From assembly GCA_001803165.1 (NCBI GenBank), contig MHAZ01000006.1:63428-127427 (forward strand): a DNA stretch of 64,000 bases, given 5' to 3'. Below the pieces are notes generated by a model, which was not told where the DNA came from, ran no database searches, and worked only from the letters and a program-made list of their open reading frames with translations. Positions 1 through 64,000 of this stretch are shown here, one piece after another. Position 1 is the stretch's first letter. Each line of letters begins with the position of its first letter. Position numbers and translations under genes: made by a program. This DNA comes from Stygiobacter sp. RIFOXYC2_FULL_38_25 (lineage in GTDB: Bacteria; Bacteroidota; Ignavibacteria; Ignavibacteriales; Melioribacteraceae).

Positions 1-167
1 AAACGTGCAATATCATATTTCGGATCAGCGGCAGCAATCATTTCAATCGCACAACATGAAATTCCCATTGGCATTGGCCAGACAGAACTCTTGCGAGCCC
101 AGGAAACAACTGCATCTATCGTTGTAGTAAGAAATCCGTCTTGCGTAAGTTTTGCTTCTAATCCCAC
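1..167 (-). CDS. nuoB: NADH-quinone oxidoreductase subunit B, 5' part only
   Basis: The first 55 codons of NuoB, the subunit that carries the N2 iron-sulfur cluster in the peripheral arm of respiratory complex I. The visible protein starts [12 protein letters not shown] and contains [14 protein letters not shown], with the paired cysteines that ligate cluster N2 in this family. I chose a GTG start at 167 because an AAGGAGG ribosome site lies 6 bases upstream and the alternative frames lack one. The start overlaps the end of nuoA by 10 bases, so the two are translationally coupled. The gene runs off the left edge, so the other N2 ligands are not visible. Confidence 0.9.
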
Positions 168-526
168 TTTAAGCCTCCTTTCATCAAGACATAAACGAAT
201 CCCAGCTCAAGTACTACTAAGAATATAAACATCGGTAGAAACGCAAAAATTCCATATCCGGCAAACAATGTTTTGAATTGAATAGCCCATGGATAAACAT
301 AAATTACTTCAATATCGAAAATGATAAAAAGCATTGCTACTAGATAATACTTGATTGAAATTCTTTCGTGGGTGGTTCCAATAGGATCTTTGCCGCTTTC
401 GTAAGGCATGGTTTTGATTTTGTTCGGACGGTGTGGACCGAAAATTACAGAGGAAAATACCACTGCTCCGCCGAAAATTGCGGCTACAAGAATGACAAGA
501 AAAACCGGTATGTAATCAACTATCAT
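158..526 (-). CDS. nuoA: NADH-quinone oxidoreductase subunit A
   Basis: Small membrane subunit of the proton-pumping NADH dehydrogenase (complex I), at the junction of membrane and peripheral arms. The 122 residues have three hydrophobic helices (about 8-30, 62-82, 90-115) and the family signature MPYESGKDP at about 41-49 followed by [19 protein letters not shown] with the conserved acidic residues of helix 2. Length is normal. It is the first gene of the nuo operon here, directly followed by nuoB with overlap. A Bacteroidota-type promoter candidate lies just upstream at 552-583. Confidence 0.95.
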
Positions 527-551
527 ATTTAATTTTTGATTTTAGGTTGGC

Positions 552-583
552 GAAAAATAAGGCAAATGGGGTTACAAAGCAAA
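552..583 (-). promoter_or_regulatory. candidate promoter of the nuo operon
   Basis: On the minus strand TTTTG is followed after 20 bases by TATTTTTC, one mismatch from the Bacteroidota -7 box TAnnTTTG at the standard spacing to the -33 TTG. It lies 26 bases before the nuoA start. The assignment rests on motif match only. Confidence 0.4.
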
Positions 584-585
584 AT

Positions 586-656
586 GAGTGTAGAGTGAAA
601 AACGAAGAGTGTAGAACTTCAAAATTCTACACTCTATACTCTACGTTCTACACTAC
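586..656. repeat. nested inverted repeat between lysJ and nuoA
   Basis: A perfect 10-bp stem GAGTGTAGAA / TTCTACACTC (about 607-634) is flanked by further copies of the same GTAGAG/CTCTAC word on both sides, so several alternative hairpins can form. It follows the lysJ stop directly. It has no clean U-tract on the minus strand, so it may be a weak terminator, an mRNA 3' stabiliser or a repeat remnant. Confidence 0.5.
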
Positions 657-1811
657 TTAAGCTAATACTTCGGCTAAAACTGCTACAGCTTTATCCAAAT
701 CTTCATAGCTGATTGTTAATGGCGGCAGAAGTCTAAGAACCGTTGTTCCAGCCGGAAGTGAAAGAATTCCTTTTTCAAGCAGTTCAACTATAACAGGTTG
801 AGATTTATCTTTGAGCTCAATTCCGATCATCAAACCAATTACACGAATCTCGCGGACTTTGCTAAGCTGATGAGCAGATAATTTTTCCTTGAAATACTTT
901 CCTTTTGCTTCGGCTTGTTTCCACAATTTGTTATCTATCATATAATCAATTGAGGCAGTTCCGGCAGCACAGGCTAGTGGATTTCCGCCGAATGTTGAAC
1001 CGTGTTTTCCTTTTTCAATTTGAATTTTATCTGAACAAAGCAGTGCGCCCATCGGGAAACCGCCGGCAATTGATTTAGCGACTGTCATCATATCAGCTTC
1101 AATTCCATATTGCTCAATCGCGAACATTGTTCCGGTGCGGCAGAAGCCGGTCTGTATTTCATCAATGATGAGCATGATGCCCTTCTCATTACATAGCTCT
1201 CTTACTTGTTGGAAATATTCTTTCTGTCCAATGTTGATTCCGCCTTCACCTTGCACTAATTCTAAAATAATTCCGGCTGTTTGATCATCTGCAGCCTCGG
1301 CAAGTTTTTCAAAATTGTTGTATGGAACAAAAGAAAAACCGGGAACGAGCGGCTCGAAAATATCTCTGTATTCTTTCTTATAGGTAGCACTTAACGCGCC
1401 GTAAGTTCTTCCATGAAAACCTTTCATGGCTGAGATGAACTTTGTCTTTTTTGTATTTGATCTCGCAAACTTGATTGCGGCTTCCACTGCCTCGGTGCCG
1501 GAATTTGTGAGGAAAGCTCTCGTTAAATTCTTTGGTGCAACGCTGAACAACTTTTCTAGAAATATTGCTTTTGCATCATTGTAAAAAGTATTAGCACAAG
1601 TAATCAATGTTCCGGCTTGTTTGGAAATTGCTTCAACGACTTTTTCGTTACAATGACCAACATTAGCAACAGAAATACCGGAAGCTAAATCAATGTATTC
1701 CTTACCCTGATCGTCCCAAACGCGTGAGTCTTTTCCCTTAACCAGTACAACGTCTCTGCGCGGATAAACATCTAATTCATATTGTTGGATTAATGCTTTG
1801 TAGTCTTTCAT
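657..1811 (-). CDS. lysJ: [LysW]-aminoadipate semialdehyde / acetylornithine aminotransferase
   Basis: Class III PLP aminotransferase of the ArgD/LysJ family. In the LysW pathway it transfers an amino group from glutamate to LysW-bound aminoadipate semialdehyde, giving LysW-lysine (or LysW-ornithine). The phosphate-binding NSGTEA is at 103-108, KGFHGRT at 130-136, the cofactor aspartate in IIDEIQTG at 215-222, and the Schiff-base lysine is K246 in TVAKSIAGG. The length of 384 is usual. It is the last gene of the operon that starts with lysW, 14 bases after lysZ, with an AAGGAG ribosome site. Context favours LysJ over a dedicated ArgD, but sequence alone cannot exclude dual use. Confidence 0.85.
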   Translation of the reverse strand: MKDYKALIQQYELDVYPRRDVVLVKGKDSRVWDDQGKEYIDLASGISVANVGHCNEKVVEAISKQAGTLITCANTFYNDAKAIFLEKLFSVAPKNLTRAFLTNSGTEAVEAAIKFARSNTKKTKFISAMKGFHGRTYGALSATYKKEYRDIFEPLVPGFSFVPYNNFEKLAEAADDQTAGIILELVQGEGGINIGQKEYFQQVRELCNEKGIMLIIDEIQTGFCRTGTMFAIEQYGIEADMMTVAKSIAGGFPMGALLCSDKIQIEKGKHGSTFGGNPLACAAGTASIDYMIDNKLWKQAEAKGKYFKEKLSAHQLSKVREIRVIGLMIGIELKDKSQPVIVELLEKGILSLPAGTTVLRLLPPLTISYEDLDKAVAVLAEVLA

Positions 1812-1825
1812 CTTTTTCTCCTTAT

Positions 1826-2617
1826 CTAAGAAATTGTAGTACCTTTACCGTTGAGCGCATCTAATATCGGATGCTCTGTACGTCCGTCTGAAATTATTAC
1901 TGTTGTGTCTCCACCATCGAACAATTTTCTAATGGCAAGTATTTTTCTTTTCATCCTTCCTTCAACTTTTTCCTCCATTGCCACTAATTCGGCTTTGGAC
2001 ATTTTGAAAACAAGTGAAGCCGGATCATTTTTATCTAACAAAAATCCGGGAGCTTCAATTAGAGAAATAACTTTTTCTGTTTTCAATTCTGTTTGAAGTA
2101 ATGCTACTATGTCGTCATTTTCAGAATTGATTGCGAAGTTGTTTTCATCTATAAGAGGAACGCTAAGTACCGGGATGTAACCGTTATCTAAAAGCAATTC
2201 CAAAAGCTGTTTGTTTATAGCTTTTGGTTTACCGGAAAAATCACGCAGTAAAAGAGTCTTACCACCTTCGCGTACCTTAATCCCACTATTGCGCTTACCC
2301 TGAATTACTTTGCCATCTAAGCCGGAAAGTCCAACAGCGTTAATTCCGTTTTGCTGACAAAGCTCTACTATACGTTTATTCTTCAACCCGGCGTAAGCCA
2401 TCATCATCAAATCAATTGTTTCTTCGCTGCTCAATACCGAATCGTATCCGGAAAGTGATGTAACAACTTTCTTTTCGTAGTTTAGTTTCTGAGCTAATTC
2501 ATCGCGCAAAGCGTTTGCACCGTGTACAATTATAAATTTTTCTTGCAGAGTTGCCAGATCGGAAATAATTCCTTTTAGATTCAATTCCTTTCCGCCGCCA
2601 ATTTTAACTATAAACAT
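1826..2617 (-). CDS. lysZ: [LysW]-aminoadipate kinase
   Basis: Amino-acid kinase family (ArgB/LysZ) enzyme that phosphorylates the side-chain carboxylate of LysW-bound aminoadipate (or glutamate). The 263 residues start with the phosphate-binding KIGGG (5-9). They carry HGAN at 32-35, the substrate region around NAVGLSGLDGK, the ATP-domain segment SENDDIVALL, and a C-terminal GGDTTVIISDGR. The length matches the LysZ/ArgB group. It overlaps the preceding amidotransferase-like gene by 10 bases and has a GGAGCT ribosome site inside that gene. Position between lysY and lysJ in a lysW operon supports LysZ. Confidence 0.85.
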   Translation of the reverse strand: MFIVKIGGGKELNLKGIISDLATLQEKFIIVHGANALRDELAQKLNYEKKVVTSLSGYDSVLSSEETIDLMMMAYAGLKNKRIVELCQQNGINAVGLSGLDGKVIQGKRNSGIKVREGGKTLLLRDFSGKPKAINKQLLELLLDNGYIPVLSVPLIDENNFAINSENDDIVALLQTELKTEKVISLIEAPGFLLDKNDPASLVFKMSKAELVAMEEKVEGRMKRKILAIRKLFDGGDTTVIISDGRTEHPILDALNGKGTTIS

Positions 2618-3252
2618 TGGAGCTCCGTTAACGTGTTATTTTTAATCGGCTGCCAATCGACCTCTCCAATAAAAGGAGATGAACAAACGGCAACCATGCT
2701 TTCTACTTTTTTGATACTCATTGTAAAATATTCTTCATCTTCATTGAAGTGAGAATAAACAAAAGCTTTTTCACCATCTGTTGCAATTATATTCATCGCT
2801 CGTATGTAAGATGATTTCTTTTTAATGATTTCGGTTCCCTTGCTCAACGCTTCTCCAAAACTGCCTTTATCGAATCGTTTGATGTAATTAAATATTTTCT
2901 CCGCACCAATTCTTCCCTCTTCTTTAATCTTTACTCCACGAAGCTCACCATTAAAAACAAAAATGTTTTTGTCATCATAGAAAGGCATATTGTTTTCTAC
3001 AACAATTCCTTCATCCTTAAATGCGCTTCGTGCGTGAGCAATCAATCTAGTCGAGTTTCCGAATTGCGAAAGATCATCTTCCCAAATGGACTTTACATTC
3101 TTGTAATAATTCCATTTGCCGTTTTGCCAATATGCAAAGCCCCAACCGTGTCCTTGGTATTCTCTGCTCTTTTGGGATATCTCTGCGAATCTCGTTAAGT
3201 AGGTATTCACATCGAAATCATTTTTTGAATTCACATAAAGTAATCTGCACAT
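2608..3252 (-). CDS. class II glutamine amidotransferase-like Ntn hydrolase in the LysW operon
   Basis: A stand-alone Gn_AT_II (YafJ/EgtC-like) domain of 214 residues with no synthetase partner domain. After removal of Met1, Cys2 (MCRLLY) is the N-terminal nucleophile. GHGWGFA (34-40), AHARSA (72-77), NMPF (88-91) and the oxyanion-hole Asn-Gly of FNGEL (100-104) are the expected glutamine-site motifs. Such domains hydrolyse gamma-glutamyl amide bonds. Here it sits between lysY and lysZ, overlapping lysZ by 10 bases. LysW carries its substrates on the gamma-carboxyl of its C-terminal glutamate, so a role in releasing the product from LysW is an attractive inference, but unproven. Its ribosome site AGGA comes from the edge of the upstream hairpin repeat. 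Confidence 0.8.
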   Translation of the reverse strand: MCRLLYVNSKNDFDVNTYLTRFAEISQKSREYQGHGWGFAYWQNGKWNYYKNVKSIWEDDLSQFGNSTRLIAHARSAFKDEGIVVENNMPFYDDKNIFVFNGELRGVKIKEEGRIGAEKIFNYIKRFDKGSFGEALSKGTEIIKKKSSYIRAMNIIATDGEKAFVYSHFNEDEEYFTMSIKKVESMVAVCSSPFIGEVDWQPIKNNTLTELQCL

Positions 3253-3332
3253 TTTATTTTATCCTGAGCGAAGCGAAGAATCCCATTTCAAGTTATCAGA
3301 TAAGAGATTCTTCTCGCTTCGCTCCTCAGAAT
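3253..3332. repeat. imperfect palindromic intergenic repeat inside the lys operon
   Basis: CTGAGCGAAGCGAAGAATC is mirrored about 35 bases later by GATTCTTCTCGCTTCGCTC followed by CTCAG, giving a stem of roughly 20 bp. The word GAGCGAAG recurs at 24109-24143. It looks like a REP-type mobile hairpin, placed between lysY and the amidotransferase-like gene, where it could tune expression of the distal genes. Confidence 0.6.
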
Positions 3333-4379
3333 TTAAATTGGATGCAAGCCCGGAAATTCAAGTCCGGTTCTTTCATCAAAACCATACATAATATTGAACG
3401 CTTGCAGCGCTTGTCCGGCAGCGCCCTTCATTAAGTTATCTATCGCACTCACAACAACTAAGCGGTTTGAAAAATCATCTTTCTTGAAACCAATATCGCA
3501 GAAGTTAGTACCGCTTAAAAGCTTTGGCTCCGGGTAACGGTAAATGCCGTCGTTCTCTTTCACGATTCTTATGAATGGCTCGTTGCCGTAAGCATCACGG
3601 TAAACTTTCCAAATATCTTTTTCTTGCAAATCGTTTTTAAGAAATACGTGGCAAGTAGCAAGTAAGCCGCGAACCATATCAATCGCAGTAGCGGAAAAAT
3701 GAACTTGAATCTTTTTCCCGAAGGAAAGCTCTTGCAGCATTTCAGCTGTGTGTCTGTGTTTGGTCGGCATATAAGAACGCACAACACCGCTTCTTTCAGG
3801 ATGGTGCGAACCTTCATTCACTTTATTGCCGCCTTCACTGGAACCAGCTTTAACTTCAATTACTGTTCTATCTTCTTCAACTAATCCGGCTTTGTACAAT
3901 GGATATAAACCGAGAATGCTCGCTGTTGCGTTACAACCGGCACTGGAAATATAATTTGCTGTTTTCATTTCCTCGCGGTGAAGTTCCGGTATTCCGTAAA
4001 TGAATTCGTTCAGCAATTCAGGACGGGAATGTTTGTGTCCGTACCATTTTTCATACTCAGCGGCATCTTTAATTCTGAAGTCCGCGCTCAAATCAATAAT
4101 CTTTGGAGCTAACGCTTTGTACTGATCAATTTTATTCTGTGAACTGTTGTGCGGCAAACACAAAAATAAAAGATCGCACGGCTCAAGCTCAGTGGCCGAA
4201 ACAAATTTCATCTGTGTTGATTTGCGCAAGTTTGGATGAATCTTGTGCACAAACTTTCCAGTGTAACTTTCTGATGTAACTTGCTTCACTTCGACATTCG
4301 GATGAAACAGCAACAAGCGAAGTAGTTCTCCGCCGGTATAGCCGGATGCGCCAACAACTGATACTCTAATTTTCTCCAT
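3333..4379 (-). CDS. lysY: [LysW]-aminoadipyl phosphate reductase
   Basis: ArgC/LysY family NADPH-dependent reductase that converts the LysW-bound acyl phosphate to the semialdehyde. The N-terminal Rossmann motif GASGYTGGELL is at 10-20. The catalytic cysteine is C149 in SSAGCNATAS, and the histidine region HHPERSG...KHRHTAEM follows at about 193-215. The length of 348 is usual. Its ATG overlaps the lysX stop as TAATG, so it is translationally coupled to lysX. Function as LysY rather than ArgC is inferred from the lysW, lysX and lysZ neighbours. Confidence 0.87.
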   Translation of the reverse strand: MEKIRVSVVGASGYTGGELLRLLLFHPNVEVKQVTSESYTGKFVHKIHPNLRKSTQMKFVSATELEPCDLLFLCLPHNSSQNKIDQYKALAPKIIDLSADFRIKDAAEYEKWYGHKHSRPELLNEFIYGIPELHREEMKTANYISSAGCNATASILGLYPLYKAGLVEEDRTVIEVKAGSSEGGNKVNEGSHHPERSGVVRSYMPTKHRHTAEMLQELSFGKKIQVHFSATAIDMVRGLLATCHVFLKNDLQEKDIWKVYRDAYGNEPFIRIVKENDGIYRYPEPKLLSGTNFCDIGFKKDDFSNRLVVVSAIDNLMKGAAGQALQAFNIMYGFDERTGLEFPGLHPI

Positions 4380-5254
4380 TAAACTCTTCCTTCTGCAACT
4401 TGCAAAACATACTCAACCATTTTTTGTGGAATGTTAACGCCGGTTGTAGCAATACTGTTTTTGTATTCCATTGTATAGTTTACTTCGTTCACCATCAAAC
4501 CTTGCTCGGTTTCAAAAACATCTATCGCCACAATTCCACCACCAACTGCTTTTGCCGCGCTGACAGAAATATCGTTCAACTCATCAGTAACTACGCAGTT
4601 AGTTGCTTTCCCACCACGAGCTGTGTTTGTAATCCAGTGAGGAGATGTTCTATAAATCGCGGCAATACATTTATCTCCAACTACAAAACTTCTTATGTCT
4701 CTACCCGGAAGTCTTTCACCATTTTCAATTCTTGTTTTTTCAACATACTTCTGGATATAGAATATTGAATGATGGTAAGAACCAAGAACAGCTTTGTGCT
4801 CTAAGATTGCTTCAGCTGCGTCGCGGTCATTAATCTTTGAAAGTAATCTTCCCCAAGAACCAACAGCCGGTTTCAAAACTACCGGATAACCCATTTCTTC
4901 AATTGTTTTTAGTGCGGATTCTTCAGTAAAAGCAACTCTAACTTCCGGCTGCGGAACATTGTTTTCAGCAAGTGCGCATGATGTTAAAAGTTTATCGCCG
5001 CAGATTGTTGCAACGCCAAATGTATTCACTGTTTTAATTCCGGCAGTATCAAAAAGTTTTAAGCCGTGCAAAGCGCGCGAGTGATTAATGCTGCGTTCCA
5101 CAACAACATCATAATCAAACTTGTCTTTGCCAAGATTGAATGAGATTTCTCTGTCATCGATCATAACAAGTTCTAAACCCTTTACTGCATTGAACTCATC
5201 GATCAAGAATTTTTCGTCTTTACGAATTAATGAATGAAGCAAACCTATCTTCAT
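4379..5254 (-). CDS. lysX: LysW ligase, ATP-grasp (alpha-aminoadipate or glutamate to LysW)
   Basis: ATP-grasp enzyme of the RimK/LysX family that forms an isopeptide bond between the gamma-carboxyl of the last glutamate of LysW and the amino group of alpha-aminoadipate (or glutamate in ArgX homologues). The 291-residue protein shows the ATP-grasp lysine segment YPVVLKPA (123-130), the glycine-rich loop GSWGRL (132-137) and the metal-binding end [12 protein letters not shown] (256-267). All are typical of LysX. It has a GGAGAA ribosome site and is coupled to lysY by TAATG. Aminoadipate as the substrate is inferred from the homocitrate synthase gene next door. Confidence 0.88.
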
Positions 5255-5312
5255 AGTAGTTGTTCTCCGTTTATTAAATATTTTATTTACAACTGTAAAA
5301 AGTGAGCGAGGC

Positions 5313-6470
5313 TCACTTAGTGTAAGTCTGATGATGCTTTACTGCATCGACGATATGCTTGAGTTCGGCAAGTTCAACGGTTCTTCCGCGTTGACCGACA
5401 GATTTGACTTCTCTTAAGACATCTTGTTGTAAATCTTCTTCAAGAGAACTCTCTTCAATAAGTGCAAGTGCATACCTTAACGATGCAATACCCGACATAT
5501 GATCGAGAGAAAATGTTCTTGTTCGTCCTAACAACTCGGGATTGAGGCTTTCATAGTGCATCGGATTAACCGAAGCAGCATGAGTGTGAACTCCGGCGCA
5601 ATGTGTAAATGCGTTCTTTCCCGTTATTGGGAAGTTAGCCGGAATAGGAATTCCAGAATGTAGGCTTACAAGTTCATAAAGCTCTACTAACTTTGTTAAA
5701 TTCCATCTATTCTCTTTGTAATCAATTGTAAGAACAGATAGAAGTTGTGCGAGATCAACAATTCCCGCTCTTTCACCCAAACCAAGCGCAGCGGCATCAA
5801 TAATATCAACACCGGCGCGGTAAGCATCAAGCGCATTTGCTAATGCTAAACCGCGGTCGTTGTGGCAATGTACAGCAACTTTTGGAGAAAGATTACGTTT
5901 TGCAAATTCATCTTTTAATCTTGAGATATAATCGTACATACTGCGTTCAGTTCCCGGAACCATATAACCGGTTGTATCGGCAACGCTAATAATATCTGCA
6001 CCAGCTTCAACTGCAGCAACAGCAGCTTTAACAACATTTTCAAATTGAGAACGAACAGTATCTTCCGGAGTATATCTTATAAGAAGATCAGGCTTCTGCG
6101 CTTTTGCATATTTAATCACATCTGTAATTAACTGGCAAGCAGTATCCAAATCTTTTTTGAAAACAGTTTCTAACCTTTCATCCGAGACGCAGTAGAAGAT
6201 TCCAATAAAACCAACTCCGCATTCAAGAGCCAAATCAACATCAGCTTTTAATGAACGAGAGTGCGCACCGACAATTCTCTTATATCCCTTCTGAGCAATT
6301 GATTTAACTGCCGCATGGATTTCCGGAGTAACCATCGGATGACCCGCTTCAATAATATCAACTCCTACTTCATCAAGTAAGTTTGCTATTGCAAGCTTTA
6401 TGTGTTTATCGAAATAAACACCGGGAGTCTGTTCGCCTTCGCGTAATGTTGAGTCTAATACCCAGACCAA
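5313..6470 (-). CDS. hcs: homocitrate synthase
   Basis: DRE-TIM metallolyase condensing acetyl-CoA with 2-oxoglutarate to homocitrate, the entry step of the aminoadipate route to lysine. The metal site motif [12 protein letters not shown] is at 6-17 and the second metal motif HCHND at 201-205. The C-terminal portion has GVHTHAA and [14 protein letters not shown], which resemble homocitrate synthases more than 2-isopropylmalate synthases. It lacks the LeuA regulatory domain. The start is a TTG one base after the lysW stop, so the two are coupled. Family members can be confused with citramalate or isopropylmalate synthases; the lysW context decides the call. Confidence 0.82.
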
Positions 6471-6471
6471 T

Positions 6472-6657
6472 TTATTCGCCCCAGTCTTCTTCTTCTTGTG
6501 GAGCTTCTTTTACTTGCGGAGGATTAACAGAAATAATTTCCAATTCAGTTCCGCAATCGGAACACTCAATCAATTCACCTTGAACAGCATCTGCTGCAAG
6601 TTGAATTTGCGCTCCGCATACAGGACATTCCGCCGTGGCGGATAAATCTGCGTTCAT
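6472..6657 (-). CDS. lysW: amino-group carrier protein LysW
   Basis: Small acidic carrier protein on which aminoadipate (and in some organisms glutamate) is held during conversion to lysine or ornithine. The 61 residues have a zinc-ribbon-like set of cysteines at 11, 14, 32 and 35 (CPVC and CSDC) and end in the diagnostic EDWGE, whose final glutamate carries the substrate. It is the first gene of a seven-gene operon, with an AAGGAAG ribosome site and a Bacteroidota-type promoter upstream. The identification is very secure because of the C-terminal motif and the neighbours. Confidence 0.95.
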   Translation of the reverse strand: MNADLSATAECPVCGAQIQLAADAVQGELIECSDCGTELEIISVNPPQVKEAPQEEEDWGE

Positions 6658-6686
6658 TTTTTACTTCCTTGTTAATAAAAGTGTTG

Positions 6687-6717
6687 CAAAAGTATGAAAC
6701 AATATTTTTTTGTGCAA
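6687..6717 (-). promoter_or_regulatory. candidate promoter of the lysW operon
   Basis: On the minus strand a TTG (-33) is followed after 20 bases by TACTTTTG, an exact TAnnTTTG -7 box of the Bacteroidota primary sigma. It lies about 30 bases before lysW. No operator or riboswitch fold was recognised in the remaining leader. Confidence 0.55.
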
Positions 6718-6819
6718 TAAAAGTTAAAGTTATAAGACAATTTTTATTTGGGATTAAAAGATGGAATTATCGTTGTGCATAATTATTCAGAACTATGCAA
6801 AACCATGCACGTGGTCTTT

Positions 6820-8034
6820 TTATGATTTTGGGCTTTCTAATTTCTGCAAGTAAGTATTTTTAACAACAGTAAAATCAGCTTTATACTTTTTGCTAAGAGA
6901 AGCTGTTGCTTGATTCTTCTCGCGGAAAGGATCTACTTGTTTGCCGTTTTTCCAGAAGCGATAACAAACATGAGGACCGCTTGCCAATCCGGTACTGCCG
7001 ACAAATCCAATTACTTGTCCTTGAGAAACTTTAGCACCGCGTCTCATTCCTTTTGCTATACGAGACATGTGGAGATATTGAGTTGTATAATTTGCGCTAT
7101 GTTTTATCTTTACATAGTTACCATTACCACCACGGTAGCCTGCTTCAACTACTACACCATGCGCTGTTGACTGAATTGGTGTGCCGTAAGCTGCCGCGAA
7201 ATCAGTTCCTAAGTGAGCTTTTGTTCTATGTAATACCGGATGATATCTATTCTTCGAATACTTAGATGAAATTCTGTATCTAAATTTAATCGGCGCAGTT
7301 AAAAACATTCCCAGCATCCCACCGCCATTCGCATCATAATAACTGTTAGCTTTTTCTTTCTCATATAGGAAAGCAAAATTATCTTTCTTTTTATGGTTGA
7401 TTTTTGCAGCGAGAATTTTCCCGATCATAGTCGGCTTTCCCTCAACATAAATCTGCTCGTAAAGTATATCAAATTTGTCGTTTGGCTGAAGTGCGCCAAA
7501 ATCAATTTGGCTTTCAAAAACATCTGCGGTGTTGTATCCGATATTTTCATCAAAGCCGAGAGCTATTAAGTCTTGGCTGAGATTTTCTTTTATCTCACCA
7601 CTAGCTACAACTTCTTTTACAGTAAACGGTTTTTTCTCTTCGGTAACTTTAATTGAGTCGCGGAGATCAAATATAACATGATCAATTTCATTAACTACAT
7701 ACACCATGTACTTCAAAGTTTCTACGGAATCCCACTTAGCATAAATAAATAATTCCTTCCCTGCTCTAAATTTACTAAGTGGAAAAACTTTGAGAGCTTT
7801 GAGTTCAATGTCATGAATCATTTGAGGTGAAACGCCATGAGGCGCAAGAATATCACTTACTGTTTCATCAGCTTGGATTGTATCGCAAACTTCTATCAAA
7901 TCATCAATGGCAACAAGATTAAATGGATTTGCTCTTGGTTCAACTTTAGTGACTATCGGTTCATTTTTCTTGCATGAGGATAACATTACAGCCAAAAATA
8001 TTAGCAGTAAAATCGAACGGGTTTTAATTTGCAT
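6820..8034 (-). CDS. M23 family metallopeptidase lipoprotein
   Basis: Predicted outer-envelope peptidoglycan hydrolase. A lipoprotein signal with lipobox LSSC ends at about residue 21. A middle region of about 230 residues, resembling the N-terminal substrate-occlusion domain of this class, precedes a C-terminal M23 domain. H274 and D278 (HLGTDFAA) are zinc ligands and H321 (YLHM) fits the central histidine. The usual final HxH is HVC (355-357), so the third zinc ligand would be a cysteine. It lies 15 bases after the moxR-like gene, in a run of envelope-folding genes. The substrate would be cell-wall cross-links, or the protein may regulate another hydrolase. Confidence 0.82.
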   Translation of the reverse strand: MQIKTRSILLLIFLAVMLSSCKKNEPIVTKVEPRANPFNLVAIDDLIEVCDTIQADETVSDILAPHGVSPQMIHDIELKALKVFPLSKFRAGKELFIYAKWDSVETLKYMVYVVNEIDHVIFDLRDSIKVTEEKKPFTVKEVVASGEIKENLSQDLIALGFDENIGYNTADVFESQIDFGALQPNDKFDILYEQIYVEGKPTMIGKILAAKINHKKKDNFAFLYEKEKANSYYDANGGGMLGMFLTAPIKFRYRISSKYSKNRYHPVLHRTKAHLGTDFAAAYGTPIQSTAHGVVVEAGYRGGNGNYVKIKHSANYTTQYLHMSRIAKGMRRGAKVSQGQVIGFVGSTGLASGPHVCYRFWKNGKQVDPFREKNQATASLSKKYKADFTVVKNTYLQKLESPKS

Positions 8035-8049
8035 TCGTAGAAAGTCTTG

Positions 8050-9033
8050 TTATAATAGTTTATTGATGATATCTACAGAACTAATCCCTTCAGCCTCTGC
8101 AGTGAAGTTCGGAATTATTCTATGTCGTAGAACTGGAATTAGAAATGACTTTACATCATCTATCGAAGGAGTAAATCTTCCTTCCATAACAGCTTTTGTT
8201 TTTGCAGCTAAGATTAAATATTGAGAAGCTCGCGGACCGGCTCCCCAGGCAACTCTCTCTTTTACAAATTCATTCTGATTGTTATTTGGTCTTGTTGAAT
8301 CCACTAACTTGACAGTGTATTCAATTACATTATCTGCAACCGGAACTCGCTTGATAAGTTTCTGAAACGAAATTATTTCATCCGCATTGATAACTTTTTT
8401 CAGATCAGCAGAATAATCGCTAGTAGTAGTTTTAACTATCTGTACTTCCTCTGCAAACTTAGGATAATCAAGCCACAAGTTGAACATGAAGCGGTCTAAT
8501 TGCGCTTCCGGCAAAGGATATGTTCCCTCTTGCTCAATCGGATTTTGTGTTGCTAGTACAAAGAAAGGCTCGCCGAGCGAATGAGTTACTCCAGCAGCTG
8601 TAACCTTGTGCTCTTGCATTGCTTCAAGCAAAGCAGCTTGCGTTTTGGGCGGCGTTCTGTTTATTTCATCTGCAAGAATAATGTTCGCAAAAATTGGTCC
8701 TTGAATGAATCTAAAGCCCCGTTTTTTTGTAACCGGATCTTCATCAATTATTTCTGTCCCGGTTATATCGCTCGGCATTAAATCCGGCGTGAACTGAATT
8801 CTGCTAAACTTGAGATCAAGAACCTCAGAGAGTGTTTTGATAAGAAGGGTTTTAGCAAGTCCGGGCACACCAACGAGCAAACAATGTCCTCGCGCTATTA
8901 AACTTACGAGAAGATCATTTACAATTTGCTCTTGCCCAACAATTACTTTAGCAATTTCTCTCTTAACACTTGCAATCGAATCAGACAATTGCTCTACAGC
9001 TTTTACGTCATCAACAGAATTTTTTTGCGTCAA
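8050..9033 (-). CDS. MoxR-family AAA+ ATPase
   Basis: Chaperone-like ATPase of the MoxR/RavA class, often used to mature or assemble envelope or metalloprotein complexes. Walker A is GVPGLAKT at 55-62 and Walker B is IILADEINR at 118-126; sensor 1 is FVLATQNP and the arginine-finger region EAQLDRFMF follows. The 327 residues are a normal length. The start is TTG at 9033 with AGGT upstream, since no nearby ATG precedes the conserved fold. Unlike many MoxR loci, no DUF58 or von Willebrand domain gene follows; instead the M23 lipoprotein does. Confidence 0.88.
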   Translation of the reverse strand: MTQKNSVDDVKAVEQLSDSIASVKREIAKVIVGQEQIVNDLLVSLIARGHCLLVGVPGLAKTLLIKTLSEVLDLKFSRIQFTPDLMPSDITGTEIIDEDPVTKKRGFRFIQGPIFANIILADEINRTPPKTQAALLEAMQEHKVTAAGVTHSLGEPFFVLATQNPIEQEGTYPLPEAQLDRFMFNLWLDYPKFAEEVQIVKTTTSDYSADLKKVINADEIISFQKLIKRVPVADNVIEYTVKLVDSTRPNNNQNEFVKERVAWGAGPRASQYLILAAKTKAVMEGRFTPSIDDVKSFLIPVLRHRIIPNFTAEAEGISSVDIINKLL

Positions 9034-9074
9034 TTTTATACCTAAGGAATTCTTCTAATTAATTTACCATAAAA

Positions 9075-10337
9075 TCAAGAACGTATTTCCCAATAAATTT
9101 TTTCTTTAATCTCTTTCATCCACTTTGCGTATAGTTTTTGTTTCTTAGCATAATCAGATAATCTTTTTATCTCAGGATAATCCAAATCCAGATTAGCTTT
9201 ATGCTCAGGTATGCGTTCCGCTAATTTTACAATATGATAGCCGTAAGTAGTGCGGTCAATTTCAATGCGCTTAGGATAGCTTATGTCGCCTTCCTTAAGT
9301 TTGTACACAACATCCGTAAGTCCTTTATCAAGCTGGCTGCTTTCAAAAGTACCAATCTCACCTCCAAAGCGCGCGTTCTCTTTATCATCGCTATACTTCT
9401 TTGCGTAGTAATCGAATGTATTTACTTTGCGAACTATACTGTCGCGAATGTCATTTAGGAATTCAATACTTCTAAGATCTGCTTCATCATCAGCTTTTAT
9501 TTTGATTAAAATATGACGCGCATGAATTGCATCGCCTCTTCGTTCAATCATTTGTATAATGTGAAATCCGAACGGTGATTCCACTACATTAGAAAGTTGA
9601 TTGGGAGCGAGTGCATATGCTGTAGCCTCAAACTCCGGAACAAGTACGCCACGTTTCTGGAATCCAAGATCGCCACCGTTAGGTTGACTGCCCGGATCAT
9701 CCGAATATTTTTTTGCTAGCTCAGCAAAATCTTTACCACCTTTGATTGAATCTAATAACGATCTGGCAAAATCTCTTGCTTTTTGTTTTATGCGTTCACC
9801 CGTTTTTGGATTTTGGAAAATGTGGTAGATATGAAACTTCTGCTGAACAATAGGAAGCGAATCTTTTATTGTGCTGAAAAATTCTTCAACCTCTTTACGG
9901 GAAGACTCGACCTGCCCAAACTTTTTCTGCTGAAGCATTTGAGCCATAATGTTCTTGCGAGTGTCTTCTTGAAGAGAGCGCTTAATTTTTTCAATCGGCA
10001 TTCCGTAAACTTGCTCAAGCTTTTCTCGCGAGCCATACTGCTGAATGAAATAATTAATCTGGTATTCCAATTGTTGGGTAACTTGCTCGTCGGTAACTTT
10101 GATTGTATCCATTTCGGCTTGAGCATACATCAACTTCTCTTCAATTAGAGAATTCAAAATCGCCCGTCGAAGTGTAGAATCAGCCGGATTCATATTCCTC
10201 TGAGTAGCTTCCATATTAACACGAAATTCCAATTCAGACTTAAGAATAATTTCGTTATCAATGACCGCTATAACTTTATCTAAGACTTGAGCATTAAGCG
10301 AAACAGCTACCTGCAAGAGCAAAAGTATTTTTTTCAT
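9075..10337 (-). CDS. SurA-like periplasmic peptidyl-prolyl isomerase
   Basis: Periplasmic foldase and chaperone for outer-membrane proteins. A cleavable signal peptide (about residues 1-17, MKKILLLLQVAVSLNAQ) is followed by a SurA N-terminal helical domain (about 18-165) and two parvulin domains (about 172-265 and 270-375). The repeated signature is FAELAKKYSDDPGSQPNGGDLGF, quoted here only as FAELAKKYSDDPG and GGDLGF, with FGFHIIQM at the domain end. The length of 420 is typical of SurA. Its ATG overlaps the stop of the preceding foldase-like gene (ATGA), so the two are co-translated. Confidence 0.9.
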   Translation of the reverse strand: MKKILLLLQVAVSLNAQVLDKVIAVIDNEIILKSELEFRVNMEATQRNMNPADSTLRRAILNSLIEEKLMYAQAEMDTIKVTDEQVTQQLEYQINYFIQQYGSREKLEQVYGMPIEKIKRSLQEDTRKNIMAQMLQQKKFGQVESSRKEVEEFFSTIKDSLPIVQQKFHIYHIFQNPKTGERIKQKARDFARSLLDSIKGGKDFAELAKKYSDDPGSQPNGGDLGFQKRGVLVPEFEATAYALAPNQLSNVVESPFGFHIIQMIERRGDAIHARHILIKIKADDEADLRSIEFLNDIRDSIVRKVNTFDYYAKKYSDDKENARFGGEIGTFESSQLDKGLTDVVYKLKEGDISYPKRIEIDRTTYGYHIVKLAERIPEHKANLDLDYPEIKRLSDYAKKQKLYAKWMKEIKEKIYWEIRS

Positions 10338-11167
10338 TCAGTGTACCTCTCAATTTCCAAATTATGTTCTTCCACCAATTTCTTGATGTGTTCTTTCACA
10401 AACTCTTTTTGTTTCAATACTATTAAACGATTTTTAGCATTTTCTTTCTCGATTTCATACGGAGCTATCGAATCAACCGGATACTTTGCAGCTAATTGAA
10501 CTACAGAAAACATTCCCGGCTCAATTTCCAAGACAATACTTGTTTCATTCACCATCAAAGAATTAACAATTCTAAGTAAAATTGCCGATTGCAATTCGTG
10601 CCGGTATAAATTTTCAGAACTAAATGATAAGGTGGAATCAGTTCTAAAAAAATCCTTAGTCTTATCCCAGCTGCTTTCAATTATTTTACTTCTAACTTGT
10701 ACAGCTTTATCAAAAGCGTCTGTTCTCAAAAAATTTAATTTGTATAAATCATCCTTCAGCCGAAAATCATCTTTATAATCATTAAAGTACTTTGCAATTT
10801 CATCATCATCTGGAGTTTGTTCATTCTCTGAAAGAAGTTTTTTAATGTAAAAGATGCCCGCAAGTTCTTTTTTACTTCTATTCAACAGTGTTACAAAATC
10901 ATCCTCATCCAAGACACCATCTTTAACAGCCTCTTGATAGAGAACTTCAGTTTCAATCCAGTCATTGATGAACTCATCTTTCAACTTAGCACTATTCACT
11001 TTTGCTGATAAAGCCGAGTCCAGCATAGTCTTAGTAAGAACTGACTCATTCACTTTAACAACAATCTTCTCACTCTTTTGTTCTTCGCTGCAAGCAGCAA
11101 TAAGAGTAATTAGAGTGAATGATAATAATTGGAGACTAATTCTTGAATGCGTTCTTAAGCTCCTCAT
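10334..11167 (-). CDS. SurA N-domain-like lipoprotein without a parvulin domain
   Basis: A 277-residue predicted lipoprotein; the signal ends in the lipobox LIAAC at about residue 26. The region that follows (VVKVNESVLTKTMLDSAL, EWIETEVLYQEAVKDG-like helices) resembles the chaperone domain of SurA/PrsA proteins. The characteristic parvulin motifs (GGDLG, FGYHI) are absent, so it probably acts as a binding chaperone only. The start overlaps the upstream foldase gene by 32 bases, and the end overlaps surA by 4. It may form a complex with its two neighbours; that is an inference from the operon. Confidence 0.7.
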   Translation of the reverse strand: MRSLRTHSRISLQLLSFTLITLIAACSEEQKSEKIVVKVNESVLTKTMLDSALSAKVNSAKLKDEFINDWIETEVLYQEAVKDGVLDEDDFVTLLNRSKKELAGIFYIKKLLSENEQTPDDDEIAKYFNDYKDDFRLKDDLYKLNFLRTDAFDKAVQVRSKIIESSWDKTKDFFRTDSTLSFSSENLYRHELQSAILLRIVNSLMVNETSIVLEIEPGMFSVVQLAAKYPVDSIAPYEIEKENAKNRLIVLKQKEFVKEHIKKLVEEHNLEIERYTE

Positions 11168-13118
11168 AATTCATAGTAGGTTTATAAAGATTCTTCAACT
11201 TTGTCAGGTATTCATCTTCAAGTCTTTTGCTTTCTTCTTCTTGCAACATACTGGCAGCTTCCGGTTTAGCTTCGTCAAAAGTTTTTACTCTTGCAGCGTC
11301 TCTTCTAATCAATTTAACAACCGACCATCCGGATTCAAATTTGAATGGCTTAGATATATCGCCAGCTTGTTGCAAGCTATTAGCTTGGCGGGCAAGCTCA
11401 TTTGTAGTGATATCAACCAATCCGTAATAACCAGGTTTGTTTTCAAATCCGGAACGCTTGTTGTATTTAGTGTACAAAGTATCAAAATTTTCACCGCTGT
11501 TTAATGCAGAAGCGATTTTGGTTTGCATAGAATCTTGATCAATATAAATTTCCTTAAACTCAACTCTGTTGCCCCAACGGAATTTGTCTTTATTCTTCTC
11601 CCAAAAATTCTTTGTCTTCGCTGAATCAACAACTGTTTTCTGCCAAACTTCTTCTTCCAAAATTTTGAAGAGATACATTCCGTTCTTGTATTCAGCCATT
11701 AGGCTTGCAAATTCCGGGTCAACTTTATCGTAGTTCATTGCTTTTTCTTTAACAACAAGATCACCGGAATACTGCGCTATAGCAGCGTCAATCGTTTTTT
11801 GATCAATTCCTTTACCAAGGAAATTTGCATTGGTTAAAAGGTAATTGAACAAACTATCAACTGTAAACTTTTTATCTGCGAAAGAGAACAAGATTTCTTT
11901 GCCAACATTTTTAGTAATCTTGCTTTCATGATAAGCCGGAATGATTTTCATAGTATCGGCGTTGGCTACAATTTTTTCTGCTATGGCATTGTTCAACACA
12001 AAATTGTATTCTTTCTTAAACCGTTCTACGAGTTTATCATATTCAATTTTGTATCTGCCGCGTTGAATTAACTCGCGTAACTCGTTCTTATCTTCATCAT
12101 AAGGCTTTTGTAAAGTTTCTCCGGTTAGTTTTATCAAATGATAACCAAACTGGGTTTTTACTATTGGAGAAATTTCGCCCACTTTAAGTTTGAATGCAGC
12201 TTCATCAAATTCTTGAACTGTTCTACCATGCTCTATATATCCTAGATCACCCTTTTTTGGTTTACTTCCCGGATCCTCAGAATATTGAAACGCCAGTTCG
12301 TTAAAGTCTTCGCCGGCTTTAATTCTTTTTTCAATTTCTTTAATCTTATTCAGCGCCTTAAGAGTGTCAATAATTCCTGTTGAGTCTTGAGATACAATTA
12401 AAATATGATCAGCACGAACAGAACTTCTTCTCGGACGTTTATCGGTTGCTTTCAAGATGTGATAGCCATAGCCGGAAAAGATTGGCTTTTGGTAAACCTG
12501 TCCAACTTCCAAACTGTAAATCGCATCTTCAATTACAGGAAGATTAATCATGCCGGCGGTAAAATAAAATACATCTCCGCCTCGTTTATAGGTATTTTGA
12601 TCTTTGGAGTACTCAGCAGCAAGCTTTACAAAATCTTCCCCTTTGTTTATTCTGCCTATTAGTTCTTGTGCAAAAGCTTCTGTCTGCTGCTTGTTTCTTG
12701 TTGAATCTTCTGATAAAAATATGTGGCTGGCACGGTATTCAACTTTTCTTCTCTCGTAAAGCAATTTCATGTTCGGTTCATAAATTTCTTTTTCAAGCAT
12801 TAACGTAGTGCCGATATTTGCCTTATAGTCATTAAATTCTTTTTTCATATCGGAATCAGAATTGTAGCCACGAACTTCGCCGTCGCGGAGTTTCATTTTA
12901 TAGTTAACAAAAAGATCTAAAAATTTCTTGTAGGCAGCTATCGAATCGGTTTTGGCTTTTTCAATTCCACCCGAATTTTTAACGTATGCTTTTTCAAATT
13001 CATCTAAGTAAATGTTGTCTTTTCCAAATTCGGCAACAACAATTTTTCCGTTTTGCGCAGAACAAGAAATGAAAACTACAATTGCAGCGAGAACCATTAT
13101 CAGCTTTACAAATCGCAT
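11136..13118 (-). CDS. PpiC-type peptidyl-prolyl isomerase lipoprotein with two parvulin domains
   Basis: Large (660 residues) envelope foldase. A lipobox FISC near residue 20 marks it as a lipoprotein. Two parvulin domains are visible at about 125-225 (ASHIFLSED, RGGDVFYF, YGYHILKA) and 235-340 (ADHILIVSQD, KKGDLGYIEHG, FGYHLIKL), followed by a long helical C-terminal region. A third, weaker parvulin-like segment may sit near 530-620 (FKEIYIDQDS, SGWSVVKL). It is the first of three foldase genes, with a GGAGG ribosome site and a good promoter match upstream. Confidence 0.85.
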   Translation of the reverse strand: MRFVKLIMVLAAIVVFISCSAQNGKIVVAEFGKDNIYLDEFEKAYVKNSGGIEKAKTDSIAAYKKFLDLFVNYKMKLRDGEVRGYNSDSDMKKEFNDYKANIGTTLMLEKEIYEPNMKLLYERRKVEYRASHIFLSEDSTRNKQQTEAFAQELIGRINKGEDFVKLAAEYSKDQNTYKRGGDVFYFTAGMINLPVIEDAIYSLEVGQVYQKPIFSGYGYHILKATDKRPRRSSVRADHILIVSQDSTGIIDTLKALNKIKEIEKRIKAGEDFNELAFQYSEDPGSKPKKGDLGYIEHGRTVQEFDEAAFKLKVGEISPIVKTQFGYHLIKLTGETLQKPYDEDKNELRELIQRGRYKIEYDKLVERFKKEYNFVLNNAIAEKIVANADTMKIIPAYHESKITKNVGKEILFSFADKKFTVDSLFNYLLTNANFLGKGIDQKTIDAAIAQYSGDLVVKEKAMNYDKVDPEFASLMAEYKNGMYLFKILEEEVWQKTVVDSAKTKNFWEKNKDKFRWGNRVEFKEIYIDQDSMQTKIASALNSGENFDTLYTKYNKRSGFENKPGYYGLVDITTNELARQANSLQQAGDISKPFKFESGWSVVKLIRRDAARVKTFDEAKPEAASMLQEEESKRLEDEYLTKLKNLYKPTMNYEELKNAFKN

Positions 13119-13154
13119 TCAAATTCCTCCAAATTGGTATTTTTTAAGTGTGCT

Positions 13155-13183
13155 ATTTTATCCAAAGGGGCTCTTAAAATCAA
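13155..13183 (-). promoter_or_regulatory. candidate promoter of the foldase operon
   Basis: TTGATT and TAAAAT are spaced by 17 bases on the minus strand, about 37 bases before the 660-residue foldase gene. It fits a sigma-70-like promoter and less well the TAnnTTTG form. Confidence 0.4.
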
Positions 13184-13218
13184 GGTAAGTAATTGACCTC
13201 GAGCTTGCTTTAACTACA

Positions 13219-14166
13219 TTAATCTAAGGATTGTTTCAATAAAAATGGCTTTGTATTTCGCTCCCAGAAGGTATCAAACTCATAGCCTTGAATTGACTGA
13301 TTTCTCTGGGCAATGTGAAGCCGTTTTTCCGCCAGGCATGCAAAAGTTTTGTCTATTTCAATGCCTAAGTATTTTCTGCCCAGCTTCTTAGCTACAACAG
13401 AAGTTGTTCCGCTTCCCAGAAAAGGATCGAGGACAAAATCGCCCTTGTTGCTGCTTGCCAAAATTAGTTTAGCAATTAATTTTTCCGGCTTCTGAGTTGG
13501 ATGATCGGTGTTTTCGGGCATAGACCAAAATGGAACCGAGATATCTGTCCATATATTTGAAGGAAAGGTTAAACGGTAGCCATTCTTTCCAACCTCTTTC
13601 CAATCTTTTGGGTTTCCGTTTTCCTCACGGTATGGCGCCAACACTTTGCGAAGGAGCTTCACCTTTTCAGTATTGAAAGTAAACTTGTTGGACAAGGTGC
13701 AGAACCAAATATCTTCTGAGCTATTCTTCCAATTTGATGTTGAGCCTCTTCCCTTTTCACGTTCCCATGTAATCCGGTTGCGAATAATGAAATGCTTTTC
13801 TAAAACCAATGGAATAGAGATAGAAGAATGCCAGTCTCCGCAAACATAAATTGAGGCATCCGGCTTTAGCGTACGCTTGAGTTTTGAAATAAACTCATCG
13901 AGATAAGAAGCATAATCGTTTATTGATTTCTTCTGGAATGCCAGTGAATTAAACTGCTTATTCAAATTATATGGCGGATCAATGATAAGCAAATCAACAA
14001 ATTTATCCGGCAGGAATTCGAGTGTTTGAAACAAATCCTGGTGAATTGTTCTGTTGGCAAGTTTCTTAGCAGAAACCGGCGCGTTAAGTGTGATGAGTCC
14101 GGATGAATATTGACTCAACTCAGTGCGGGTTAATTTTATTGTTTTATTCAGTGGCGATTTTGGCAT
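13219..14166 (-). CDS. site-specific DNA methyltransferase (adenine-N6, beta class)
   Basis: S-adenosylmethionine-dependent DNA methylase of the D12/N4-N6 family. The catalytic motif IV, DPPYN, is at 63-67 and the SAM-binding motif I, DPFLGSGTTS, at 247-256. This IV-before-I order is the beta class. HPTQKP just before motif I is typical of N6-adenine enzymes. The target-recognition region would be about 100-215. No restriction endonuclease is adjacent: metG precedes and the foldase operon follows, so it looks solitary. The recognition site cannot be read from the sequence. Solitary enzymes of this kind often have regulatory or DNA-repair roles. Confidence 0.85.
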   Translation of the reverse strand: MPKSPLNKTIKLTRTELSQYSSGLITLNAPVSAKKLANRTIHQDLFQTLEFLPDKFVDLLIIDPPYNLNKQFNSLAFQKKSINDYASYLDEFISKLKRTLKPDASIYVCGDWHSSISIPLVLEKHFIIRNRITWEREKGRGSTSNWKNSSEDIWFCTLSNKFTFNTEKVKLLRKVLAPYREENGNPKDWKEVGKNGYRLTFPSNIWTDISVPFWSMPENTDHPTQKPEKLIAKLILASSNKGDFVLDPFLGSGTTSVVAKKLGRKYLGIEIDKTFACLAEKRLHIAQRNQSIQGYEFDTFWERNTKPFLLKQSLD

Positions 14167-14203
14167 TCAAAGATTCAGCCGGCATTGTAGCACGGTATTA
14201 AAT

Positions 14204-16246
14204 TTATTTTGCTGTCTTACCAAGTTCGATTGATTCATCAATCTCGATGAGTTTAACTTTTCCTTCTTCGGTTGTATCAAGAGCTAAGACCATTCCTTGC
14301 GATTCAACTCCGAATAGTTTTGCCGGTTTTAGATTTGCTACCATTAATATTTTTTTACCAATCAACTCTTCCGGTAAATAGCTTTTTGCTATTCCGGCAA
14401 CTAGCTGGCGCTGCTCAGTTCCAAGATCAATCTGAAGTTTCAACAGTTTATCGCTCTTCTTAACATTTTCAGCAGAGGTAATTTTACCAACTCTAAGCTT
14501 TACTCTTTTGAATTCATCAATTGTAATTTCTTCCGAAACTTCTTTCGGCGCTTCCTCTGCCTGAGGTAGTTTATTCACTTGTTCTTCTATCACTTTGTCA
14601 TCCAGTTTTGTAAAAAGAATTTGTGGTTCATTCAATTTATGTCCTTCAACCAAGTTTGTTTCGCCCGATTTCATCCAATCGGTTGACTTAGCGTTCAGCA
14701 TATCAAAAATCTTAACGCTGGCAAAAGGTATTACCGGTTCAAAAATCTCTGCCAAAGTGTAAATAATGTTCAAGCAAATATTAATTGTAGTAGCGCACTG
14801 CTCTTTATTTGCTTTAGAACTTTTCCACGGCTCGGAATCATTGAAATATTTGTTTCCGGCACGGGCAAGATTCATCATCTCAAAAATTGCGTCTTTAATC
14901 TTATAGCGCTCAAGCAATTCCGAAACTTTCACCGGAGCGGCTTTCAATAGCTCAAGCATTTCTTCATCAATCTTCGCAAGCGTTCCTCTTGTCGGAACAG
15001 TTCCTTCAAAATGCTTATGAGCAAATGTGAATGTTCGGTTAACAAAGTTTCCTAAGATGTCCGCAAGTTCACCATTTGTACGCGACTGAAATTCTTTCCA
15101 ATAAAAATCAGTGTCCTTTCCTTCCGGCAGATTCGCCCCAAGCGTATAACGTAGAGTATCTGAAGGGAACAATTCCAAAAATTCATCAACATCTATTCCC
15201 CATCCGCGCGATTTGGAGAATTTCTTCCCTTCAAAATTCAAGAATTCATTTGCCGGAACATTTTGCGGGAGGCAATACTTATTTTCGTTTACATCGTTCC
15301 AAGCCATTAAAATTGCGGGGAAAATGATTGTATGAAAGACAACGTTATCCTTCCCAATGAAAGCAATGTACTTTGTCTGCTCGTCTTGCCAATACTTTTT
15401 CCAGAGTTCAGGTTCGCTGCGTTTTTCCGATAGCTCTTTTGTTGCGGAGATATAACCAAGCACAGCTTCAAACCAAACATAGAGAACTTTATTCTGAACA
15501 TCATCAAGCGGAACTTTGACGCCCCAATCCAAATCACGTGTAATTGCGCGGTCTTTCAAAACATCGTTAAACCAGCCGCGGCAATACTGAAGCACATTTT
15601 CTTTCCACTTATACTTTTCATCCATTTCATTAACATACTTTTCCAAACGCTCTTGAAACTTACCAAGCGGAAAGTACCAGTGAGAAGTTTCTTTCCAAAC
15701 CGGGGTTTCTCCCGTCATCTTACTTTTTGGATTCTTCAATTCAGTCGGGTCGTATAGCGAGCCGCATCGTTCACATTCATCGCTCCTGGCTTCTTCGTTG
15801 CCGCACTTTGGGCAAGTTCCTTCAACATATCTATCCGGTAAAAACTTATTTACTTTCTCATCGTAGAACTGCATCGTTTTCTTTTCAACCAGCAATCCCT
15901 GATCATAAAAACATTTAAAAAACTCTTGGGCTGTTGAGTGATGAATTGGTATGCTTGTTCTGGAATAAATATCGAAACTCATTCCAAATTTTTCAAACGC
16001 CTTTTTGTTCGCTTCATGAAATCTATCAATCACTTCGGTAGGAGTAATTTTTTCTTTATCGGCTGTAACGGTAATTGGAACCCCATGCTCATCGGAGCCG
16101 CAGATGTAAAGCACATCATCCCCTTTTAGGCGTTTGTAGCGCACATAAATATCTGCCGGAAGGTAAGCGCCGCTCAAATGACCAAGATGAATCTTGCCAT
16201 TTGCGTATGGAAGCGCCGATGTAACCAAAACTTTTTCTTTAGCCAA
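14204..16246 (-). CDS. metG: methionyl-tRNA synthetase with C-terminal tRNA-binding domain
   Basis: Charges tRNA-Met, including the initiator. The class I signatures are HLGH (20-23) and KFSKS. A zinc knuckle CPKCGNEEARSDECERCG is split over two CxxC pairs. An EMAP II/Trbp111-like domain makes up the last 100 or so residues (EFKRVKLRVGKI, VAGIAKSY, SQGMVLA). I chose a TTG start at 16246, giving MAKEKVLVTSALPYANG, because that is the family's usual N terminus; an upstream in-frame TTG at 16327 would add 27 residues unlike any MetRS. Length 680. The ribosome site is weak, so the start is the uncertain part. Confidence 0.9.
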   Translation of the reverse strand: MAKEKVLVTSALPYANGKIHLGHLSGAYLPADIYVRYKRLKGDDVLYICGSDEHGVPITVTADKEKITPTEVIDRFHEANKKAFEKFGMSFDIYSRTSIPIHHSTAQEFFKCFYDQGLLVEKKTMQFYDEKVNKFLPDRYVEGTCPKCGNEEARSDECERCGSLYDPTELKNPKSKMTGETPVWKETSHWYFPLGKFQERLEKYVNEMDEKYKWKENVLQYCRGWFNDVLKDRAITRDLDWGVKVPLDDVQNKVLYVWFEAVLGYISATKELSEKRSEPELWKKYWQDEQTKYIAFIGKDNVVFHTIIFPAILMAWNDVNENKYCLPQNVPANEFLNFEGKKFSKSRGWGIDVDEFLELFPSDTLRYTLGANLPEGKDTDFYWKEFQSRTNGELADILGNFVNRTFTFAHKHFEGTVPTRGTLAKIDEEMLELLKAAPVKVSELLERYKIKDAIFEMMNLARAGNKYFNDSEPWKSSKANKEQCATTINICLNIIYTLAEIFEPVIPFASVKIFDMLNAKSTDWMKSGETNLVEGHKLNEPQILFTKLDDKVIEEQVNKLPQAEEAPKEVSEEITIDEFKRVKLRVGKITSAENVKKSDKLLKLQIDLGTEQRQLVAGIAKSYLPEELIGKKILMVANLKPAKLFGVESQGMVLALDTTEEGKVKLIEIDESIELGKTAK

Positions 16247-16354
16247 GATTAACCCGGAAATGTTTAATAATTGTGGGCAAATATAGGAAATTTCTTCTTT
16301 AGGAGTGACTGAGTAACTGAGTGCCAAAGTGCTTGAGCAAAAAAACTCGATTTC

Positions 16355-17167
16355 TCAGGTACTTAGGAACTTAGTAATAAACTTCTTATGCAGTTCTTTA
16401 TCGCTGTACTTGTCATCTTCGGCGATTAATTCTATGCTGGAATACCCGGAATAAATTTTCTTTACTGTAACGGTTCGCATATCATCATCAACTAGATAAA
16501 CAATTCTCCATGTTCTGTAAGCCAAAGTAAAATCTTCTTCATTGCTTGAGATACGTTTTCTGGAATCGTCTTTCGGATAGAATTCTAATTGAAGTCGGGC
16601 AAAATTTGAAAGATTGATATTAGCTTTTTCTTTCAGCCAGGTTGTCTGTTTTTCCGCTTCCCCTGAGAAAACGACTTCATATTTCTCATCAATGTTCTTT
16701 TTTACCCAGCCGGTTTCGGCTTCCGGGAATGAATCCGAGTAAGGCAAATATGGTTTGATATCCAGCACCGGCGAGCCATCCAAAATATCCGATTGTGAGA
16801 TATAGATTTTTAGTCCATCAACTTTCACAAGTTTAACACAGCTCATTCCAATTTGGTTAGGACGGTAAGGCGCGCGGCTGGCAAACACTCCAACTTTCTT
16901 TCTTGTATGGCGCGGAGGATTGACAAGCGGTTTCCAGTTAGTGTTCAAATGAAATTGGTAAATAATCCAAATCCTTTCAAAACCATCTAACTGAGAAACC
17001 GCTTGCTCAAAATTTTGATGAGGCAGCAATTCAATTACCGATATATCTTCCCCAGCAAGAATTCCTTGCCGGGGAGTTTCGTATCGGTAAATTAAATCAG
17101 ATTTCAAATATCCAATTGGTTTAAGAACAATTTCATAGTCAGCGTTCAAACTTTTGTCATCCATCAT
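16355..17167 (-). CDS. trmO: TrmO/TsaA-family tRNA N6-methyltransferase
   Basis: Member of the UPF0066/TsaA family. In E. coli TrmO methylates the t6A base at position 37 of tRNA-Thr. The single-sheeted beta-barrel domain covers roughly 13-160 with PIGYLKSD, QLDGFERIWIIYQFH, FASRAPYRPNQIGMS and GSPVLDIKPYLPYSD, all family motifs around the SAM and tRNA sites. At 270 residues it has an additional C-terminal part of about 100 residues, as in other long TrmO homologues. It follows fadD after a long imperfect hairpin. Two adjacent ATG codons could start it; I kept the first, behind AGAAGAA. Confidence 0.85.
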   Translation of the reverse strand: MMDDKSLNADYEIVLKPIGYLKSDLIYRYETPRQGILAGEDISVIELLPHQNFEQAVSQLDGFERIWIIYQFHLNTNWKPLVNPPRHTRKKVGVFASRAPYRPNQIGMSCVKLVKVDGLKIYISQSDILDGSPVLDIKPYLPYSDSFPEAETGWVKKNIDEKYEVVFSGEAEKQTTWLKEKANINLSNFARLQLEFYPKDDSRKRISSNEEDFTLAYRTWRIVYLVDDDMRTVTVKKIYSGYSSIELIAEDDKYSDKELHKKFITKFLST

Positions 17168-17187
17168 TTATTCTTCTAGATCATGGT

Positions 17188-17278
17188 TCTTCTCTTGATC
17201 TTGACCCTATTCTTAATCTTGATCGCATTTCAACAATCAGATCAAGATCATGATCAAGAGTAAGATCAAGAAAGAGAA
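17188..17278. repeat. long imperfect hairpin built of GATCAAG/CTTGATC words
   Basis: Arms 17188-17224 and 17240-17278 are imperfect reverse complements of about 38 bases, with CTTGATC-type words on the left and GATCAAG-type words on the right. It lies immediately after the fadD stop and before trmO. It may act as a terminator or mRNA-stability element, or be a repeat remnant. Confidence 0.55.
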
Positions 17279-19102
17279 TTATCCTTCCAGACCCTTGTAC
17301 ATGTCTTCTATTAATCCTTTGTAACGCTCTTCAATAACTTTACGTTTAACCGAAAGTTTTGGCGTCAGCTCTCCGCTTTCAATTGTAAACGGTTTATCTA
17401 AAACTGCAAACTTACGTACGCGCTCGAAATTAGCCAGTTTCTTTTGGAACTGCCCGAGTTCTTTATCCAGCAATTCATAAATCTGCTTCATCTCTACAAG
17501 CTCTTCAATGGTTTTATACTGAATTCTGTTTGCGTCAGCGTACTCTTTAAGCGCTTCATAATCGGGGACAATCAAGGCGCTCAAGAACATTCTTCTATCA
17601 CCAATAAGGATGAATTGATCAATATATTTGCTTGCAAGGAACATGTTCTCAATTGGCGCCGGAGCTATATATTTTCCACCGGACGTTTTGAACAAGTGTT
17701 TCTTTCTATCAGTGATTATTAAGAAACCCTCAGCATCGAACACACCAATATCGCCGGTGTGAAGCCAGCCCTCTTTAATTGTTTCGTCGGTTTCCTTTTT
17801 GTTCTTGTAGTAACCTTGCATAATGTTAGGACCGTAGGCAAGAATTTCTCCATCCTTTGCAATTTTTATTTCTACACCCGGATAAGGTTTACCAACTGTT
17901 CCAAATTTGTAATCGTTTACTCTGTTACAACAAATCACGGGCGAAGATTCCGTCAATCCGTAGCCTTCAATTACAAGAATGCCAACAGCTTCAAAGAACA
18001 GTCCGAGTTCTCTAGAAAGTGCGGCACCGCCGGAAATGAAGAAGCGTAATCTTCCACCGGTTGCTTCGCGCAGTTTGTGGTAAACTAATTTATCGGCAAG
18101 TTTTCTTTTCAGTGAAAGGAAAATCGGTATTGGATGGCCCGATTTTTTAGCAACTTGAAATTCTTTGCCAAGCTCGATTGCCCAGTTAAATATCTTCTGC
18201 TTTTTCTCGGGCTGACTATCAACATTACGTTTGATCTTAGAATAGATTCTTTCAAACAAACGGGGAACTGCCGTCATAATTGTCGGCTGAATTTCTTTTA
18301 GGTTCTGCGAAACCTTCTCTATACTTTCCGCGTAAGCTATAGTTGCGCCGCAAGAGAAAGCAGTGTAGTAGCCGCCCATTCTTTCAAAGATATGGCAAAG
18401 CGGCAGAAACGAAAGGAAAATATCCGTTTCACCAATATCAAAAACTTCGTGCGCGCCTTTTACATTGGAAGTTATATTCTTATGAGTAAGCATAACCCCT
18501 TTCGGCTCGCCTGTGGTTCCCGATGTATAAATAATTGTACATAAATCATTTTCTTGACAGAGCTTTAAGCTGTCATCGAAATAAGAAGGATTATTGCTTT
18601 GGAACTCAAGACCCTTCGATTGAATATCAGCAAAAGTGAAAACATCTTTTTCCAATCCCTTTTCATCGTTGTTCATTACAACGATAAAACGGAGAGTTTT
18701 GCAGCTGTTACGAACCTTCAAAACTTTGTTGAGCTGGAATTTATTTGACACGATAATGCCAACAGATTCGGAATTGTTCACGCAAAATTCTATTGTTTCG
18801 GAAGTTGAAATTGGATACAAAGGAACATCAATAGCGCCAAGACCGAGAATTGCAAAATCGGAGTAAACCCATTCCGGTCGGTTTTCTGCAATGATGGCAA
18901 CCTTATCGTTACGTTTAACGCCCATAGATGCAAGACCAAGAGCAAATAGATCGGTTTGCCGTGCAAGTTCATCGTAAGTTATGCCCACCCATTGCTCGCC
19001 AACGCGGTGCTTCAGCGCCGGACGCTCTATTCCTTTCCCGAATTCCTTAGTCATTATTTGATACAACTGGGAAATCGTTTTGAAGTCTTTGTAAATCGCC
19101 AT
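17279..19102 (-). CDS. long-chain fatty acid-CoA ligase
   Basis: AMP-forming acyl-CoA synthetase that activates free fatty acids with ATP and CoA. The AMP-binding P-loop-like motif YTSGTTGEPKG is at about 193-203, the adenine-binding motif GYGLTESSP at about 380, and the hinge motif GWLHTGDIG followed by DRKKHLFKTSGGKYIAP. The 607-residue length and large insertion match the FadD15/long-chain type seen in Bacteroidota and Actinobacteria. It has a GAGGAG ribosome site. Use in lipid recycling or beta-oxidation is likely; no beta-oxidation genes adjoin. Confidence 0.88.
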   Translation of the reverse strand: MAIYKDFKTISQLYQIMTKEFGKGIERPALKHRVGEQWVGITYDELARQTDLFALGLASMGVKRNDKVAIIAENRPEWVYSDFAILGLGAIDVPLYPISTSETIEFCVNNSESVGIIVSNKFQLNKVLKVRNSCKTLRFIVVMNNDEKGLEKDVFTFADIQSKGLEFQSNNPSYFDDSLKLCQENDLCTIIYTSGTTGEPKGVMLTHKNITSNVKGAHEVFDIGETDIFLSFLPLCHIFERMGGYYTAFSCGATIAYAESIEKVSQNLKEIQPTIMTAVPRLFERIYSKIKRNVDSQPEKKQKIFNWAIELGKEFQVAKKSGHPIPIFLSLKRKLADKLVYHKLREATGGRLRFFISGGAALSRELGLFFEAVGILVIEGYGLTESSPVICCNRVNDYKFGTVGKPYPGVEIKIAKDGEILAYGPNIMQGYYKNKKETDETIKEGWLHTGDIGVFDAEGFLIITDRKKHLFKTSGGKYIAPAPIENMFLASKYIDQFILIGDRRMFLSALIVPDYEALKEYADANRIQYKTIEELVEMKQIYELLDKELGQFQKKLANFERVRKFAVLDKPFTIESGELTPKLSVKRKVIEERYKGLIEDMYKGLEG

Positions 19103-19127
19103 GCAACTCTCCTCAGAAGTTTGTTTT

Positions 19128-19157
19128 CAAGATAAGGCGGGAGTGCATTAGTTGCAA
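19128..19157 (-). promoter_or_regulatory. candidate promoter of the acyl-CoA ligase gene
   Basis: TTG and TATCTTGA are 20 bases apart on the minus strand, a near match to TTG-N20-TAnnTTTG, 25 bases before the gene. Confidence 0.3.
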
Positions 19158-19164
19158 TAAGGAT

Positions 19165-19195
19165 ATAAAAAAACCGGAAACGAATGTTTCCGGTT
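19165..19195 (-). terminator. intrinsic terminator after the ECF/LysM operon
   Basis: A perfect 10-bp stem AACCGGAAAC / GTTTCCGGTT (19172-19181 with 19186-19195) with a 4-base loop is followed by seven T on the minus strand, just downstream of the LysM gene. Confidence 0.85.
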
Positions 19196-19210
19196 CATAT
19201 TAAGTTAATT

Positions 19211-20863
19211 TTAGTTTTTTATTTCGACTTGAGAAATTGTCAGTTTATTTACATCGGAAGGATCATATACGATCAATCTTCTTCCAGCAGCAATTTTTTT
19301 TGAATGCAGATTATTATTCCAACTCATTAGTTGACCTACAGCAACATTATACTTTTTTGCAATGTCATAAATTGATTCCCCTGAGTTAACTCTATGATTC
19401 ACTATTTTATGTTTATTAGAAGTAATTTTTATAGTTGATCTTACCGGTGTTACTTTATCATTTCCTATTGCTCTACCCGTAGCTTCAATTTCAATTCCAT
19501 TATTAATATCAGTTACACGATAGATATTGAATCCATTTTGTCTATACGCCGCTGGTATTTCCCAGTTTTTTAGACTTCTATTTTTTGAATAACAATAATT
19601 TACTGCATTTGTAGCTAAAGAATGTAACTCGTTTCCAAGCGAGATTCTTTCATAATCTGCTTGAGTTCTTGTCTCAACATATTTTGCTTTAGTATCATCC
19701 CGGTTATTAGTCTGACTTTTGTCCTTAAAACTATCTTTGCCTTCTTCCAATGTTAGTATAAGGTAGTCTTTAACATACTTATTATAGTCTTCTTCGGAAT
19801 TTAATTGCATTCTTTCCCCTTCAACGACCTCTTCATAACGCCAATTATCCGGCTGCAATTCAATGTTTATTTTTTCACCAGCGGCAAGAGTAACTTTCTT
19901 TGAATAAGAATAATTTCCGCTATTATCACCACGGGAAATAATAAGCTCGAGATTGTAGTTATTCTTTTCCTTTACTAAAGGAATTACATAAACTGAACAA
20001 AATGAATTTTTCTTACTCTTATTAGAATTATTAAAGAGCGATAACTTAGCCGGGTTATATATTTGTACTGGTACTTCGATAAATCCATAATAAAGCGTTT
20101 TAAACTCCGGGATACTTTCAGTCCCGGTATTTAACAAAAAGGATTTTAGTGGAAAGTCAGTTCTTTTAAGAATGACTTTATTACCGTTTCTATCAGTTCT
20201 TACCAAATCAATGCCAAACAATATATTGTTTTCGGATAATTGTGATTTTTCAGCATAATCCTTTAACCTAACTTCCTCGAAAGGGAAAGGCGATTTATCT
20301 ACATGATTTGTTCGTTCAAAATTGTCATCACCTTGAACAATCTTTAAATTGACTTCTGCTTTTGGGAACTGACTTTGAATAAAGCTCGCTTTTACTTCCT
20401 CATTTAACTGTACTTTTAAAAACTCTTCACTATAAACAATATCATAATTATAATCATTTACTGCTTTTACAGACTTTAGGGAGTACGTGATATACTTACA
20501 ATAAACTAAGAGAGAATCCGTTAATGTTCTTTTTGGATAGAAAGAATAGACAATCATCTTAGTTACTGTCTCTTCCCAGCCTGTACGCGGCATCTTCGAA
20601 ATTTCTCCTTTAACTTGCTTCCAATAGTTATCAGAAAAACTATTTAGATAAGAGGCATGAAGTTGCGACGATACCCCTAACGACAGACTATCATTTCCAT
20701 ATATCACTCCAGTCAAGAAACCACTTTCATTTTGCGTTGTTGTGGCAAAACCGCCCCACTTATTGTTACCATACTTTACCTTAAGAGAAAAACTTGAACT
20801 TTCTATCCGCTGTGCAACTAAGGTTGAACAGACTACTATTAAAAGAACCAATATTTTTTTCAT
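19211..20863 (-). CDS. secreted LysM-domain protein of unknown function
   Basis: A 550-residue exported protein with signal peptide (about 1-17, ending VAQ). Residues about 20-440 are mostly polar beta-rich sequence I do not recognise. A C-terminal LysM domain lies at about 487-535 (HRVNSGESIYDIAKKYNVA, AAGRRLIVYDP), which usually binds peptidoglycan or chitin-like glycans. It is the third gene of an ECF sigma/anti-sigma operon, beginning 2 bases after the anti-sigma gene behind GGGAG, and is followed by a strong terminator. It is therefore a likely target or sensor partner of that sigma factor in an envelope response; that role is inference. Confidence 0.75.
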   Translation of the reverse strand: MKKILVLLIVVCSTLVAQRIESSSFSLKVKYGNNKWGGFATTTQNESGFLTGVIYGNDSLSLGVSSQLHASYLNSFSDNYWKQVKGEISKMPRTGWEETVTKMIVYSFYPKRTLTDSLLVYCKYITYSLKSVKAVNDYNYDIVYSEEFLKVQLNEEVKASFIQSQFPKAEVNLKIVQGDDNFERTNHVDKSPFPFEEVRLKDYAEKSQLSENNILFGIDLVRTDRNGNKVILKRTDFPLKSFLLNTGTESIPEFKTLYYGFIEVPVQIYNPAKLSLFNNSNKSKKNSFCSVYVIPLVKEKNNYNLELIISRGDNSGNYSYSKKVTLAAGEKINIELQPDNWRYEEVVEGERMQLNSEEDYNKYVKDYLILTLEEGKDSFKDKSQTNNRDDTKAKYVETRTQADYERISLGNELHSLATNAVNYCYSKNRSLKNWEIPAAYRQNGFNIYRVTDINNGIEIEATGRAIGNDKVTPVRSTIKITSNKHKIVNHRVNSGESIYDIAKKYNVAVGQLMSWNNNLHSKKIAAGRRLIVYDPSDVNKLTISQVEIKN

Positions 20864-20865
20864 AT

Positions 20866-21354
20866 CTAACTCCCTACATCGTACTTAATTAAATCACTAA
20901 AAGTGATTTTAGCTGATTTCATTTCCTTCATTTCGTTAACTAATGAAAACTGATTAGAATTTATGGTTTTCAGTTTCTTACCAAGTGTTGAAACATTTTT
21001 TATTTCATTATTAACAGCTTTTTCCACAAAGACAGTGTCGACTCTGACTTCGTTTTTGGTAATGAAGGTTTCTTTTGGCTTGGCAGTAATCAATAGAAAC
21101 AATAATAAAACTGCCGCTGCCGAGCTTGCGTAGAATGCAATTTTGTAAAATTTGTTTACCGGTTTTGGTTTGTTCTTTATCTGGTTTAGGTTTTCTACAC
21201 AGAACAATCTTGTTTTTTCCTTCAGTATTAGTGTATCTGTAAAGAGAGATTGGCAATCATTGCAATTGGCAAGATGCTCAAACAGTTCACTTTGTTTTTC
21301 CTTTTCCAGTTCCCCATCAACAAATAAATTGATTTCATATTCATAATGTTTCAT
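20866..21354 (-). CDS. anti-sigma factor with zinc-finger N domain
   Basis: Membrane anti-sigma factor for the ECF sigma encoded just upstream. The N-terminal zf-HC2 motif is HLANCNDC (H, C, C at about 26-33), the zinc-binding anti-sigma fold. A single transmembrane helix follows at about 80-97 (IAFYASSAAAVLLLFLLI), leaving about 65 residues outside. I chose the ATG at 21354 (MKHYEYEINLF) because GAGG sits 6 bases before it. A GTG at 21366, overlapping the sigma stop as GTGA, would add four residues. The spacing and coupling to the sigma gene support the pairing. Confidence 0.82.
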   Translation of the reverse strand: MKHYEYEINLFVDGELEKEKQSELFEHLANCNDCQSLFTDTLILKEKTRLFCVENLNQIKNKPKPVNKFYKIAFYASSAAAVLLLFLLITAKPKETFITKNEVRVDTVFVEKAVNNEIKNVSTLGKKLKTINSNQFSLVNEMKEMKSAKITFSDLIKYDVGS

Positions 21355-21362
21355 GGTTAACC

Positions 21363-21830
21363 TCACTTTAAATACTTTCTTAATTGCTCACGCACGCGAA
21401 ACAATTTTACTTTAACATTATCAACTGATATCCCCAAAATTTCCGCAATCTCTTGATATGAATGACAAGCGTATTCCCGCAAATAAATCAACTCGAATTC
21501 TTCATGTTTTAGTTTTTTCAACGCATCGTTAAGCGTTATCTTCTCTTCAAGTTTAGGTTCGTAAGTATGAGGGAAGTTTTCATCAATAAGAACCGGCTGG
21601 TTTGTCTTACCATTTAGTTTCTTATAGCAATAATTACGTGTGATAACAAGAAGCCAAGTCTTGTAGCTGCAATCACCTCTAAATGAACTTTGGCTGTTTA
21701 TAAAACGAATGAAAACCTCTTGAACCGCATCCTTTGCGTCATCGGAATCTTTGAGCAGACTCATAGAATAATTCAGTATGTCGTCTGAATAAGAAGAAAA
21801 CAATTCTTTAACAGTTTTTTCTTCTTTCAC
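21363..21830 (-). CDS. ECF-type RNA polymerase sigma factor
   Basis: A 155-residue sigma-70 family member with only regions 2 and 4. Region 2 includes KDAVQEVFIRFINS and TWLLVITRNYCYKKLNGK (about 32-77). Region 4 has the helix-turn-helix YQEIAEILGISVDNVKVKLFRVREQL (about 125-150; quoted in parts as YQEIAEILGIS and VKVKLFRVREQL). It heads an operon with its anti-sigma and a LysM protein. The upstream TGTAAC-N17-GTCTAT looks like an ECF promoter, so autoregulation is likely. Confidence 0.9.
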   Translation of the reverse strand: MKEEKTVKELFSSYSDDILNYSMSLLKDSDDAKDAVQEVFIRFINSQSSFRGDCSYKTWLLVITRNYCYKKLNGKTNQPVLIDENFPHTYEPKLEEKITLNDALKKLKHEEFELIYLREYACHSYQEIAEILGISVDNVKVKLFRVREQLRKYLK

Positions 21831-21858
21831 TTAAAGTTCCTAATTATTGGCTTAATAA

Positions 21859-21887
21859 ATAGACCCCGAAGGTGTAGAAATGTTACA
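21859..21887 (-). promoter_or_regulatory. ECF-type promoter candidate (autoregulatory)
   Basis: On the minus strand TGTAAC is followed after 17 bases by GTCTAT, matching the ECF pattern of an AAC-containing -35 and a GTCTA -10 element. It is placed 29 bases before the sigma gene. Confidence 0.5.
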
Positions 21888-21893
21888 ACAATG

Positions 21894-22226
21894 TTATTTT
21901 TTCCCGAATACTTCTCCATCAACAACCGGAGTAACACAGATTAATGGATTTTGCGGCACTCTAAATTTTTCAAAAATTTCTTCAAAGAGCTGGTATTGCA
22001 GTCCTTGTTTTTCCAGCTTGCTAAACTTTTTGTAGGGCATGTATTCTCCCTTCTTGTTCTTCGGAGAATCAAAAACAAAGGCGGAAGCAAAATCTTCGGT
22101 AGCTCTCTCTTTTAAGAAACCAATCTTTGCAGAATCTTCTCCTTCCATCTCGTAAGCTTTAGCACGAAACGACGTTACACTTCCTTTATCAATCACTAAA
22201 TAGATATTCAAAATTGTCTCTTGCAT
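21894..22226 (-). CDS. hypothetical protein, 110 residues
   Basis: I do not recognise this family. The protein is soluble, with no signal peptide or membrane helix, charged (many K and E), with a beta-like start (ILNIYLVIDKGSVTSFRAKAY, in part) and a helical segment FSKLEKQGLQYQLFEEIFEKF. It begins at a clear ATG 20 bases after the nitrilase-family gene and ends just before the ECF promoter. It therefore seems to be the last gene of the transcription unit running from 24019. Codon use resembles its neighbours. Confidence 0.6.
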   Translation of the reverse strand: MQETILNIYLVIDKGSVTSFRAKAYEMEGEDSAKIGFLKERATEDFASAFVFDSPKNKKGEYMPYKKFSKLEKQGLQYQLFEEIFEKFRVPQNPLICVTPVVDGEVFGKK

Positions 22227-22246
22227 TCCTTAATCCTTTTTGTTTT

Positions 22247-23068
22247 CTAAAGCCAATCTTTGTATAAGTTATCTCGTCTGTCACGCAGAAACAATCTCTT
22301 GGCGTGAGAGTCTTGCACACTTTGCAAGTCTATATCGTAAATCAATATTTCTTCTGAACCTTCCGCGGCTCTTGCTATTACTTCCCCACTTGGATTGCAG
22401 ATAAATGATTCGCCGGAAAATGTTAAATATTCTTCCGCGCCAACTCTGTTGCACAAAGCAGTAAAATAGCCATTCTGAAAAGAAGCCGTTCTCATTTCAG
22501 CTTCATATAAACCTTCCGGCCATTCACCCACCGCACCGGCTTGAGGTATGAAAACAATCTCCGCGCCTTTTAACGCAAGCGCGCGCATGTATTCCGGATA
22601 ATGTCTATCGTAACAAATAGCCACACCAATTTTGCCAAACTTAGTATCATAAACCGGAGCGCCGGTATCGCCGGGAGTGTAATAATTGGTCTCACAGAAG
22701 TGCTCATAGTTTGTAATGTGAATCATTCTCGTCGTTCCAAGTAATTTGCCGTCGGCATCAATCACCGGGGAGGAATCGTATGTAGCCTCGCCACATACTT
22801 CATATAAATTCAAAATGATAACAACACCTAGTTGTTTGGCGAGACCGGAAAACAATTGGGTAGTTTTTCCCGGAACAGTTTCAGCTAAATGAAACGGTTT
22901 AGGAGAAAGTCTTTGAGGGAAAAATTCTGTAAAAGCTAATTCTGCAAAACAAATTATTCTCGATCCATCGCTTGCGGCTTTTCTAACTGCTTCAAGTCCG
23001 CGCGAAATATTTTGAGCTACATCCTCGCCGGCTTTTTGTTGAATCAGTGCTATTTTCATTTTATCCAT
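22247..23068 (-). CDS. carbon-nitrogen hydrolase (nitrilase superfamily)
   Basis: Amidase of the nitrilase superfamily, closest in look to N-carbamoylputrescine amidase and related omega-amidases. The catalytic triad is visible: Glu in FAELAFTEFFP (about 43), Lys in the segment before NYEHFCETNYYTPG (about 118), and Cys in KIGVAICYDRHYPEY (about 153). Length 273 is typical. Another ATG three codons downstream (MKIALIQQ) is equally plausible as the start. It is 4 bases after a membrane-protein gene. No polyamine genes adjoin, so the substrate is open. Confidence 0.8.
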   Translation of the reverse strand: MDKMKIALIQQKAGEDVAQNISRGLEAVRKAASDGSRIICFAELAFTEFFPQRLSPKPFHLAETVPGKTTQLFSGLAKQLGVVIILNLYEVCGEATYDSSPVIDADGKLLGTTRMIHITNYEHFCETNYYTPGDTGAPVYDTKFGKIGVAICYDRHYPEYMRALALKGAEIVFIPQAGAVGEWPEGLYEAEMRTASFQNGYFTALCNRVGAEEYLTFSGESFICNPSGEVIARAAEGSEEILIYDIDLQSVQDSHAKRLFLRDRRDNLYKDWL

Positions 23069-23072
23069 AAAA

Positions 23073-23720
23073 CTATTTATTTCTCAAAACGAATAAAGTT
23101 AAAAATGAAGCAAAGACAAAAGCCATTTTGCAGATCAAACTTTCAGCCGCAGTTAAGAACGTTGGGAAGAATATCGCAAAAATCATTGCCGGTAAAAACG
23201 TGAATAGGTAACCAAAGAAAAACATTCTTGTAAGTGCTTTTTTCTTTGGGTCTTCTTCCGCTCCCCATTTTTTATTTAGAATTATCATAGAACCGATAAT
23301 TGGTAAATAATAAACTACACCGTAAAGTTGACCGAGCGGATAGTGATATGATGCATAGAGTACAGTGCATTTTGTAACCGCTAATTGATCAACCGCAAAC
23401 AAATAGTAAACAATAAAGAATAACGCCGGTATGAAAACCAACTTGTGATGCTTTCCGAGTTTCTCTGCGTAAACTAAAACTGTGTAAAGACCAAGTGGCG
23501 GCAATAATGAAATGTCTGCAAAGGCTAAGTAAATAATAAACTGCTGCTGAAGTCCGGCAAAGCAAATTAGAAACTCTAAGAACTGATAGCCAAACAATAA
23601 TCCTATCATAGCAATAACAAGTTTGTTAACCGGATTCTTCTTAGCAAAAATCAGAAGGTTAATAATGTAGCCTAATTCTAAGCAAGCAATTAGCAGAGAA
23701 ACAGCGCCATCTAAGTTCAT
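23073..23720 (-). CDS. integral membrane protein, about seven helices
   Basis: A 215-residue membrane protein with about seven hydrophobic segments spread over its length (near 5-22, 32-52, 60-80, 92-112, 125-145, 165-185, 190-210). The family is not recognised; the layout resembles hypothetical 7-TM proteins of Bacteroidota. I chose the ATG at 23720 (MNLDGAVSLL) because it overlaps the stop of the upstream broken lipoprotein gene as TAATG. A longer GTG start would run into that gene. It shares its transcript with the nitrilase-family gene downstream. Confidence 0.65.
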   Translation of the reverse strand: MNLDGAVSLLIACLELGYIINLLIFAKKNPVNKLVIAMIGLLFGYQFLEFLICFAGLQQQFIIYLAFADISLLPPLGLYTVLVYAEKLGKHHKLVFIPALFFIVYYLFAVDQLAVTKCTVLYASYHYPLGQLYGVVYYLPIIGSMIILNKKWGAEEDPKKKALTRMFFFGYLFTFLPAMIFAIFFPTFLTAAESLICKMAFVFASFLTLFVLRNK

Positions 23721-24019
23721 TATTTTAACTCGTTTATTTCTATAATTTCGATAATTGTTCCCCACATGTGAATGCTTGCCATATCTTTTCTTTCTTTGAA
23801 GGAGAACTTAACACGTTTTCCATCAACTTGATATGTCTGCGGAAGATTTATTGGATCAAAATTCTGGTTATCATCAGAAACTATACCCTAAAAGCCTCCT
23901 TCAAGTTCAATCCGCTTAACCGTTCCGGTTGTCATATCAAAATTATTATCAACGCAATTTGATAACAACACTAATAAAACTGATGCAAATAAAAAGAAAA
24001 GTATTCTATAAAATTTCAT
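23720..24019 (-). pseudogene. small lipoprotein gene interrupted by an in-frame amber codon
   Basis: From ATG at 24019 the frame reads a lipoprotein signal with lipobox LLSNC (Cys22), then TGTVKRIELEGGF, a TAG at 23888-23890 (codon 44), and then continues in the same frame with GIVSDDNQNFDPINLPQTY and VKFSFKERKDMASIHMWGT to a TAA at 23720. The sense on both sides belongs to one protein of 99 residues: ELEGGF-x-GIVSDD and HMWGT are the pattern of a small bacterial lipoprotein family, where the residue at the stop is an aromatic in the copies I recall. A single base change (TAT or TGG to TAG) explains it. It may be a recent pseudogene, a read-through gene or a sequencing error. Confidence 0.75.
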
Positions 24020-24039
24020 ATTCTTTAAATAAAATTAGA

Positions 24040-24145
24040 GCCACACTTCGATCCGTCAGCCGACGGACTTCAGCGTGACTCTAATTATAAAAAGTTTATT
24101 TCTAATACAGAAGAAGTCATTTCGAGCGAAGTCGAGAAATGACTG
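24040..24145. repeat. two intergenic hairpins after fumC
   Basis: One imperfect hairpin (about 24037-24082) has the core CCGTC-AGCC-GACGG. A second (24109-24143) has 9-bp arms AGTCATTTC / GAAATGACT around GAGCGAAG. The second lies just beyond the fumC stop and may end its transcript, although no long U-tract follows. The word GAGCGAAG also occurs in the hairpin at 3253-3332. Confidence 0.55.
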
Positions 24146-24158
24146 TTCACAATATGTA

Positions 24159-25550
24159 TTAACCCTTCGGTCCAACCATTTTTTCCGGTCGTACCACTTC
24201 ATCAAACTTTTCGGAAGTGAGCAAGCCAAGTTCCATTGCTGCTTCTTTCAAAGTTTTGTTTTCTTTGTGAGCCTTCTTAGCAACCTTTGCTGCATTATCG
24301 TAACCGATAACCGGGTTGAGTGAAGTAACGAGCATCAAAGAATTTTCAAGGTGTTTTTTGATGTTCATATCATTAGCTACAATTCCAACAACGCAATTGT
24401 CTGTAAAGCTTTCGCAAGCATCTGCAATTAGTTTAATGGATTGCAGAATGTTGAACGCGATAATCGGCATGAAAACGTTGAGCTCAAAATTTCCGCTGGC
24501 GCCGGCAAAATTAATTGTAACATCGTTGCCGAATACTTGCGCGCAAACCATTGTCATCGCTTCGGATTGTGTTGGATTTACTTTTCCCGGCATGATTGAA
24601 CTGCCCGGCTCGTTTTCCGGCAAAGAGATTTCTCCAATACCGCAACGTGGACCGCTGCCAAGCCAGCGTGCGTCGTTAGCAATTTTCATCAACGACGCTG
24701 CAAGTGTTTTCAGAACGCCGCTCATTTCAACAAGCGCGTCTTTAGCTGCCATAGCTTCAAATTTGTTTGGAGCTGTTTTAAATTGCTTGCCTGTAAGTTC
24801 AGAAATCTTTGCGGCAACTTTAACTGCATATTCCGGATGAGTGTTTAATCCCGTTCCTACAGCTGTTCCGCCTAAGGGAATTTCGCTTAAGCGTTTCAGA
24901 GCATCGTTTACTCTATCTAAACCATTTGTTAACTGCTGTGCATATCCAGAGAACTCTTGCCCAAGTGTAAGAGGAGTTGCATCCATCAAGTGAGTTCTGC
25001 CAATCTTGATTATGTCTTTAAACTCTTTGGCTTTGGCATCAAGCGCATCGCGGAGTTTTGCAACCATTGGAATTAATCTGCGGTGAATTTCTTCTACCGA
25101 CGCAACATGAATTGCCGTTGGAAAAGCATCGTTAGTTGATTGAGCTTTGTTCACATCATCATTCGGGTGAATTGGTTTTTTGCTGCCAAGAACTCCGCCA
25201 ACCATTTCAATAGCCCGGTTGGAAATAACTTCGTTCACATTCATGTTTGTCTGTGTGCCGCTTCCCGTCTGCCAAACAACAAGCGGAAAATGATCATTCA
25301 ACTTTCCTTCAATTACTTCATCGGCGGCAAGAAGAATCAAATCAAGTTTTTCTTTGGGAAGTGTTCCGAGTTCATTGTTAATTAAAGCGGCGGCTTTTTT
25401 TACAATTGCCATGGCGCGGATAAACTCTGCCGGAAATCTCTCCCCGCCAATCTTAAAATTCATCAACGATCTTGCTGTCTGAGCACCATAATATTTGTTT
25501 GTTGGGACTTTGATTTCGCCCATGCTGTCAGTTTCGATACGGTAATCCAT
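24159..25550 (-). CDS. fumC: fumarate hydratase, class II
   Basis: Oxygen-stable fumarase of the citric acid cycle, interconverting fumarate and malate as a homotetramer. The family signature [15 protein letters not shown] is at about 318-332 with the catalytic serine loop. [14 protein letters not shown] (about 97-110) and [17 protein letters not shown] (about 183-199) form the other two active-site regions, with the catalytic histidine in GRTH. Length 463 is standard. It appears to be a single-gene unit, with a promoter candidate 30 bases upstream and hairpins downstream. Confidence 0.95.
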
Positions 25551-25580
25551 TGTGTCTCCAGGTAAATTTTATTTCGTGAT

Positions 25581-25610
25581 CAAATTATGGAAAGGCGATA
25601 AATTTTCAAA
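25581..25610 (-). promoter_or_regulatory. candidate promoter of fumC
   Basis: TTTG and TAATTTGA are separated by 19 bases on the minus strand, close to the Bacteroidota consensus, 31 bases before fumC. Confidence 0.35.
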
Positions 25611-25689
25611 CGGGAAATTGAGGTAATGAAAGATTTTGGATGCTGGATACTTGATACTGGATGTTGACGCGGCACCAAACTTGTGGCAT

Positions 25690-25734
25690 AAAAAACCCCG
25701 GCTCTGTCAGCAGACGGATTGCCGGGGCTTTTTT
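25690..25734 (-). terminator. terminator after the T9SS metalloprotease gene
   Basis: Stem CCCCGGC / GCCGGGG (25696-25702 with 25721-25727) is flanked by six A on one side and six T on the other, so it can end transcription in both directions. The loop contains GTCAGCAGACGGA, nearly the same as the core of the hairpin at about 24055-24070. Confidence 0.85.
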
Positions 25735-25765
25735 GTGCTTGTTCCTTGAACCTTAAACCTTGCAG

Positions 25766-28700
25766 CTATTTAGTTAGCAGCATTTTCTTAGATGCATAAA
25801 AATCATTTACTCTAATTGTGTAAATGTAAAAACCGCTCGCATATTTGCCAGCATTAAACATTACGCTATACTTTCCTTTTTCTTTTACTCCATTTACTAA
25901 CTCAGCTACTTCTCTTCCAAGAACATCATATACTTTAAGAACTACATGACCGGCTTGCGGCAGACTGTAGCTTATTGTTGTTGTTGGGTTAAACGGATTT
26001 GGATAATTATCAAGACTGTAACTTACTGCTTCATCACTTTCAAATGTCTTAAAGCTTTGTTGTTCCTTTAATGCAATTCCACTCTGCGAAGAAGCATATT
26101 TGGCAAGCAAATGTTTTGGATGATTTGCGATTAAATCACCAAATACTTCTTCTGCTTTAGCTTGATTTTTTAGATAGTATTTGTAAACCAATCCTTTTTC
26201 ATAAAGCATTTCACAAGTCAAATCTTGATCGCTGATTGCAGCTTTTATAACATCATCAGCAACCAAAATGGAATTATTGTAATCATTATTATCAACAGCA
26301 TCCCAAATGGAATAGCGTTTGATGTAGGGCAAATACTGTTGATTAGCTTTATCAGTAGCCAGTACATTCAAGTAGGTTGCAAATGAATTCTTATCTTCTT
26401 TGGCTTTATAAAGATGACTCAGTTTTGCCAAAGCTGCTTTTACAATTTGCTTGTCTTTTTCAGTAGCAACTACGTTTTTATAGTCATCAAGTAGTTTTGA
26501 ATAATCAGTTTCATATTTAGTCTTATCATATTTTTCTTTTTTAGCATCTTCTCCAATCTTTCTTAATAGACCGAGATATTTTTCATCAGCATCTTTTAGC
26601 AGCTTCGAGTCAAAAGAATTAGTTGCACTTATTTGATAAGGGCTTGCCTTTGGCAAGTTGCAAACACTGTTCTGTCCCGTAACAAAAACGTTACCATAAA
26701 TACTTTGTGGTACCGGCAAACTATAAGTATTGCTTATTGCATAAGCATAAGCTCCGTTTTGCGCATAAATATCTGCGCCGTTATTGCAAAAGATATTTTG
26801 ATCGCCAACATTATAGGAAGCGCTATTTGATAAGAAAACTCCACAATCAAAATTTCTTATTGTATTATAAAAAACATTGCCTGTTCCTCCGTATAAGCTA
26901 ACAGCAAAAGAAGCCGAGCCTTCGGTAGCAGTTGAAGAAGACACATTCATATAAGTACTTCCGTAATCGCTTAGCAAAGTTGAACCGGGGAAAGTGCAAC
27001 CATAAACATATACCAGTTGACTGTTGCTCGAATACACTCCATTCTCAATGCGCATACCTTCTATTTGAATATTATACGAATTTGTTAGCGAGACACTTCC
27101 GTTAATTATAGTACTGCTTGAACCTTGACCGCTAAGTGTGATATTTGAGCGGCTACTAAAGTTTGGCGATTCATTAAATGTACCCGATGCAAGTTCTAAT
27201 GATTCGCTATTATTAAGCGCTGACCATGCTGTTTGAAACGAAGGATATATTCCTCTTATCGCCCCACTAACTTTGCGGTAAGCTTTGACTCCAGAAATTG
27301 ACCCACTACTTTCGACTATAATTGTTCCGCCATAAATGGAAAAATTATTGAGTGTGACAGAAATGGATGAAGGGATCTTGAGAGTTACACCAGCAGGCAC
27401 TATTAGATTATCAGTTAGTGTTTTAGATACTAATAATTCAACAGTATTACCAGCGCTAGCACTATTTAGTGCTGATTGAATAGATGGGAAACAACCGATA
27501 ATACTAGTTCCGTTTTTTATATATGCATTTAAGCCGTCAACAGTAGCAGCAGGTTCTACAATAATTGTCCCCCCAAGGATATTGTAATTGTTCAAGAAGA
27601 CATATATATAAGAGGGTATTTTTAACGTTACGCCATCCGGGACAGTTATATTTTGATTTAGAGTATATGAGGAAACTACTTCAACAGTATTGCCCGAATT
27701 CGCATTGTTCAACGCAGATTGAATTGACGAAGAGTAACCAATGATACTTGATCCGCTCTTAATATAAGTTGTTATACCAGAGATTGTAGCTCCACTGGGA
27801 ATTATTAATGTACCCCCTGTAGAAAACAAAGAATAGTTACTCAGGTAAAGTGTTTTTCCAGATTCAATTTCAAACGAATAATTGCTAGGGACCGTAAAAT
27901 TACCACCTAACGTTACAGAATTTGGAGCCGCGAGCAATATTTTTTGGTTGTTTTGTGTTGTAGTGTAAGAAAAGGAAGGTTCAGTATAAATCTTGCCTGC
28001 AATATCACCTATTTCTAAACTTCTGCGCCAAGTTTTTTCCCACCATAAACTGCTATCATAAAAAGTTGGATAAAGTGTATAAGAAGAAAATGAATCTCCA
28101 ACATGATGCAATCCTACGGCGTGCCCAAATTCATGTGCAGCTACATCTTCTAAATCCACAGGTCCTATCTGCCCATTAACTGGGTGGTTATAGGTACTAT
28201 AACTGCTGGGATAAGATGTACTTGTATTCCAATGATTATCACTATGAAAAACCATATCAACTTCATAGATAACGTAATTACTATTGTATGGTTGTGTAAG
28301 TCCATTTGATCCATTTAGTGCACCAGCCCCTTCAAAAGTAATAGTCGAAACAGTATTCTGAGATCTTGAACCATTATATTCTTGATCCGAGATCGCAAAA
28401 GTGACAGTAGTGTTTGGAACACTGTTCCAAGTATCAATGGCACGTTGTATGGTTGCCTTTACTTCCTGAAATGAAAGTTGGTTCCCGTTTATATCCTTTG
28501 CATTTGTTGGATTGATGTTAAATGTTATTACACCAGATGTAGGCCCATAAACAATGGGATTCATAGTATGAAACTCACCGCCTAGTTTAGAAATCCCTTC
28601 TCCGTTATAAGAGCTTGTAGAATTTATTGATTTTTGTGATTGATTTTTTGGAGTTTCAATAGTGCTTATTTTTCCATGCAGAAATGATTTAATGTTACTA

Positions 28701-29146
28701 ATAAAAGAATTCACGCTTAGAGTACTATTTTCAATGTAACCCCTACTAATCACAAATTTACCCGAATTACTGCCTAATGGGAGCCATTGATCTTTGTAGC
28801 TTATTAAATGAAGTATTACTTCTTCATTTAACACAAATTTAGGGAAAATAGGAAAATTTGTATCTTCATTTTCATAATGCACGAGCGTCATGCTAATCCT
28901 ATCCTCTGCAATTTTACCTGCTATAACTTCAGTTATTAGTATTGTTACGATTTCAGTCTCTGAATTGGATGAGTTAAGTTCGAGTTTTTTTTCAATAACT
29001 TTGCCGTGGATTATAACTGTTGACTGCTTAATTATCGAGCCTAGGCTACGTACAAGATGATCTGTAGCTAATATATTATTGCAAAAAAATGATAAAGATA
29101 CACTTATAAGAAATAGTAATTTTATTAGATTCTTATGCTGTTTCAT
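25766..29146 (-). CDS. secreted matrixin-like metalloprotease with type IX sorting domain
   Basis: A 1,126-residue exported protein. The signal peptide is 1-27. A metzincin zinc site HEFGHAVGLHH is at 338-348; the usual Met-turn is TLYP (357-360) instead of a Met-containing SxMxP, so activity needs checking. From about 395 to 640 three tandem repeats of about 75 residues share TVPxGVTLKIP, GGTIIVE and SIIGxxPSIQSALN. A parallel beta-helix-like stretch follows to about 840, then a helical TPR-like part (about 860-1010). The end is a type IX secretion type A sorting domain (YPNPFNPTTTISYSLP, KVYDVLGREVAELVNG). I start it at ATG 29146 behind AGGAGG. Confidence 0.82.
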   Translation of the reverse strand: MKQHKNLIKLLFLISVSLSFFCNNILATDHLVRSLGSIIKQSTVIIHGKVIEKKLELNSSNSETEIVTILITEVIAGKIAEDRISMTLVHYENEDTNFPIFPKFVLNEEVILHLISYKDQWLPLGSNSGKFVISRGYIENSTLSVNSFISNIKSFLHGKISTIETPKNQSQKSINSTSSYNGEGISKLGGEFHTMNPIVYGPTSGVITFNINPTNAKDINGNQLSFQEVKATIQRAIDTWNSVPNTTVTFAISDQEYNGSRSQNTVSTITFEGAGALNGSNGLTQPYNSNYVIYEVDMVFHSDNHWNTSTSYPSSYSTYNHPVNGQIGPVDLEDVAAHEFGHAVGLHHVGDSFSSYTLYPTFYDSSLWWEKTWRRSLEIGDIAGKIYTEPSFSYTTTQNNQKILLAAPNSVTLGGNFTVPSNYSFEIESGKTLYLSNYSLFSTGGTLIIPSGATISGITTYIKSGSSIIGYSSSIQSALNNANSGNTVEVVSSYTLNQNITVPDGVTLKIPSYIYVFLNNYNILGGTIIVEPAATVDGLNAYIKNGTSIIGCFPSIQSALNSASAGNTVELLVSKTLTDNLIVPAGVTLKIPSSISVTLNNFSIYGGTIIVESSGSISGVKAYRKVSGAIRGIYPSFQTAWSALNNSESLELASGTFNESPNFSSRSNITLSGQGSSSTIINGSVSLTNSYNIQIEGMRIENGVYSSNSQLVYVYGCTFPGSTLLSDYGSTYMNVSSSTATEGSASFAVSLYGGTGNVFYNTIRNFDCGVFLSNSASYNVGDQNIFCNNGADIYAQNGAYAYAISNTYSLPVPQSIYGNVFVTGQNSVCNLPKASPYQISATNSFDSKLLKDADEKYLGLLRKIGEDAKKEKYDKTKYETDYSKLLDDYKNVVATEKDKQIVKAALAKLSHLYKAKEDKNSFATYLNVLATDKANQQYLPYIKRYSIWDAVDNNDYNNSILVADDVIKAAISDQDLTCEMLYEKGLVYKYYLKNQAKAEEVFGDLIANHPKHLLAKYASSQSGIALKEQQSFKTFESDEAVSYSLDNYPNPFNPTTTISYSLPQAGHVVLKVYDVLGREVAELVNGVKEKGKYSVMFNAGKYASGFYIYTIRVNDFYASKKMLLTK

Positions 29147-29173
29147 TTTAGAATTCCTCCTGATTGAAAACAA

Positions 29174-29683
29174 TTAATAAGTTACAGGACCAAACATCGC
29201 TACCCGATAAACGACATCATTTCTGTATTCCAAGCTAAAACCGGTTCTATCAAAAAGATATATGTCAATAATATTATCTTTTCCTCCTGGACCAGTCTCA
29301 CTTCTGTTGGGCTGCCCTAATATCTCTAAAGATTTTTTACGTGTTACACCTATTCCAATTCCTTCTTTGGTTTTCCCACTATAGGGTGCATATACACCAA
29401 TAACATTCACACCTAGATGTGGTGCACCTGACTTTACTACTAGTATCTCCATATAGTTATATTTTGAACCTTCGCCATAAATAAGTAAAGAACCATCAAT
29501 ATCAGCTTCCCAGCTATGAGTTGGTTTTCCAATTTTCTTTATTACTGTCAAAGAATCGTCCCCTAGTTTTATCCCAGCTATGCTTTGTCCCCAAACAATA
29601 CGCGGGTCTTCTTCCGTTTCTGTTGGATTAGCACACGCTATAATAACGACAAGCAGGCACAACACGATTTTAATTAGTTTCAT
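29174..29683 (-). CDS. hypothetical lipoprotein
   Basis: A 169-residue predicted lipoprotein with lipobox VIIAC at about 13-17. The body starts with WGQSIAGIKLGDDSLTVIKKIG, a pattern (GIxLGDS..xVxxxLGxP) that recurs at GIGVTRKKSLEILGQP. It thus holds two copies of a small beta-alpha-beta unit like those of SmpA/BamE-type or other envelope lipoproteins. Function is unknown. It is 27 bases ahead of the T9SS metalloprotease gene and probably co-transcribed with it, with TCAAGGAGAA as ribosome site. Confidence 0.65.
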   Translation of the reverse strand: MKLIKIVLCLLVVIIACANPTETEEDPRIVWGQSIAGIKLGDDSLTVIKKIGKPTHSWEADIDGSLLIYGEGSKYNYMEILVVKSGAPHLGVNVIGVYAPYSGKTKEGIGIGVTRKKSLEILGQPNRSETGPGGKDNIIDIYLFDRTGFSLEYRNDVVYRVAMFGPVTY

Positions 29684-29740
29684 TATATATTCTCCTTGAC
29701 AGTAGTTAATTTAAGTAAAATTGAAGTTTTCTTATGAGAC

Positions 29741-30355
29741 TTACTGCACTCTGCTAACAGCTTCGCTCCATGCGCCGTTGCCATTTGTATTTGCTGCTCT
29801 AACTCTGTAAAATATTCTTACTCCCTTCGGCACTTCGTCATCCACAAAGCTTGTCTTCTTTGTTGTCTTAAAGTTTTTTAGTTCCGGTATTGCTTTCGGA
29901 TCCGCTGCGTTTGCGCCTATTCCCTTCTGCCATTCATAGTAATCAGCGTCCGGGTCTTTTTGTGTGCTCACAATAAATCCCTCTCCGTCACTGTCATCTT
30001 CAAGTACCGGTATAAGCACTTTTACTGGTGCCGGTTTTGGTGCTGCTGTTTTTCTTTGTTTTATTCCATACTCAATTAGTTTCTCCGTAGCTTCCCCATG
30101 CAAACCAAGAGCTAAGTTTTCTATCTTATCTGCCAGTTTTGCGCTCGTTGCACTAAGTTCTCTTGCCTGGCTTAATTTTAGTGTCTGTTCTTGTTTAACA
30201 GCTTCTACTTCCGCATCTTTAGTTTCAATACCGGCTATAGCGGTTTCAACATCTTCTGGCTTAACACTCTGGCTTGTCCATACAGCAGTGTTTTTTTCCA
30301 TCCCCGCCTTAAGTAGTTTTAAGCGGTCTCTTACTTCACTTAAGTAACCTAACAT
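29741..30355 (-). CDS. coiled-coil plus fibronectin type III-like protein
   Basis: A 204-residue soluble protein without signal peptide. Residues 1-105 are helical and heptad-like (EVRDRLKLLKAG, AEVEAVKQEQTLKLSQA). The C-terminal half, about 108-204, looks like one fibronectin type III domain (YYEWQKGIG, TSFVDDEVPKGVRIFYRVRAA in part, NGAWSEAVSR). I do not recognise a specific function. A small hairpin CCCTC/GAGGG lies in its leader, behind a region of degenerate 21-bp repeats. Ribosome site AGAGG. Confidence 0.6.
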   Translation of the reverse strand: MLGYLSEVRDRLKLLKAGMEKNTAVWTSQSVKPEDVETAIAGIETKDAEVEAVKQEQTLKLSQARELSATSAKLADKIENLALGLHGEATEKLIEYGIKQRKTAAPKPAPVKVLIPVLEDDSDGEGFIVSTQKDPDADYYEWQKGIGANAADPKAIPELKNFKTTKKTSFVDDEVPKGVRIFYRVRAANTNGNGAWSEAVSRVQ

Positions 30356-30370
30356 AAAGTACCTCTGTTT

Positions 30371-30690
30371 TTATTTGTTTTCCCCTCCTAATGAGGGTGG
30401 TTTATGTGTTTTTCGCTCATTTTCCGCTATTTCTTTTTCAAATAGCACTATTTCAAATTGCCAGAGCGCTATTCCCATTTCAAATAATGCTATTCTAAAT
30501 TGCTGGGGAACCATTACAATTAGTTTTTGTGCTATTTCTATTTTCTAAAGCGCTATCTATATCTCTTTTTACAGTAATTCTATTTTGTTTAGTGCAACTA
30601 AAAAGTGGTTAGCCATTATTTTAAATTGCCAGACCGCTTCTGCAATTCTTTATAGCGCAACGGTAAAAAGAAACGGTAGTAAGATTAATC
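30371..30690 (-). pseudogene. degenerate 21-bp repeats reading as decayed heptads
   Basis: On the plus strand, words beginning CTATT recur about every 21 bases from 30427 (units near 30427, 30448, 30469, 30490, 30532, 30553). Read on the minus strand in one frame that ends at TAA 30371, they give seven-residue units such as FRIALFEMGIALWQFEIVLF (in part) and EKEIAENERK. The same frame upstream is broken by stops at 30545 (TAG), 30557 (TAG), 30569 (TAA) and 30650 (TAA), with similar residues between them (KIEIA, LNKIELL, WQFKI). It may be a decayed coiled-coil gene or a non-coding tandem repeat. Confidence 0.4.
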
Positions 30691-30865
30691 TATAAACCGC
30701 TCTTCTTAATTAATTTTATGTAAGAAATATTCAGTGTAAAGAAATTCATGTGTGTTTTTTTGGAGACCCCAATTCTGCAGCGAGCCCCACCCTTTTTTAA
30801 TTGTTATATTCTCACTTCCAACCTAACAGAAGGCTAATTTAGAAGCAAGAGAAAAATTAGTGCAG

Positions 30866-30899
30866 AAAAATCCCACCATTAAAAGCGGGACTTTTCTTT
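30866..30899 (-). terminator. terminator after the NlpC/P60 gene
   Basis: On the minus strand AAAAGTCCC pairs with GGGATTTTT around a 12-base loop, ending in a T run, 40-70 bases after the NlpC/P60 stop. Confidence 0.6.
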
Positions 30900-30937
30900 T
30901 GCTAAAAGCTTATAGCTAAGAGCTAACCGCTATCAAC

Positions 30938-31624
30938 TCAGTTATCTTCATCCACTCTTCGCGCGCCAACGTAACGTTTCTTGTAATAGGCTTCTTGAAG
31001 TGATGAAATTGTTACACCAAGTGAAGTGCTGGAGTGAATGAACTGATCGTCGCCGATGTAAATACCAACATGCCCGGGATTTGAGCGTCTGCGTGTGTTG
31101 AAGAAAACCAAATCGCCAAAAGATAAATCTTCTCGCTCAACTTTTTCTCCTACCGCATACTGCTCTCTTGCAGAACGAGGAAGTTTTATTCCGGTTGATT
31201 TTTCAAAAACTTGTAAAGTAAAGCCCGAGCAATCAATTCCGTTTTCCGTATTACCGCCATATTTATACGGAGTTTCTAAGTACTTAATTACTTGCAAAAG
31301 AATTTCTTCGCGGAAACCAAGCGGTACATCGGGATTGATATAATTCTTGTAATTAGCAATAAACTCTTTTCTATCAATTATGCTTTCTTGCGGCGGGGCT
31401 TCATCAAATTCTTCTTCTGTGGAATCAGGCAATGCTTCTTCAACTTTTGGTGTAATTGCTCTCTTTGAATTGGTTTTAGCATTTTTCTTAGGTGCAGATT
31501 TCTTTTGTTGCTCGGCAACTTCTTTTTTTGATCCGTAACGTTGTGCGCTGGAAGTTGGCGCGCATGCAGATATCATAATGAAGGCAGCAATCCCCAATAA
31601 CACTTTCTTAAGAAACAAAATCAT
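30938..31624 (-). CDS. NlpC/P60 family peptidoglycan endopeptidase lipoprotein
   Basis: Cell-wall hydrolase cutting peptide stems. A lipobox ISAC near residue 21 marks it as a lipoprotein, followed by a basic, low-complexity linker of about 70 residues. The NlpC/P60 domain covers about 105-228: catalytic Cys in GIDCSGF (about 130), His in PGHVGIYIG (about 183) and the third polar residue His in FIHSS (about 196). A single SH3-like domain is not evident. It is the last gene of the run that includes rpoD, 7 bases after it. Confidence 0.88.
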   Translation of the reverse strand: MILFLKKVLLGIAAFIMISACAPTSSAQRYGSKKEVAEQQKKSAPKKNAKTNSKRAITPKVEEALPDSTEEEFDEAPPQESIIDRKEFIANYKNYINPDVPLGFREEILLQVIKYLETPYKYGGNTENGIDCSGFTLQVFEKSTGIKLPRSAREQYAVGEKVEREDLSFGDLVFFNTRRRSNPGHVGIYIGDDQFIHSSTSLGVTISSLQEAYYKKRYVGARRVDEDN

Positions 31625-31631
31625 GTGTTGG

Positions 31632-32486
31632 TTATCCTAAATAAGCTCTGAGATTCTTGCTTCTCGAAGCATGGCGCAATCTGCGGATTGCTTTTTCTTT
31701 TATCTGGCGAACTCTTTCACGGGTAAGATGAAATTTCTCACCTATCTCTTCAAGCGTAAGAGAGTGTTCTTTGTTCAACCCAAAATATAGATTGATTACC
31801 TCGGCTTCTCTTTCAGATAAAGTTGATAGAGCGCGTTCAATTTCCCTCTTCAAAGATTCAGTCATCAATTTATAATCCGGAGAAGGTTGTTCATCACTTT
31901 CCAAAATATCCAGCAAGCGATTCTCTTCACCTTGAGCAAAAGGCGCGTCCATAGAAACAGCGCGTCCGGCTATTTTAAGCGTGTCGGAAACTTCGCTAAT
32001 ATCCATTTGAAGTTCTGAAGCTAATTCTTGCGCGCTTGGTTCACGCTCGTATTCCTGTTCAAGACTGCTGTAGGCTTTTCCAATCTTATTAAGTGCGCCA
32101 ACTCTATTCAGAGGCAAACGTACAATTCTAGATTGTTCTGCAAGCGCTTGAAGTATTGATTGGCGAATCCACCAAACAGCGTAAGAAATAAATTTGAATC
32201 CGCGTGTTTCATCAAATCTTCTTGCGGCTTTAATCAACCCAAGATTTCCTTCGTTGATTAAATCGCCTAGCGAAAGCCCTTGGTTCTGATATTGTTTTGC
32301 AACAGAAACCACGAAGCGCAGATTTGCTTTCACTAATTTTTCGAGCGCAAGTTGATCGTTCTGACGGATACGGATTGCAAGTTCAATTTCTTCATCCGGA
32401 GTTAAGAGATCAACTTTACCGATTTCTTGAAGATATTTATCTAACGATTGACTTTCTCTGTTCGTAAATTGTTTCGAGATTTTCAA
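31632..32486 (-). CDS. rpoD: primary RNA polymerase sigma factor (RpoD/SigA, short form)
   Basis: Primary sigma-70 in the short (284-residue) form typical of Bacteroidota and relatives, with no region 1.1. Region 1.2 is [20 protein letters not shown] in part; region 2 has [28 protein letters not shown] in part, with the -10-melting aromatics; region 3 and region 4 ([28 protein letters not shown] in part) follow. It starts at a TTG behind GGAGGCTGT that overlaps the stop of the upstream BMC vertex gene by four bases (TTGA). Its expression is therefore tied to that gene, which is unusual for the housekeeping sigma. Confidence 0.93.
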
Positions 32487-32767
32487 ACAGCCTCCTGCTT
32501 GCGATCAACATTTATAGAATCTACAATCCCCACAATAGTTGCGTCAACCGGAGCCATATCAACATCAAGCGGAATTACAGCTTCGCTCGCCGTAACATAA
32601 AAAATTATCTCTCCGGCACCGGCACCAACTGTATCGAGCGCTATTAGCGGCTCGCCGGTTTTTTCCAGCAATGAATTAATCGGCTGAACAAACTGCATTT
32701 TGTAGCCGGTTACAGCTTCATACTTTTTCGTAGCCCAAATTGTACCAATCACTTGTCCTAAGTACAT
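32483..32767 (-). CDS. EutN/CcmL-family microcompartment vertex protein (second copy)
   Basis: A 94-residue BMC-P (Pfam EutN_CcmL) protein; such proteins form pentamers that cap the vertices of bacterial microcompartment shells. The family pattern is clear: [12 protein letters not shown] near the N terminus, [24 protein letters not shown] in the middle (quoted in part as [11 protein letters not shown]) and [12 protein letters not shown] at the end. I start it at ATG 32767, which overlaps the first copy's stop as TGATG; a TTG one codon earlier is possible. It overlaps rpoD by four bases. No hexameric shell gene is in the window. Confidence 0.88.
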
Positions 32768-33066
32768 CAAACGTCCACAGTTTTTTTCTTGTTGTCTTTA
32801 ACTGATATATCAAGTTTATCAACAATTGCCATTATAACCGCGTCAACCGGTTTATTTTTTGTGAATGTTGTTTGACGAGCCGAACTTCCTTGTGCAACAA
32901 TTACAACTTCGCCAACGCCGGCACCAACGCTGTCAACAGCAATTACGGTGGAATCTTTTGGATTGTAATCGAGATCGAGCTGCCGGACAATTAAAAACTT
33001 AGCTCCAACCAGCGCCTCATCTTTTCTGGTTGACCAAACCGTACCAATAACTTTTCCTAGTAGCAA
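32767..33066 (-). CDS. EutN/CcmL-family microcompartment vertex protein (first copy)
   Basis: A 99-residue BMC-P protein. The motifs are LLGKVIGTVWSTRKDE (1-17), VIAVDSVGAGVGEVV (about 42-56), QGSSAR (about 59-64) and PVDAVIMAIVDKLD (about 75-88), all typical of the family. It starts at TTG 33066, with AGAGG six bases upstream, immediately after the PIN-domain gene stop. The two vertex paralogues differ substantially, suggesting two distinct vertex positions or hetero-pentamers. Microcompartments usually encode several BMC-P types together with shell hexamers and enzymes; here the neighbours are deoB and rpoD. Confidence 0.9.
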   Translation of the reverse strand: MLLGKVIGTVWSTRKDEALVGAKFLIVRQLDLDYNPKDSTVIAVDSVGAGVGEVVIVAQGSSARQTTFTKNKPVDAVIMAIVDKLDISVKDNKKKTVDV

Positions 33067-33067
33067 A

Positions 33068-33460
33068 TCATCCTCTCAATTCTTTAGGTGAGATAACTTT
33101 TATCCCGCTATTGCGGAATCGCTCAATATCATTTGTCAATATAGGCAGTTTATTATTTTTTGCAAGAGTACACACAAGAGCGTCTCGCACGGACGCAACT
33201 TTATTAAAAAATTCAGTAATGTTCAAACTGTAGCGCTGATGAATTCCCAGAACATTAATGGCGTAGAGAACCGAATTAACCGCTTCTTTTTGTTCCTCAT
33301 CTTTACAATTGAAATAGAGCTCTGAGGCAGTAATAACAGAAGTGAAACAAATTCCTTGTGTCATAGCAAGTTCTAAAACCGAAGGACCGGATAAATCGTG
33401 TTGAGTTAAGTGCTCAACTAAAATATCCGTTTCGATTAAGAACTCAGCTTGTGTTTTCAT
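33068..33460 (-). CDS. PIN-domain ribonuclease (VapC-like)
   Basis: A 130-residue PIN-fold protein. The metal-binding acidic residues are D12 (LIETDILVEHL), E47 (ASELYF), D93 (VRDALV) and D111 (LTNDIERF), in the usual spacing. VapC-type PIN proteins are toxins that cut tRNA or other RNA, paired with an antitoxin encoded just upstream. Here a 59-residue gene overlaps its start by a few bases (ATGA), which fits. It lies in the middle of a coupled operon rather than alone. Confidence 0.85.
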   Translation of the reverse strand: MKTQAEFLIETDILVEHLTQHDLSGPSVLELAMTQGICFTSVITASELYFNCKDEEQKEAVNSVLYAINVLGIHQRYSLNITEFFNKVASVRDALVCTLAKNNKLPILTNDIERFRNSGIKVISPKELRG

Positions 33461-33636
33461 ACTTGGAATGGTTGAATTTGGAAACCGGAAGCGGAGAGCT
33501 TTCCTTTGGATTGTAAGAATTTTTCTATCACTTCATCCGGCAACTTTTGCAATTCTTTTATACGAACAAACATTTCTTCTTTAGTAAGATTCTTGTTCTG
33601 TTCTTCCTGCCCGGATTTGTTTTGCATCTCATTCAT
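33457..33636 (-). CDS. small antitoxin-like protein, 59 residues
   Basis: Not recognised by a family signature, but a real gene by layout: ATG at 33636 overlaps the end of deoB and the TGA at 33457 overlaps the PIN gene's ATG (ATGA). The protein is charged and helical: MNEMQNKSGQEEQNKNLTKEE, in part, then VRIKELQKLPDEVIEKFLQ, a pattern seen in VapB- and DUF2281-like antitoxins, and a C-terminal tail (SASGFQIQPFQV) of the sort that blocks a PIN active site. A second ATG at 33627 is possible. Antitoxin function is inference from position and size. Confidence 0.65.
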   Translation of the reverse strand: MNEMQNKSGQEEQNKNLTKEEMFVRIKELQKLPDEVIEKFLQSKGKLSASGFQIQPFQV

Positions 33637-34792
33637 TCAGAAAGCTTTTTCCTTCCAAAGCATTGTTTACTTTAAAATAGTGAGCAACCGTTTGAGCCAC
33701 GTCTGCATAGGTATTTCTCACACCAAGATTTTTGCCCGGTATATTTTTTCTAAAATAGAGCAGCGGAACATACTCTCTTGTGTGGTCGGTCGAAATATCT
33801 GTTGGGTCATTTCCATGATCGGCAGTAAGAATCAGATGGTCGCTTTCATCCAGCGCATCAACTATTTCCGGTAAGCGAGCATCAAACTCTTGCAAAGCTC
33901 TGTGGTAACCTTCGGCATCGTTGCGGTGACCGTAGTAAACATCAAAATCAACCAAGTTGGCAAACAAGAAACTGTTCTTCGCAGATTTGTTAGTCGCAAT
34001 AATTTTTTCAATTCCCTCTTGGTTGGATTTTGTTTTTTGCTGATGTTTAATTCCACTATAATTAAAAAGATCGTTAATCTTGCCGATACCGTAAGTTTCA
34101 ATTCCAAGTTCGGAGAGATAATTCAAAATCGTAGGTGATGTTGGATCAATGGAAAAATCTTTCCGGTTTGTTGTGCGTGTAAATTTTCCATCTTTAGTAA
34201 TAAAGGGACGCGCAATGATTCGCCCGACTTCGTGCTCTCCAATCATAACTTTGTCGCGGGCAATTTTGCAAATCTCATACTGCCGTTCAATCGGAATAAT
34301 TTCTTCGTGAGCAGCAATCTGAAAGACGCTGTCGGCAGAAGTATAAATAATCGGGAATCCGGTCTTGCAATGTTCTTCACCAAGTTCATCAATAATCAGT
34401 GTGCCGGAAGCTGTACAATTAGCTAGAATTCCTTTCAATTCGGTCTCAGCAAGAAACCTATCAATCACATCTTTAGGAAATCCATTTGGGTAGACGGGGA
34501 ATTCTTTTTTTGTAATTACTCCGCCAAGTTCCCAATGCCCGGTTGTAGAATCTTTGCCGAGAGATTGTTCTGCAAGTTTGCCGTACGAAGCAAGCGGTGC
34601 TTCAGCCGGCTCAACGCCTAAAATCGGATTGATGTTGCCGAGTCCAAACTTTTGAAGATTCGGCAGATTCAAGCCGCCAAGTTTTTTTGCCATGTTGCCG
34701 AGTGTGTCGCTTCCTTTATCTCCATATTTTTCAGCATCGGGCATTTCACCAATCCCGACACTATCGAGTACAACTACAATAAAATTATTCAA
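33629..34792 (-). CDS. deoB: phosphopentomutase
   Basis: Metal-dependent phosphomutase converting (deoxy)ribose 1-phosphate to the 5-phosphate in nucleoside salvage. The alkaline-phosphatase fold signatures are VVVLDSVGIGEMPDA at the start (Asp and metal ligands), KDSTTGHWELGG (about 78-90, with the catalytic Thr), FPIIYTSADSVFQIAAHE in part, and the C-terminal LTADHGNDPT and DHTREYVPLL metal ligands. Length 387 is normal. It starts at a TTG behind AAAGGAAATTCA. It leads into the antitoxin-like gene by overlap and thereby into the BMC vertex genes and rpoD. Confidence 0.93.
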   Translation of the reverse strand: MNNFIVVVLDSVGIGEMPDAEKYGDKGSDTLGNMAKKLGGLNLPNLQKFGLGNINPILGVEPAEAPLASYGKLAEQSLGKDSTTGHWELGGVITKKEFPVYPNGFPKDVIDRFLAETELKGILANCTASGTLIIDELGEEHCKTGFPIIYTSADSVFQIAAHEEIIPIERQYEICKIARDKVMIGEHEVGRIIARPFITKDGKFTRTTNRKDFSIDPTSPTILNYLSELGIETYGIGKINDLFNYSGIKHQQKTKSNQEGIEKIIATNKSAKNSFLFANLVDFDVYYGHRNDAEGYHRALQEFDARLPEIVDALDESDHLILTADHGNDPTDISTDHTREYVPLLYFRKNIPGKNLGVRNTYADVAQTVAHYFKVNNALEGKSFLNE

Positions 34793-34802
34793 TGAATTTC
34801 CT

Positions 34803-36677
34803 TTAGTTGGTGCTTTTTACCGAATTGCCGCCCTTCTCAATTGCTTTCTTCAAAGCTAACTCGGCATTGTAAAGAATTTCTTGCGCGTCAATTTTTCCAA
34901 TCGTTGATGCAACACCAATCGAGACAGTAAATGTAGATTGTTTAGAGACCACCGGTATCGGCTTACGGGCAATTTTAATTCTCAATTTTTCCGCCCACAG
35001 AAAAACATCCTTTGGAGCAGTATTGAAGAAGTAAACTGCAAAAACTTTTTCGCTTAAACGTCCGAACAAGTTCATCGGGGTCATTTCTTCTCTGATCATT
35101 TGACCAACTGCACGAAAAACTTTCGGGAATGGATCGCCTTCAAACAGAGACTGCTGCTCTAGCAGTTCATCAACTTTGATTAAAGCTACCGCGCCTTGCA
35201 CTGTAAGTTCTTTACTCTTAACAAGATCAATCGTAAACCGTTCTAAGAATGAATCGTAATTCAAAGCTTTGGTTTCAATATCATGAGATAGGAAAGAACG
35301 CAAAATTGTAACAGAAGAATATGAATGTAGTATGAACGCGAAAATCTTTGTAGCATTTTTAATGAAGGCAACTTCATTATTTGAGTAAACATTTTTCTTT
35401 AAGCTCTCAAAGCAGAGAACACCGTAATTCTGATCATCGTAAACAAGTGGCACAGCTAGAAAAGAACCATCAAAATGAAAATCTTCATTCTTAGAGAAGC
35501 GAGGCGGAATTTCAGTGTTGGAAGTATCATCTATCTTAACCGGGGTTGTGCTAAGTATTGCTCTGCCTACAAGTGTTCCGGTTAAATCAATTTCCAATCC
35601 GTGACCAATATATTTTAGAGAGGTCTTGTTAACAATCTTTGCAGTTTTGAATTTATGTTCGTTCGGTTCGTAAGTAACTAATGTAAAAACGTCCCATTCA
35701 ATTAAGCCATGCACTGCGGTTTCAATAGCTTGGAATAACTCGCTCTCGGATTCATATTTTCTATCGTAAGAGAAAATATCAACCAAAGTTTTTAAACGTT
35801 GCTCTGCTTGCGACTCAGCAAACTTTTCCTCAAATAGATTAATGATTACGGAAATCACGCGAACGATTCTGCCAAGCGAGTAAACTTGTTCAATTCCAAA
35901 TGCATCGTTCATCTTAGAATCAAGCACAAGAATTCCGGTTAACGCTTTGCCGTAAAACAACGGTACGCCAACGAAGCTCTTTATTCCCTGCGGCTGATTG
36001 TAATAGCGCAGATTATCTGCCTCTGCGTTCGAGGTAATATCCGTAAGGATTTCCGGCTCTTCTTTCTGAACAATCTTGCCGAGAATATCATCCTCTAATT
36101 CAAATTTTTGTTTAGTAATCTGAGTAGAAGCTGAGACGTGTCTTTCGAGAGTTAGTCTTTTGCGTTTGGCGTTATACCAAAAGAACGCAGCTGTGTGAGC
36201 CATGTAAGCGTCTTTAATTACACTTAGAATTTTTTCGAGAACAAAACCGAACTGTTCATCCTGACTTACATCGGTTGGTAATTCTTCAAGGACAATGCTT
36301 TCAAAATTCTTTTTGAAATCCGCCGGTTTAAAAACATCGCCGCTGCTGCTTTTGGGAATATTAGTGTTGAAATTTTCAGCTGTGATTATTTCAAGATTTT
36401 TATTCTTGGAAATGATTTTGAATTCTTCGCCGTGATCTGTTTCGTAACCGCCGGCTCTATAGATTGCCGGCTCATCAAGTCTATTATCCATTGGCGGAGG
36501 GGCTTCTTCTACTTTATTTGAATCACGGAGAAAAATTATGAAGCCGATATATATCACTAATATAACTGCGGCAACAGCGCGGTACATTACATCTTCGGTA
36601 AAAAATGGAATTGCCAGTAGTATTGGAATTATTGAAAAAGTTAATAAGCGCCGTTTACTTTTGTCGTCAAAACCCAT
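34803..36677 (-). CDS. membrane protein with two GAF domains and a degenerate GGDEF domain
   Basis: A 624-residue protein. Two membrane helices lie at about 10-27 and 32-49. A linker is followed by two GAF domains (about 130-290 and 310-470) that could sense small ligands. The C-terminal 155 residues have the GGDEF fold (VALIKVDEL, LFGRLSEKVFAVYFF, TVSIGVAS, ELALKKAIEKGGNSV). The catalytic GGDEF loop is replaced by LSEKVF, so diguanylate cyclase activity is unlikely. It probably works by binding a ligand, GTP or partner protein. It lies 10 bases upstream of deoB, so the two may share a transcript. Confidence 0.75.
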   Translation of the reverse strand: MGFDDKSKRRLLTFSIIPILLAIPFFTEDVMYRAVAAVILVIYIGFIIFLRDSNKVEEAPPPMDNRLDEPAIYRAGGYETDHGEEFKIISKNKNLEIITAENFNTNIPKSSSGDVFKPADFKKNFESIVLEELPTDVSQDEQFGFVLEKILSVIKDAYMAHTAAFFWYNAKRKRLTLERHVSASTQITKQKFELEDDILGKIVQKEEPEILTDITSNAEADNLRYYNQPQGIKSFVGVPLFYGKALTGILVLDSKMNDAFGIEQVYSLGRIVRVISVIINLFEEKFAESQAEQRLKTLVDIFSYDRKYESESELFQAIETAVHGLIEWDVFTLVTYEPNEHKFKTAKIVNKTSLKYIGHGLEIDLTGTLVGRAILSTTPVKIDDTSNTEIPPRFSKNEDFHFDGSFLAVPLVYDDQNYGVLCFESLKKNVYSNNEVAFIKNATKIFAFILHSYSSVTILRSFLSHDIETKALNYDSFLERFTIDLVKSKELTVQGAVALIKVDELLEQQSLFEGDPFPKVFRAVGQMIREEMTPMNLFGRLSEKVFAVYFFNTAPKDVFLWAEKLRIKIARKPIPVVSKQSTFTVSIGVASTIGKIDAQEILYNAELALKKAIEKGGNSVKSTN

Positions 36678-36750
36678 TTAATACCAATTAATTAGTGATG
36701 CGATAAAGATTTATTTCTCAAATCAATAATAATAAAGTTCAGAGAATTTT

Positions 36751-37332
36751 TCATGAAAGGAACAGTCTGCTAATTAAGCTGATTATCTCTTTTCTTCCGG
36801 TCCCTTTTATAGAAGAAAAGTGAAACATGTTCTCGCCAAATATCAGTTCCGGGAAATACTCGTGAACAACTCTTTTAATGTTAGCCAGTTCTTTCTGGTT
36901 CAGTTTATCTACTTTGTTTAAGATGACAAAATATGGCAGTCCGAGTGAATTGATAAATTCATTTAACTCAATATCCGTCTGCATTGGCTCGTGACGGCTA
37001 TCAATAAGGTGAAATACGATTTGATCATTTTTTTTGAGTGAGAAAAAACTATGAAGCAATTTCTGCCAAGCCTCCCGCTCCCCTTTCGAAACTTTAGCGT
37101 AACCAAAACCGGGCAGATCAACAAAGTAAAACTTGTTCTCAATTTTGTAATAGTTGATAGACCTCGTTTTACCGGGTGTTGAACTGGTTTTTGCAACTTT
37201 CGAGTTAAGTAATGAATTAACAAACGATGACTTCCCAACATTTGATCTTCCGCAAAGAACAACTTCCGGCAAAATCTCTTTAGGCAATTCAGTCAATTTA
37301 TATACTGCTTTTACAAACTCGATTTTCTTCAT
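36751..37332 (-). CDS. engB: ribosome-biogenesis GTPase EngB/YsxC
   Basis: Essential TRAFAC GTPase for assembly of the large ribosomal subunit. G1 is GRSNVGKSS (28-36), G3 DLPGFGYA (about 71-78), G4 NKVDK (about 138-142) and G5 SSIKGTG near 173. Length 193 is typical. It starts at ATG 37332, with GAGAGAAA upstream. A strong -7 box TACTTTTG lies 42 bases before the start. The gene is divergent from the symporter gene. Confidence 0.95.
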   Translation of the reverse strand: MKKIEFVKAVYKLTELPKEILPEVVLCGRSNVGKSSFVNSLLNSKVAKTSSTPGKTRSINYYKIENKFYFVDLPGFGYAKVSKGEREAWQKLLHSFFSLKKNDQIVFHLIDSRHEPMQTDIELNEFINSLGLPYFVILNKVDKLNQKELANIKRVVHEYFPELIFGENMFHFSSIKGTGRKEIISLISRLFLS

Positions 37333-37373
37333 TTTCTCTCATGCTTTACTAAGCAAAGCTTTTATTAATGCTG

Positions 37374-37404
37374 CAAAAGTATTCAAATAAACCGTGACTT
37401 ACAT
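37374..37404 (-). promoter_or_regulatory. candidate promoter of engB
   Basis: An exact -7 box TACTTTTG on the minus strand with a 20-base spacer to ATG in place of the -33 TTG. Confidence 0.4.
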
Positions 37405-37448
37405 TTTATAGGTATGTTTCTAAGCAAGAATTTTATAATTTTCAAAAG

Positions 37449-37468
37449 GGAGATACAAAGATATCTCC
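37449..37468 (+). promoter_or_regulatory. palindrome in the leader of the symporter gene
   Basis: GGAGATA and TATCTCC, 7-bp arms with a six-base spacer, 43 bases before the symporter ATG. It could be an operator or a leader hairpin. The symmetry itself is clear, the role is not. Confidence 0.4.
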
Positions 37469-37511
37469 GGCATAAAGTTCAATCTTTTTGAAATTCTATT
37501 GGGAACTACTC

Positions 37512-39308
37512 ATGAAACTTGAACTCATTGACTGGATAATTATTGCATCCACTTTAATTATCTGTTTTGTTCCGGCATTGTTCTACGGAAAGCGTGCCGG
37601 AAAAAGTACATCCGAATTTTTTGCTTCCGGAAGATCGGTACCCTGGTGGCTTGCCGGCCTTTCTATGGTTGCCACTACCTTCAGTAGCGATACTCCAAAT
37701 TTAGTTACAGACATTGTACGTACTAATGGTGTAGCCGGTAACTGGGTTTGGTGGGCGTTTGTCCTCACTGGTGTAGCTACTGTTTTCTTTTACGCAAGGC
37801 TGTGGCGCCGCTCAGGTGTTATGACGGATCTGGAATTCTATGAACATCGCTACTCCGGCAAAGCCGCCGGATTTGTGCGCGGTTTCAGATCGGTTTATTT
37901 AGGCTTATTCTTCAACGTAATGATTATGGCAACCGTAAACCTAGCCGCTTGTAAAATTGCCGGAATCTTATTTGGAATGGAGCGTTGGCAAACACTGCTT
38001 CTTGTTGGTTCATTAAACGTTGTCTTTGCAACACACTCCGGTTTGTGGGGTGTACTCGTAATTGATATGATACAGTTCTTTATCAAGATGACTGCTGTTA
38101 TTGCAGCGGCTTATTTTGCATTGCAATTACCACAAGTTGGCGGGTTAAGCGGTTTGGTTGATAAGCTTTCTAATGTAAAAGGTCCCGGCAACATTAACTA
38201 TTTAAATATCTTGCCGGATTTTACAAGCAACTGGGATATTGCTGTAGCGGTATTTATAATGCCAATTGCAGTTCAATGGTGGGCAGTTTGGTATCCAGGT
38301 GCTGAACCGGGCGGCGGAAGTTATATTGCACAGCGCATGTTAGCATCAAAATCTGAGAAGGATGCGCTAGGTGCAGTTTTATTCTTTAACGTTGCTCACT
38401 ACGTTCTACGTCCTTGGCCTTGGATTCTTGTTGGACTTGCTTCCATTATTGTTTATCCACAACTGTCGGATATTCAAACTGCGTTTCCAAATCTTGATCC
38501 AAAATTATTAGGGCACGATATTGCTTATCCGGCGATGCTAAAATTTCTTCCGGTTGGATTTATCGGCTTGATGGTTGGCGGTTTGATAGCCGCGAATTCA
38601 TCTACAATTCTCACACACTTAAATTGGGGAGCTTCATATTTAGTACACGACTTCTACAGAAGATTTATAAAAACCGACGCTACTGAAAAACATTATGTTT
38701 TTGCGGGAAGAATTGCCACTGTATTTCTTTTCATTGTTTCATCTGCTCTAGTTTTCTTTCTTGACTCGGCGTTGGATGCTTTTCATATAATTCTTCAAAT
38801 TGGAGCCGGTACTGGATTACTTTATTTATTACGATGGTTTTGGTGGAGAATAAATGCCTGGGCAGAAGTTGCTGCGATGGTTAGTTCTTTTGCAATCTCC
38901 ATTGTTCTGCTCATTCTAAACAAAAATGGTATCGAGTTTTCAACTCACATTTCGCTCATAATAACAATTGCATTCACAACCATTTGCTGGGTAACCACTT
39001 CTTACATAAGCCCTCAAACAGATAAACAAACACTTATTGAATTCTACAAGAAAGTCCGTCCGTTTGGTCCTGGCTGGAAAGCAATTAAAATTGAAGCCGG
39101 CTTTACAGATAATGAGCTGGAAGAATCAAAGAATAATATCCCGCTTGGTTTACTTGGCTGGGTTTCCGGCTGCACAATGATTTGGTCTGCTTTGTTTACA
39201 GTTGGAAATTTTCTCTATGGACGATTGGAATTAGCGTTTATGCTGCTAACTGTTTTCGCTATCAGCACATTTATCTTAGTTAAAGTAGTTAAGAAAGTGT
39301 GGAATTAA
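37512..39308 (+). CDS. sodium:solute symporter (SSS family)
   Basis: A 598-residue inner-membrane transporter with about 14-15 hydrophobic helices, LeuT fold, using the sodium gradient. The start has SEFFASGRSVPWWLAGLSMVATTFSSDTP (in part), with the conserved GRSVPWWLAG-S...TTFS region of sodium binding, and the core has GGLIAANSSTILTHLN, also sodium-site residues. The substrate is not decidable; these resemble sugar- or sialic-acid-type SSS members of Bacteroidota. I start it at ATG 37512 (MKLELIDW); an upstream TTG would add 8 unlikely residues. It is the only plus-strand gene in the window and ends at a bidirectional terminator. Confidence 0.85.
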   Translation: MKLELIDWIIIASTLIICFVPALFYGKRAGKSTSEFFASGRSVPWWLAGLSMVATTFSSDTPNLVTDIVRTNGVAGNWVWWAFVLTGVATVFFYARLWRRSGVMTDLEFYEHRYSGKAAGFVRGFRSVYLGLFFNVMIMATVNLAACKIAGILFGMERWQTLLLVGSLNVVFATHSGLWGVLVIDMIQFFIKMTAVIAAAYFALQLPQVGGLSGLVDKLSNVKGPGNINYLNILPDFTSNWDIAVAVFIMPIAVQWWAVWYPGAEPGGGSYIAQRMLASKSEKDALGAVLFFNVAHYVLRPWPWILVGLASIIVYPQLSDIQTAFPNLDPKLLGHDIAYPAMLKFLPVGFIGLMVGGLIAANSSTILTHLNWGASYLVHDFYRRFIKTDATEKHYVFAGRIATVFLFIVSSALVFFLDSALDAFHIILQIGAGTGLLYLLRWFWWRINAWAEVAAMVSSFAISIVLLILNKNGIEFSTHISLIITIAFTTICWVTTSYISPQTDKQTLIEFYKKVRPFGPGWKAIKIEAGFTDNELEESKNNIPLGLLGWVSGCTMIWSALFTVGNFLYGRLELAFMLLTVFAISTFILVKVVKKVWN

Positions 39309-39333
39309 GATCCGATTAGGATTTAAACAAAAT

Positions 39334-39359
39334 AGTCCCGCTTGTGCGGGACTCTTTTT
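39334..39359. terminator. bidirectional terminator between the symporter and rplQ
   Basis: A perfect 8-bp stem AGTCCCGC / GCGGGACT with a four-base loop followed by CTTTTT on the plus strand. It also lies 30 bases beyond the rplQ stop on the minus strand, so it separates two convergent units. Confidence 0.85.
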
Positions 39360-39388
39360 AATAAACATATCAAGAGAAGTTATTCAGC

Positions 39389-39955
39389 TTACTTCGATAG
39401 TCTCTTAGTCTTCTTCACTTTTGGTTCAGAATCAGCTTCTTTCTTAGCTTTAACCTTAGCAGGTTTCTTTTCAGCTTTTTCTGCTTTTGGTTTAGCTGCT
39501 TTCTTTTCTTTCTTCTCTTCTTTAGGAGCTTCAGCTTTTTCTTCAGCCGGTTTTACTTCTTCTTTTGCTTTCTTAGGGGCTTTAGTTTTTACGATACCGC
39601 TGTAATCAACTAACTCAATGATAGCCATTTCTGCACCATCACCTTTTCTTTGACCTAAGCGAACAACGCGGGTGTAGCCACCAGGACGATCTCCAATTTT
39701 AGTTACGATATCAGAGAACAATTCCTTTACAACAGCTCTATCAATAATGTCAGCAGCAATAATTCTTCTAGCATGTACAGAATCTGTCTTAGCTCTGGTA
39801 ATCATTGGTTCGGCATAAGTTCTTAATGCTTTGGCTTTAGCTAAAGTTGTTTTAATTTTTTTATGCTTGAATAGTGCGGTAGCTAATAGTCTTAATGTTG
39901 CAGCTCTATGACTTGCAGTTCTACCAAGTTTTTTTCCTTTAACACTGTGTCTCAT
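39389..39955 (-). CDS. rplQ: 50S ribosomal protein L17 with long C-terminal tail
   Basis: The ribosomal part is residues 1-120 (MRHSVKGKKLGRTASHR, then GDRPGGYTRVVRLG and AIIELVDYSG). It is followed by about 68 residues of Lys/Ala/Glu-rich sequence (PKKAKEEVKPAEEKAEAPK in part) absent from the E. coli protein. Such tails occur in some Bacteroidota relatives; the function is unknown. It is the last gene of the alpha operon, 20 bases after rpoA, followed by a convergent terminator. Confidence 0.95.
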   Translation of the reverse strand: MRHSVKGKKLGRTASHRAATLRLLATALFKHKKIKTTLAKAKALRTYAEPMITRAKTDSVHARRIIAADIIDRAVVKELFSDIVTKIGDRPGGYTRVVRLGQRKGDGAEMAIIELVDYSGIVKTKAPKKAKEEVKPAEEKAEAPKEEKKEKKAAKPKAEKAEKKPAKVKAKKEADSEPKVKKTKRLSK

Positions 39956-39975
39956 TCTTCAACCTTATGGAAATA

Positions 39976-40971
39976 CTAGTTGTTTTCTGGTTTATCTTTT
40001 AAATATTTTTCTACGTCCATTCCAAACTCAAGACCGTAGTTATCAACAATCTCAAGCAATTCGGCTAAAGACTTGCGTCCAAAGTTTCTAAACTTGAGCA
40101 TTTCGCTTTCATCTTTACGAACAAGATCAGCTAAGTTTTTAATGTTAGCTGCTTTCAAGCAGTTATGAGAGCGAACACTTAATTCTAAGTCATCAACGCT
40201 GGTAGTTAAAATCTTACGGAGTCTTTCTGCTTCAGCATCTTTCTCATTTTCAACTTTCTCTTCTTCCGGTTCAGATTCGAAATTGATGAACATTGCAACA
40301 TGATCTTTCAAAATCTTGCCGGCGTTAGATAAAGCTTCCGAAGGTGTAATGGAACCGTCGGTTGTAATTTCGAGTGTTAGTTTCTCAAAATCATTTCTTT
40401 CGCCAATACGAACGTTTTCAACATCGTAACGTACGTTTACAATTGGTGTAAAGATAGAATCTATTGGGATAGTACCGATTGTTGATTCTGCAATTTTTTG
40501 CTCGTTACCCGGTACATAACCTTTGCCAATACCAATACGCAATTCAATATTTAATTTTGCATCGGCATTTAAGCGCGCAATGTGTTTCTCCGGGTTAAGA
40601 ATTTCCAAATCCGGACAAGCTTTTTGTATATCAGCAGCAGTAAAAGCTTTATTACCACTTAGAGAAATTTCGCAACCGGTAATTTTTTTGTTGTTCAGTC
40701 TCATTCTAACTTTTTTCAAGTTAAGAATGATCTCAGTTACATCTTCAACCACTCCGGGAATCGTAGAAAATTCATGCAAAACACCTTCAATTTTAACAGC
40801 AGTAAAGGCAACACCGGTTAGAGAAGAAAGTAATACTCTTCTCATAGCATTTCCTAAAGTAACCGCAAAACCTCTTTCAAGTGGTTGTACAAAAAATCTT
40901 CCGTAATTCTCATTGCTGGAAGTATCGTCCATAACGATTCCTTCCGGCATTTTAATGAATGGATAGCTCAT
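39976..40971 (-). CDS. rpoA: RNA polymerase alpha subunit
   Basis: Scaffold subunit of RNA polymerase. The N-terminal dimerisation domain (1-230) includes RGFAVTLGNAMRRVLLSSL (33-51), and the C-terminal DNA-contacting domain (from about 255) includes LELSVRSHNCLKAANI and FGRKSLAEL, with the upstream-element and activator-binding residues. Length 331 is typical. It lies in the alpha operon between rpsD and rplQ. Confidence 0.97.
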   Translation of the reverse strand: MSYPFIKMPEGIVMDDTSSNENYGRFFVQPLERGFAVTLGNAMRRVLLSSLTGVAFTAVKIEGVLHEFSTIPGVVEDVTEIILNLKKVRMRLNNKKITGCEISLSGNKAFTAADIQKACPDLEILNPEKHIARLNADAKLNIELRIGIGKGYVPGNEQKIAESTIGTIPIDSIFTPIVNVRYDVENVRIGERNDFEKLTLEITTDGSITPSEALSNAGKILKDHVAMFINFESEPEEEKVENEKDAEAERLRKILTTSVDDLELSVRSHNCLKAANIKNLADLVRKDESEMLKFRNFGRKSLAELLEIVDNYGLEFGMDVEKYLKDKPENN

Positions 40972-40994
40972 TTATAGTATCCTCTTTATAATTT

Positions 40995-41621
40995 TTACTT
41001 AGAATACAACTCAACAATGAGTTGTTCGTTAGCGTTCAATGGAATATCTTCTCTTTCAGGAACATTCATAAATGTACCGCTCAAAGAAGCCTTATCAACA
41101 GAAAGCCAAACATAAACGTTGTCTTTGGTTCTTCTTAATGAATTGTGGATTGCATCCAATTTTTTGCTTTTCTCGCGAACGGCAACAACATCACCGGCAC
41201 CGAGCAAGAAAGATGGAATATCAACTACTTGACTATTTACCGTGAAATGTCCGTGCAATACTAACTGACGAGCAGATTTTCTTGAAGGTGCGAAACCGAG
41301 ACGGAACACAACGTTATCCAATCTTCTTTCCAATAATTTCACAAGGTTAGCACCTGTAACGCCTTTTTGGCGGTTAGCTTTTTCAAAGTAATTGCGGAAC
41401 TGAGTTTCGAGCAATCCGTAAATTCTTTTTACTTTCTGTTTTTCTCTTAATTGAACACCATATTCAGAAAACTTGGTGCGTCTGGAAAGTCCATGTTGTC
41501 CCGGCGCATAATTTCTTTTTTCAAGAGGACATTTTTCCGAAAGGCACTTAGTACCTTTAAGAAAAAGTTTAGTCTTTTCTCTTCTGCACAATTTGCAACT
41601 TGAACCAGTGTATCTTGCCAT
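40995..41621 (-). CDS. rpsD: 30S ribosomal protein S4
   Basis: Primary 16S-rRNA-binding protein. Near the N terminus are four cysteines, [18 protein letters not shown] in part and SEKCPLE, the zinc-binding form of S4. The S4 RNA-binding domain follows ([23 protein letters not shown], in part). Length 208 is normal. In other bacteria S4 represses the alpha operon; no clear leader target was seen here. Confidence 0.97.
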
Positions 41622-41636
41622 CTAAAAATTCTCCTA

Positions 41637-42023
41637 TTAAACTCTTCTACGTTTTGGTGGTCTGCATCCGTTATGCGGTATTGGAGTCTGATCTTTGATA
41701 GATAAAATTTCCAATCCGGCAGTATTTAAAGCTCTGATAGCTGCTTCACGACCGGCGCCCGGACCTTTCACAAGCACATCTACTTTTCTTAATCCAAGAT
41801 CGTGAGCTTCTTTAGCAGCTGCCTCGGCGGTAACTTGCGAAGCAAATGGTGTGTTCTTGCGAGAACCCTTAAAACCATTTTTACCGGCAGAAGACCATGA
41901 GATTGTGTTGCCGTAAATGTCAGTAATCGTAACAATCACGTTGTTGAATGAAGCCTTTATGTGTGCTACACCAACCGCATCAACGTGAACTTTCTTTCTC
42001 GTCTTTTTAACAACTTTAGCCAA
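41637..42023 (-). CDS. rpsK: 30S ribosomal protein S11
   Basis: Platform protein of the small subunit. The family signatures [18 protein letters not shown] (in part), [11 protein letters not shown] and [13 protein letters not shown] are all present; the C terminus is [13 protein letters not shown]. Length 128 is standard. It lies in the alpha operon between rpsM and rpsD. Confidence 0.97.
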
Positions 42024-42052
42024 TTTAACTCCTCACAATAAAAAATTAATTA

Positions 42053-42436
42053 TTACTTCTTAGCCGGAGTTTTCTTCTTGCCGGCTACAGTTTTACGTTT
42101 ACCTTTTCTCGTTCTAGAGTTTGTTCTGGTTCTCTGTCCGCGCGCAGGTAATCCTCTTCTGTGTCTAATTCCTCTATACGTTCCTATGTCCATCAATCTC
42201 TTAATATTCTGTTGAACTTCGCTTCTTAAAGCGCCTTCAACTTTATATTCGTTAGTCATTATAGAACGAATCTTTGCTAATTCTTCTTCAGAAAGCTCGG
42301 ATATTTTTTTATTAGGATTAACATTAGCTTTTGCTAAAATATCCGTTGATGATTTTTCACCAATACCGAATATGTAGGTCAATCCGATATAAGCTTTTTT
42401 ATTCTTCGGTAAATCGATACCAGCTAAACGAGCCAA
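42053..42436 (-). CDS. rpsM: 30S ribosomal protein S13
   Basis: Head protein of the small subunit. It begins [15 protein letters not shown] and has the helix-two-turns-helix [14 protein letters not shown] and the C-terminal [13 protein letters not shown] and KKTPAKK. Length 127. It follows rpmJ by 18 bases with an AGGAGG site. Confidence 0.97.
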
Positions 42437-42454
42437 ATCTATAACCTCCTAAGT

Positions 42455-42568
42455 TTAACCTTGTCTTTGTTTATGTTTTGGATTCTTGCAGATTACGCGC
42501 ACAACGCCTTTCCTTCTGATAATCTTGCAATGTTCGCACATCTTTTTGACTGAAGCTCTAACCTTCAT
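42455..42568 (-). CDS. rpmJ: 50S ribosomal protein L36
   Basis: A 37-residue protein beginning [19 protein letters not shown]. Zinc ligands Cys11, Cys14, Cys27 and His32 match the zinc-binding L36 form ([16 protein letters not shown]). It is too short for many gene finders but its position between infA and rpsM is the standard one. Confidence 0.95.
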
Positions 42569-42580
42569 TCTAAAACTCCG

Positions 42581-42799
42581 TTATTTGTATCTGTAAGTAA
42601 TTCTACCTTTGTTCAAATCGTACGGTGAAAGCTCTATTGCAACTTTATCACCAACCAAAATTTTTATAAAATGCATCCGCATCTTGCCGGATATGTGAGC
42701 TAATATTTCGTGACCGTTATCTAAACGGACTTTGAAAGTTGCGTTGGGCAACGTTTCACTTATTATTCCGTCTACTTTAATTGGTCCTTGTTTTGCCAT
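42581..42799 (-). CDS. infA: translation initiation factor IF-1
   Basis: A 72-residue OB-fold factor that binds the ribosomal A site during initiation. It shows [19 protein letters not shown] (in part), [17 protein letters not shown] and [17 protein letters not shown]. The ATG overlaps the map stop as TAATG. Confidence 0.97.
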
Positions 42800-43560
42800 T
42801 AGCTTACTGTTAATATCTCCGGTTTACCGTCTATTATCGCAATTGTATGTTCAAAGTGTGCAGAAGGCTCACCATCTGCTGTAAAAACCGTCCATCCATC
42901 TTCAGCTACATGAACTTTATAAGTTCCGCCGTTAATCATCGGCTCAATCGCCAAAGTCATACCATTCTTCAAAAGCGGACCGCTGTTTCTTTTTCCATAA
43001 TTAGGAATTTGCGGTTCTTCATGTAAAAATCTTCCGCAACCGTGTCCGCATAAATCTCTTACAACACCAAATCCAAATGACTCTACATAATTCTGAATTG
43101 CGTAAGAGATTTCGCCAAGCCGATTTTTTTCTACCGCTTGCTCTATACCAAGGTAAAGAGATTTTTCGGTAGCATCCATCAATTTCTGTTTTGCTTCCGA
43201 GATATTTCCGACTGCAACTGTTAAAGCCGCATCGCCAAAATATCCTTTCTTCTCTACACCAACATCAATCGAAAGAATTTCACCTTCTTGAAGAACTCTG
43301 TTGCCGGGAATCCCGTGAACAACCTCATCATCAACTGAAGAACAAATTGTGCCCGGAAAATCAAAGGAGCCAGCTTGCGAATATCCTTTGAAGGCTGGAC
43401 GGGCATCATTGCTTCTGATATAATCTTCAGCAATTTTATCCAGCTCTAATGTCGTTACGCCAGGTTTGGTGTAACGCTTCAATAATTGTAAAGTCTCAGC
43501 TACTATTTTACAGCTTTCACGAATTAATTCTATTTCGTTTCGGCTCTTTAATAAAATCAC
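42799..43560 (-). CDS. map: methionine aminopeptidase, type I
   Basis: Removes N-terminal methionine from new proteins. The pita-bread fold metal ligands are visible: Asp in [18 protein letters not shown] (two Asp), His in [13 protein letters not shown] and Glu in LAIEPMI and EHTIAI. Length 253. It starts with GTG at 43560, seven bases after secY. It lacks the N-terminal zinc-finger extension of type Ic forms. Confidence 0.96.
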
Positions 43561-43567
43561 AGTCTAA

Positions 43568-44893
43568 CTACGCTCTTCTACCTTTAATTTTTCCGGACTT
43601 CATAAATCCGTCGTAATGTCTCATCAATAAGTGAGATTCAATTTGTTGCAGAGTATCCAAAGCAACACCAACTACTATCAGTAAGCTTGTACCGCCAAAG
43701 AATGATGCAAAGCTTGATGACACTCCTAAATATCTAACAAAATTTGGAAGAATTGCAACGATTGCAAGGAATACTGATCCCGGTAATGTAATCTTTGTCA
43801 AAATGTTATCAATAAAATCTGCTGTTTGCTTGCCGGGACGAATGCCGGGGACAAAGCCACCTTGCTTCTTCATGTTATCAGAAACATCTTGCGGATTGAA
43901 AGCAATCGCAGTATAAAAATAAGTAAAGAATATAATTAGTAAAGCCTCTGTCAAAGTATAGAACAACGATCCGTAAGATACATAGCCGGCTATACCGGAA
44001 AGGAATTCGTTGTTAGGAAAGAAAGAAAGCAATGTGCTCGGTATAAACACAATAGATTGAGCAAAGATAATTGGCATTACACCGGCTGTATTAACTCTTA
44101 AAGGAATATATTGAGTTACACCGCCATAAACCTTTCTGCCAACAACTCTCTTAGCGTATTGAACAGGAATTCTTCGTGTTCCTTGAGTAACAAAAATAAC
44201 ACCGGCAATAATTAAAACCATCAACGCAACAATTACAACTTCGATAACTAAATTGCGCTGACCGGCAACAATCATCTGATATTCATCTAATATAGCAAAT
44301 GGAAAACGATCAATGATACCGATAAATATGATAAGAGAAATACCATTTCCCAAACCCTTTTCGGTAATCTGTTCGCCCATCCACATCAAGAACATTGTGC
44401 CGGAAGTTAAGATTACAATTGTTGAAAGAACCCATCCAAATCCGTAGATAGATTCCGGAACAGCTTTCAACTGATGAACGATAATAGAGCTTGTTCCCCA
44501 AGCCTGGAAAACACTAATCAGAACAGTGCCGTAACGTGTTAGCTGATTAATCTTTTTGCGTCCATCCTCTCCTTCTTTCTGTAATTTCTGCAAATAAGGA
44601 ACTACTGCCCCGGCTATTTGCAAAACGATTGAAGCAGAAATGTAAGGCATAATGCCCAATGCAAAAATTGCGGCATTCTTAAATGCACCGCCAACAAAAA
44701 AATCATAAAAACCAAACAAGCTGTTTGATGATGAATTTGCTGTTGCAGCAGTTAGTGCTGCGGTATCAATTCCCGGTAAGGTAATGTGAGAACCAATTCT
44801 CACAATAATGAGTAAAGCAACGGTATAAAGAATACGCTGTCTTAACTCATGAATCTTAAAAATATTACGGAAGGTTTCTTGTAGCTTTGCCAT
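43568..44893 (-). CDS. secY: preprotein translocase subunit SecY
   Basis: Channel subunit of the SecYEG translocon with ten membrane helices. The first helix region is RILYTVALLIIVRIGSHITLPGID (in part), the plug and helix 2 follow, and the conserved VGRKVYGGVTQYIPLRVNTAGVMP (in part) loop and the C-terminal GVALDTLQQIESHLLMRHYDGFMK (in part) are present. Length 441. Its ATG overlaps the rplO stop (TAATG). Confidence 0.97.
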   Translation of the reverse strand: MAKLQETFRNIFKIHELRQRILYTVALLIIVRIGSHITLPGIDTAALTAATANSSSNSLFGFYDFFVGGAFKNAAIFALGIMPYISASIVLQIAGAVVPYLQKLQKEGEDGRKKINQLTRYGTVLISVFQAWGTSSIIVHQLKAVPESIYGFGWVLSTIVILTSGTMFLMWMGEQITEKGLGNGISLIIFIGIIDRFPFAILDEYQMIVAGQRNLVIEVVIVALMVLIIAGVIFVTQGTRRIPVQYAKRVVGRKVYGGVTQYIPLRVNTAGVMPIIFAQSIVFIPSTLLSFFPNNEFLSGIAGYVSYGSLFYTLTEALLIIFFTYFYTAIAFNPQDVSDNMKKQGGFVPGIRPGKQTADFIDNILTKITLPGSVFLAIVAILPNFVRYLGVSSSFASFFGGTSLLIVVGVALDTLQQIESHLLMRHYDGFMKSGKIKGRRA

Positions 44894-45357
44894 TAACCAT
44901 TAATCTCTTTAGTTGTTCCGCCGACAGATTCAATTTTTTCTTTTGCAGAAGCAGAAAATTTAAAGGCTTCTACGTTCAACTTTGCTGTAAGTTCGCCATT
45001 GCCTAAAATCTTAAATGGCGCAGCAGCCTTAGAAATAGCGCCGCTTTTGTAAAGACTAACTGCGTTAATTACACCGTCTGTTACTTTCTTATCATCAACT
45101 AATTTTTGTAAAGTGCTTAAGTTTATAACTTGATATTCAACTCTAAACGGAGAATGAAAACCACGTTTTGGAACACGTCTTTGCAAAGGCATCTGACCGC
45201 CTTCAAACCAAGCGCGGAATTTTGCACCAGCGCGTGAGCGTTGACCGTTTTCTCCACGTGTTGCAGTTCCGCCGTGTCCGCTTCCTTCACCGCGGCCAAT
45301 TCTTTTAACTTTTTTGTGCGAACCTTTAGCAGGTTTAAGATTACTTAAAATATCCAT
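44893..45357 (-). CDS. rplO: 50S ribosomal protein L15
   Basis: A 154-residue 23S-binding protein, with KRIGRGEGSGHGGTATRGENG (in part), GFHSPFRVEYQVIN and the C-terminal FKILGNGELTAKLNVEAFKFS (in part). Normal length. It is coupled to secY. Confidence 0.97.
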   Translation of the reverse strand: MDILSNLKPAKGSHKKVKRIGRGEGSGHGGTATRGENGQRSRAGAKFRAWFEGGQMPLQRRVPKRGFHSPFRVEYQVINLSTLQKLVDDKKVTDGVINAVSLYKSGAISKAAAPFKILGNGELTAKLNVEAFKFSASAKEKIESVGGTTKEING

Positions 45358-45367
45358 TTATTCCTCT

Positions 45368-45553
45368 TTACGCTTCAATTTCTTCTACTTTAACAAGATG
45401 CGATACTTTTCTAATCATACCTCTAATTTGAGGAGTATCGTTTTTGACTACAAAGTGTTTCGGTCTTGCAAGACCCAAAGCTTCAATTGTTCTTTTCTGT
45501 GGAACCGGTCTATCTATAACGCTTCCGGTTTGTGTAATTTTAATCTTTGCCAT
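45368..45553 (-). CDS. rpmD: 50S ribosomal protein L30
   Basis: A 61-residue L30 with [29 protein letters not shown] and [16 protein letters not shown] start at the second of two tandem ATG codons (45553) because GAGG sits five bases before it. It lies between rpsE and rplO. Confidence 0.95.
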
Positions 45554-45564
45554 CATTTCCTCAA

Positions 45565-46077
45565 TTACGAATTAAATAACTCTGAAACAGACATTTTACG
45601 TTTAGCAGCCATTGTACGTGCATCCATCAAGCTAAGTAACGCAATTAAAGTAGCTTTAACTTGGTTATGCGGATTGCTTGATCCCAACGATTTAGTAAGG
45701 ATATCGGAAACACCGGCAGCTTCAAGAACCGCACGAACTCCACCACCGGCAATCAAGCCAGTACCAGGTGTGGCTGGTTTCAATAATACTTTACCGGCGC
45801 CAAATTTACCTTGAACCGGATGCGGAACTGTACCTTTCAAGAGAGGAACTTTATAAACATTCTTCTTAGCATCGTCAATTCCTTTCGAAATTGCATCAGT
45901 TACTTCATTTGCTTTTCCGAGACCTACGCCAACGTGTCCGTTGCCATCGCCAACAACTACAATTGCGTTAAAGCTAAAACGGCGACCGCCTTTTACTACT
46001 TTAGCAACTCTGTTGATATGAACGATTTTCTCTTTAAGATTATCAAGACCCGATACTTTTTTGTACTTCAAATTCAA
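45565..46077 (-). CDS. rpsE: 30S ribosomal protein S5
   Basis: Decoding-fidelity protein. It contains [34 protein letters not shown], the [16 protein letters not shown] region, [17 protein letters not shown] and [10 protein letters not shown], all S5 signatures. The start is a TTG at 46077 with AGGAGAG eight bases upstream. Length 170. A tRNA-Gln gene lies just upstream. Confidence 0.97.
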
Positions 46078-46147
46078 TTTTGTCTCTCCTGTTTACGAAC
46101 TTTTTTGTTTTCGCTACTTATATAAACAAACTTAATCATCATCTTTG

Positions 46148-46218
46148 CTGCCGGGAGAGGAGTCGAACCTCTACAGACGCCTCCAAAGGGCGTTGTCCTG
46201 CCATTAGACGACCCGGCA
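46148..46218 (-). tRNA. tRNA-Gln (anticodon UUG)
   Basis: On the minus strand the acceptor arms TGCCGGG and CCCGGCA pair fully. The anticodon stem ACGCC/GGCGT encloses loop CTTTGGA with anticodon TTG, and the T arm AGAGG-TTCGACT-CCTCT is standard. The discriminator is G and CCA is not encoded. It sits between rplR and rpsE inside the spc operon. Confidence 0.95.
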
Positions 46219-46240
46219 ATTAAGCTCGCCGGTAAGCGAA

Positions 46241-46606
46241 CTAAACTTTAAGGCCTCCTTCACGGGCGCCTTCAGCAACTGCTTGAATTCTACCATGATA
46301 GCGTAAACCACCACGGTCAAAAACTACAGTTTTAATTCCTTTTTCTTGAGCTTTTTTAGCTACAAGTTTACCAACTATTTTGCTTTTAGATACTTTACCT
46401 TTTGCAGCTTTGATTTCTTCGCCTAATTCTTTCGAAAGAGTTGAAGCTTCTGCCAAAGTTACTCCGGAAGTATCATCAATAACCTGAGCATAAATATTGC
46501 TAAGGCTGCGGTAAACACATAATCTTGGTCTTTCAGCAGTTCCGGAAACTTTTTTACGAACTCTAACGTGCTTTCTGCTTCTTGATTTATTGTCGCGTGA
46601 AAACAT
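46241..46606 (-). CDS. rplR: 50S ribosomal protein L18
   Basis: 5S-rRNA-binding protein. It shows [25 protein letters not shown] (in part), IYAQVIDD and [23 protein letters not shown] (in part). I start at ATG 46606 (MFSRDNKS) behind AGGAGAG. Length 121. The downstream tRNA is 22 bases away. Confidence 0.96.
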
Positions 46607-46621
46607 TTTCAAACTCTCCTA

Positions 46622-47161
46622 TTACTTACCAGCTGTCTTTCCAGCTTTACGAATAATCTTTTCAGTGGAATACTTAACGCCTTTACCTTTATATGGTTCC
46701 GGTTTCTTGAAGGAACGAATTTTTGCGGCAACCATTCCAACTAATTCTTTATCAAAACCGCTTACTTTAACTTGTGTTGGAGTTACAACTTCCATCTTAA
46801 TGCCAGTAGGCGGAATGAAATATATTGGATGCGAAAAACCTAAGTTGAATAAAACTGCTTCGCCTTTAGCTTCAGCTTTGTAACCTACACCAACAATATC
46901 AAGCTGCTTTGTGTAACCTTCGCTAACACCTTTAACCATATTCTGAAGAAGCGCGCGTGTTAATCCATGCAGAGATTTATTTTCTTTTGTATCATCTGGT
47001 CTGGTTACAATTACTTCATCACCTTGAAATTCAATTTTCATATTGGGATGAACTTTTAATGTCATTTCACCCAACTTGCCTTTTACATTAAGAACGTCGG
47101 CTTTCTGTGTTACCGTAACGTCTTTAACTATTTTAACCGGTTTTTTACCAATACGTGACAC
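46622..47161 (-). CDS. rplF: 50S ribosomal protein L6
   Basis: Two-domain 23S-binding protein with MSRIGKKPVKI (GTG start at 47161), GLTRALLQNMVKGVSEG, VGVGYKAEAKG and the C-terminal motif PEPYKGKGVKYSTE. Length 179. Confidence 0.97.
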   Translation of the reverse strand: MSRIGKKPVKIVKDVTVTQKADVLNVKGKLGEMTLKVHPNMKIEFQGDEVIVTRPDDTKENKSLHGLTRALLQNMVKGVSEGYTKQLDIVGVGYKAEAKGEAVLFNLGFSHPIYFIPPTGIKMEVVTPTQVKVSGFDKELVGMVAAKIRSFKKPEPYKGKGVKYSTEKIIRKAGKTAGK

Positions 47162-47185
47162 TTTAGTTTTCCTCGTATAAAATTT

Positions 47186-47581
47186 TTACCAAACTTGGCA
47201 GACTAACTCGCCGCCAACCGATTCTTTCTTTGCTTGCTTGTCTGTCTTCAAACCACTTGGTGTTGAAAGGATTGATATTCCTAATCCACCAAGAACTCTC
47301 GGAATTTCATCGCTGCCAACATAAGTTCTTAAACCGGGAGTGCTTATTCTCTTCAAACCGGTTATTGATGGAACTCCGTTAACATACTGAAGATGAACTC
47401 TCAAAACATTCTGTTTATTATCTTCAATTACGTTATAATCTTTGATGAACTTCTGTGTTTTCAATATTTCAGCAAGACCAATTTTCATTTTTGAAGATGG
47501 AATTTCGACATATTTTTTTCTTGCTTTAACTGCGTTTCTAACACGTGTTAAGAAATCTGCAATCGGATCTGTTGCTGGCAT
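47186..47581 (-). CDS. rpsH: 30S ribosomal protein S8
   Basis: 16S-binding protein, known as the spc-operon regulator in other bacteria. It has [45 protein letters not shown] and the C-terminal [13 protein letters not shown] and GGELVCQVW. Length 131. Confidence 0.97.
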
Positions 47582-47598
47582 TTACATTCTCTCCTTAA

Positions 47599-47868
47599 TT
47601 ACCAACTTGATTTTTTAAGTCCAGGAATTTCACCGCGCAAAGCCATCTCGCGCAAAACTAAACGTGACACACCAAACTTTCTATAGTAAGCTCTTGGTCT
47701 TCCTGTCATCTGGCATCTGTTTTTCAAACGTGTGACAGAAGAATTTCTTGGAAGAAGTTGAAGAGCATCATAATCACCCTTTTCTTTCAACTCTTTTCTA
47801 ATCTCTGCGTACTTTGCGTGCAACTTACGTTTTTTGACTTCGCGTGCTAATAAACTTTTTCTTGCCAT
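47599..47868 (-). CDS. rpsN: 30S ribosomal protein S14
   Basis: An 89-residue S14 of the long, non-zinc form (no CxxC pairs), with [36 protein letters not shown] and [14 protein letters not shown]. It is located in the standard spc position between rplE and rpsH. Confidence 0.96.
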
Positions 47869-47882
47869 GATTACCCTTTGGT

Positions 47883-48530
47883 TTATTCTTTCTTTCTGAA
47901 CGGCATACCGAAAGCTGCAAGGAGCTCGTATGCTTCTTTATCTGTCTTAGCAGTAGTTACAAATGTAATATCCATTCCAAGTACTCTTGTAACTTTATCG
48001 GAGTTGATTTCCGGAAAGATAATTTGTTCTTTGAGTCCAAGAGTATAATTACCGCGACCATCAAATGATTTATCCGGTATGCCCTTAAAGTCGCGCATAC
48101 GTGGTAAAGCAATCGAAATAAATCTGTCTAAGAATTCATACATTCTTTCACGTCTCAATGTAACCTTAGCACCAATCTTCATTCCTTCGCGTAACTTGAA
48201 GTTGGAAATAGCTTGTTTCGCTATACGAACAGAAACTTTTTGTCCGGTAATTGTTTCAAGATCTTTTACAGCTTCATCCATAATTTTTTGATCTTGAGTA
48301 GCTTGACCAACACCCATGTTAACAACAATCTTGTGCAACTTTGGAACTTGCATCAAAGTTTTGTAGCCAAGTTGCTCTTTCAACTTAGGAACGATCTCTT
48401 TAGCATACTTTTCTTTTAAGCGTGCCGGAATTTTAACTTCAACAACCTTAACAGCCGGTTGTTTTTCTTTTACCGCAGCAGCTTCTTTTTTAGGTTTCTG
48501 CTCTTTTTGTACTTTTTGATCTTTTGCCAT
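47883..48530 (-). CDS. rplE: 50S ribosomal protein L5 with N-terminal extension
   Basis: 5S-rRNA-binding protein. The conserved part starts at about residue 36 ([20 protein letters not shown], in part) and includes [33 protein letters not shown] and DITFVTTA. The first 35 residues are a Lys/Glu-rich extension ([19 protein letters not shown]) not found in the usual 180-residue L5. The ATG start at 48530 has GGGATTTACG upstream. Confidence 0.95.
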
Positions 48531-48546
48531 CGTAAATCCCTATTTA

Positions 48547-48873
48547 TTAGCCAAGCATTTCGCCGCTTGATTTGCTTACTCTAACACTTTTCTTTTTTCC
48601 GGTTTTATCATCAACGATGATCTTTGAACCTATTCTTGTTCCCTTTCCGGATTTTGGATCGAGAATCATAACATTGGAAACATTAATTGGAGCTTCTTTT
48701 TCAGTAATTCCACCTTGTGGATTCTTCTGAGTTGGTTTTGTATGACGCTTGCGAATGTTAACACCTTCAACAATCACTCTGTTCTTGTCAACAAAAACTT
48801 TCAAAACTTTACCGGTTTTACCATTATTGTTTCCGGATATTACTACTACAGTATCATTCTTTCTTATTTTCAT
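48547..48873 (-). CDS. rplX: 50S ribosomal protein L24
   Basis: KOW-domain assembly protein with [22 protein letters not shown] (in part), [19 protein letters not shown] and [17 protein letters not shown]. Length 108. Confidence 0.97.
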
Positions 48874-48885
48874 TTTCTCTTATCC

Positions 48886-49254
48886 TTATAATACCTCTGG
48901 AGCCAGAGAAATTATCTTCATGAATTTTTTGTCACGCAATTCTCTTGCTACAGGTCCAAAGATACGTGTACCTCTTGGTTCGCCTTGTGCGTTGAGAAGT
49001 ACGGCAGCATTTTCATCGAATCGGATATAAGAACCATCGTTTCTTCTTACTTCTTTTTTGGTTCTTACAATTACCGCGCGAGAAACTTCGCCTTTCTTAA
49101 CTCCGCCACCGGGAATTGCGGTTTTAACACTCACTACAATTACATCACCAACTGAAGCGTACCGGCGGTTAGAACCACCTAATACTCTTATGCAGCGAAC
49201 TTTTTTCGCTCCGGAATTATCCGCTACAACTAAATTTGTTTCTTCTTGTATCAT
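48886..49254 (-). CDS. rplN: 50S ribosomal protein L14
   Basis: A 122-residue barrel protein with [40 protein letters not shown] in part and [18 protein letters not shown]. Standard length. Confidence 0.97.
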
Positions 49255-49280
49255 GACAAGCTGCTCCTCATCAAACTTTA

Positions 49281-49538
49281 TTACTTGGCTTTTTCAACTA
49301 TTTCTACTAAACGCCATTTTTTTCTTTTACTCAAAGGACGTATTTCCATAATTTTTACAACATCGCCGATTTTGCACTCATTGTTCTCATCATGTGCCAT
49401 CAACTTTGTAGTTTTCTTGAAATACTTTTTATAGATCGGGTGTGCAACGCGTCTTTCGATAGCAACTACAATGCTCTTCTGCATTTTATTGCTTACAACC
49501 GTTCCAATCTTAGTTTTTCTTAAACTTCTAGTTTCCAT
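49281..49538 (-). CDS. rpsQ: 30S ribosomal protein S17
   Basis: An 85-residue OB-fold protein with [21 protein letters not shown] (in part), [19 protein letters not shown] and [14 protein letters not shown]. Confidence 0.96.
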
Positions 49539-49555
49539 TTAAACCCAAATTCTCC

Positions 49556-49774
49556 TTATTTAACTTCCTTCGAGGTTTTTGCTTCCTGCGTTTCTCTTTC
49601 CTTAAGAATCGTCTTCATCTTAGCAATATCCTTCCTTGTATTGGTGATCTTTGCTGTGTTGGTAAGATTCTTAAGTTCAAGTTGAAATCTTAAGTCGATC
49701 ATGTTTTTTTGTTCTTCAAGAATTCTCTTCTTGATTTCGTCTGTCGACATTTCTCTTATTTGATAGATCTTCAT
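49556..49774 (-). CDS. rpmC: 50S ribosomal protein L29
   Basis: A 72-residue two-helix protein: MKIYQIREMSTDEIKKRILE, then LRFQLELKNLTNTAKITNTRKDIAKM (in part). Position between rplP and rpsQ is standard. Confidence 0.95.
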   Translation of the reverse strand: MKIYQIREMSTDEIKKRILEEQKNMIDLRFQLELKNLTNTAKITNTRKDIAKMKTILKERETQEAKTSKEVK

Positions 49775-49790
49775 TTTAAGTCAAACCTTG

Positions 49791-50210
49791 TTATGATTCT
49801 AAATCCGGTCTTTGTACAATTTTTGTTTTAATTGGCAATTTATGTGCAGCAAGAACTAAAGCTTCGTGAGCGGTTGTACGATCTACACCACCAATTTCAA
49901 ACATAATTCTTCCGGGTTTAATAACCGCTACCCAAAACTCCGGAGCGCCTTTACCTTTACCCATTCTTGTTTCAAGTGGCTTTTTAGAAACCGGTTTATC
50001 CGGGAAGATTCTGATCCATACTTTTCCGTCTCTCTTCATTTGACGTGATAGAGCAACACGGCAAGCTTCAATCTGACGGCTTGTAACCCAAGCTGGCTCT
50101 AAAGCTTTCAAACCATAATCACCAAAATTTACTAAGTGACCGCGCGTAGCTTTACCTTTTCTTCTTCCTCTTTGCGCTTTTCTAAATTTTACTCTTTTCG
50201 GCATTAACAT
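49791..50210 (-). CDS. rplP: 50S ribosomal protein L16
   Basis: Protein near the A-site tRNA elbow. It begins [16 protein letters not shown], with [35 protein letters not shown] and [18 protein letters not shown]. The first of two ATG codons (50210) has GAGGAG eight bases upstream. Length 139. Confidence 0.97.
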
Positions 50211-50236
50211 TGAAAAAACTCCTCAAACTCTATTCT

Positions 50237-50878
50237 TTAGTCGGTTGAACGTTTACCTAAAATTTCTCCGCGGCAGACCCAAACTTTAATTCCAATGGAT
50301 CCATAAATTGTTTCTGCTCTGCCGTTTGCGTAATCTATATCCGCTCTAATTGTGTGAAGTGGAATTCTACCTTCTTTGTATTGTTCAGTTCTCGCCATTT
50401 CAGCTCCGCCAAGACGGCCGGCACACATAATTCTAATTCCTTCAGCACCCATTCTCATCGCGGATGTTATTGCTTGTTTCATTGCGCGGCGGAAAGAAAC
50501 TCTACCTTCAATTTGTTTAGCAATATTTTCAGCAACCAAATACGCATCTAATTCCGGTCTCTTCACTTCTGTAATTTGAATCTTAACTTCTTTGTCTGTG
50601 ATTTTCTTTAATTCTTCTTCGATCTGAGCAATTTCTTTACCGCTCTTTCCTATAACAACACCCGGTCTTGAAGTATGAATTGTTAAAATCACGTTCTTAG
50701 ATGTTCTATCAATCTTGATCGAAGAGATACCGGCATTTTGTAATCTTTTGCGGATATAAGTTCTAAGCTTCTTATCCTCGAGCAATTTTGGTGCGTAACT
50801 TTTGTTTTCGTACCAATTTGAATCCCATCCCTTAATAACTCCGACTCTAAAACCAGTTGGATTAGTCTTCTGACCCAA
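50237..50878 (-). CDS. rpsC: 30S ribosomal protein S3
   Basis: mRNA-entry-tunnel protein with KH domain: [19 protein letters not shown] (about 69-87), [20 protein letters not shown] (in part) and [11 protein letters not shown]-like [11 protein letters not shown]. The start is TTG at 50878 ([13 protein letters not shown]). Length 213. Confidence 0.97.
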
Positions 50879-50890
50879 AACTTCCTCCGA

Positions 50891-51235
50891 TTACTTTTTC
50901 GTTGCTACAACAATTGTAACGTGATTAGATCTTTTTCTTATTCTGTATGCACGACCCATAGGAGCCGGCGAAATTCTTTTGATAGTTGGACCTTGATTTA
51001 CGAACGCTTCTTTAACAAACAAATCAGAAACTTCATGCTTAGTATTGTCATCCTTGTTCATCAAGTTTGATACAGCAGATCTTAAAACTTTCTCAGCCGG
51101 TTTAGAAGGATGCTTTGGCGAGAAGTGTAAAATCTCAATTGCTTGATCAACTGATTTTCCTCTGATCAAATCAATAACCAATCTCATCTTACGTGGTGAG
51201 GATCCAATATATCTGTGAGTAGCTTTTGCTTCCAT
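50891..51235 (-). CDS. rplV: 50S ribosomal protein L22
   Basis: Exit-tunnel protein with SPRKMRLVIDLIRGKSVDQAI (in part) and the extended loop FVNQGPTIKRISPAPMGRAYRI (in part), followed by KRSNHVTIVV. Length 114. Confidence 0.97.
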   Translation of the reverse strand: MEAKATHRYIGSSPRKMRLVIDLIRGKSVDQAIEILHFSPKHPSKPAEKVLRSAVSNLMNKDDNTKHEVSDLFVKEAFVNQGPTIKRISPAPMGRAYRIRKRSNHVTIVVATKK

Positions 51236-51252
51236 TCTCTATTACCTCAATA

Positions 51253-51540
51253 TCACTTTACTTTGGTTGCTTTTTCTGCTTTAGTACCCGGATGACCTCT
51301 AAAAATTCTGGTCGGAGAAAACTCGCCTAACTTATGACCAACCATGTTTTCAGAAATGTAAACCGGTATCATTTTATTACCGTTATGCACTGCAATTGTG
51401 TGTCCAACAAAATCAGGTGTAATTGTGCTCGATCTTGACCAAGTCTTAATAATTTTCTTCTGATTTTTATCATTGAGCGCTGTGATCTTCTTAAGAAGTT
51501 TCACATCAATGAATGGACCTTTTTTGACTGATCTTGGCAT
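51253..51540 (-). CDS. rpsS: 30S ribosomal protein S19
   Basis: A 95-residue head protein: [41 protein letters not shown] (in part) and [16 protein letters not shown]. Confidence 0.97.
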
Positions 51541-51549
51541 ATTCTACTC

Positions 51550-52377
51550 TTACTTAGTTCTTCTCTTAACAATAAATTTATTAGTTGGATTCTTTCTCTT
51601 ACGAGTCTTGAGACCTTTTGCTTTTTGGCCCCATGGTGAAACTGGATGGCCACCGCCTGAAGTTTTACCTTCACCACCACCCATTGGGTGATCTACTGGG
51701 TTCATCGCAACACCACGAACGTGAGGTCTAATTCCTAACCATCTGCTTCTGCCCGCTTTACCTAAACTAATGTTTTCATGATCTGCATTACCAACTGTAC
51801 CGTATGTAGCCATACATTCAATCGGAACTTTTCTAACTTCACTGCTTGGCATTTTCAATAACGCCATGTTTCCTTCTTTAGCAAGCAATTGAATAGAAGC
51901 ACCGGCTGTTCTTCCTAACTGTCCGCCTTTACCAGGTTTCAATTCAACATTGTGTATGAAAGAAGCAAGTGGCATTTCCTTTAACGGAAGGGCGTTACCT
52001 ACTTTGATTTCAATTCCACTACCGCTCATTACTGAATCACCAACCTTTAAACCGTCAGGAGCTATAATGTATCTCTTCTCTCCATCAATGTAATGTAACA
52101 AAGCAATTCTTGATGTACGGTTCGGATCATATTCAATCGAAAATACTTTTGCTGCAATGTTCTTTTTATCTCTCTTGAAATCAATGATTCTGTATTTCTG
52201 TTTGTGTCCGCCGCCTCTGTGTCTGGAAGTAACACGACCATGATTATTTCTTCCGCCAGATTTTTTAATCGGGGCTGTCAAAGATTTTTCCGGCGTTGTT
52301 CTTGTTATCTCATCGAATGAAGAGATAGACATAAATCTTGTTCCGGGGGTATTTGGTTTTAATTTTCTAATTGCCAT
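51550..52377 (-). CDS. rplB: 50S ribosomal protein L2
   Basis: Peptidyl-transferase-centre protein. It has [29 protein letters not shown], and the C-terminal [17 protein letters not shown] with the conserved His, then [14 protein letters not shown]. Length 275. Confidence 0.97.
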
Positions 52378-52391
52378 TAATCAGCTCCAAC

Positions 52392-52688
52392 CTATGCTTG
52401 ACCGAATATGTCTATCGTTTGACCCTCTTTCAAGGTTACGACTGCTTTCTTATACTTTGATGTTCTGCCTGCAAAACGTCCCTTCTTTGTAAACTGACTT
52501 CTCGATTTACCAGGATGACGGACAGTATTAACAGATGCTACATCAACATTAAATTTTTCTTTTACCGCCTTTGCGATTTCAATTTTATTAGCATCAATAG
52601 CAACCATAAATCCAAATTTATTTGGAAGCTTCTCGCTAATTTTTGTCATCTTCTCAGTTATCAAAGGGCGTATTAAAACACTTTTCAT
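52392..52688 (-). CDS. rplW: 50S ribosomal protein L23
   Basis: Exit-site protein that docks SRP and trigger factor. It starts SVLIRPLITEKMTKISEK, then FNVDVASVNTVRHPGKSRSQ. Length 98. Confidence 0.96.
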   Translation of the reverse strand: MKSVLIRPLITEKMTKISEKLPNKFGFMVAIDANKIEIAKAVKEKFNVDVASVNTVRHPGKSRSQFTKKGRFAGRTSKYKKAVVTLKEGQTIDIFGQA

Positions 52689-52700
52689 TTTCGAACCAGA

Positions 52701-53327
52701 TTAGTTAATTGTACTTTCTAAAAGATTAACTGCGCTCTTCTGCAATAACAAGATTTGATTATTAACCAACTCGTATGCAGATGCTTTACTTGCTTCAAGA
52801 ACTTTTACTCTTTCAACATTTCTTCCGCTCATGTAAACATTTTTCTTGTAACCATCTGTAAGGAATAAAGTTTTCTTTCCACTCAGATTTAGAGCATTGA
52901 GAATTGTTACAAAGTCTTTTGTTTTTGGTCCTTCAAAATCGAAATCCTCAACAACCATAATTTGAGTTGCTTTAGCTTTGTAGGAAAGAGCAGATTTTCT
53001 AGCTAAAGACAAAACTTTCTTATTCAATTTTTGTCTGTAACCATGTGGCTTTGGTCCGAAAATTCTACCACCGCCAACCCAAATTGGAGAGCGAGATGTA
53101 CCGGCACGAGCGCCGCCACGGCCTTTTTGCTTCCAAGGTTTCTTTCCACCACCGCTAACTTCACTTCTCTCTTTACTTTTGTGTGTTCCTTGTCTTTGGT
53201 TAGCCAAGAAAGCTTTTACTGCTAAGTAAAGTACGTGATCATTCGGTTCGATTTCGAAAATCTCTTTCGATAGTTCTACACTATCGCCAGATTTTGTACC
53301 GTCTTTTTTATAAACTTCTAATTTCAT
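52701..53327 (-). CDS. rplD: 50S ribosomal protein L4
   Basis: Exit-tunnel protein, known as the S10-operon regulator in some bacteria. The core is RQGTHKSKERSEVSGGGKKPW (in part), QKGRGGARAGTSRSPIWVGGG and IFGPKPHGY. I start at ATG 53327 (MKLEVYKKDG) rather than an upstream TTG that would overlap rplC. Length 208. Confidence 0.95.
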   Translation of the reverse strand: MKLEVYKKDGTKSGDSVELSKEIFEIEPNDHVLYLAVKAFLANQRQGTHKSKERSEVSGGGKKPWKQKGRGGARAGTSRSPIWVGGGRIFGPKPHGYRQKLNKKVLSLARKSALSYKAKATQIMVVEDFDFEGPKTKDFVTILNALNLSGKKTLFLTDGYKKNVYMSGRNVERVKVLEASKASAYELVNNQILLLQKSAVNLLESTIN

Positions 53328-53337
53328 CTTATCAAAC

Positions 53338-53958
53338 TTATTTATTGATGGCAACAATTGAATTAATAGATCCGGGAACTGCACCCTTCACCATGATAAT
53401 ATTCTTTTCAGCAATAATCTTTACAACTTTCAAATTTCTAATTGTAGTGTTTTCGAAGCCCATTCTTCCGGCCATTCTCTGACCTTTGAATACACGTGAA
53501 GGATAGGATGAAGCACCGATGGAACCAGGAGCTCTTTGTCTATCGCTTTGACCGTGAGTAGCAGAACCAACACCGGCAAAACCGTGTCTTCTAACAACAC
53601 CCTGGAAACCTTTACCTTTGTTTCTGCCGGATACTTTTACTTTATCGCCAATGGTGAAAATAGCGGTTGTAATTTCATCTCCAACTTTGAAAGAAGCTGT
53701 ATCAAAGTTCTTGAACTCCTTAAGCAACTGAGGAGCATTCAAACCAACTTTAGAGTAAAAACCTTTCAACGGTTTGTTGATATTTTTCTCTTTCTTCACA
53801 CCAAAACCAATTTGAAGCGATTCATATCCGTCTTTTTCTTTGGTCTTGACAGAATAAACTTTACACGGACCAGCTTCTAAAACTGTTACCGGAATAATTT
53901 GTCCGTCTTCAGTAAATATATTTGTCATTCCTAATTTTTTAGCTAACAAGCCAGGCAT
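53338..53958 (-). CDS. rplC: 50S ribosomal protein L3
   Basis: Early-assembly protein close to the peptidyl-transferase centre. It begins MPGLLAKKLGMTNIF, and contains KGKGFQGVVRRHGFAG, HGQSDRQRAPGSIGASSYPSRV (in part) and KGQRMAGRMG. ATG 53958 has AGGAAG upstream; longer starts overlap rpsJ and lack L3-like sequence. Length 206. Confidence 0.96.
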   Translation of the reverse strand: MPGLLAKKLGMTNIFTEDGQIIPVTVLEAGPCKVYSVKTKEKDGYESLQIGFGVKKEKNINKPLKGFYSKVGLNAPQLLKEFKNFDTASFKVGDEITTAIFTIGDKVKVSGRNKGKGFQGVVRRHGFAGVGSATHGQSDRQRAPGSIGASSYPSRVFKGQRMAGRMGFENTTIRNLKVVKIIAEKNIIMVKGAVPGSINSIVAINK

Positions 53959-53968
53959 TTCATTCTTC

Positions 53969-54277
53969 CTATAACTTAATCTCGATATCAACGCCAGCAG
54001 GAATATCTAACTTGCTAAGCGCATCAACAGTTTTGTTGTTTGAATTGTGAATATCAATGATTCTTTTGTGAGCCCTAATTTCAAATTGTTCTCTGGACTT
54101 TTTATCAACGTGTGGAGATCTCAACACAGTAAATACTGTTCTGCGTGTAGGAAGCGGAATTGGACCACTGACAACAGCTCCAGTACTTTTAACAGTTTTA
54201 ATAATCTTCTCTGTTGATTTGTCAATCAAAATATGATCGTATGACTTTAGCTTGATTCTAATTTTCTGACCGGGCAC
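53969..54277 (-). CDS. rpsJ: 30S ribosomal protein S10
   Basis: Head protein and antitermination factor NusE. It has [39 protein letters not shown] and HKRIIDIHN. The start is GTG at 54277 (PGQKIRIKL follows), behind AAGGAG, which gives the usual 102 residues. An upstream in-frame ATG lies within the hairpin at 54306-54332 and would add 19 unconserved residues. Confidence 0.96.
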
Positions 54278-54305
54278 TTTTAATAATCTCCTTGTTATAC
54301 ACATT

Positions 54306-54341
54306 GAAGGCGTTCGCACTGCAAACGCCTTCATTTTTTAT
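54306..54341. promoter_or_regulatory. hairpin in the tuf-rpsJ intergenic leader
   Basis: Perfect 9-bp stem GAAGGCGTT / AACGCCTTC with a nine-base loop. The T-run ATTTTTTAT is on the plus strand, so it does not look like a terminator for the tuf-rpsJ transcript, but rather a leader or processing hairpin 30 bases before the S10 start. Confidence 0.6.
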
Positions 54342-54350
54342 CATCAATTA

Positions 54351-55556
54351 TTATTTGATAATCTTAGTTACGAAACCAGCACCTACTGTTCTACCACCCT
54401 CGCGGATAGCGAACTTCAATCCTTCTTCCATAGCGATTTCAGAAATCAAATCAATTTTCAATTGAACGTTATCACCAGGCATAACCATCTCGGTTCCTTC
54501 AGGAAGAGTAGCAACACCGGTAACATCTGTTGTTCTGAAATAGAACTGAGGTCTGTAACCGTTGAAGAATGGTGTATGACGGCCACCTTCTTCTTTTGAA
54601 AGGATGTAAACTTTGCCTTCAAAAATTGTATGAGGAGTAATAGAACCGGTTTTAGCAAGAACCATTCCTCTTTCAATTTCAGTTTTATCAACACCACGTA
54701 ACAATAAACCAGCGTTATCACCAGCCATAGCGGAATCGAGCTCTTTACGGAACATTTCGATACCGGTTACAACTGTTTTCTTGTGAATACCTAAACCGAT
54801 TAATTCAACTTCTTCGTTCAATTTCAATGTTCCTCTTTCAACACGACCGGTAGCAACTGTACCACGACCGGTGATTGAGAAAACGTCTTCCACCGGCATC
54901 AAGAATGGCTTTTCAGCACTTCTTTCTGGAACCGGAATGTAGGTATCGCAAGCTTCCATAAGATTCCAAATACAAGTATATCTTTCGTCTGAAGGATCAG
55001 CATTTGAAGAACCGGCTTCTAAAGCATGAAGAGCTGAACCACGGATGATCGGTATTTCATCGCCTGGGAATTCGTATTTTGTTAATAATTCTCTCAATTC
55101 CATTTCGACTAAGTCAACTAATTCTGCATCGTCCATTGCGTCAACTTTATTCAAGAAAACAACCATCTTCGGCACACCTACCTGGCGAGCTAAAAGAATG
55201 TGTTCACGTGTTTGAGGCATAGGACCATCAGTTGCAGCAACTACTAATATAGCGCCGTCCATTTGTGCAGCACCGGTGATCATGTTTTTTACGTAGTCAG
55301 CGTGACCAGGACAGTCAACGTGAGCATAATGTCTATTTGCTGTTGAATACTCAACGTGAGCCGTAGCTATTGTGATACCACGTTCTCTTTCTTCAGGTGC
55401 ATTGTCAATACTATCGAATGATCTTACTGCGGATAAACCTTTTTTTGCAAGTGCCATGGTGATGGCTGCTGTAAGAGTAGTTTTACCATGGTCAACGTGT
55501 CCGATAGTACCAATATTGACGTGCGGTTTACTGCGGTCAAATTTTTCTTTTGCCAT
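54351..55556 (-). CDS. tuf: elongation factor Tu
   Basis: GTPase that delivers aminoacyl-tRNA to the ribosome. G1 is GHVDHGKTT (about 19-27), G2 the ERGITI segment, G3 [21 protein letters not shown] (in part), G4 NKVDA and G5 RGSALHALE. The three domains end with [18 protein letters not shown]. Length 401, slightly longer than E. coli owing to a short insert near 183. It is the last gene of the str block, followed by the S10 operon. Confidence 0.98.
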
Positions 55557-55608
55557 CTAAGTACTCTCCTTGTTATTATTATTTTTTGTATATGTAATTC
55601 TAATTAAG

Positions 55609-57711
55609 TTAAGCCGATTCAACCGACTTTTTAACTTGCGCTTTTTCAGTAATCTCTTCAGCGACGGATTTAGGTACTTCTGAGTAGTGCGAGAATTGCA
55701 TGGAATATATAGCACGACCTTGTGTCATGGAACGCAACGTAGTTGCATACCCGAACATTTGAGCAAGCGGTACCATTGCTCTGATTACTTGCGCGTCTTT
55801 TCTCGAAGTAAAACCTTCGATTTTTCCTCTTCTTGAGTTAATGTCACCCATTACATCACCTAAATACTCTTCAGGAGTTGTAACTTCAACACTCATCATT
55901 GGTTCAAGAAGTATTGGTCCAGCTTTTAATGCGCCTTGTTTGAAGGCCATTGAAGCAGCAACCTTAAATGAAATTTCATCTGAATCAACATCATGGTAAG
56001 AACCATCGTATAACTTAGCTTTAACATCCACAACCGGATATCCAGCCAACACACCGTTACGCAATGCATCTTTTAAACCATTTATTACAGGATTAATAAA
56101 CTCTTTTGGAACAGCGCCGCCAACAATTGCGTTCTCAAATTCAAAACCTTTACCAACTTCATTAGGTTCAAATTCAATCCAAACATGTCCAAACTTACCA
56201 CGTCCGCCAGACTGTTTAACAAACTTACCTTCAGCCTGAACCTTTTTAGTAATCGTTTCTCTGTAAGCAACTTGCGGTTTTCCAACATTAGCTTCAACCT
56301 TAAATTCACGTTTCATTCTATCAACAAGAATTTCTAAGTGTAATTCACCCATACCGCTGATCAATGTTTGACCAGTTTCATCATCAACTTTAACTTTGAA
56401 TGTCGGATCTTCATCACTAAGCTTAACCATAGCATCAGATAATTTATCTTGATCAGCTTTAGTCTTAGGCTCAATTGCAATCTGAATAACCGGTTCCGGG
56501 AATACCATTCTTTCCAAAATAATCGCATCATCTTCAGTACATAAAGTATCGCCTGTTCTGGTATGTTTCAAACCCACAACAGCGGCAATATCACCGGCAC
56601 GAATACCATCTAAATCTTCGCGGTGATTGGCATGCATCTGTAATACTCTACCAACTCTTTCTTTCTTATCGCTAACAGAATTATATATATAAGAACCAGC
56701 TTCTAATGTGCCAGTGTAAACACGAATAAACGTTAATTTTCCAACAAATGGGTCCGTCATTATCTTGAAAGCAAGAGCCGCAAATTTTTCTTTCGGATCC
56801 ACTTTTCTTTCGATGTGATCATTTTTATCAATATGATGAGCAGTTAAATTACCTGCATCCAATGGAGAAGGCAAGAAATCAACTACAGCATCCAGAAGTT
56901 GCTGTACACCCTTGTTCTTAAATGAAGAACCGCACAACACAGGAATAATTGTAGATTTAACAGTTGCCTCACGTAAAACTTTCCGAACTTCAGCTTCAGA
57001 AATTTCTTTACCTTCCAGATATTTTTCAAGTAAAGTATCATCAACGTCAGAAACGGCTTCAAGCATTTGAGTTCTATACTTTTGAGCTAGCGGCGCTAAA
57101 TCAGCAGGGATTTCTACCTCTTCAAAGGTAGAACCAAGAGATTCTTCATTGAACATAACCGCGCGCATACTCATCAAATCAATAATTCCTCTAAACAAAT
57201 CACCTTCGCCAACGGGAATTGTAATCGGAATAGCGTGTGCACCTAATTTTTCTTTCATCATTTCAACTGCGTGGAAGAAATCAGCACCAACTCTATCCAT
57301 TTTATTAACAAAAGCAATACGCGGCACACCGTATTTATCAGCCTGTCTCCAAACTGTTTCGGATTGAGGCTCAACACCACCAACCGCACAGAAAAGAGCT
57401 ATAGCACCATCTAAAACTCTTAAAGATCTTTCAACTTCAACAGTAAAATCTACGTGCCCAGGAGTATCAATAATATTAATTTGATGATCTCTCCATTCGG
57501 TAGTAGTCGCAGCACTAGTTATTGTAATGCCGCGTTCTTTTTCCTGTTCCATCCAATCCATAGTAGCAGCGCCATCGTGAACTTCTCCCATACGATGCAA
57601 TTTGCCTGTATAGAAAAGAATACGCTCTGTGGTCGTAGTCTTTCCGGCATCTATGTGAGCCATGATACCAATATTTCTAACCTTGCTTATTTCTACTCTT
57701 TTGGTCGCCAT
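55609..57711 (-). CDS. fusA: elongation factor G
   Basis: Translocation GTPase of 700 residues and five domains. G1 is [13 protein letters not shown] (about 18-30), G3 [19 protein letters not shown]4 NKMDRVGA and domain IV has the [15 protein letters not shown] region near the decoding tip. The full-length sequence suggests the housekeeping form rather than a ribosome-release-only paralogue. It lies between rpsG and tuf. Confidence 0.98.
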
Positions 57712-57731
57712 CTAAAACAAAATCCCTTCTG

Positions 57732-58199
57732 TTACCACTTAAAGTGAGCAAACGCCTTGTTTGCTTCTGCCATTCTATGTGTATCTTCTTTTTTCTTAAC
57801 TGCAGAACCTTCGTTGTTAGCAGCAGCCAGTAATTCGGCAGCTAACTTTCCAGCCATAGACTTGTCCTTTCTATCTCTAGAATATGTTCTAATCCATCTA
57901 AGTGCTAGTGCTATTCTTCTTTCCGGTCTAACTTCCATAGGAACTTGGTATGTAGCACCACCAACTCGGCGGCTTCTAACTTCAACTAAAGGTTGAACGT
58001 TTTGAAGAGCCTTTTTATAAACTTCTAAAGCTGGTTTTTTAGCTTTAGATTCCATCAATTCAAAACTATCATAAACAATGTTTCTTGCGGTAGACTTTTT
58101 GCCATGCCAAGTCAAATAATTAATCAGTTTTGCGACTAAAAAATCATTGAACTTTGGATCTGGTTTAATATACCTTTTTTCTGCTCTTTTCTTTCTCAT
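57732..58199 (-). CDS. rpsG: 30S ribosomal protein S7
   Basis: 16S-binding head protein of 155 residues with [27 protein letters not shown] and [20 protein letters not shown] (in part). It is the second gene of the str operon; in E. coli S7 controls this operon. Confidence 0.98.
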
Positions 58200-58204
58200 A
58201 GTAA

Positions 58205-58582
58205 TTATTTCGCTTTTGGTTTCTTAGCGCCATATTTAGATCTGGCTTTTTTGCGATCTTCAACACCGGCAGTATCTAAAGTGCCTCTTATAATGTGATA
58301 ACGAACTCCCGGCAAATCTTTCACTCTACCGCCACGAATCATAACAATGGAGTGCTCTTGCAAATTGTGACCTTCTCCGGGTATATACGCTGTAACTTCT
58401 ATGTGGTTTGTTAAACGTACACGAGCTACTTTTCTCAAGGCTGAGTTAGGTTTTTTAGGAGTAGTTGTGTATACTCTTGTACACACTCCTCTTTTCTGAG
58501 GACAACTATCTAGAGCAGGAGCTTTGCTCTTAGTTATTACTACTTTTCTCCCTTTTCTAACCAACTGGTTAATCGTTGGCAC
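58205..58582 (-). CDS. rpsL: 30S ribosomal protein S12
   Basis: Decoding-centre protein of 125 residues. It starts [19 protein letters not shown] in part (GTG start behind GGAGG), with the streptomycin-region lysine in [18 protein letters not shown] and the second in [12 protein letters not shown]. The K43- and K88-type positions carry lysine, the wild-type, streptomycin-sensitive state in other bacteria. Confidence 0.98.
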
Positions 58583-58624
58583 GCACTAACCTCCAATTTT
58601 ACATATTTATAAAAATTCAGACTT

Positions 58625-58655
58625 CAAATTTATTGATTATCTGCTATCTTGTCAA
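58625..58655 (-). promoter_or_regulatory. promoter of the str operon
   Basis: On the minus strand TTGACA is followed after 17 bases by TAAATTTG, which matches both sigma-70 spacing and the TTG-N20-TAnnTTTG Bacteroidota form. It lies 42 bases before rpsL, in the only sizeable gap after rpoC. Confidence 0.65.
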
Positions 58656-58680
58656 GAAATACAGAATAAAATTTTAGTTT

Positions 58681-61600
58681 TTATGCTGTTTCTTTTTGTA
58701 AATCCTCGGTTTCTGTAGGCACCGGTACTTCAACTTCTTCACTTGATAGAATAATATTACGATATTTCTTTAATCCAGTACCAGCCGGAATTAAATGACC
58801 CATTACAACATTCTCTTTTAAGCCAATAAGATTATCAACTCTAGCTTCAGTAGCTGCGTTTGTCAGTACTTTTGTTGTTTCCTGGAATGAAGCAGCGGAA
58901 ATAAAGCTCTCTGTTGAAAGTGCCGCATGTGTTATTCCTAGTAAGATGTTATCAAAAGTACCAGGTTCTGCATCTCTTGCGTGAATAGTTTTCTTTGTTT
59001 TTCTAGTCAAATCAGCATTAACCTCACGGTATTTGGTCTTTGTAATTAATTGACCAGCTTTATACTTCGACTGACCAGGATCTTCGATTGATACCATTTG
59101 TTTAACGCGCTCATTTTCATCATTTAGCTTATTACGATCAACAAGGTCTTCTTCGATGAAGTTAGTATCGCCAGCTGAAATAATCTGTAGTTTCTGTAAC
59201 ATTTGGCGCACGATAACTTCAATATGTTTATCGTTGATCTTAACACCTTGCAATCTATACACATCTTGAATTTCATTTACTAAATATTCCTGAACGGCAT
59301 TTGTACCCTTTATCTTCAAAATATCATGAGGATCAATTGGACCGTCAGTAATTTTTTCGCCAGCCGGAATCTCATCACCTTCTTGAACAAGAATATGCTT
59401 ACCATAAGGAACCGGGTAAATTTTCTGTAATGTCCCATCCAAAGATTCGATGATAATTTCGCGGGAACCTTTTTTACGGGCACCAAACTTAACGCGTCCT
59501 TCAATTTCTGAAACTACTGCCGGATCGTGCGGGCTTCTTGCTTCAAATAATTCGGTTACGCGTGGAAGACCACCAGTGATATCTCTTGTCTTAGAAGCTT
59601 GTTTAGAAATCTTAGCAAGGATTGTCCCTTGTTGGATTGACTCACCTTCTTCAACAGACAAATAGGCTCTTGTAGGAATGTTAAATACTTTTTCCTGACC
59701 GGTTGGGCTCTTAACCATGATACTTGGTGTTAGGTTCTTGTCCTTCGATTCAATAACAACTTTCTGAACGTGACCAGTTTGTTCATCAGCTACCTGTTGA
59801 AGAGTAACGTTGTCAATCAAATCAACAAAAGAAACAGAACCGCCGAAATCAGCAATAATTACAGCATTGTAAGGATCGTGGTTATATAGAGGTTGTCCTT
59901 TTTTAACTTGCTGTTCATCATCAACCATTATTTCTGCGCCATAAGGAATATCAAACTTCTTAATTTGACGATTATCATCATCAAAAATTCCCATTGCACC
60001 ACGGCGACCAATTACAACTTTTACTTTACCAAAGAAATCTGTTTTTTCAACCAAGTTGATTTTATCGAAGAGTACAGTACCGGCTACGTTTGTTTCTACT
60101 TGAGATTGAGAAGCAATACGTGACGATGTACCACCCAAGTGGAATGTACGGAGAGTAAGCTGTGTGCCAGGTTCACCAATTGACTGAGCCGCAATAATTC
60201 CTACAGCTTCACCAATTTCTACAAGTGCGCCGGTTGTTAAGTTACGTCCGTAACACTTAGCACAAACACCACGTTTAGATTCGCAAGTTAAAACTGTACG
60301 AATGTAAACTTGATCAATGTTAGCCTCATCTATTTTTTCAGCTATTTCTTCAGAAATAAGGTCACCAGCTTCAACTAAAGTTTCATCTGTCTTCGGATCG
60401 TAAACATCTTCTTGAGCAACACGACCAATAATTCTTTCTGCGAGTGGTTCTCTTTCTTGTTCAACATCTTTAAGAGCTGTTACATAAATACCACGAATAG
60501 TACCGCAGTCTGTTTCCGAAATAATTACATCTTGAGCAACGTCGCATAATCTTCTTGTTAAGTAACCAGCATCAGCAGTTTTAAGAGCTGTATCTGCAAG
60601 ACCTTTACGAGCACCGTGAGTTGAAATGAAATACTCAAGTACCGAAAGACCTTCCTTGAAGTTAGCAACGATTGGGTTTTCAATAATTTCACCGGCTTGA
60701 CCGCTTAATGATTTTTGCGGCTTCATCATAAGACCACGCATACCTGCAAGTTGTTTTACTTGATCTTGAGAACCACGCGCACCGGAGTCAACCATCATGT
60801 GAAGCGAATTAAATCCGCCCTGATCAACTTTTAATCTGTCCATCAAGTGCTTAGCTACGTTGTTGGTTGTGTGTGTCCAAACGTCTATGATTTTATTGTA
60901 ACGCTCAGCATCAGTAATCAAACCCTGTTCGTGTTCGCTTAAAATTCCACTTACTTTCTTATTCGAGTCATCAATCAACTTATCTTTTTCATCCGGAATA
61001 ATCATATCAATGAAGCTGATTGAAATACCGGCAGCGGTTGCATAACGGAAACCAAGGTCTTTCAAGTCATCTAAGAATTTAGCAGTAACAACGTTTCCAA
61101 GTTTGATAAACATTCTGTAAATGAATCCCGAGAAGCTTTTCTTCATCAATAATTCGTTGATGAATCCAAGTTCTTTCGGAACAATTTGATTGAAGATAAC
61201 ACGACCAACTGTTGTCTCAATTACTTGACCTTCAATCTTAACTTTTATTTTTGAGTGTAACTCTACAACTTTATTATCATAACCGATCAATACTTCTTGA
61301 ATGTCGCCAAATAATTTTCCTTCTCCCTTTGCACCTGAGCGAGCTTTGGTTAAATAGTACAATCCAAGAACCATGTCTTGAGTTGGAAGTACAATTGGCA
61401 AGCCGTTCTGTGGTGAAAGAATATTATGTGAAGACAACATTAAGATAGCAGCTTCAAGTTGAGCTTCGTAAGAAAGTGGAACGTGAACAGCCATTTGATC
61501 ACCGTCGAAATCCGCGTTGAACGCTGTACATACAAGCGGATGCAACTGTATAGCCTTTCCATCAACCAAAAGCGGTTGGAAAGCTTGAATACCTAAACGG

Positions 61601-62922
61601 TGAAGAGTTGGAGCGCGGTTCAACATGATCGGATGCCCATCAATCAACTTTTCCAAGATTTCCCAAATCAACGCATCTTTTCTATCAACAGCTTTGCGTG
61701 CACTCTTTACAGTTTTGAAATGTCCGCGGTCAATTAATTTTCTAATTACAAACGGTTTGAATAATTCAACAGCCATATCTTTAGGCAAACCGCATTGATG
61801 TAATTTTAATTCCGGACCAACAACAATTACCGAACGACCGGAATAATCAACGCGCTTACCTAACAAGTTTTGGCGGAAACGTCCTTGCTTGCCTTTGAGC
61901 ATATCACTTAAAGATTTCAAAGGTCTGTTACCATCGCTGCGAACTGCGCTTGAACGGCGTGAGTTATCAAACAAAGCATCAACAGACTCTTGAAGCATTC
62001 TCTTTTCATTACGAAGAATCACTTCCGGAGCTTTAATATCAATTAATCTTTTCAAACGATTGTTACGAATGATTACTCTTCTATATAAATCGTTCAAGTC
62101 GGAAGTAGCAAAACGTCCACCTTCAAGGGGAACGAGAGGACGAAGTTCCGGTGGAATAACCGGAATAACATTCATTACCATCCACTCCGGTTTGTTAGGA
62201 ATCTTTCCTTCCTTTTCGCGGAAAGCTTCCAGCACTCTTAATCTCTTAAGAATGTCTGTGCGTTTCTGCTGAGATGTATCCGGACCCAATTGGGATTTCA
62301 ATTCGCCAAATAATCTTTCGATCTCTGTTTCTTTTAATAATTCTTTTACAGCATCGCCGCCGATACGAGCAACAAATTTCTTAGGATCGTTATCTTCTAA
62401 GGAATCGTTTTCGTGCGGAAGCGAATTTAAAATTTCGTAATACTGATCTTCGCTGATGAGATCTAATCTCTTCAAACCGGTTGGACCAGGATTAAGAACA
62501 ACATAAGATTCGTAGTAAACAATTTTCTCTAATTCTTTTGTTGTCATTCCAAGAATGTTACCAATCTTAGATGGCAACGCTTTGAAAAACCAGATGTGAA
62601 CGATAGGAACTGCAAGTGCAAGGTGACCCATTCTTTCGCGGCGGACTGCTTTTAGTGTTACTTCAACACCGCAACGGTCGCACACAATACCTTTGTAACG
62701 GATACCTTTATATTTTCCGCATGCACATTCCCAATCTTTTACCGGACCAAAAATTTTCTCGCAGAACAAACCATCTTTTTCCGGTCTGAACGAACGGTAG
62801 TTAATTGTTTCCGGTTTGGTTACTTCACCATGCGATCTGCTTAATATATCATCGGGACTAGCTAAACCAATGGTCAGCTTTTCAATCATCTTTGTTTTAT
62901 TTTCTTGCGGTTTTACTCGCAT
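58681..62922 (-). CDS. rpoC: RNA polymerase beta' subunit
   Basis: Catalytic clamp subunit of RNA polymerase. The N-terminal zinc site has [16 protein letters not shown]-type cysteines (CACG and CDRC). The active-site [16 protein letters not shown] carries three Mg-binding aspartates. The bridge helix and trigger loop follow ([18 protein letters not shown], in part), and the second zinc cysteines [13 protein letters not shown] are visible. The length of 1,413 is typical of Bacteroidota-type RpoC. It follows rpoB by 31 bases. Confidence 0.98.
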
Positions 62923-62953
62923 TGTAATTCTCCTTTAATCAAACTTGGTTGAC

Positions 62954-64000
62954 TTAGTTAACTTTAATATCGAGACCAAGACCTTGTAATTCCTTGATCA
63001 TAACGTTGAAAGCTTCCGGTATGTTTGGTTCCGGAATATTTTCACCTTTTACAATCGCTTCGTAAGTCTTAGCACGACCAGTAACGTCATCACTCTTTAC
63101 AGTTAAAATCTCTTGCAGAACGTGAGCAGCTCCGTAACCTTCTAGAGCCCAAACTTCCATTTCTCCAAATCTCTGACCGCCGAACTGAGCTTTACCGCCA
63201 AGAGGCTGTTGCGTGATGAGAGAGTATGGTCCAATTGAGCGAGCGTGAATCTTGTCATCAACCATGTGACCGAGTTTCATCATATAAATATAACCGCATG
63301 TAACTTTCTGATGGAATTTTTCACCGCTTCTTCCGTCGGTTAACCAAGCTTTTCCACCATCAGGTAATCCGGCTTGTTTTAAATATCCTTCTACATCTTC
63401 AACATGAGCGCCATCGAAAATTGGTGTTTCAAATTTTACACCCATTTTCTTTCCAACCCAGCCGAGAACTGTTTCATACAACTGTCCAAGGTTCATACGA
63501 GAAGGTACACCAAGAGGATTCAATACGATATCAACCGGAGTTCCATCTTCGTGATAAGGCATATCTTCAACCGGAACAACTTTTGCAACCACACCCTTGT
63601 TACCGTGGCGACCAGCCATTTTATCACCAACTTGAATTTTACGTTTCTTAGCCACGTAAACTTTTGCAAGTTGTGTAATTCCCGGAGGAAGTTCATCGCC
63701 GGATGCAATTTTAAGTTTCTCACGTTTGTAATCTTCTTCAATTTCAGAAAGAAGATTAAAATAGTTCGAATAAAGTTTCTTGATCATTTCGTTGATAGGT
63801 TTTTTCTCAAACCAGTCGCGTGTGTAATCAAGCTTTGTAATGTCTTCGATGTTAGCAAAAGTTTCTTCTTTGATTAAAGTGCCGCTTCTAAGAACAACCG
63901 AGCCGTCCAAATCGCGAACGCCGGATGAAGTTTTGCCTTCAGTAATCTTAGTTAACTTTGTAACAAGTTTAGCATAATGATTTTCTTTTCTTGATTTAAA
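62954..64000 (-). CDS. rpoB: RNA polymerase beta subunit, 3' part
   Basis: The last 348 codons of rpoB; the reading frame stays open to the right edge ([16 protein letters not shown] is the first part visible). It contains [17 protein letters not shown], the [15 protein letters not shown] catalytic-side motif, [20 protein letters not shown] (in part) and [20 protein letters not shown] (in part), all conserved in beta. The 5' part and its promoter lie outside the window. Confidence 0.97.

Follow-up and report, generated by a model that had tools for sequence, protein, structure and literature searches.

The locus raises the question of why two genes for microcompartment vertex pentamers (BMC-P) lie within a housekeeping gene string, between a phosphopentomutase gene and the gene for a primary-type sigma factor, with no BMC-H gene adjacent. 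In the window, by which we mean the whole stretch of 64,000 nucleotides that was analyzed, the string and its neighbors are arranged as follows, from upstream to downstream:

36751..37332, minus strand: EngB/YsxC-like GTPase (by eye); upstream neighbor, position conserved in the loci of relatives
34803..36677, minus strand: 624-aa protein, GAF by eye; upstream neighbor, position conserved in the loci of relatives
33629..34792, minus strand: deoB, phosphopentomutase, 387 aa (NCBIfam NF003766, 533.5 bits against a cut-off of 256 bits; TIGR01696, 483.2 bits against 341.2 bits)
33457..33636, minus strand: small ORF of 59 codons, called antitoxin-like from its position ahead of the PIN gene alone
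33068..33460, minus strand: PIN-domain protein, VapC-like (PF01850, E 1.7e-8)
32767..33066, minus strand: BMC-P1, microcompartment vertex pentamer (PF03319, 4.7e-31)
32483..32767, minus strand: BMC-P2, second vertex pentamer (PF03319, 1.2e-25)
31632..32486, minus strand: sigma-70 factor of the primary type, 284 aa (regions 1.2, 2, 3 and 4 matched)
30938..31624, minus strand: NlpC/P60-like protein (by eye); downstream neighbor, position conserved in the loci of relatives

The initial annotation had reported that the six genes from deoB to the sigma gene overlap or abut, and inspection of the junction sequence confirmed this, with all six on the minus strand. deoB overlaps the small ORF by 8 bases and the small ORF overlaps the PIN gene by 4; one base lies between the PIN gene and BMC-P1, one base is common to the BMC-P1 stop and the BMC-P2 start (TGATG), and BMC-P2 shares 4 bases (TTGA) with the sigma gene, the start of which has AGGAGG immediately 5′ of it. 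The BMC-P2 start used here is the ATG at 32767, and the ORF list gives an alternative TTG at 32770. BMC-P1 is 66 to 96% identical to 25 aligned orthologues, and its best solved match is 5v74 (1.8e-24), an EutN/CcmL-type protein that we take to be a shell protein of the Haliangium ochraceum (HO) microcompartment. For the sigma protein, the RpoD models of NCBIfam rank best yet score below their own cut-offs. A scan of the locus for promoters and terminators gave no signal above that of shuffled sequence. We infer from the sequence that the string from deoB to the sigma gene is co-transcribed.

Vertex pentamers would be expected to cap a shell, and a search of the full genome for BMC-H, BMC-T, deoC and aldehyde dehydrogenase, as the initial annotation had proposed, found all of them. 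The genome encodes two BMC-H genes, one two-domain BMC-T gene and three BMC-P genes, which account for three matches to PF03319 and four to PF00936, each above cut-off. There is no main shell locus; rather, the shell genes occupy four sites, on contigs C1, C4, C6 and C17, and BMC-H and BMC-P genes never occur on the same contig. Housekeeping strings that hold organelle genes include that of rpoD and, by eye, those of relA/spoT, ruvX, folD, dprA and a clpC-like gene. The second facet protein has a conserved C-terminal domain. The BMC-T protein has eut_PduT as its best NCBIfam model, below the cut-off of that model, and its gene adjoins one for a PduS/RnfC-like flavo-iron-sulphur protein. PduS and PduT form the electron-transfer pair of the Pdu organelle, and the arrangement here is similar, in that an RnfC-like protein adjoins a two-domain eut_PduT-like BMC-T and the two are missing together in some relatives. 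No PF06130 match, which would indicate a PduL-type phosphotransacylase, was found in the genome, and CoA recycling inside the shell is thus left without an explanation.

The genome encodes two enzymes that are candidates for shell cargo, though enzymes and shell are not gathered in one locus. DeoC, which scores 279.1 bits (cut-off 117.3), is encoded some 7 kb from the two BMC-H genes on contig C4 and carries a conserved N-terminal extension of 65 residues. The 18-residue N-terminal helix of DeoC was not amphipathic (median hydrophobic moment of 0.10, with 0 of 40 sequences at p < 0.05), so that windows of this length showed no clear encapsulation helix of amphipathic character at the N terminus. 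In 11-residue windows, for which the control had a 95th percentile of 0.51, the extension reached 0.57 near the N terminus and 0.60 in a second stretch; these values are the peaks among 52 windows and exceed the control only slightly. The aldehyde dehydrogenase is encoded about 14 kb from the third BMC-P gene on contig C17. Its best model is TIGR02518, acetaldehyde dehydrogenase (acetylating), at 615.3 bits, just below the cut-off of 620.1, and its solved relatives are also of the acetylating type. Moreover, a C-terminal tail that is amphipathic and resembles an encapsulation peptide was present in all 30 sequences read. The tails had a median hydrophobic moment of 0.52, above the 95th percentile of internal windows (0.48), and 16 of the 30 beat their own shuffles at p < 0.05. 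We infer that the tail targets the dehydrogenase to the shell.

Co-occurrence was tabulated by hand across 58 genomes of the Ignavibacteriales, own genome included, of which 45 have the BMC-P pair, 9 lack it and 4 were unclassed. Lacking the pair is not the same as lacking every shell gene: G012 has two PF00936 matches (best 2.2e-28), weaker matches occur in G023, G039 and G046, and a different shell cluster is found in G035, G042 and G053, which leaves G034 and G057 as the only two without a shell gene. The extended DeoC was found in 43 of the 45 genomes with the pair and the acetylating dehydrogenase in 44 of them, and neither was found in any of the 9 without (Fisher p of 1e-8 and 2e-9, respectively, with relatedness ignored). 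On a tree of DeoB and the sigma protein from 50 genomes, the presence-or-absence label needs five changes, and well-supported branches force three. The PduS orthologue followed the same pattern (39/45 versus 0/9) and was absent jointly with BMC-T from G037, G041, G055 and the less complete G026. BMC-T is thus not universal, but none of the 45 genomes with the pair has fewer than two PF00936 matches. The losses do not reflect general gene loss, as DeoB is retained in all 9 genomes without the pair and PTA_PTB matches occur in every one of the 58, a ubiquity for which PTA_PTB proteins were rejected as a co-occurring partner.

G031 and G040 have the pair and no DeoC match, and the DeoC of G045 has an internal stop. 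Seven of the eight DeoC proteins that lack the extension cluster together on long branches in the DeoC tree, and some of them may therefore be replacements rather than decayed copies. G008 lacks the pair while the other parts are present; because DeoB was also not found there, an assembly gap is the likely cause. G054 has no DeoB match and was left unclassed, and in G002 and G024 the contig stops within deoB.

We consider it probable that the BMC-P pair caps a complete, dispersed metabolosome that splits deoxyribose 5-phosphate and is fed by DeoB, and that would be of the FRAG type, judged by its gene dispersal and three BMC-P genes. In the proposed pathway, DeoB would act in the cytosol to convert deoxyribose 1-phosphate from nucleoside breakdown to deoxyribose 5-phosphate, which would enter the shell and be cleaved by DeoC to glyceraldehyde 3-phosphate and acetaldehyde. 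The dehydrogenase, inside the shell, would convert acetaldehyde to acetyl-CoA with production of NADH, the shell would keep the toxic, volatile acetaldehyde from the rest of the cell, and the PduS-like protein, docked on BMC-T, would pass electrons outward through the shell. Counting against this pathway are the missing PduL-type match, the DeoC extension in which no clear amphipathic helix was seen, and the genomes G031, G040 and G045, in which the pair is present and an intact DeoC is not. The suggestion in the initial annotation, in which DeoB could supply a compartment with hexamers and aldolase encoded outside the locus, is supported by the presence of BMC-H, BMC-T, DeoC and the dehydrogenase at other loci and by the co-occurrence of extended DeoC and dehydrogenase with the pair.

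The shell could be real and the proposed pathway wrong if the substrate were a different one, such as that of another aldolase, ethanolamine or a diol. DeoB and DeoC would in that case be ordinary enzymes of salvage, encoded near shell genes by chance. Consistent with such a substrate, most FRAG shell genes in the 2021 microcompartment catalogue lie far from known enzymes (PMC8217296), DeoC is encoded away from the BMC-H pair in several genomes (for example, G044, G048 and G049), and G031 and G040 manage without a recognizable DeoC. The DeoC extension nonetheless tracks the pair (43/45 versus 0/9), which is not the behavior of an unrelated salvage enzyme, and the dehydrogenase belongs to the acetaldehyde type. 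Moreover, 79 of the 80 named loci have deoB on the upstream side of the pair, although conserved gene order alone would also produce that result. We regard a different substrate as unlikely and favor deoxyribose 5-phosphate.

The proposed deoxyribose-phosphate metabolosome was compared with described systems. The FRAG type has no obvious signature enzyme and an open function, and its listed hosts include Ignavibacteriae (Sutter et al. 2021, PMC8217296). It resembles the system described here in having shell genes at several separate places and three BMC-P genes (PMC8217296); the extended DeoC, the acetylating dehydrogenase with its tail and the connection to deoB set the present system apart. 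The sugar phosphate utilization (SPU) type, for which breakdown of DNA-derived deoxyribose phosphate has been proposed, likewise combines a DeoC-type aldolase with an aldehyde dehydrogenase, but SPU loci share DeoC-type and RpiB-type enzymes, whereas the genes here are dispersed (PMC4207490, PMC8217296). The HO microcompartment of H. ochraceum has a BMC-P triplet, as here, and in some HO genomes a distant PF01791 gene encodes a protein with an N-terminal extension that is EP-like (PMC8217296). Unlike the present system, in which no main locus was seen, HO has one.

The gene order around the pair is strongly conserved. Among 40 fetched relatives, the sigma gene lies directly downstream of the pair in all 40 and deoB lies upstream in 38, the exceptions being L077, at a contig end, and L070, in which other ORFs take its place. 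Among the 80 named loci, a set that shares some genomes with the 40, the sigma gene follows the pair in 78, and the contigs stop first in the other two; in L252, BMC-P2 was unrecognised. Such an order, kept across relatives, is not due to chance. Stygiobacter electus 09-Me, of the same genus as the source of the window, has the same gene string. The PIN gene was present in 18 of the 40 and 41 of the 80 loci, and G035, G042 and G046 have it despite lacking the pair; as it occurs in about half of the loci and whether or not the pair is present, it is probably not part of the organelle. DeoB is mostly 384 to 390 aa long whether or not a genome has the pair; one protein has 400 aa, and the other exceptions are shorter frames, several of which lie at contig edges. 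DeoB bears no extra targeting tail.

The initial annotation had found the link to rpoD striking, and the link proved real and conserved. A functional coupling, in which vertices and sigma factor are made together or the pentamers regulate the sigma factor, would fit the overlapping start and stop codons and the order conserved across Ignavibacteriales. In 7 of the 9 genomes without the pair, however, the sigma gene still comes after deoB, two of the seven having the PIN gene in between, and in the other two (G042 and G053) the contig ends before the site. The sigma gene thus does not need the pair, and a shell-specific link was dropped; neutral conservation of gene order explains the association, and coupling is very improbable. 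Least credible of all, to the point that we give it almost no weight, are orphan pentamers tied to transcription or to DeoB in place of a shell, as the placement of the pair in a housekeeping string without an adjacent BMC-H gene might suggest; the BMC-H and BMC-T genes of the own genome refute the shell-free alternative raised in the initial annotation in its simple form, and every genome with the pair has PF00936 matches. We conclude that the link to rpoD reflects inherited gene order and is not a shell-specific device.

Location of the pair within the deoB-rpoD string suggests that the vertices may be expressed steadily, in a housekeeping-like manner, rather than induced by substrate. Extending the proposed deoxyribose 5-phosphate metabolosome further, we offer as a tentative and rather doubtful idea that the organelle might be always on, recycling DNA sugars with its genes spread across housekeeping strings, and that the C-terminal domain of the second facet protein might tether it to nucleic acid or cargo. 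Co-occurrence within one order ties the dispersed shell to one particular aldolase and one particular dehydrogenase, which provides a concrete, testable substrate. It also points to a candidate role, within the Ignavibacteriales, for the FRAG type, whose function is left open in the 2021 catalogue (PMC8217296). Finally, the findings suggest that an organelle can be maintained even when its genes are scattered through housekeeping strings.

Overlapping or abutting of deoB, a small open reading frame, a PIN gene, two BMC-P genes and a sigma factor gene, as described in the initial annotation, was borne out by the junctions in the window sequence and by family searches. All six genes lie on the minus strand.

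33629-34792, minus strand: deoB, DeoB confirmed by family search
33457-33636, minus strand: 59-codon open reading frame, the translated frame ahead of the PIN gene
33068-33460, minus strand: VapC-like PIN gene, PIN family confirmed by search
32767-33066, minus strand: BMC-P1, BMC-P family confirmed by search
32483-32767, minus strand: BMC-P2, BMC-P family confirmed by search
31632-32486, minus strand: sigma-70 gene, sigma family confirmed by search

The BMC-P1 stop is overlapped by the BMC-P2 start (TGATG), and the BMC-P2 stop by the sigma start (TTGA), ahead of which lies AGGAGG. The 284-amino-acid sigma protein contains regions 1.2 to 4, and RpoD models scored highest yet fell under their cut-offs. 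From those scores and its strong conservation, the gene presumably encodes the primary sigma factor.

Conservation of the deoB-BMC-P-sigma order in relatives, proposed earlier as a check, was found in nearly all loci of two sets. In 40 fetched relative loci, the order EngB-GAF-DeoB-(PIN)-P1-P2-sigma-NlpC was kept nearly everywhere as far as contigs run, with sigma in 40/40 and deoB in 38/40 (the contig ends in locus L077, and other open reading frames take the place in L070). Among the top 80 of 348 confirmed matches, titled nearly all as Ignavibacteria-type, Melioribacter-type, Bacteroidetes or Chlorobiota and including Stygiobacter electus 09-Me (L218), deoB preceded the pair in 79 and sigma followed it in 78, the contig ending first in the other two. 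The PIN gene and its preceding small open reading frame (window 33068-33636) sit inside the sigma factor gene string; PIN was present in about half of loci (18/40 fetched, 41/80 named), with or without the BMC-P pair, a distribution unlike that of a typical mobile toxin-antitoxin pair.

The initial annotation had supposed that shell hexamers and an aldolase are encoded elsewhere, and searches of the organism's own genome (4.4 Mb, 99.8% complete) located both, along with an aldehyde dehydrogenase. The window itself is positions 63428-127427 of contig C6. PF00936 matches comprised two adjacent BMC-H genes on contig C4 and one protein with two BMC domains (BMC-T) on C1, and a third BMC-P gene was found on C17.

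L009 (BMC-T locus), 7903-9216: PduS/RnfC-like gene adjoining the BMC-T gene, one small open reading frame between
L008 (BMC-H locus), 1143-2009: deoC, approximately 7 kb from the BMC-H pair, a DeoC equivalog with approximately 65 extra N-terminal residues
L008, 9074-9763, minus strand: second BMC-H, with a variable linker and then a conserved C-terminal domain

Approximately 14 kb from BMC-P3 is a gene for a 530-amino-acid acetylating aldehyde dehydrogenase, the C-terminal tail of which ends in an amphipathic stretch. Its top model, TIGR02518, scored 615.3 bits, slightly under the 620.1 cut-off, and its solved relatives include AdhE enzymes and an acetylating acetaldehyde dehydrogenase. No PduL was found in the genome. 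The C-terminal domain of the second BMC-H (approximately 40 residues, highly conserved, consensus around NVHELRRLAR..NFPIKGREISKANR) was present in 27/27 long copies from 29 loci (L085-L113); by eye it resembles SAP or Rho_N nucleic-acid-binding motifs, and Pfam gave weak matches for 2/4 tails (best SAM_2, E 0.011).

Fifty-eight genomes (own plus 57 others of the order) were sorted by hand and then counted. The BMC-P pair was present in 45 (own, 40 seen as loci, and G001, G051, G052 and G055 by match coordinates), absent from 9 and unclassed in 4 (G002 and G024, contig ending in deoB; G008 and G054, no DeoB match); in G042 and G053, where the contig ends before the deoB-sigma site, the pair was scored absent because no strong PF03319 match in tandem was present. 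With the pair, DeoC aligned from its extension in 43/45 genomes (G031 and G040 had no DeoC match, and DeoC of G045 has an internal stop) and the dehydrogenase was found in 44/45 (a fragment only in G026). Without it, each was found in 0/9: the DeoC match began past the extension in 8/9, and G039 had a distant DeoC only. Fisher tests, which leave out the 4 unclassed genomes and ignore relatedness, gave 1e-8 for extended DeoC and 2e-9 for the dehydrogenase. On a DeoB plus sigma tree of 50 genomes, for which the bootstrap had not settled, the label needs 5 changes, 3 forced by well-supported branches. Because DeoB was kept in 9/9 pair-less genomes and a PTA_PTB match in 58/58, neither general gene loss nor poor assembly accounts for the pattern. 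We conclude that the pair, extended DeoC and dehydrogenase co-occur as a gene set. G018 has an additional, distant DeoC without the extension. G031 and G040, with pair and dehydrogenase, indicate either assembly gaps or a shell acting on another substrate.

The PduS orthologue was found in 39/45 genomes with the pair versus 0/9 without; in pair-less G035, G042 and G053 nothing closer than a relative at 41-42% was present, located at or close to another shell cluster. The orthologue and BMC-T were jointly missing from G037, G041, G055 and G026 (90% complete), all of which retain BMC-H and extended DeoC, and the first three the full dehydrogenase. Joint absence fits a PduS-PduT-like module losable on its own, and electron export may be optional. 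In some relatives there is also a second cluster of shell genes, which is compact and includes an aldehyde dehydrogenase different from the one above (27-32% identity).

G013:C1:123349-126816: compact shell cluster
G042:C45:2864-7957: compact shell cluster
G053:C52:8020-13133: compact shell cluster
G035:C1:3214137-3223635: compact shell cluster
G056:C12:283530-288633: compact shell cluster

The cluster also occurs in G011, G027 and G031; G035, G042, G053 and G056 have a PduS-like gene (41-44%) at the cluster or close to it. This cluster is possibly the PVM-like locus that PMC4207490 reports from Melioribacter roseus.

At the pair-less sites, the sigma gene came after deoB without intervening BMC-P genes in G012, G023, G034, G039 and G057; in G035 and G046 only PIN separated the two, plus a small open reading frame seen in G046. 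Therefore, the deoB-rpoD string exists with or without the pair, and loss on several occasions would be a simpler account than several insertions at the same spot. Shell genes are not gone from all nine: G012 had two PF00936 matches (best 2.2e-28), G023, G039 and G046 weaker ones, and only G034 and G057 none. G012 lacks BMC-P, has a shorter, altered DeoC N-terminus and looks like an intermediate. In a DeoC tree, 7/8 extension-less DeoCs of pair-less genomes formed one group on long branches, and that of G012 was placed among extended DeoCs. Either the extension may have decayed once the shell was lost, or another DeoC may have taken over; in both cases, the extension was found alongside the pair and not in its absence.

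The dehydrogenase tail was present in 30/30 sequences read (orthologue in 46 genomes), with a consensus of approximately G-(S/T)-G-I-S-E-x-E-I-x-K-I-I-x-E-F. Its median hydrophobic moment was 0.52 versus an internal-window 95th percentile of 0.48, and 16/30 tails beat their own shuffles (p < 0.05). The DeoC extension (residues 1-65 in the own genome and relatives) carries a GWE motif, found in 40/40 extended DeoCs read, and a pair of cysteines that are mostly conserved; that of the own genome matched no Pfam family. The extension is conserved but the moment of its N-terminal 18-residue helix is low (median 0.10, under the control median of 0.20; 0/40 beat shuffles), and a classic encapsulation peptide was rejected. 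Among 52 windows of 11 residues, the moment peaked at 0.57 close to the start and again, past GWE, at 0.60; the 95th percentile of the control was 0.51. The extension may act as a different type of docking domain. DeoB had no additional tail, with or without the pair, and is thus most likely cytosolic.

In the scheme we propose, DeoB would produce deoxyribose 5-phosphate, DeoC inside the shell would convert it to glyceraldehyde 3-phosphate and acetaldehyde, the dehydrogenase would yield acetyl-CoA, and the PduS-like protein on BMC-T would dispose of electrons. We infer encapsulation, flux direction, electron route and expression pattern; CoA recycling is left unexplained by the scheme. The dispersed shell genes and three BMC-P genes, in Ignavibacteria, correspond to the FRAG type of PMC8217296, described in that paper as a metabolosome without an obvious signature enzyme, the function of which its authors expect to emerge later. 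The same paper reports distant PF01791 genes with EP-like extensions in the HO type. A deoxyribose-phosphate function for FRAG was not found in the literature searched, outside which lay subscription papers, preprints and the PMC8217296 supplement. Because FRAG function was left open in PMC8217296 and the assignment was not found in that literature, the scheme would be a new candidate function for a known kind of organelle. FRAG shells, and SPU organelles with DeoC (PMC4207490 and PMC8217296), were already known; what is new, within those sources, is a candidate function for the dispersed FRAG-type shell.
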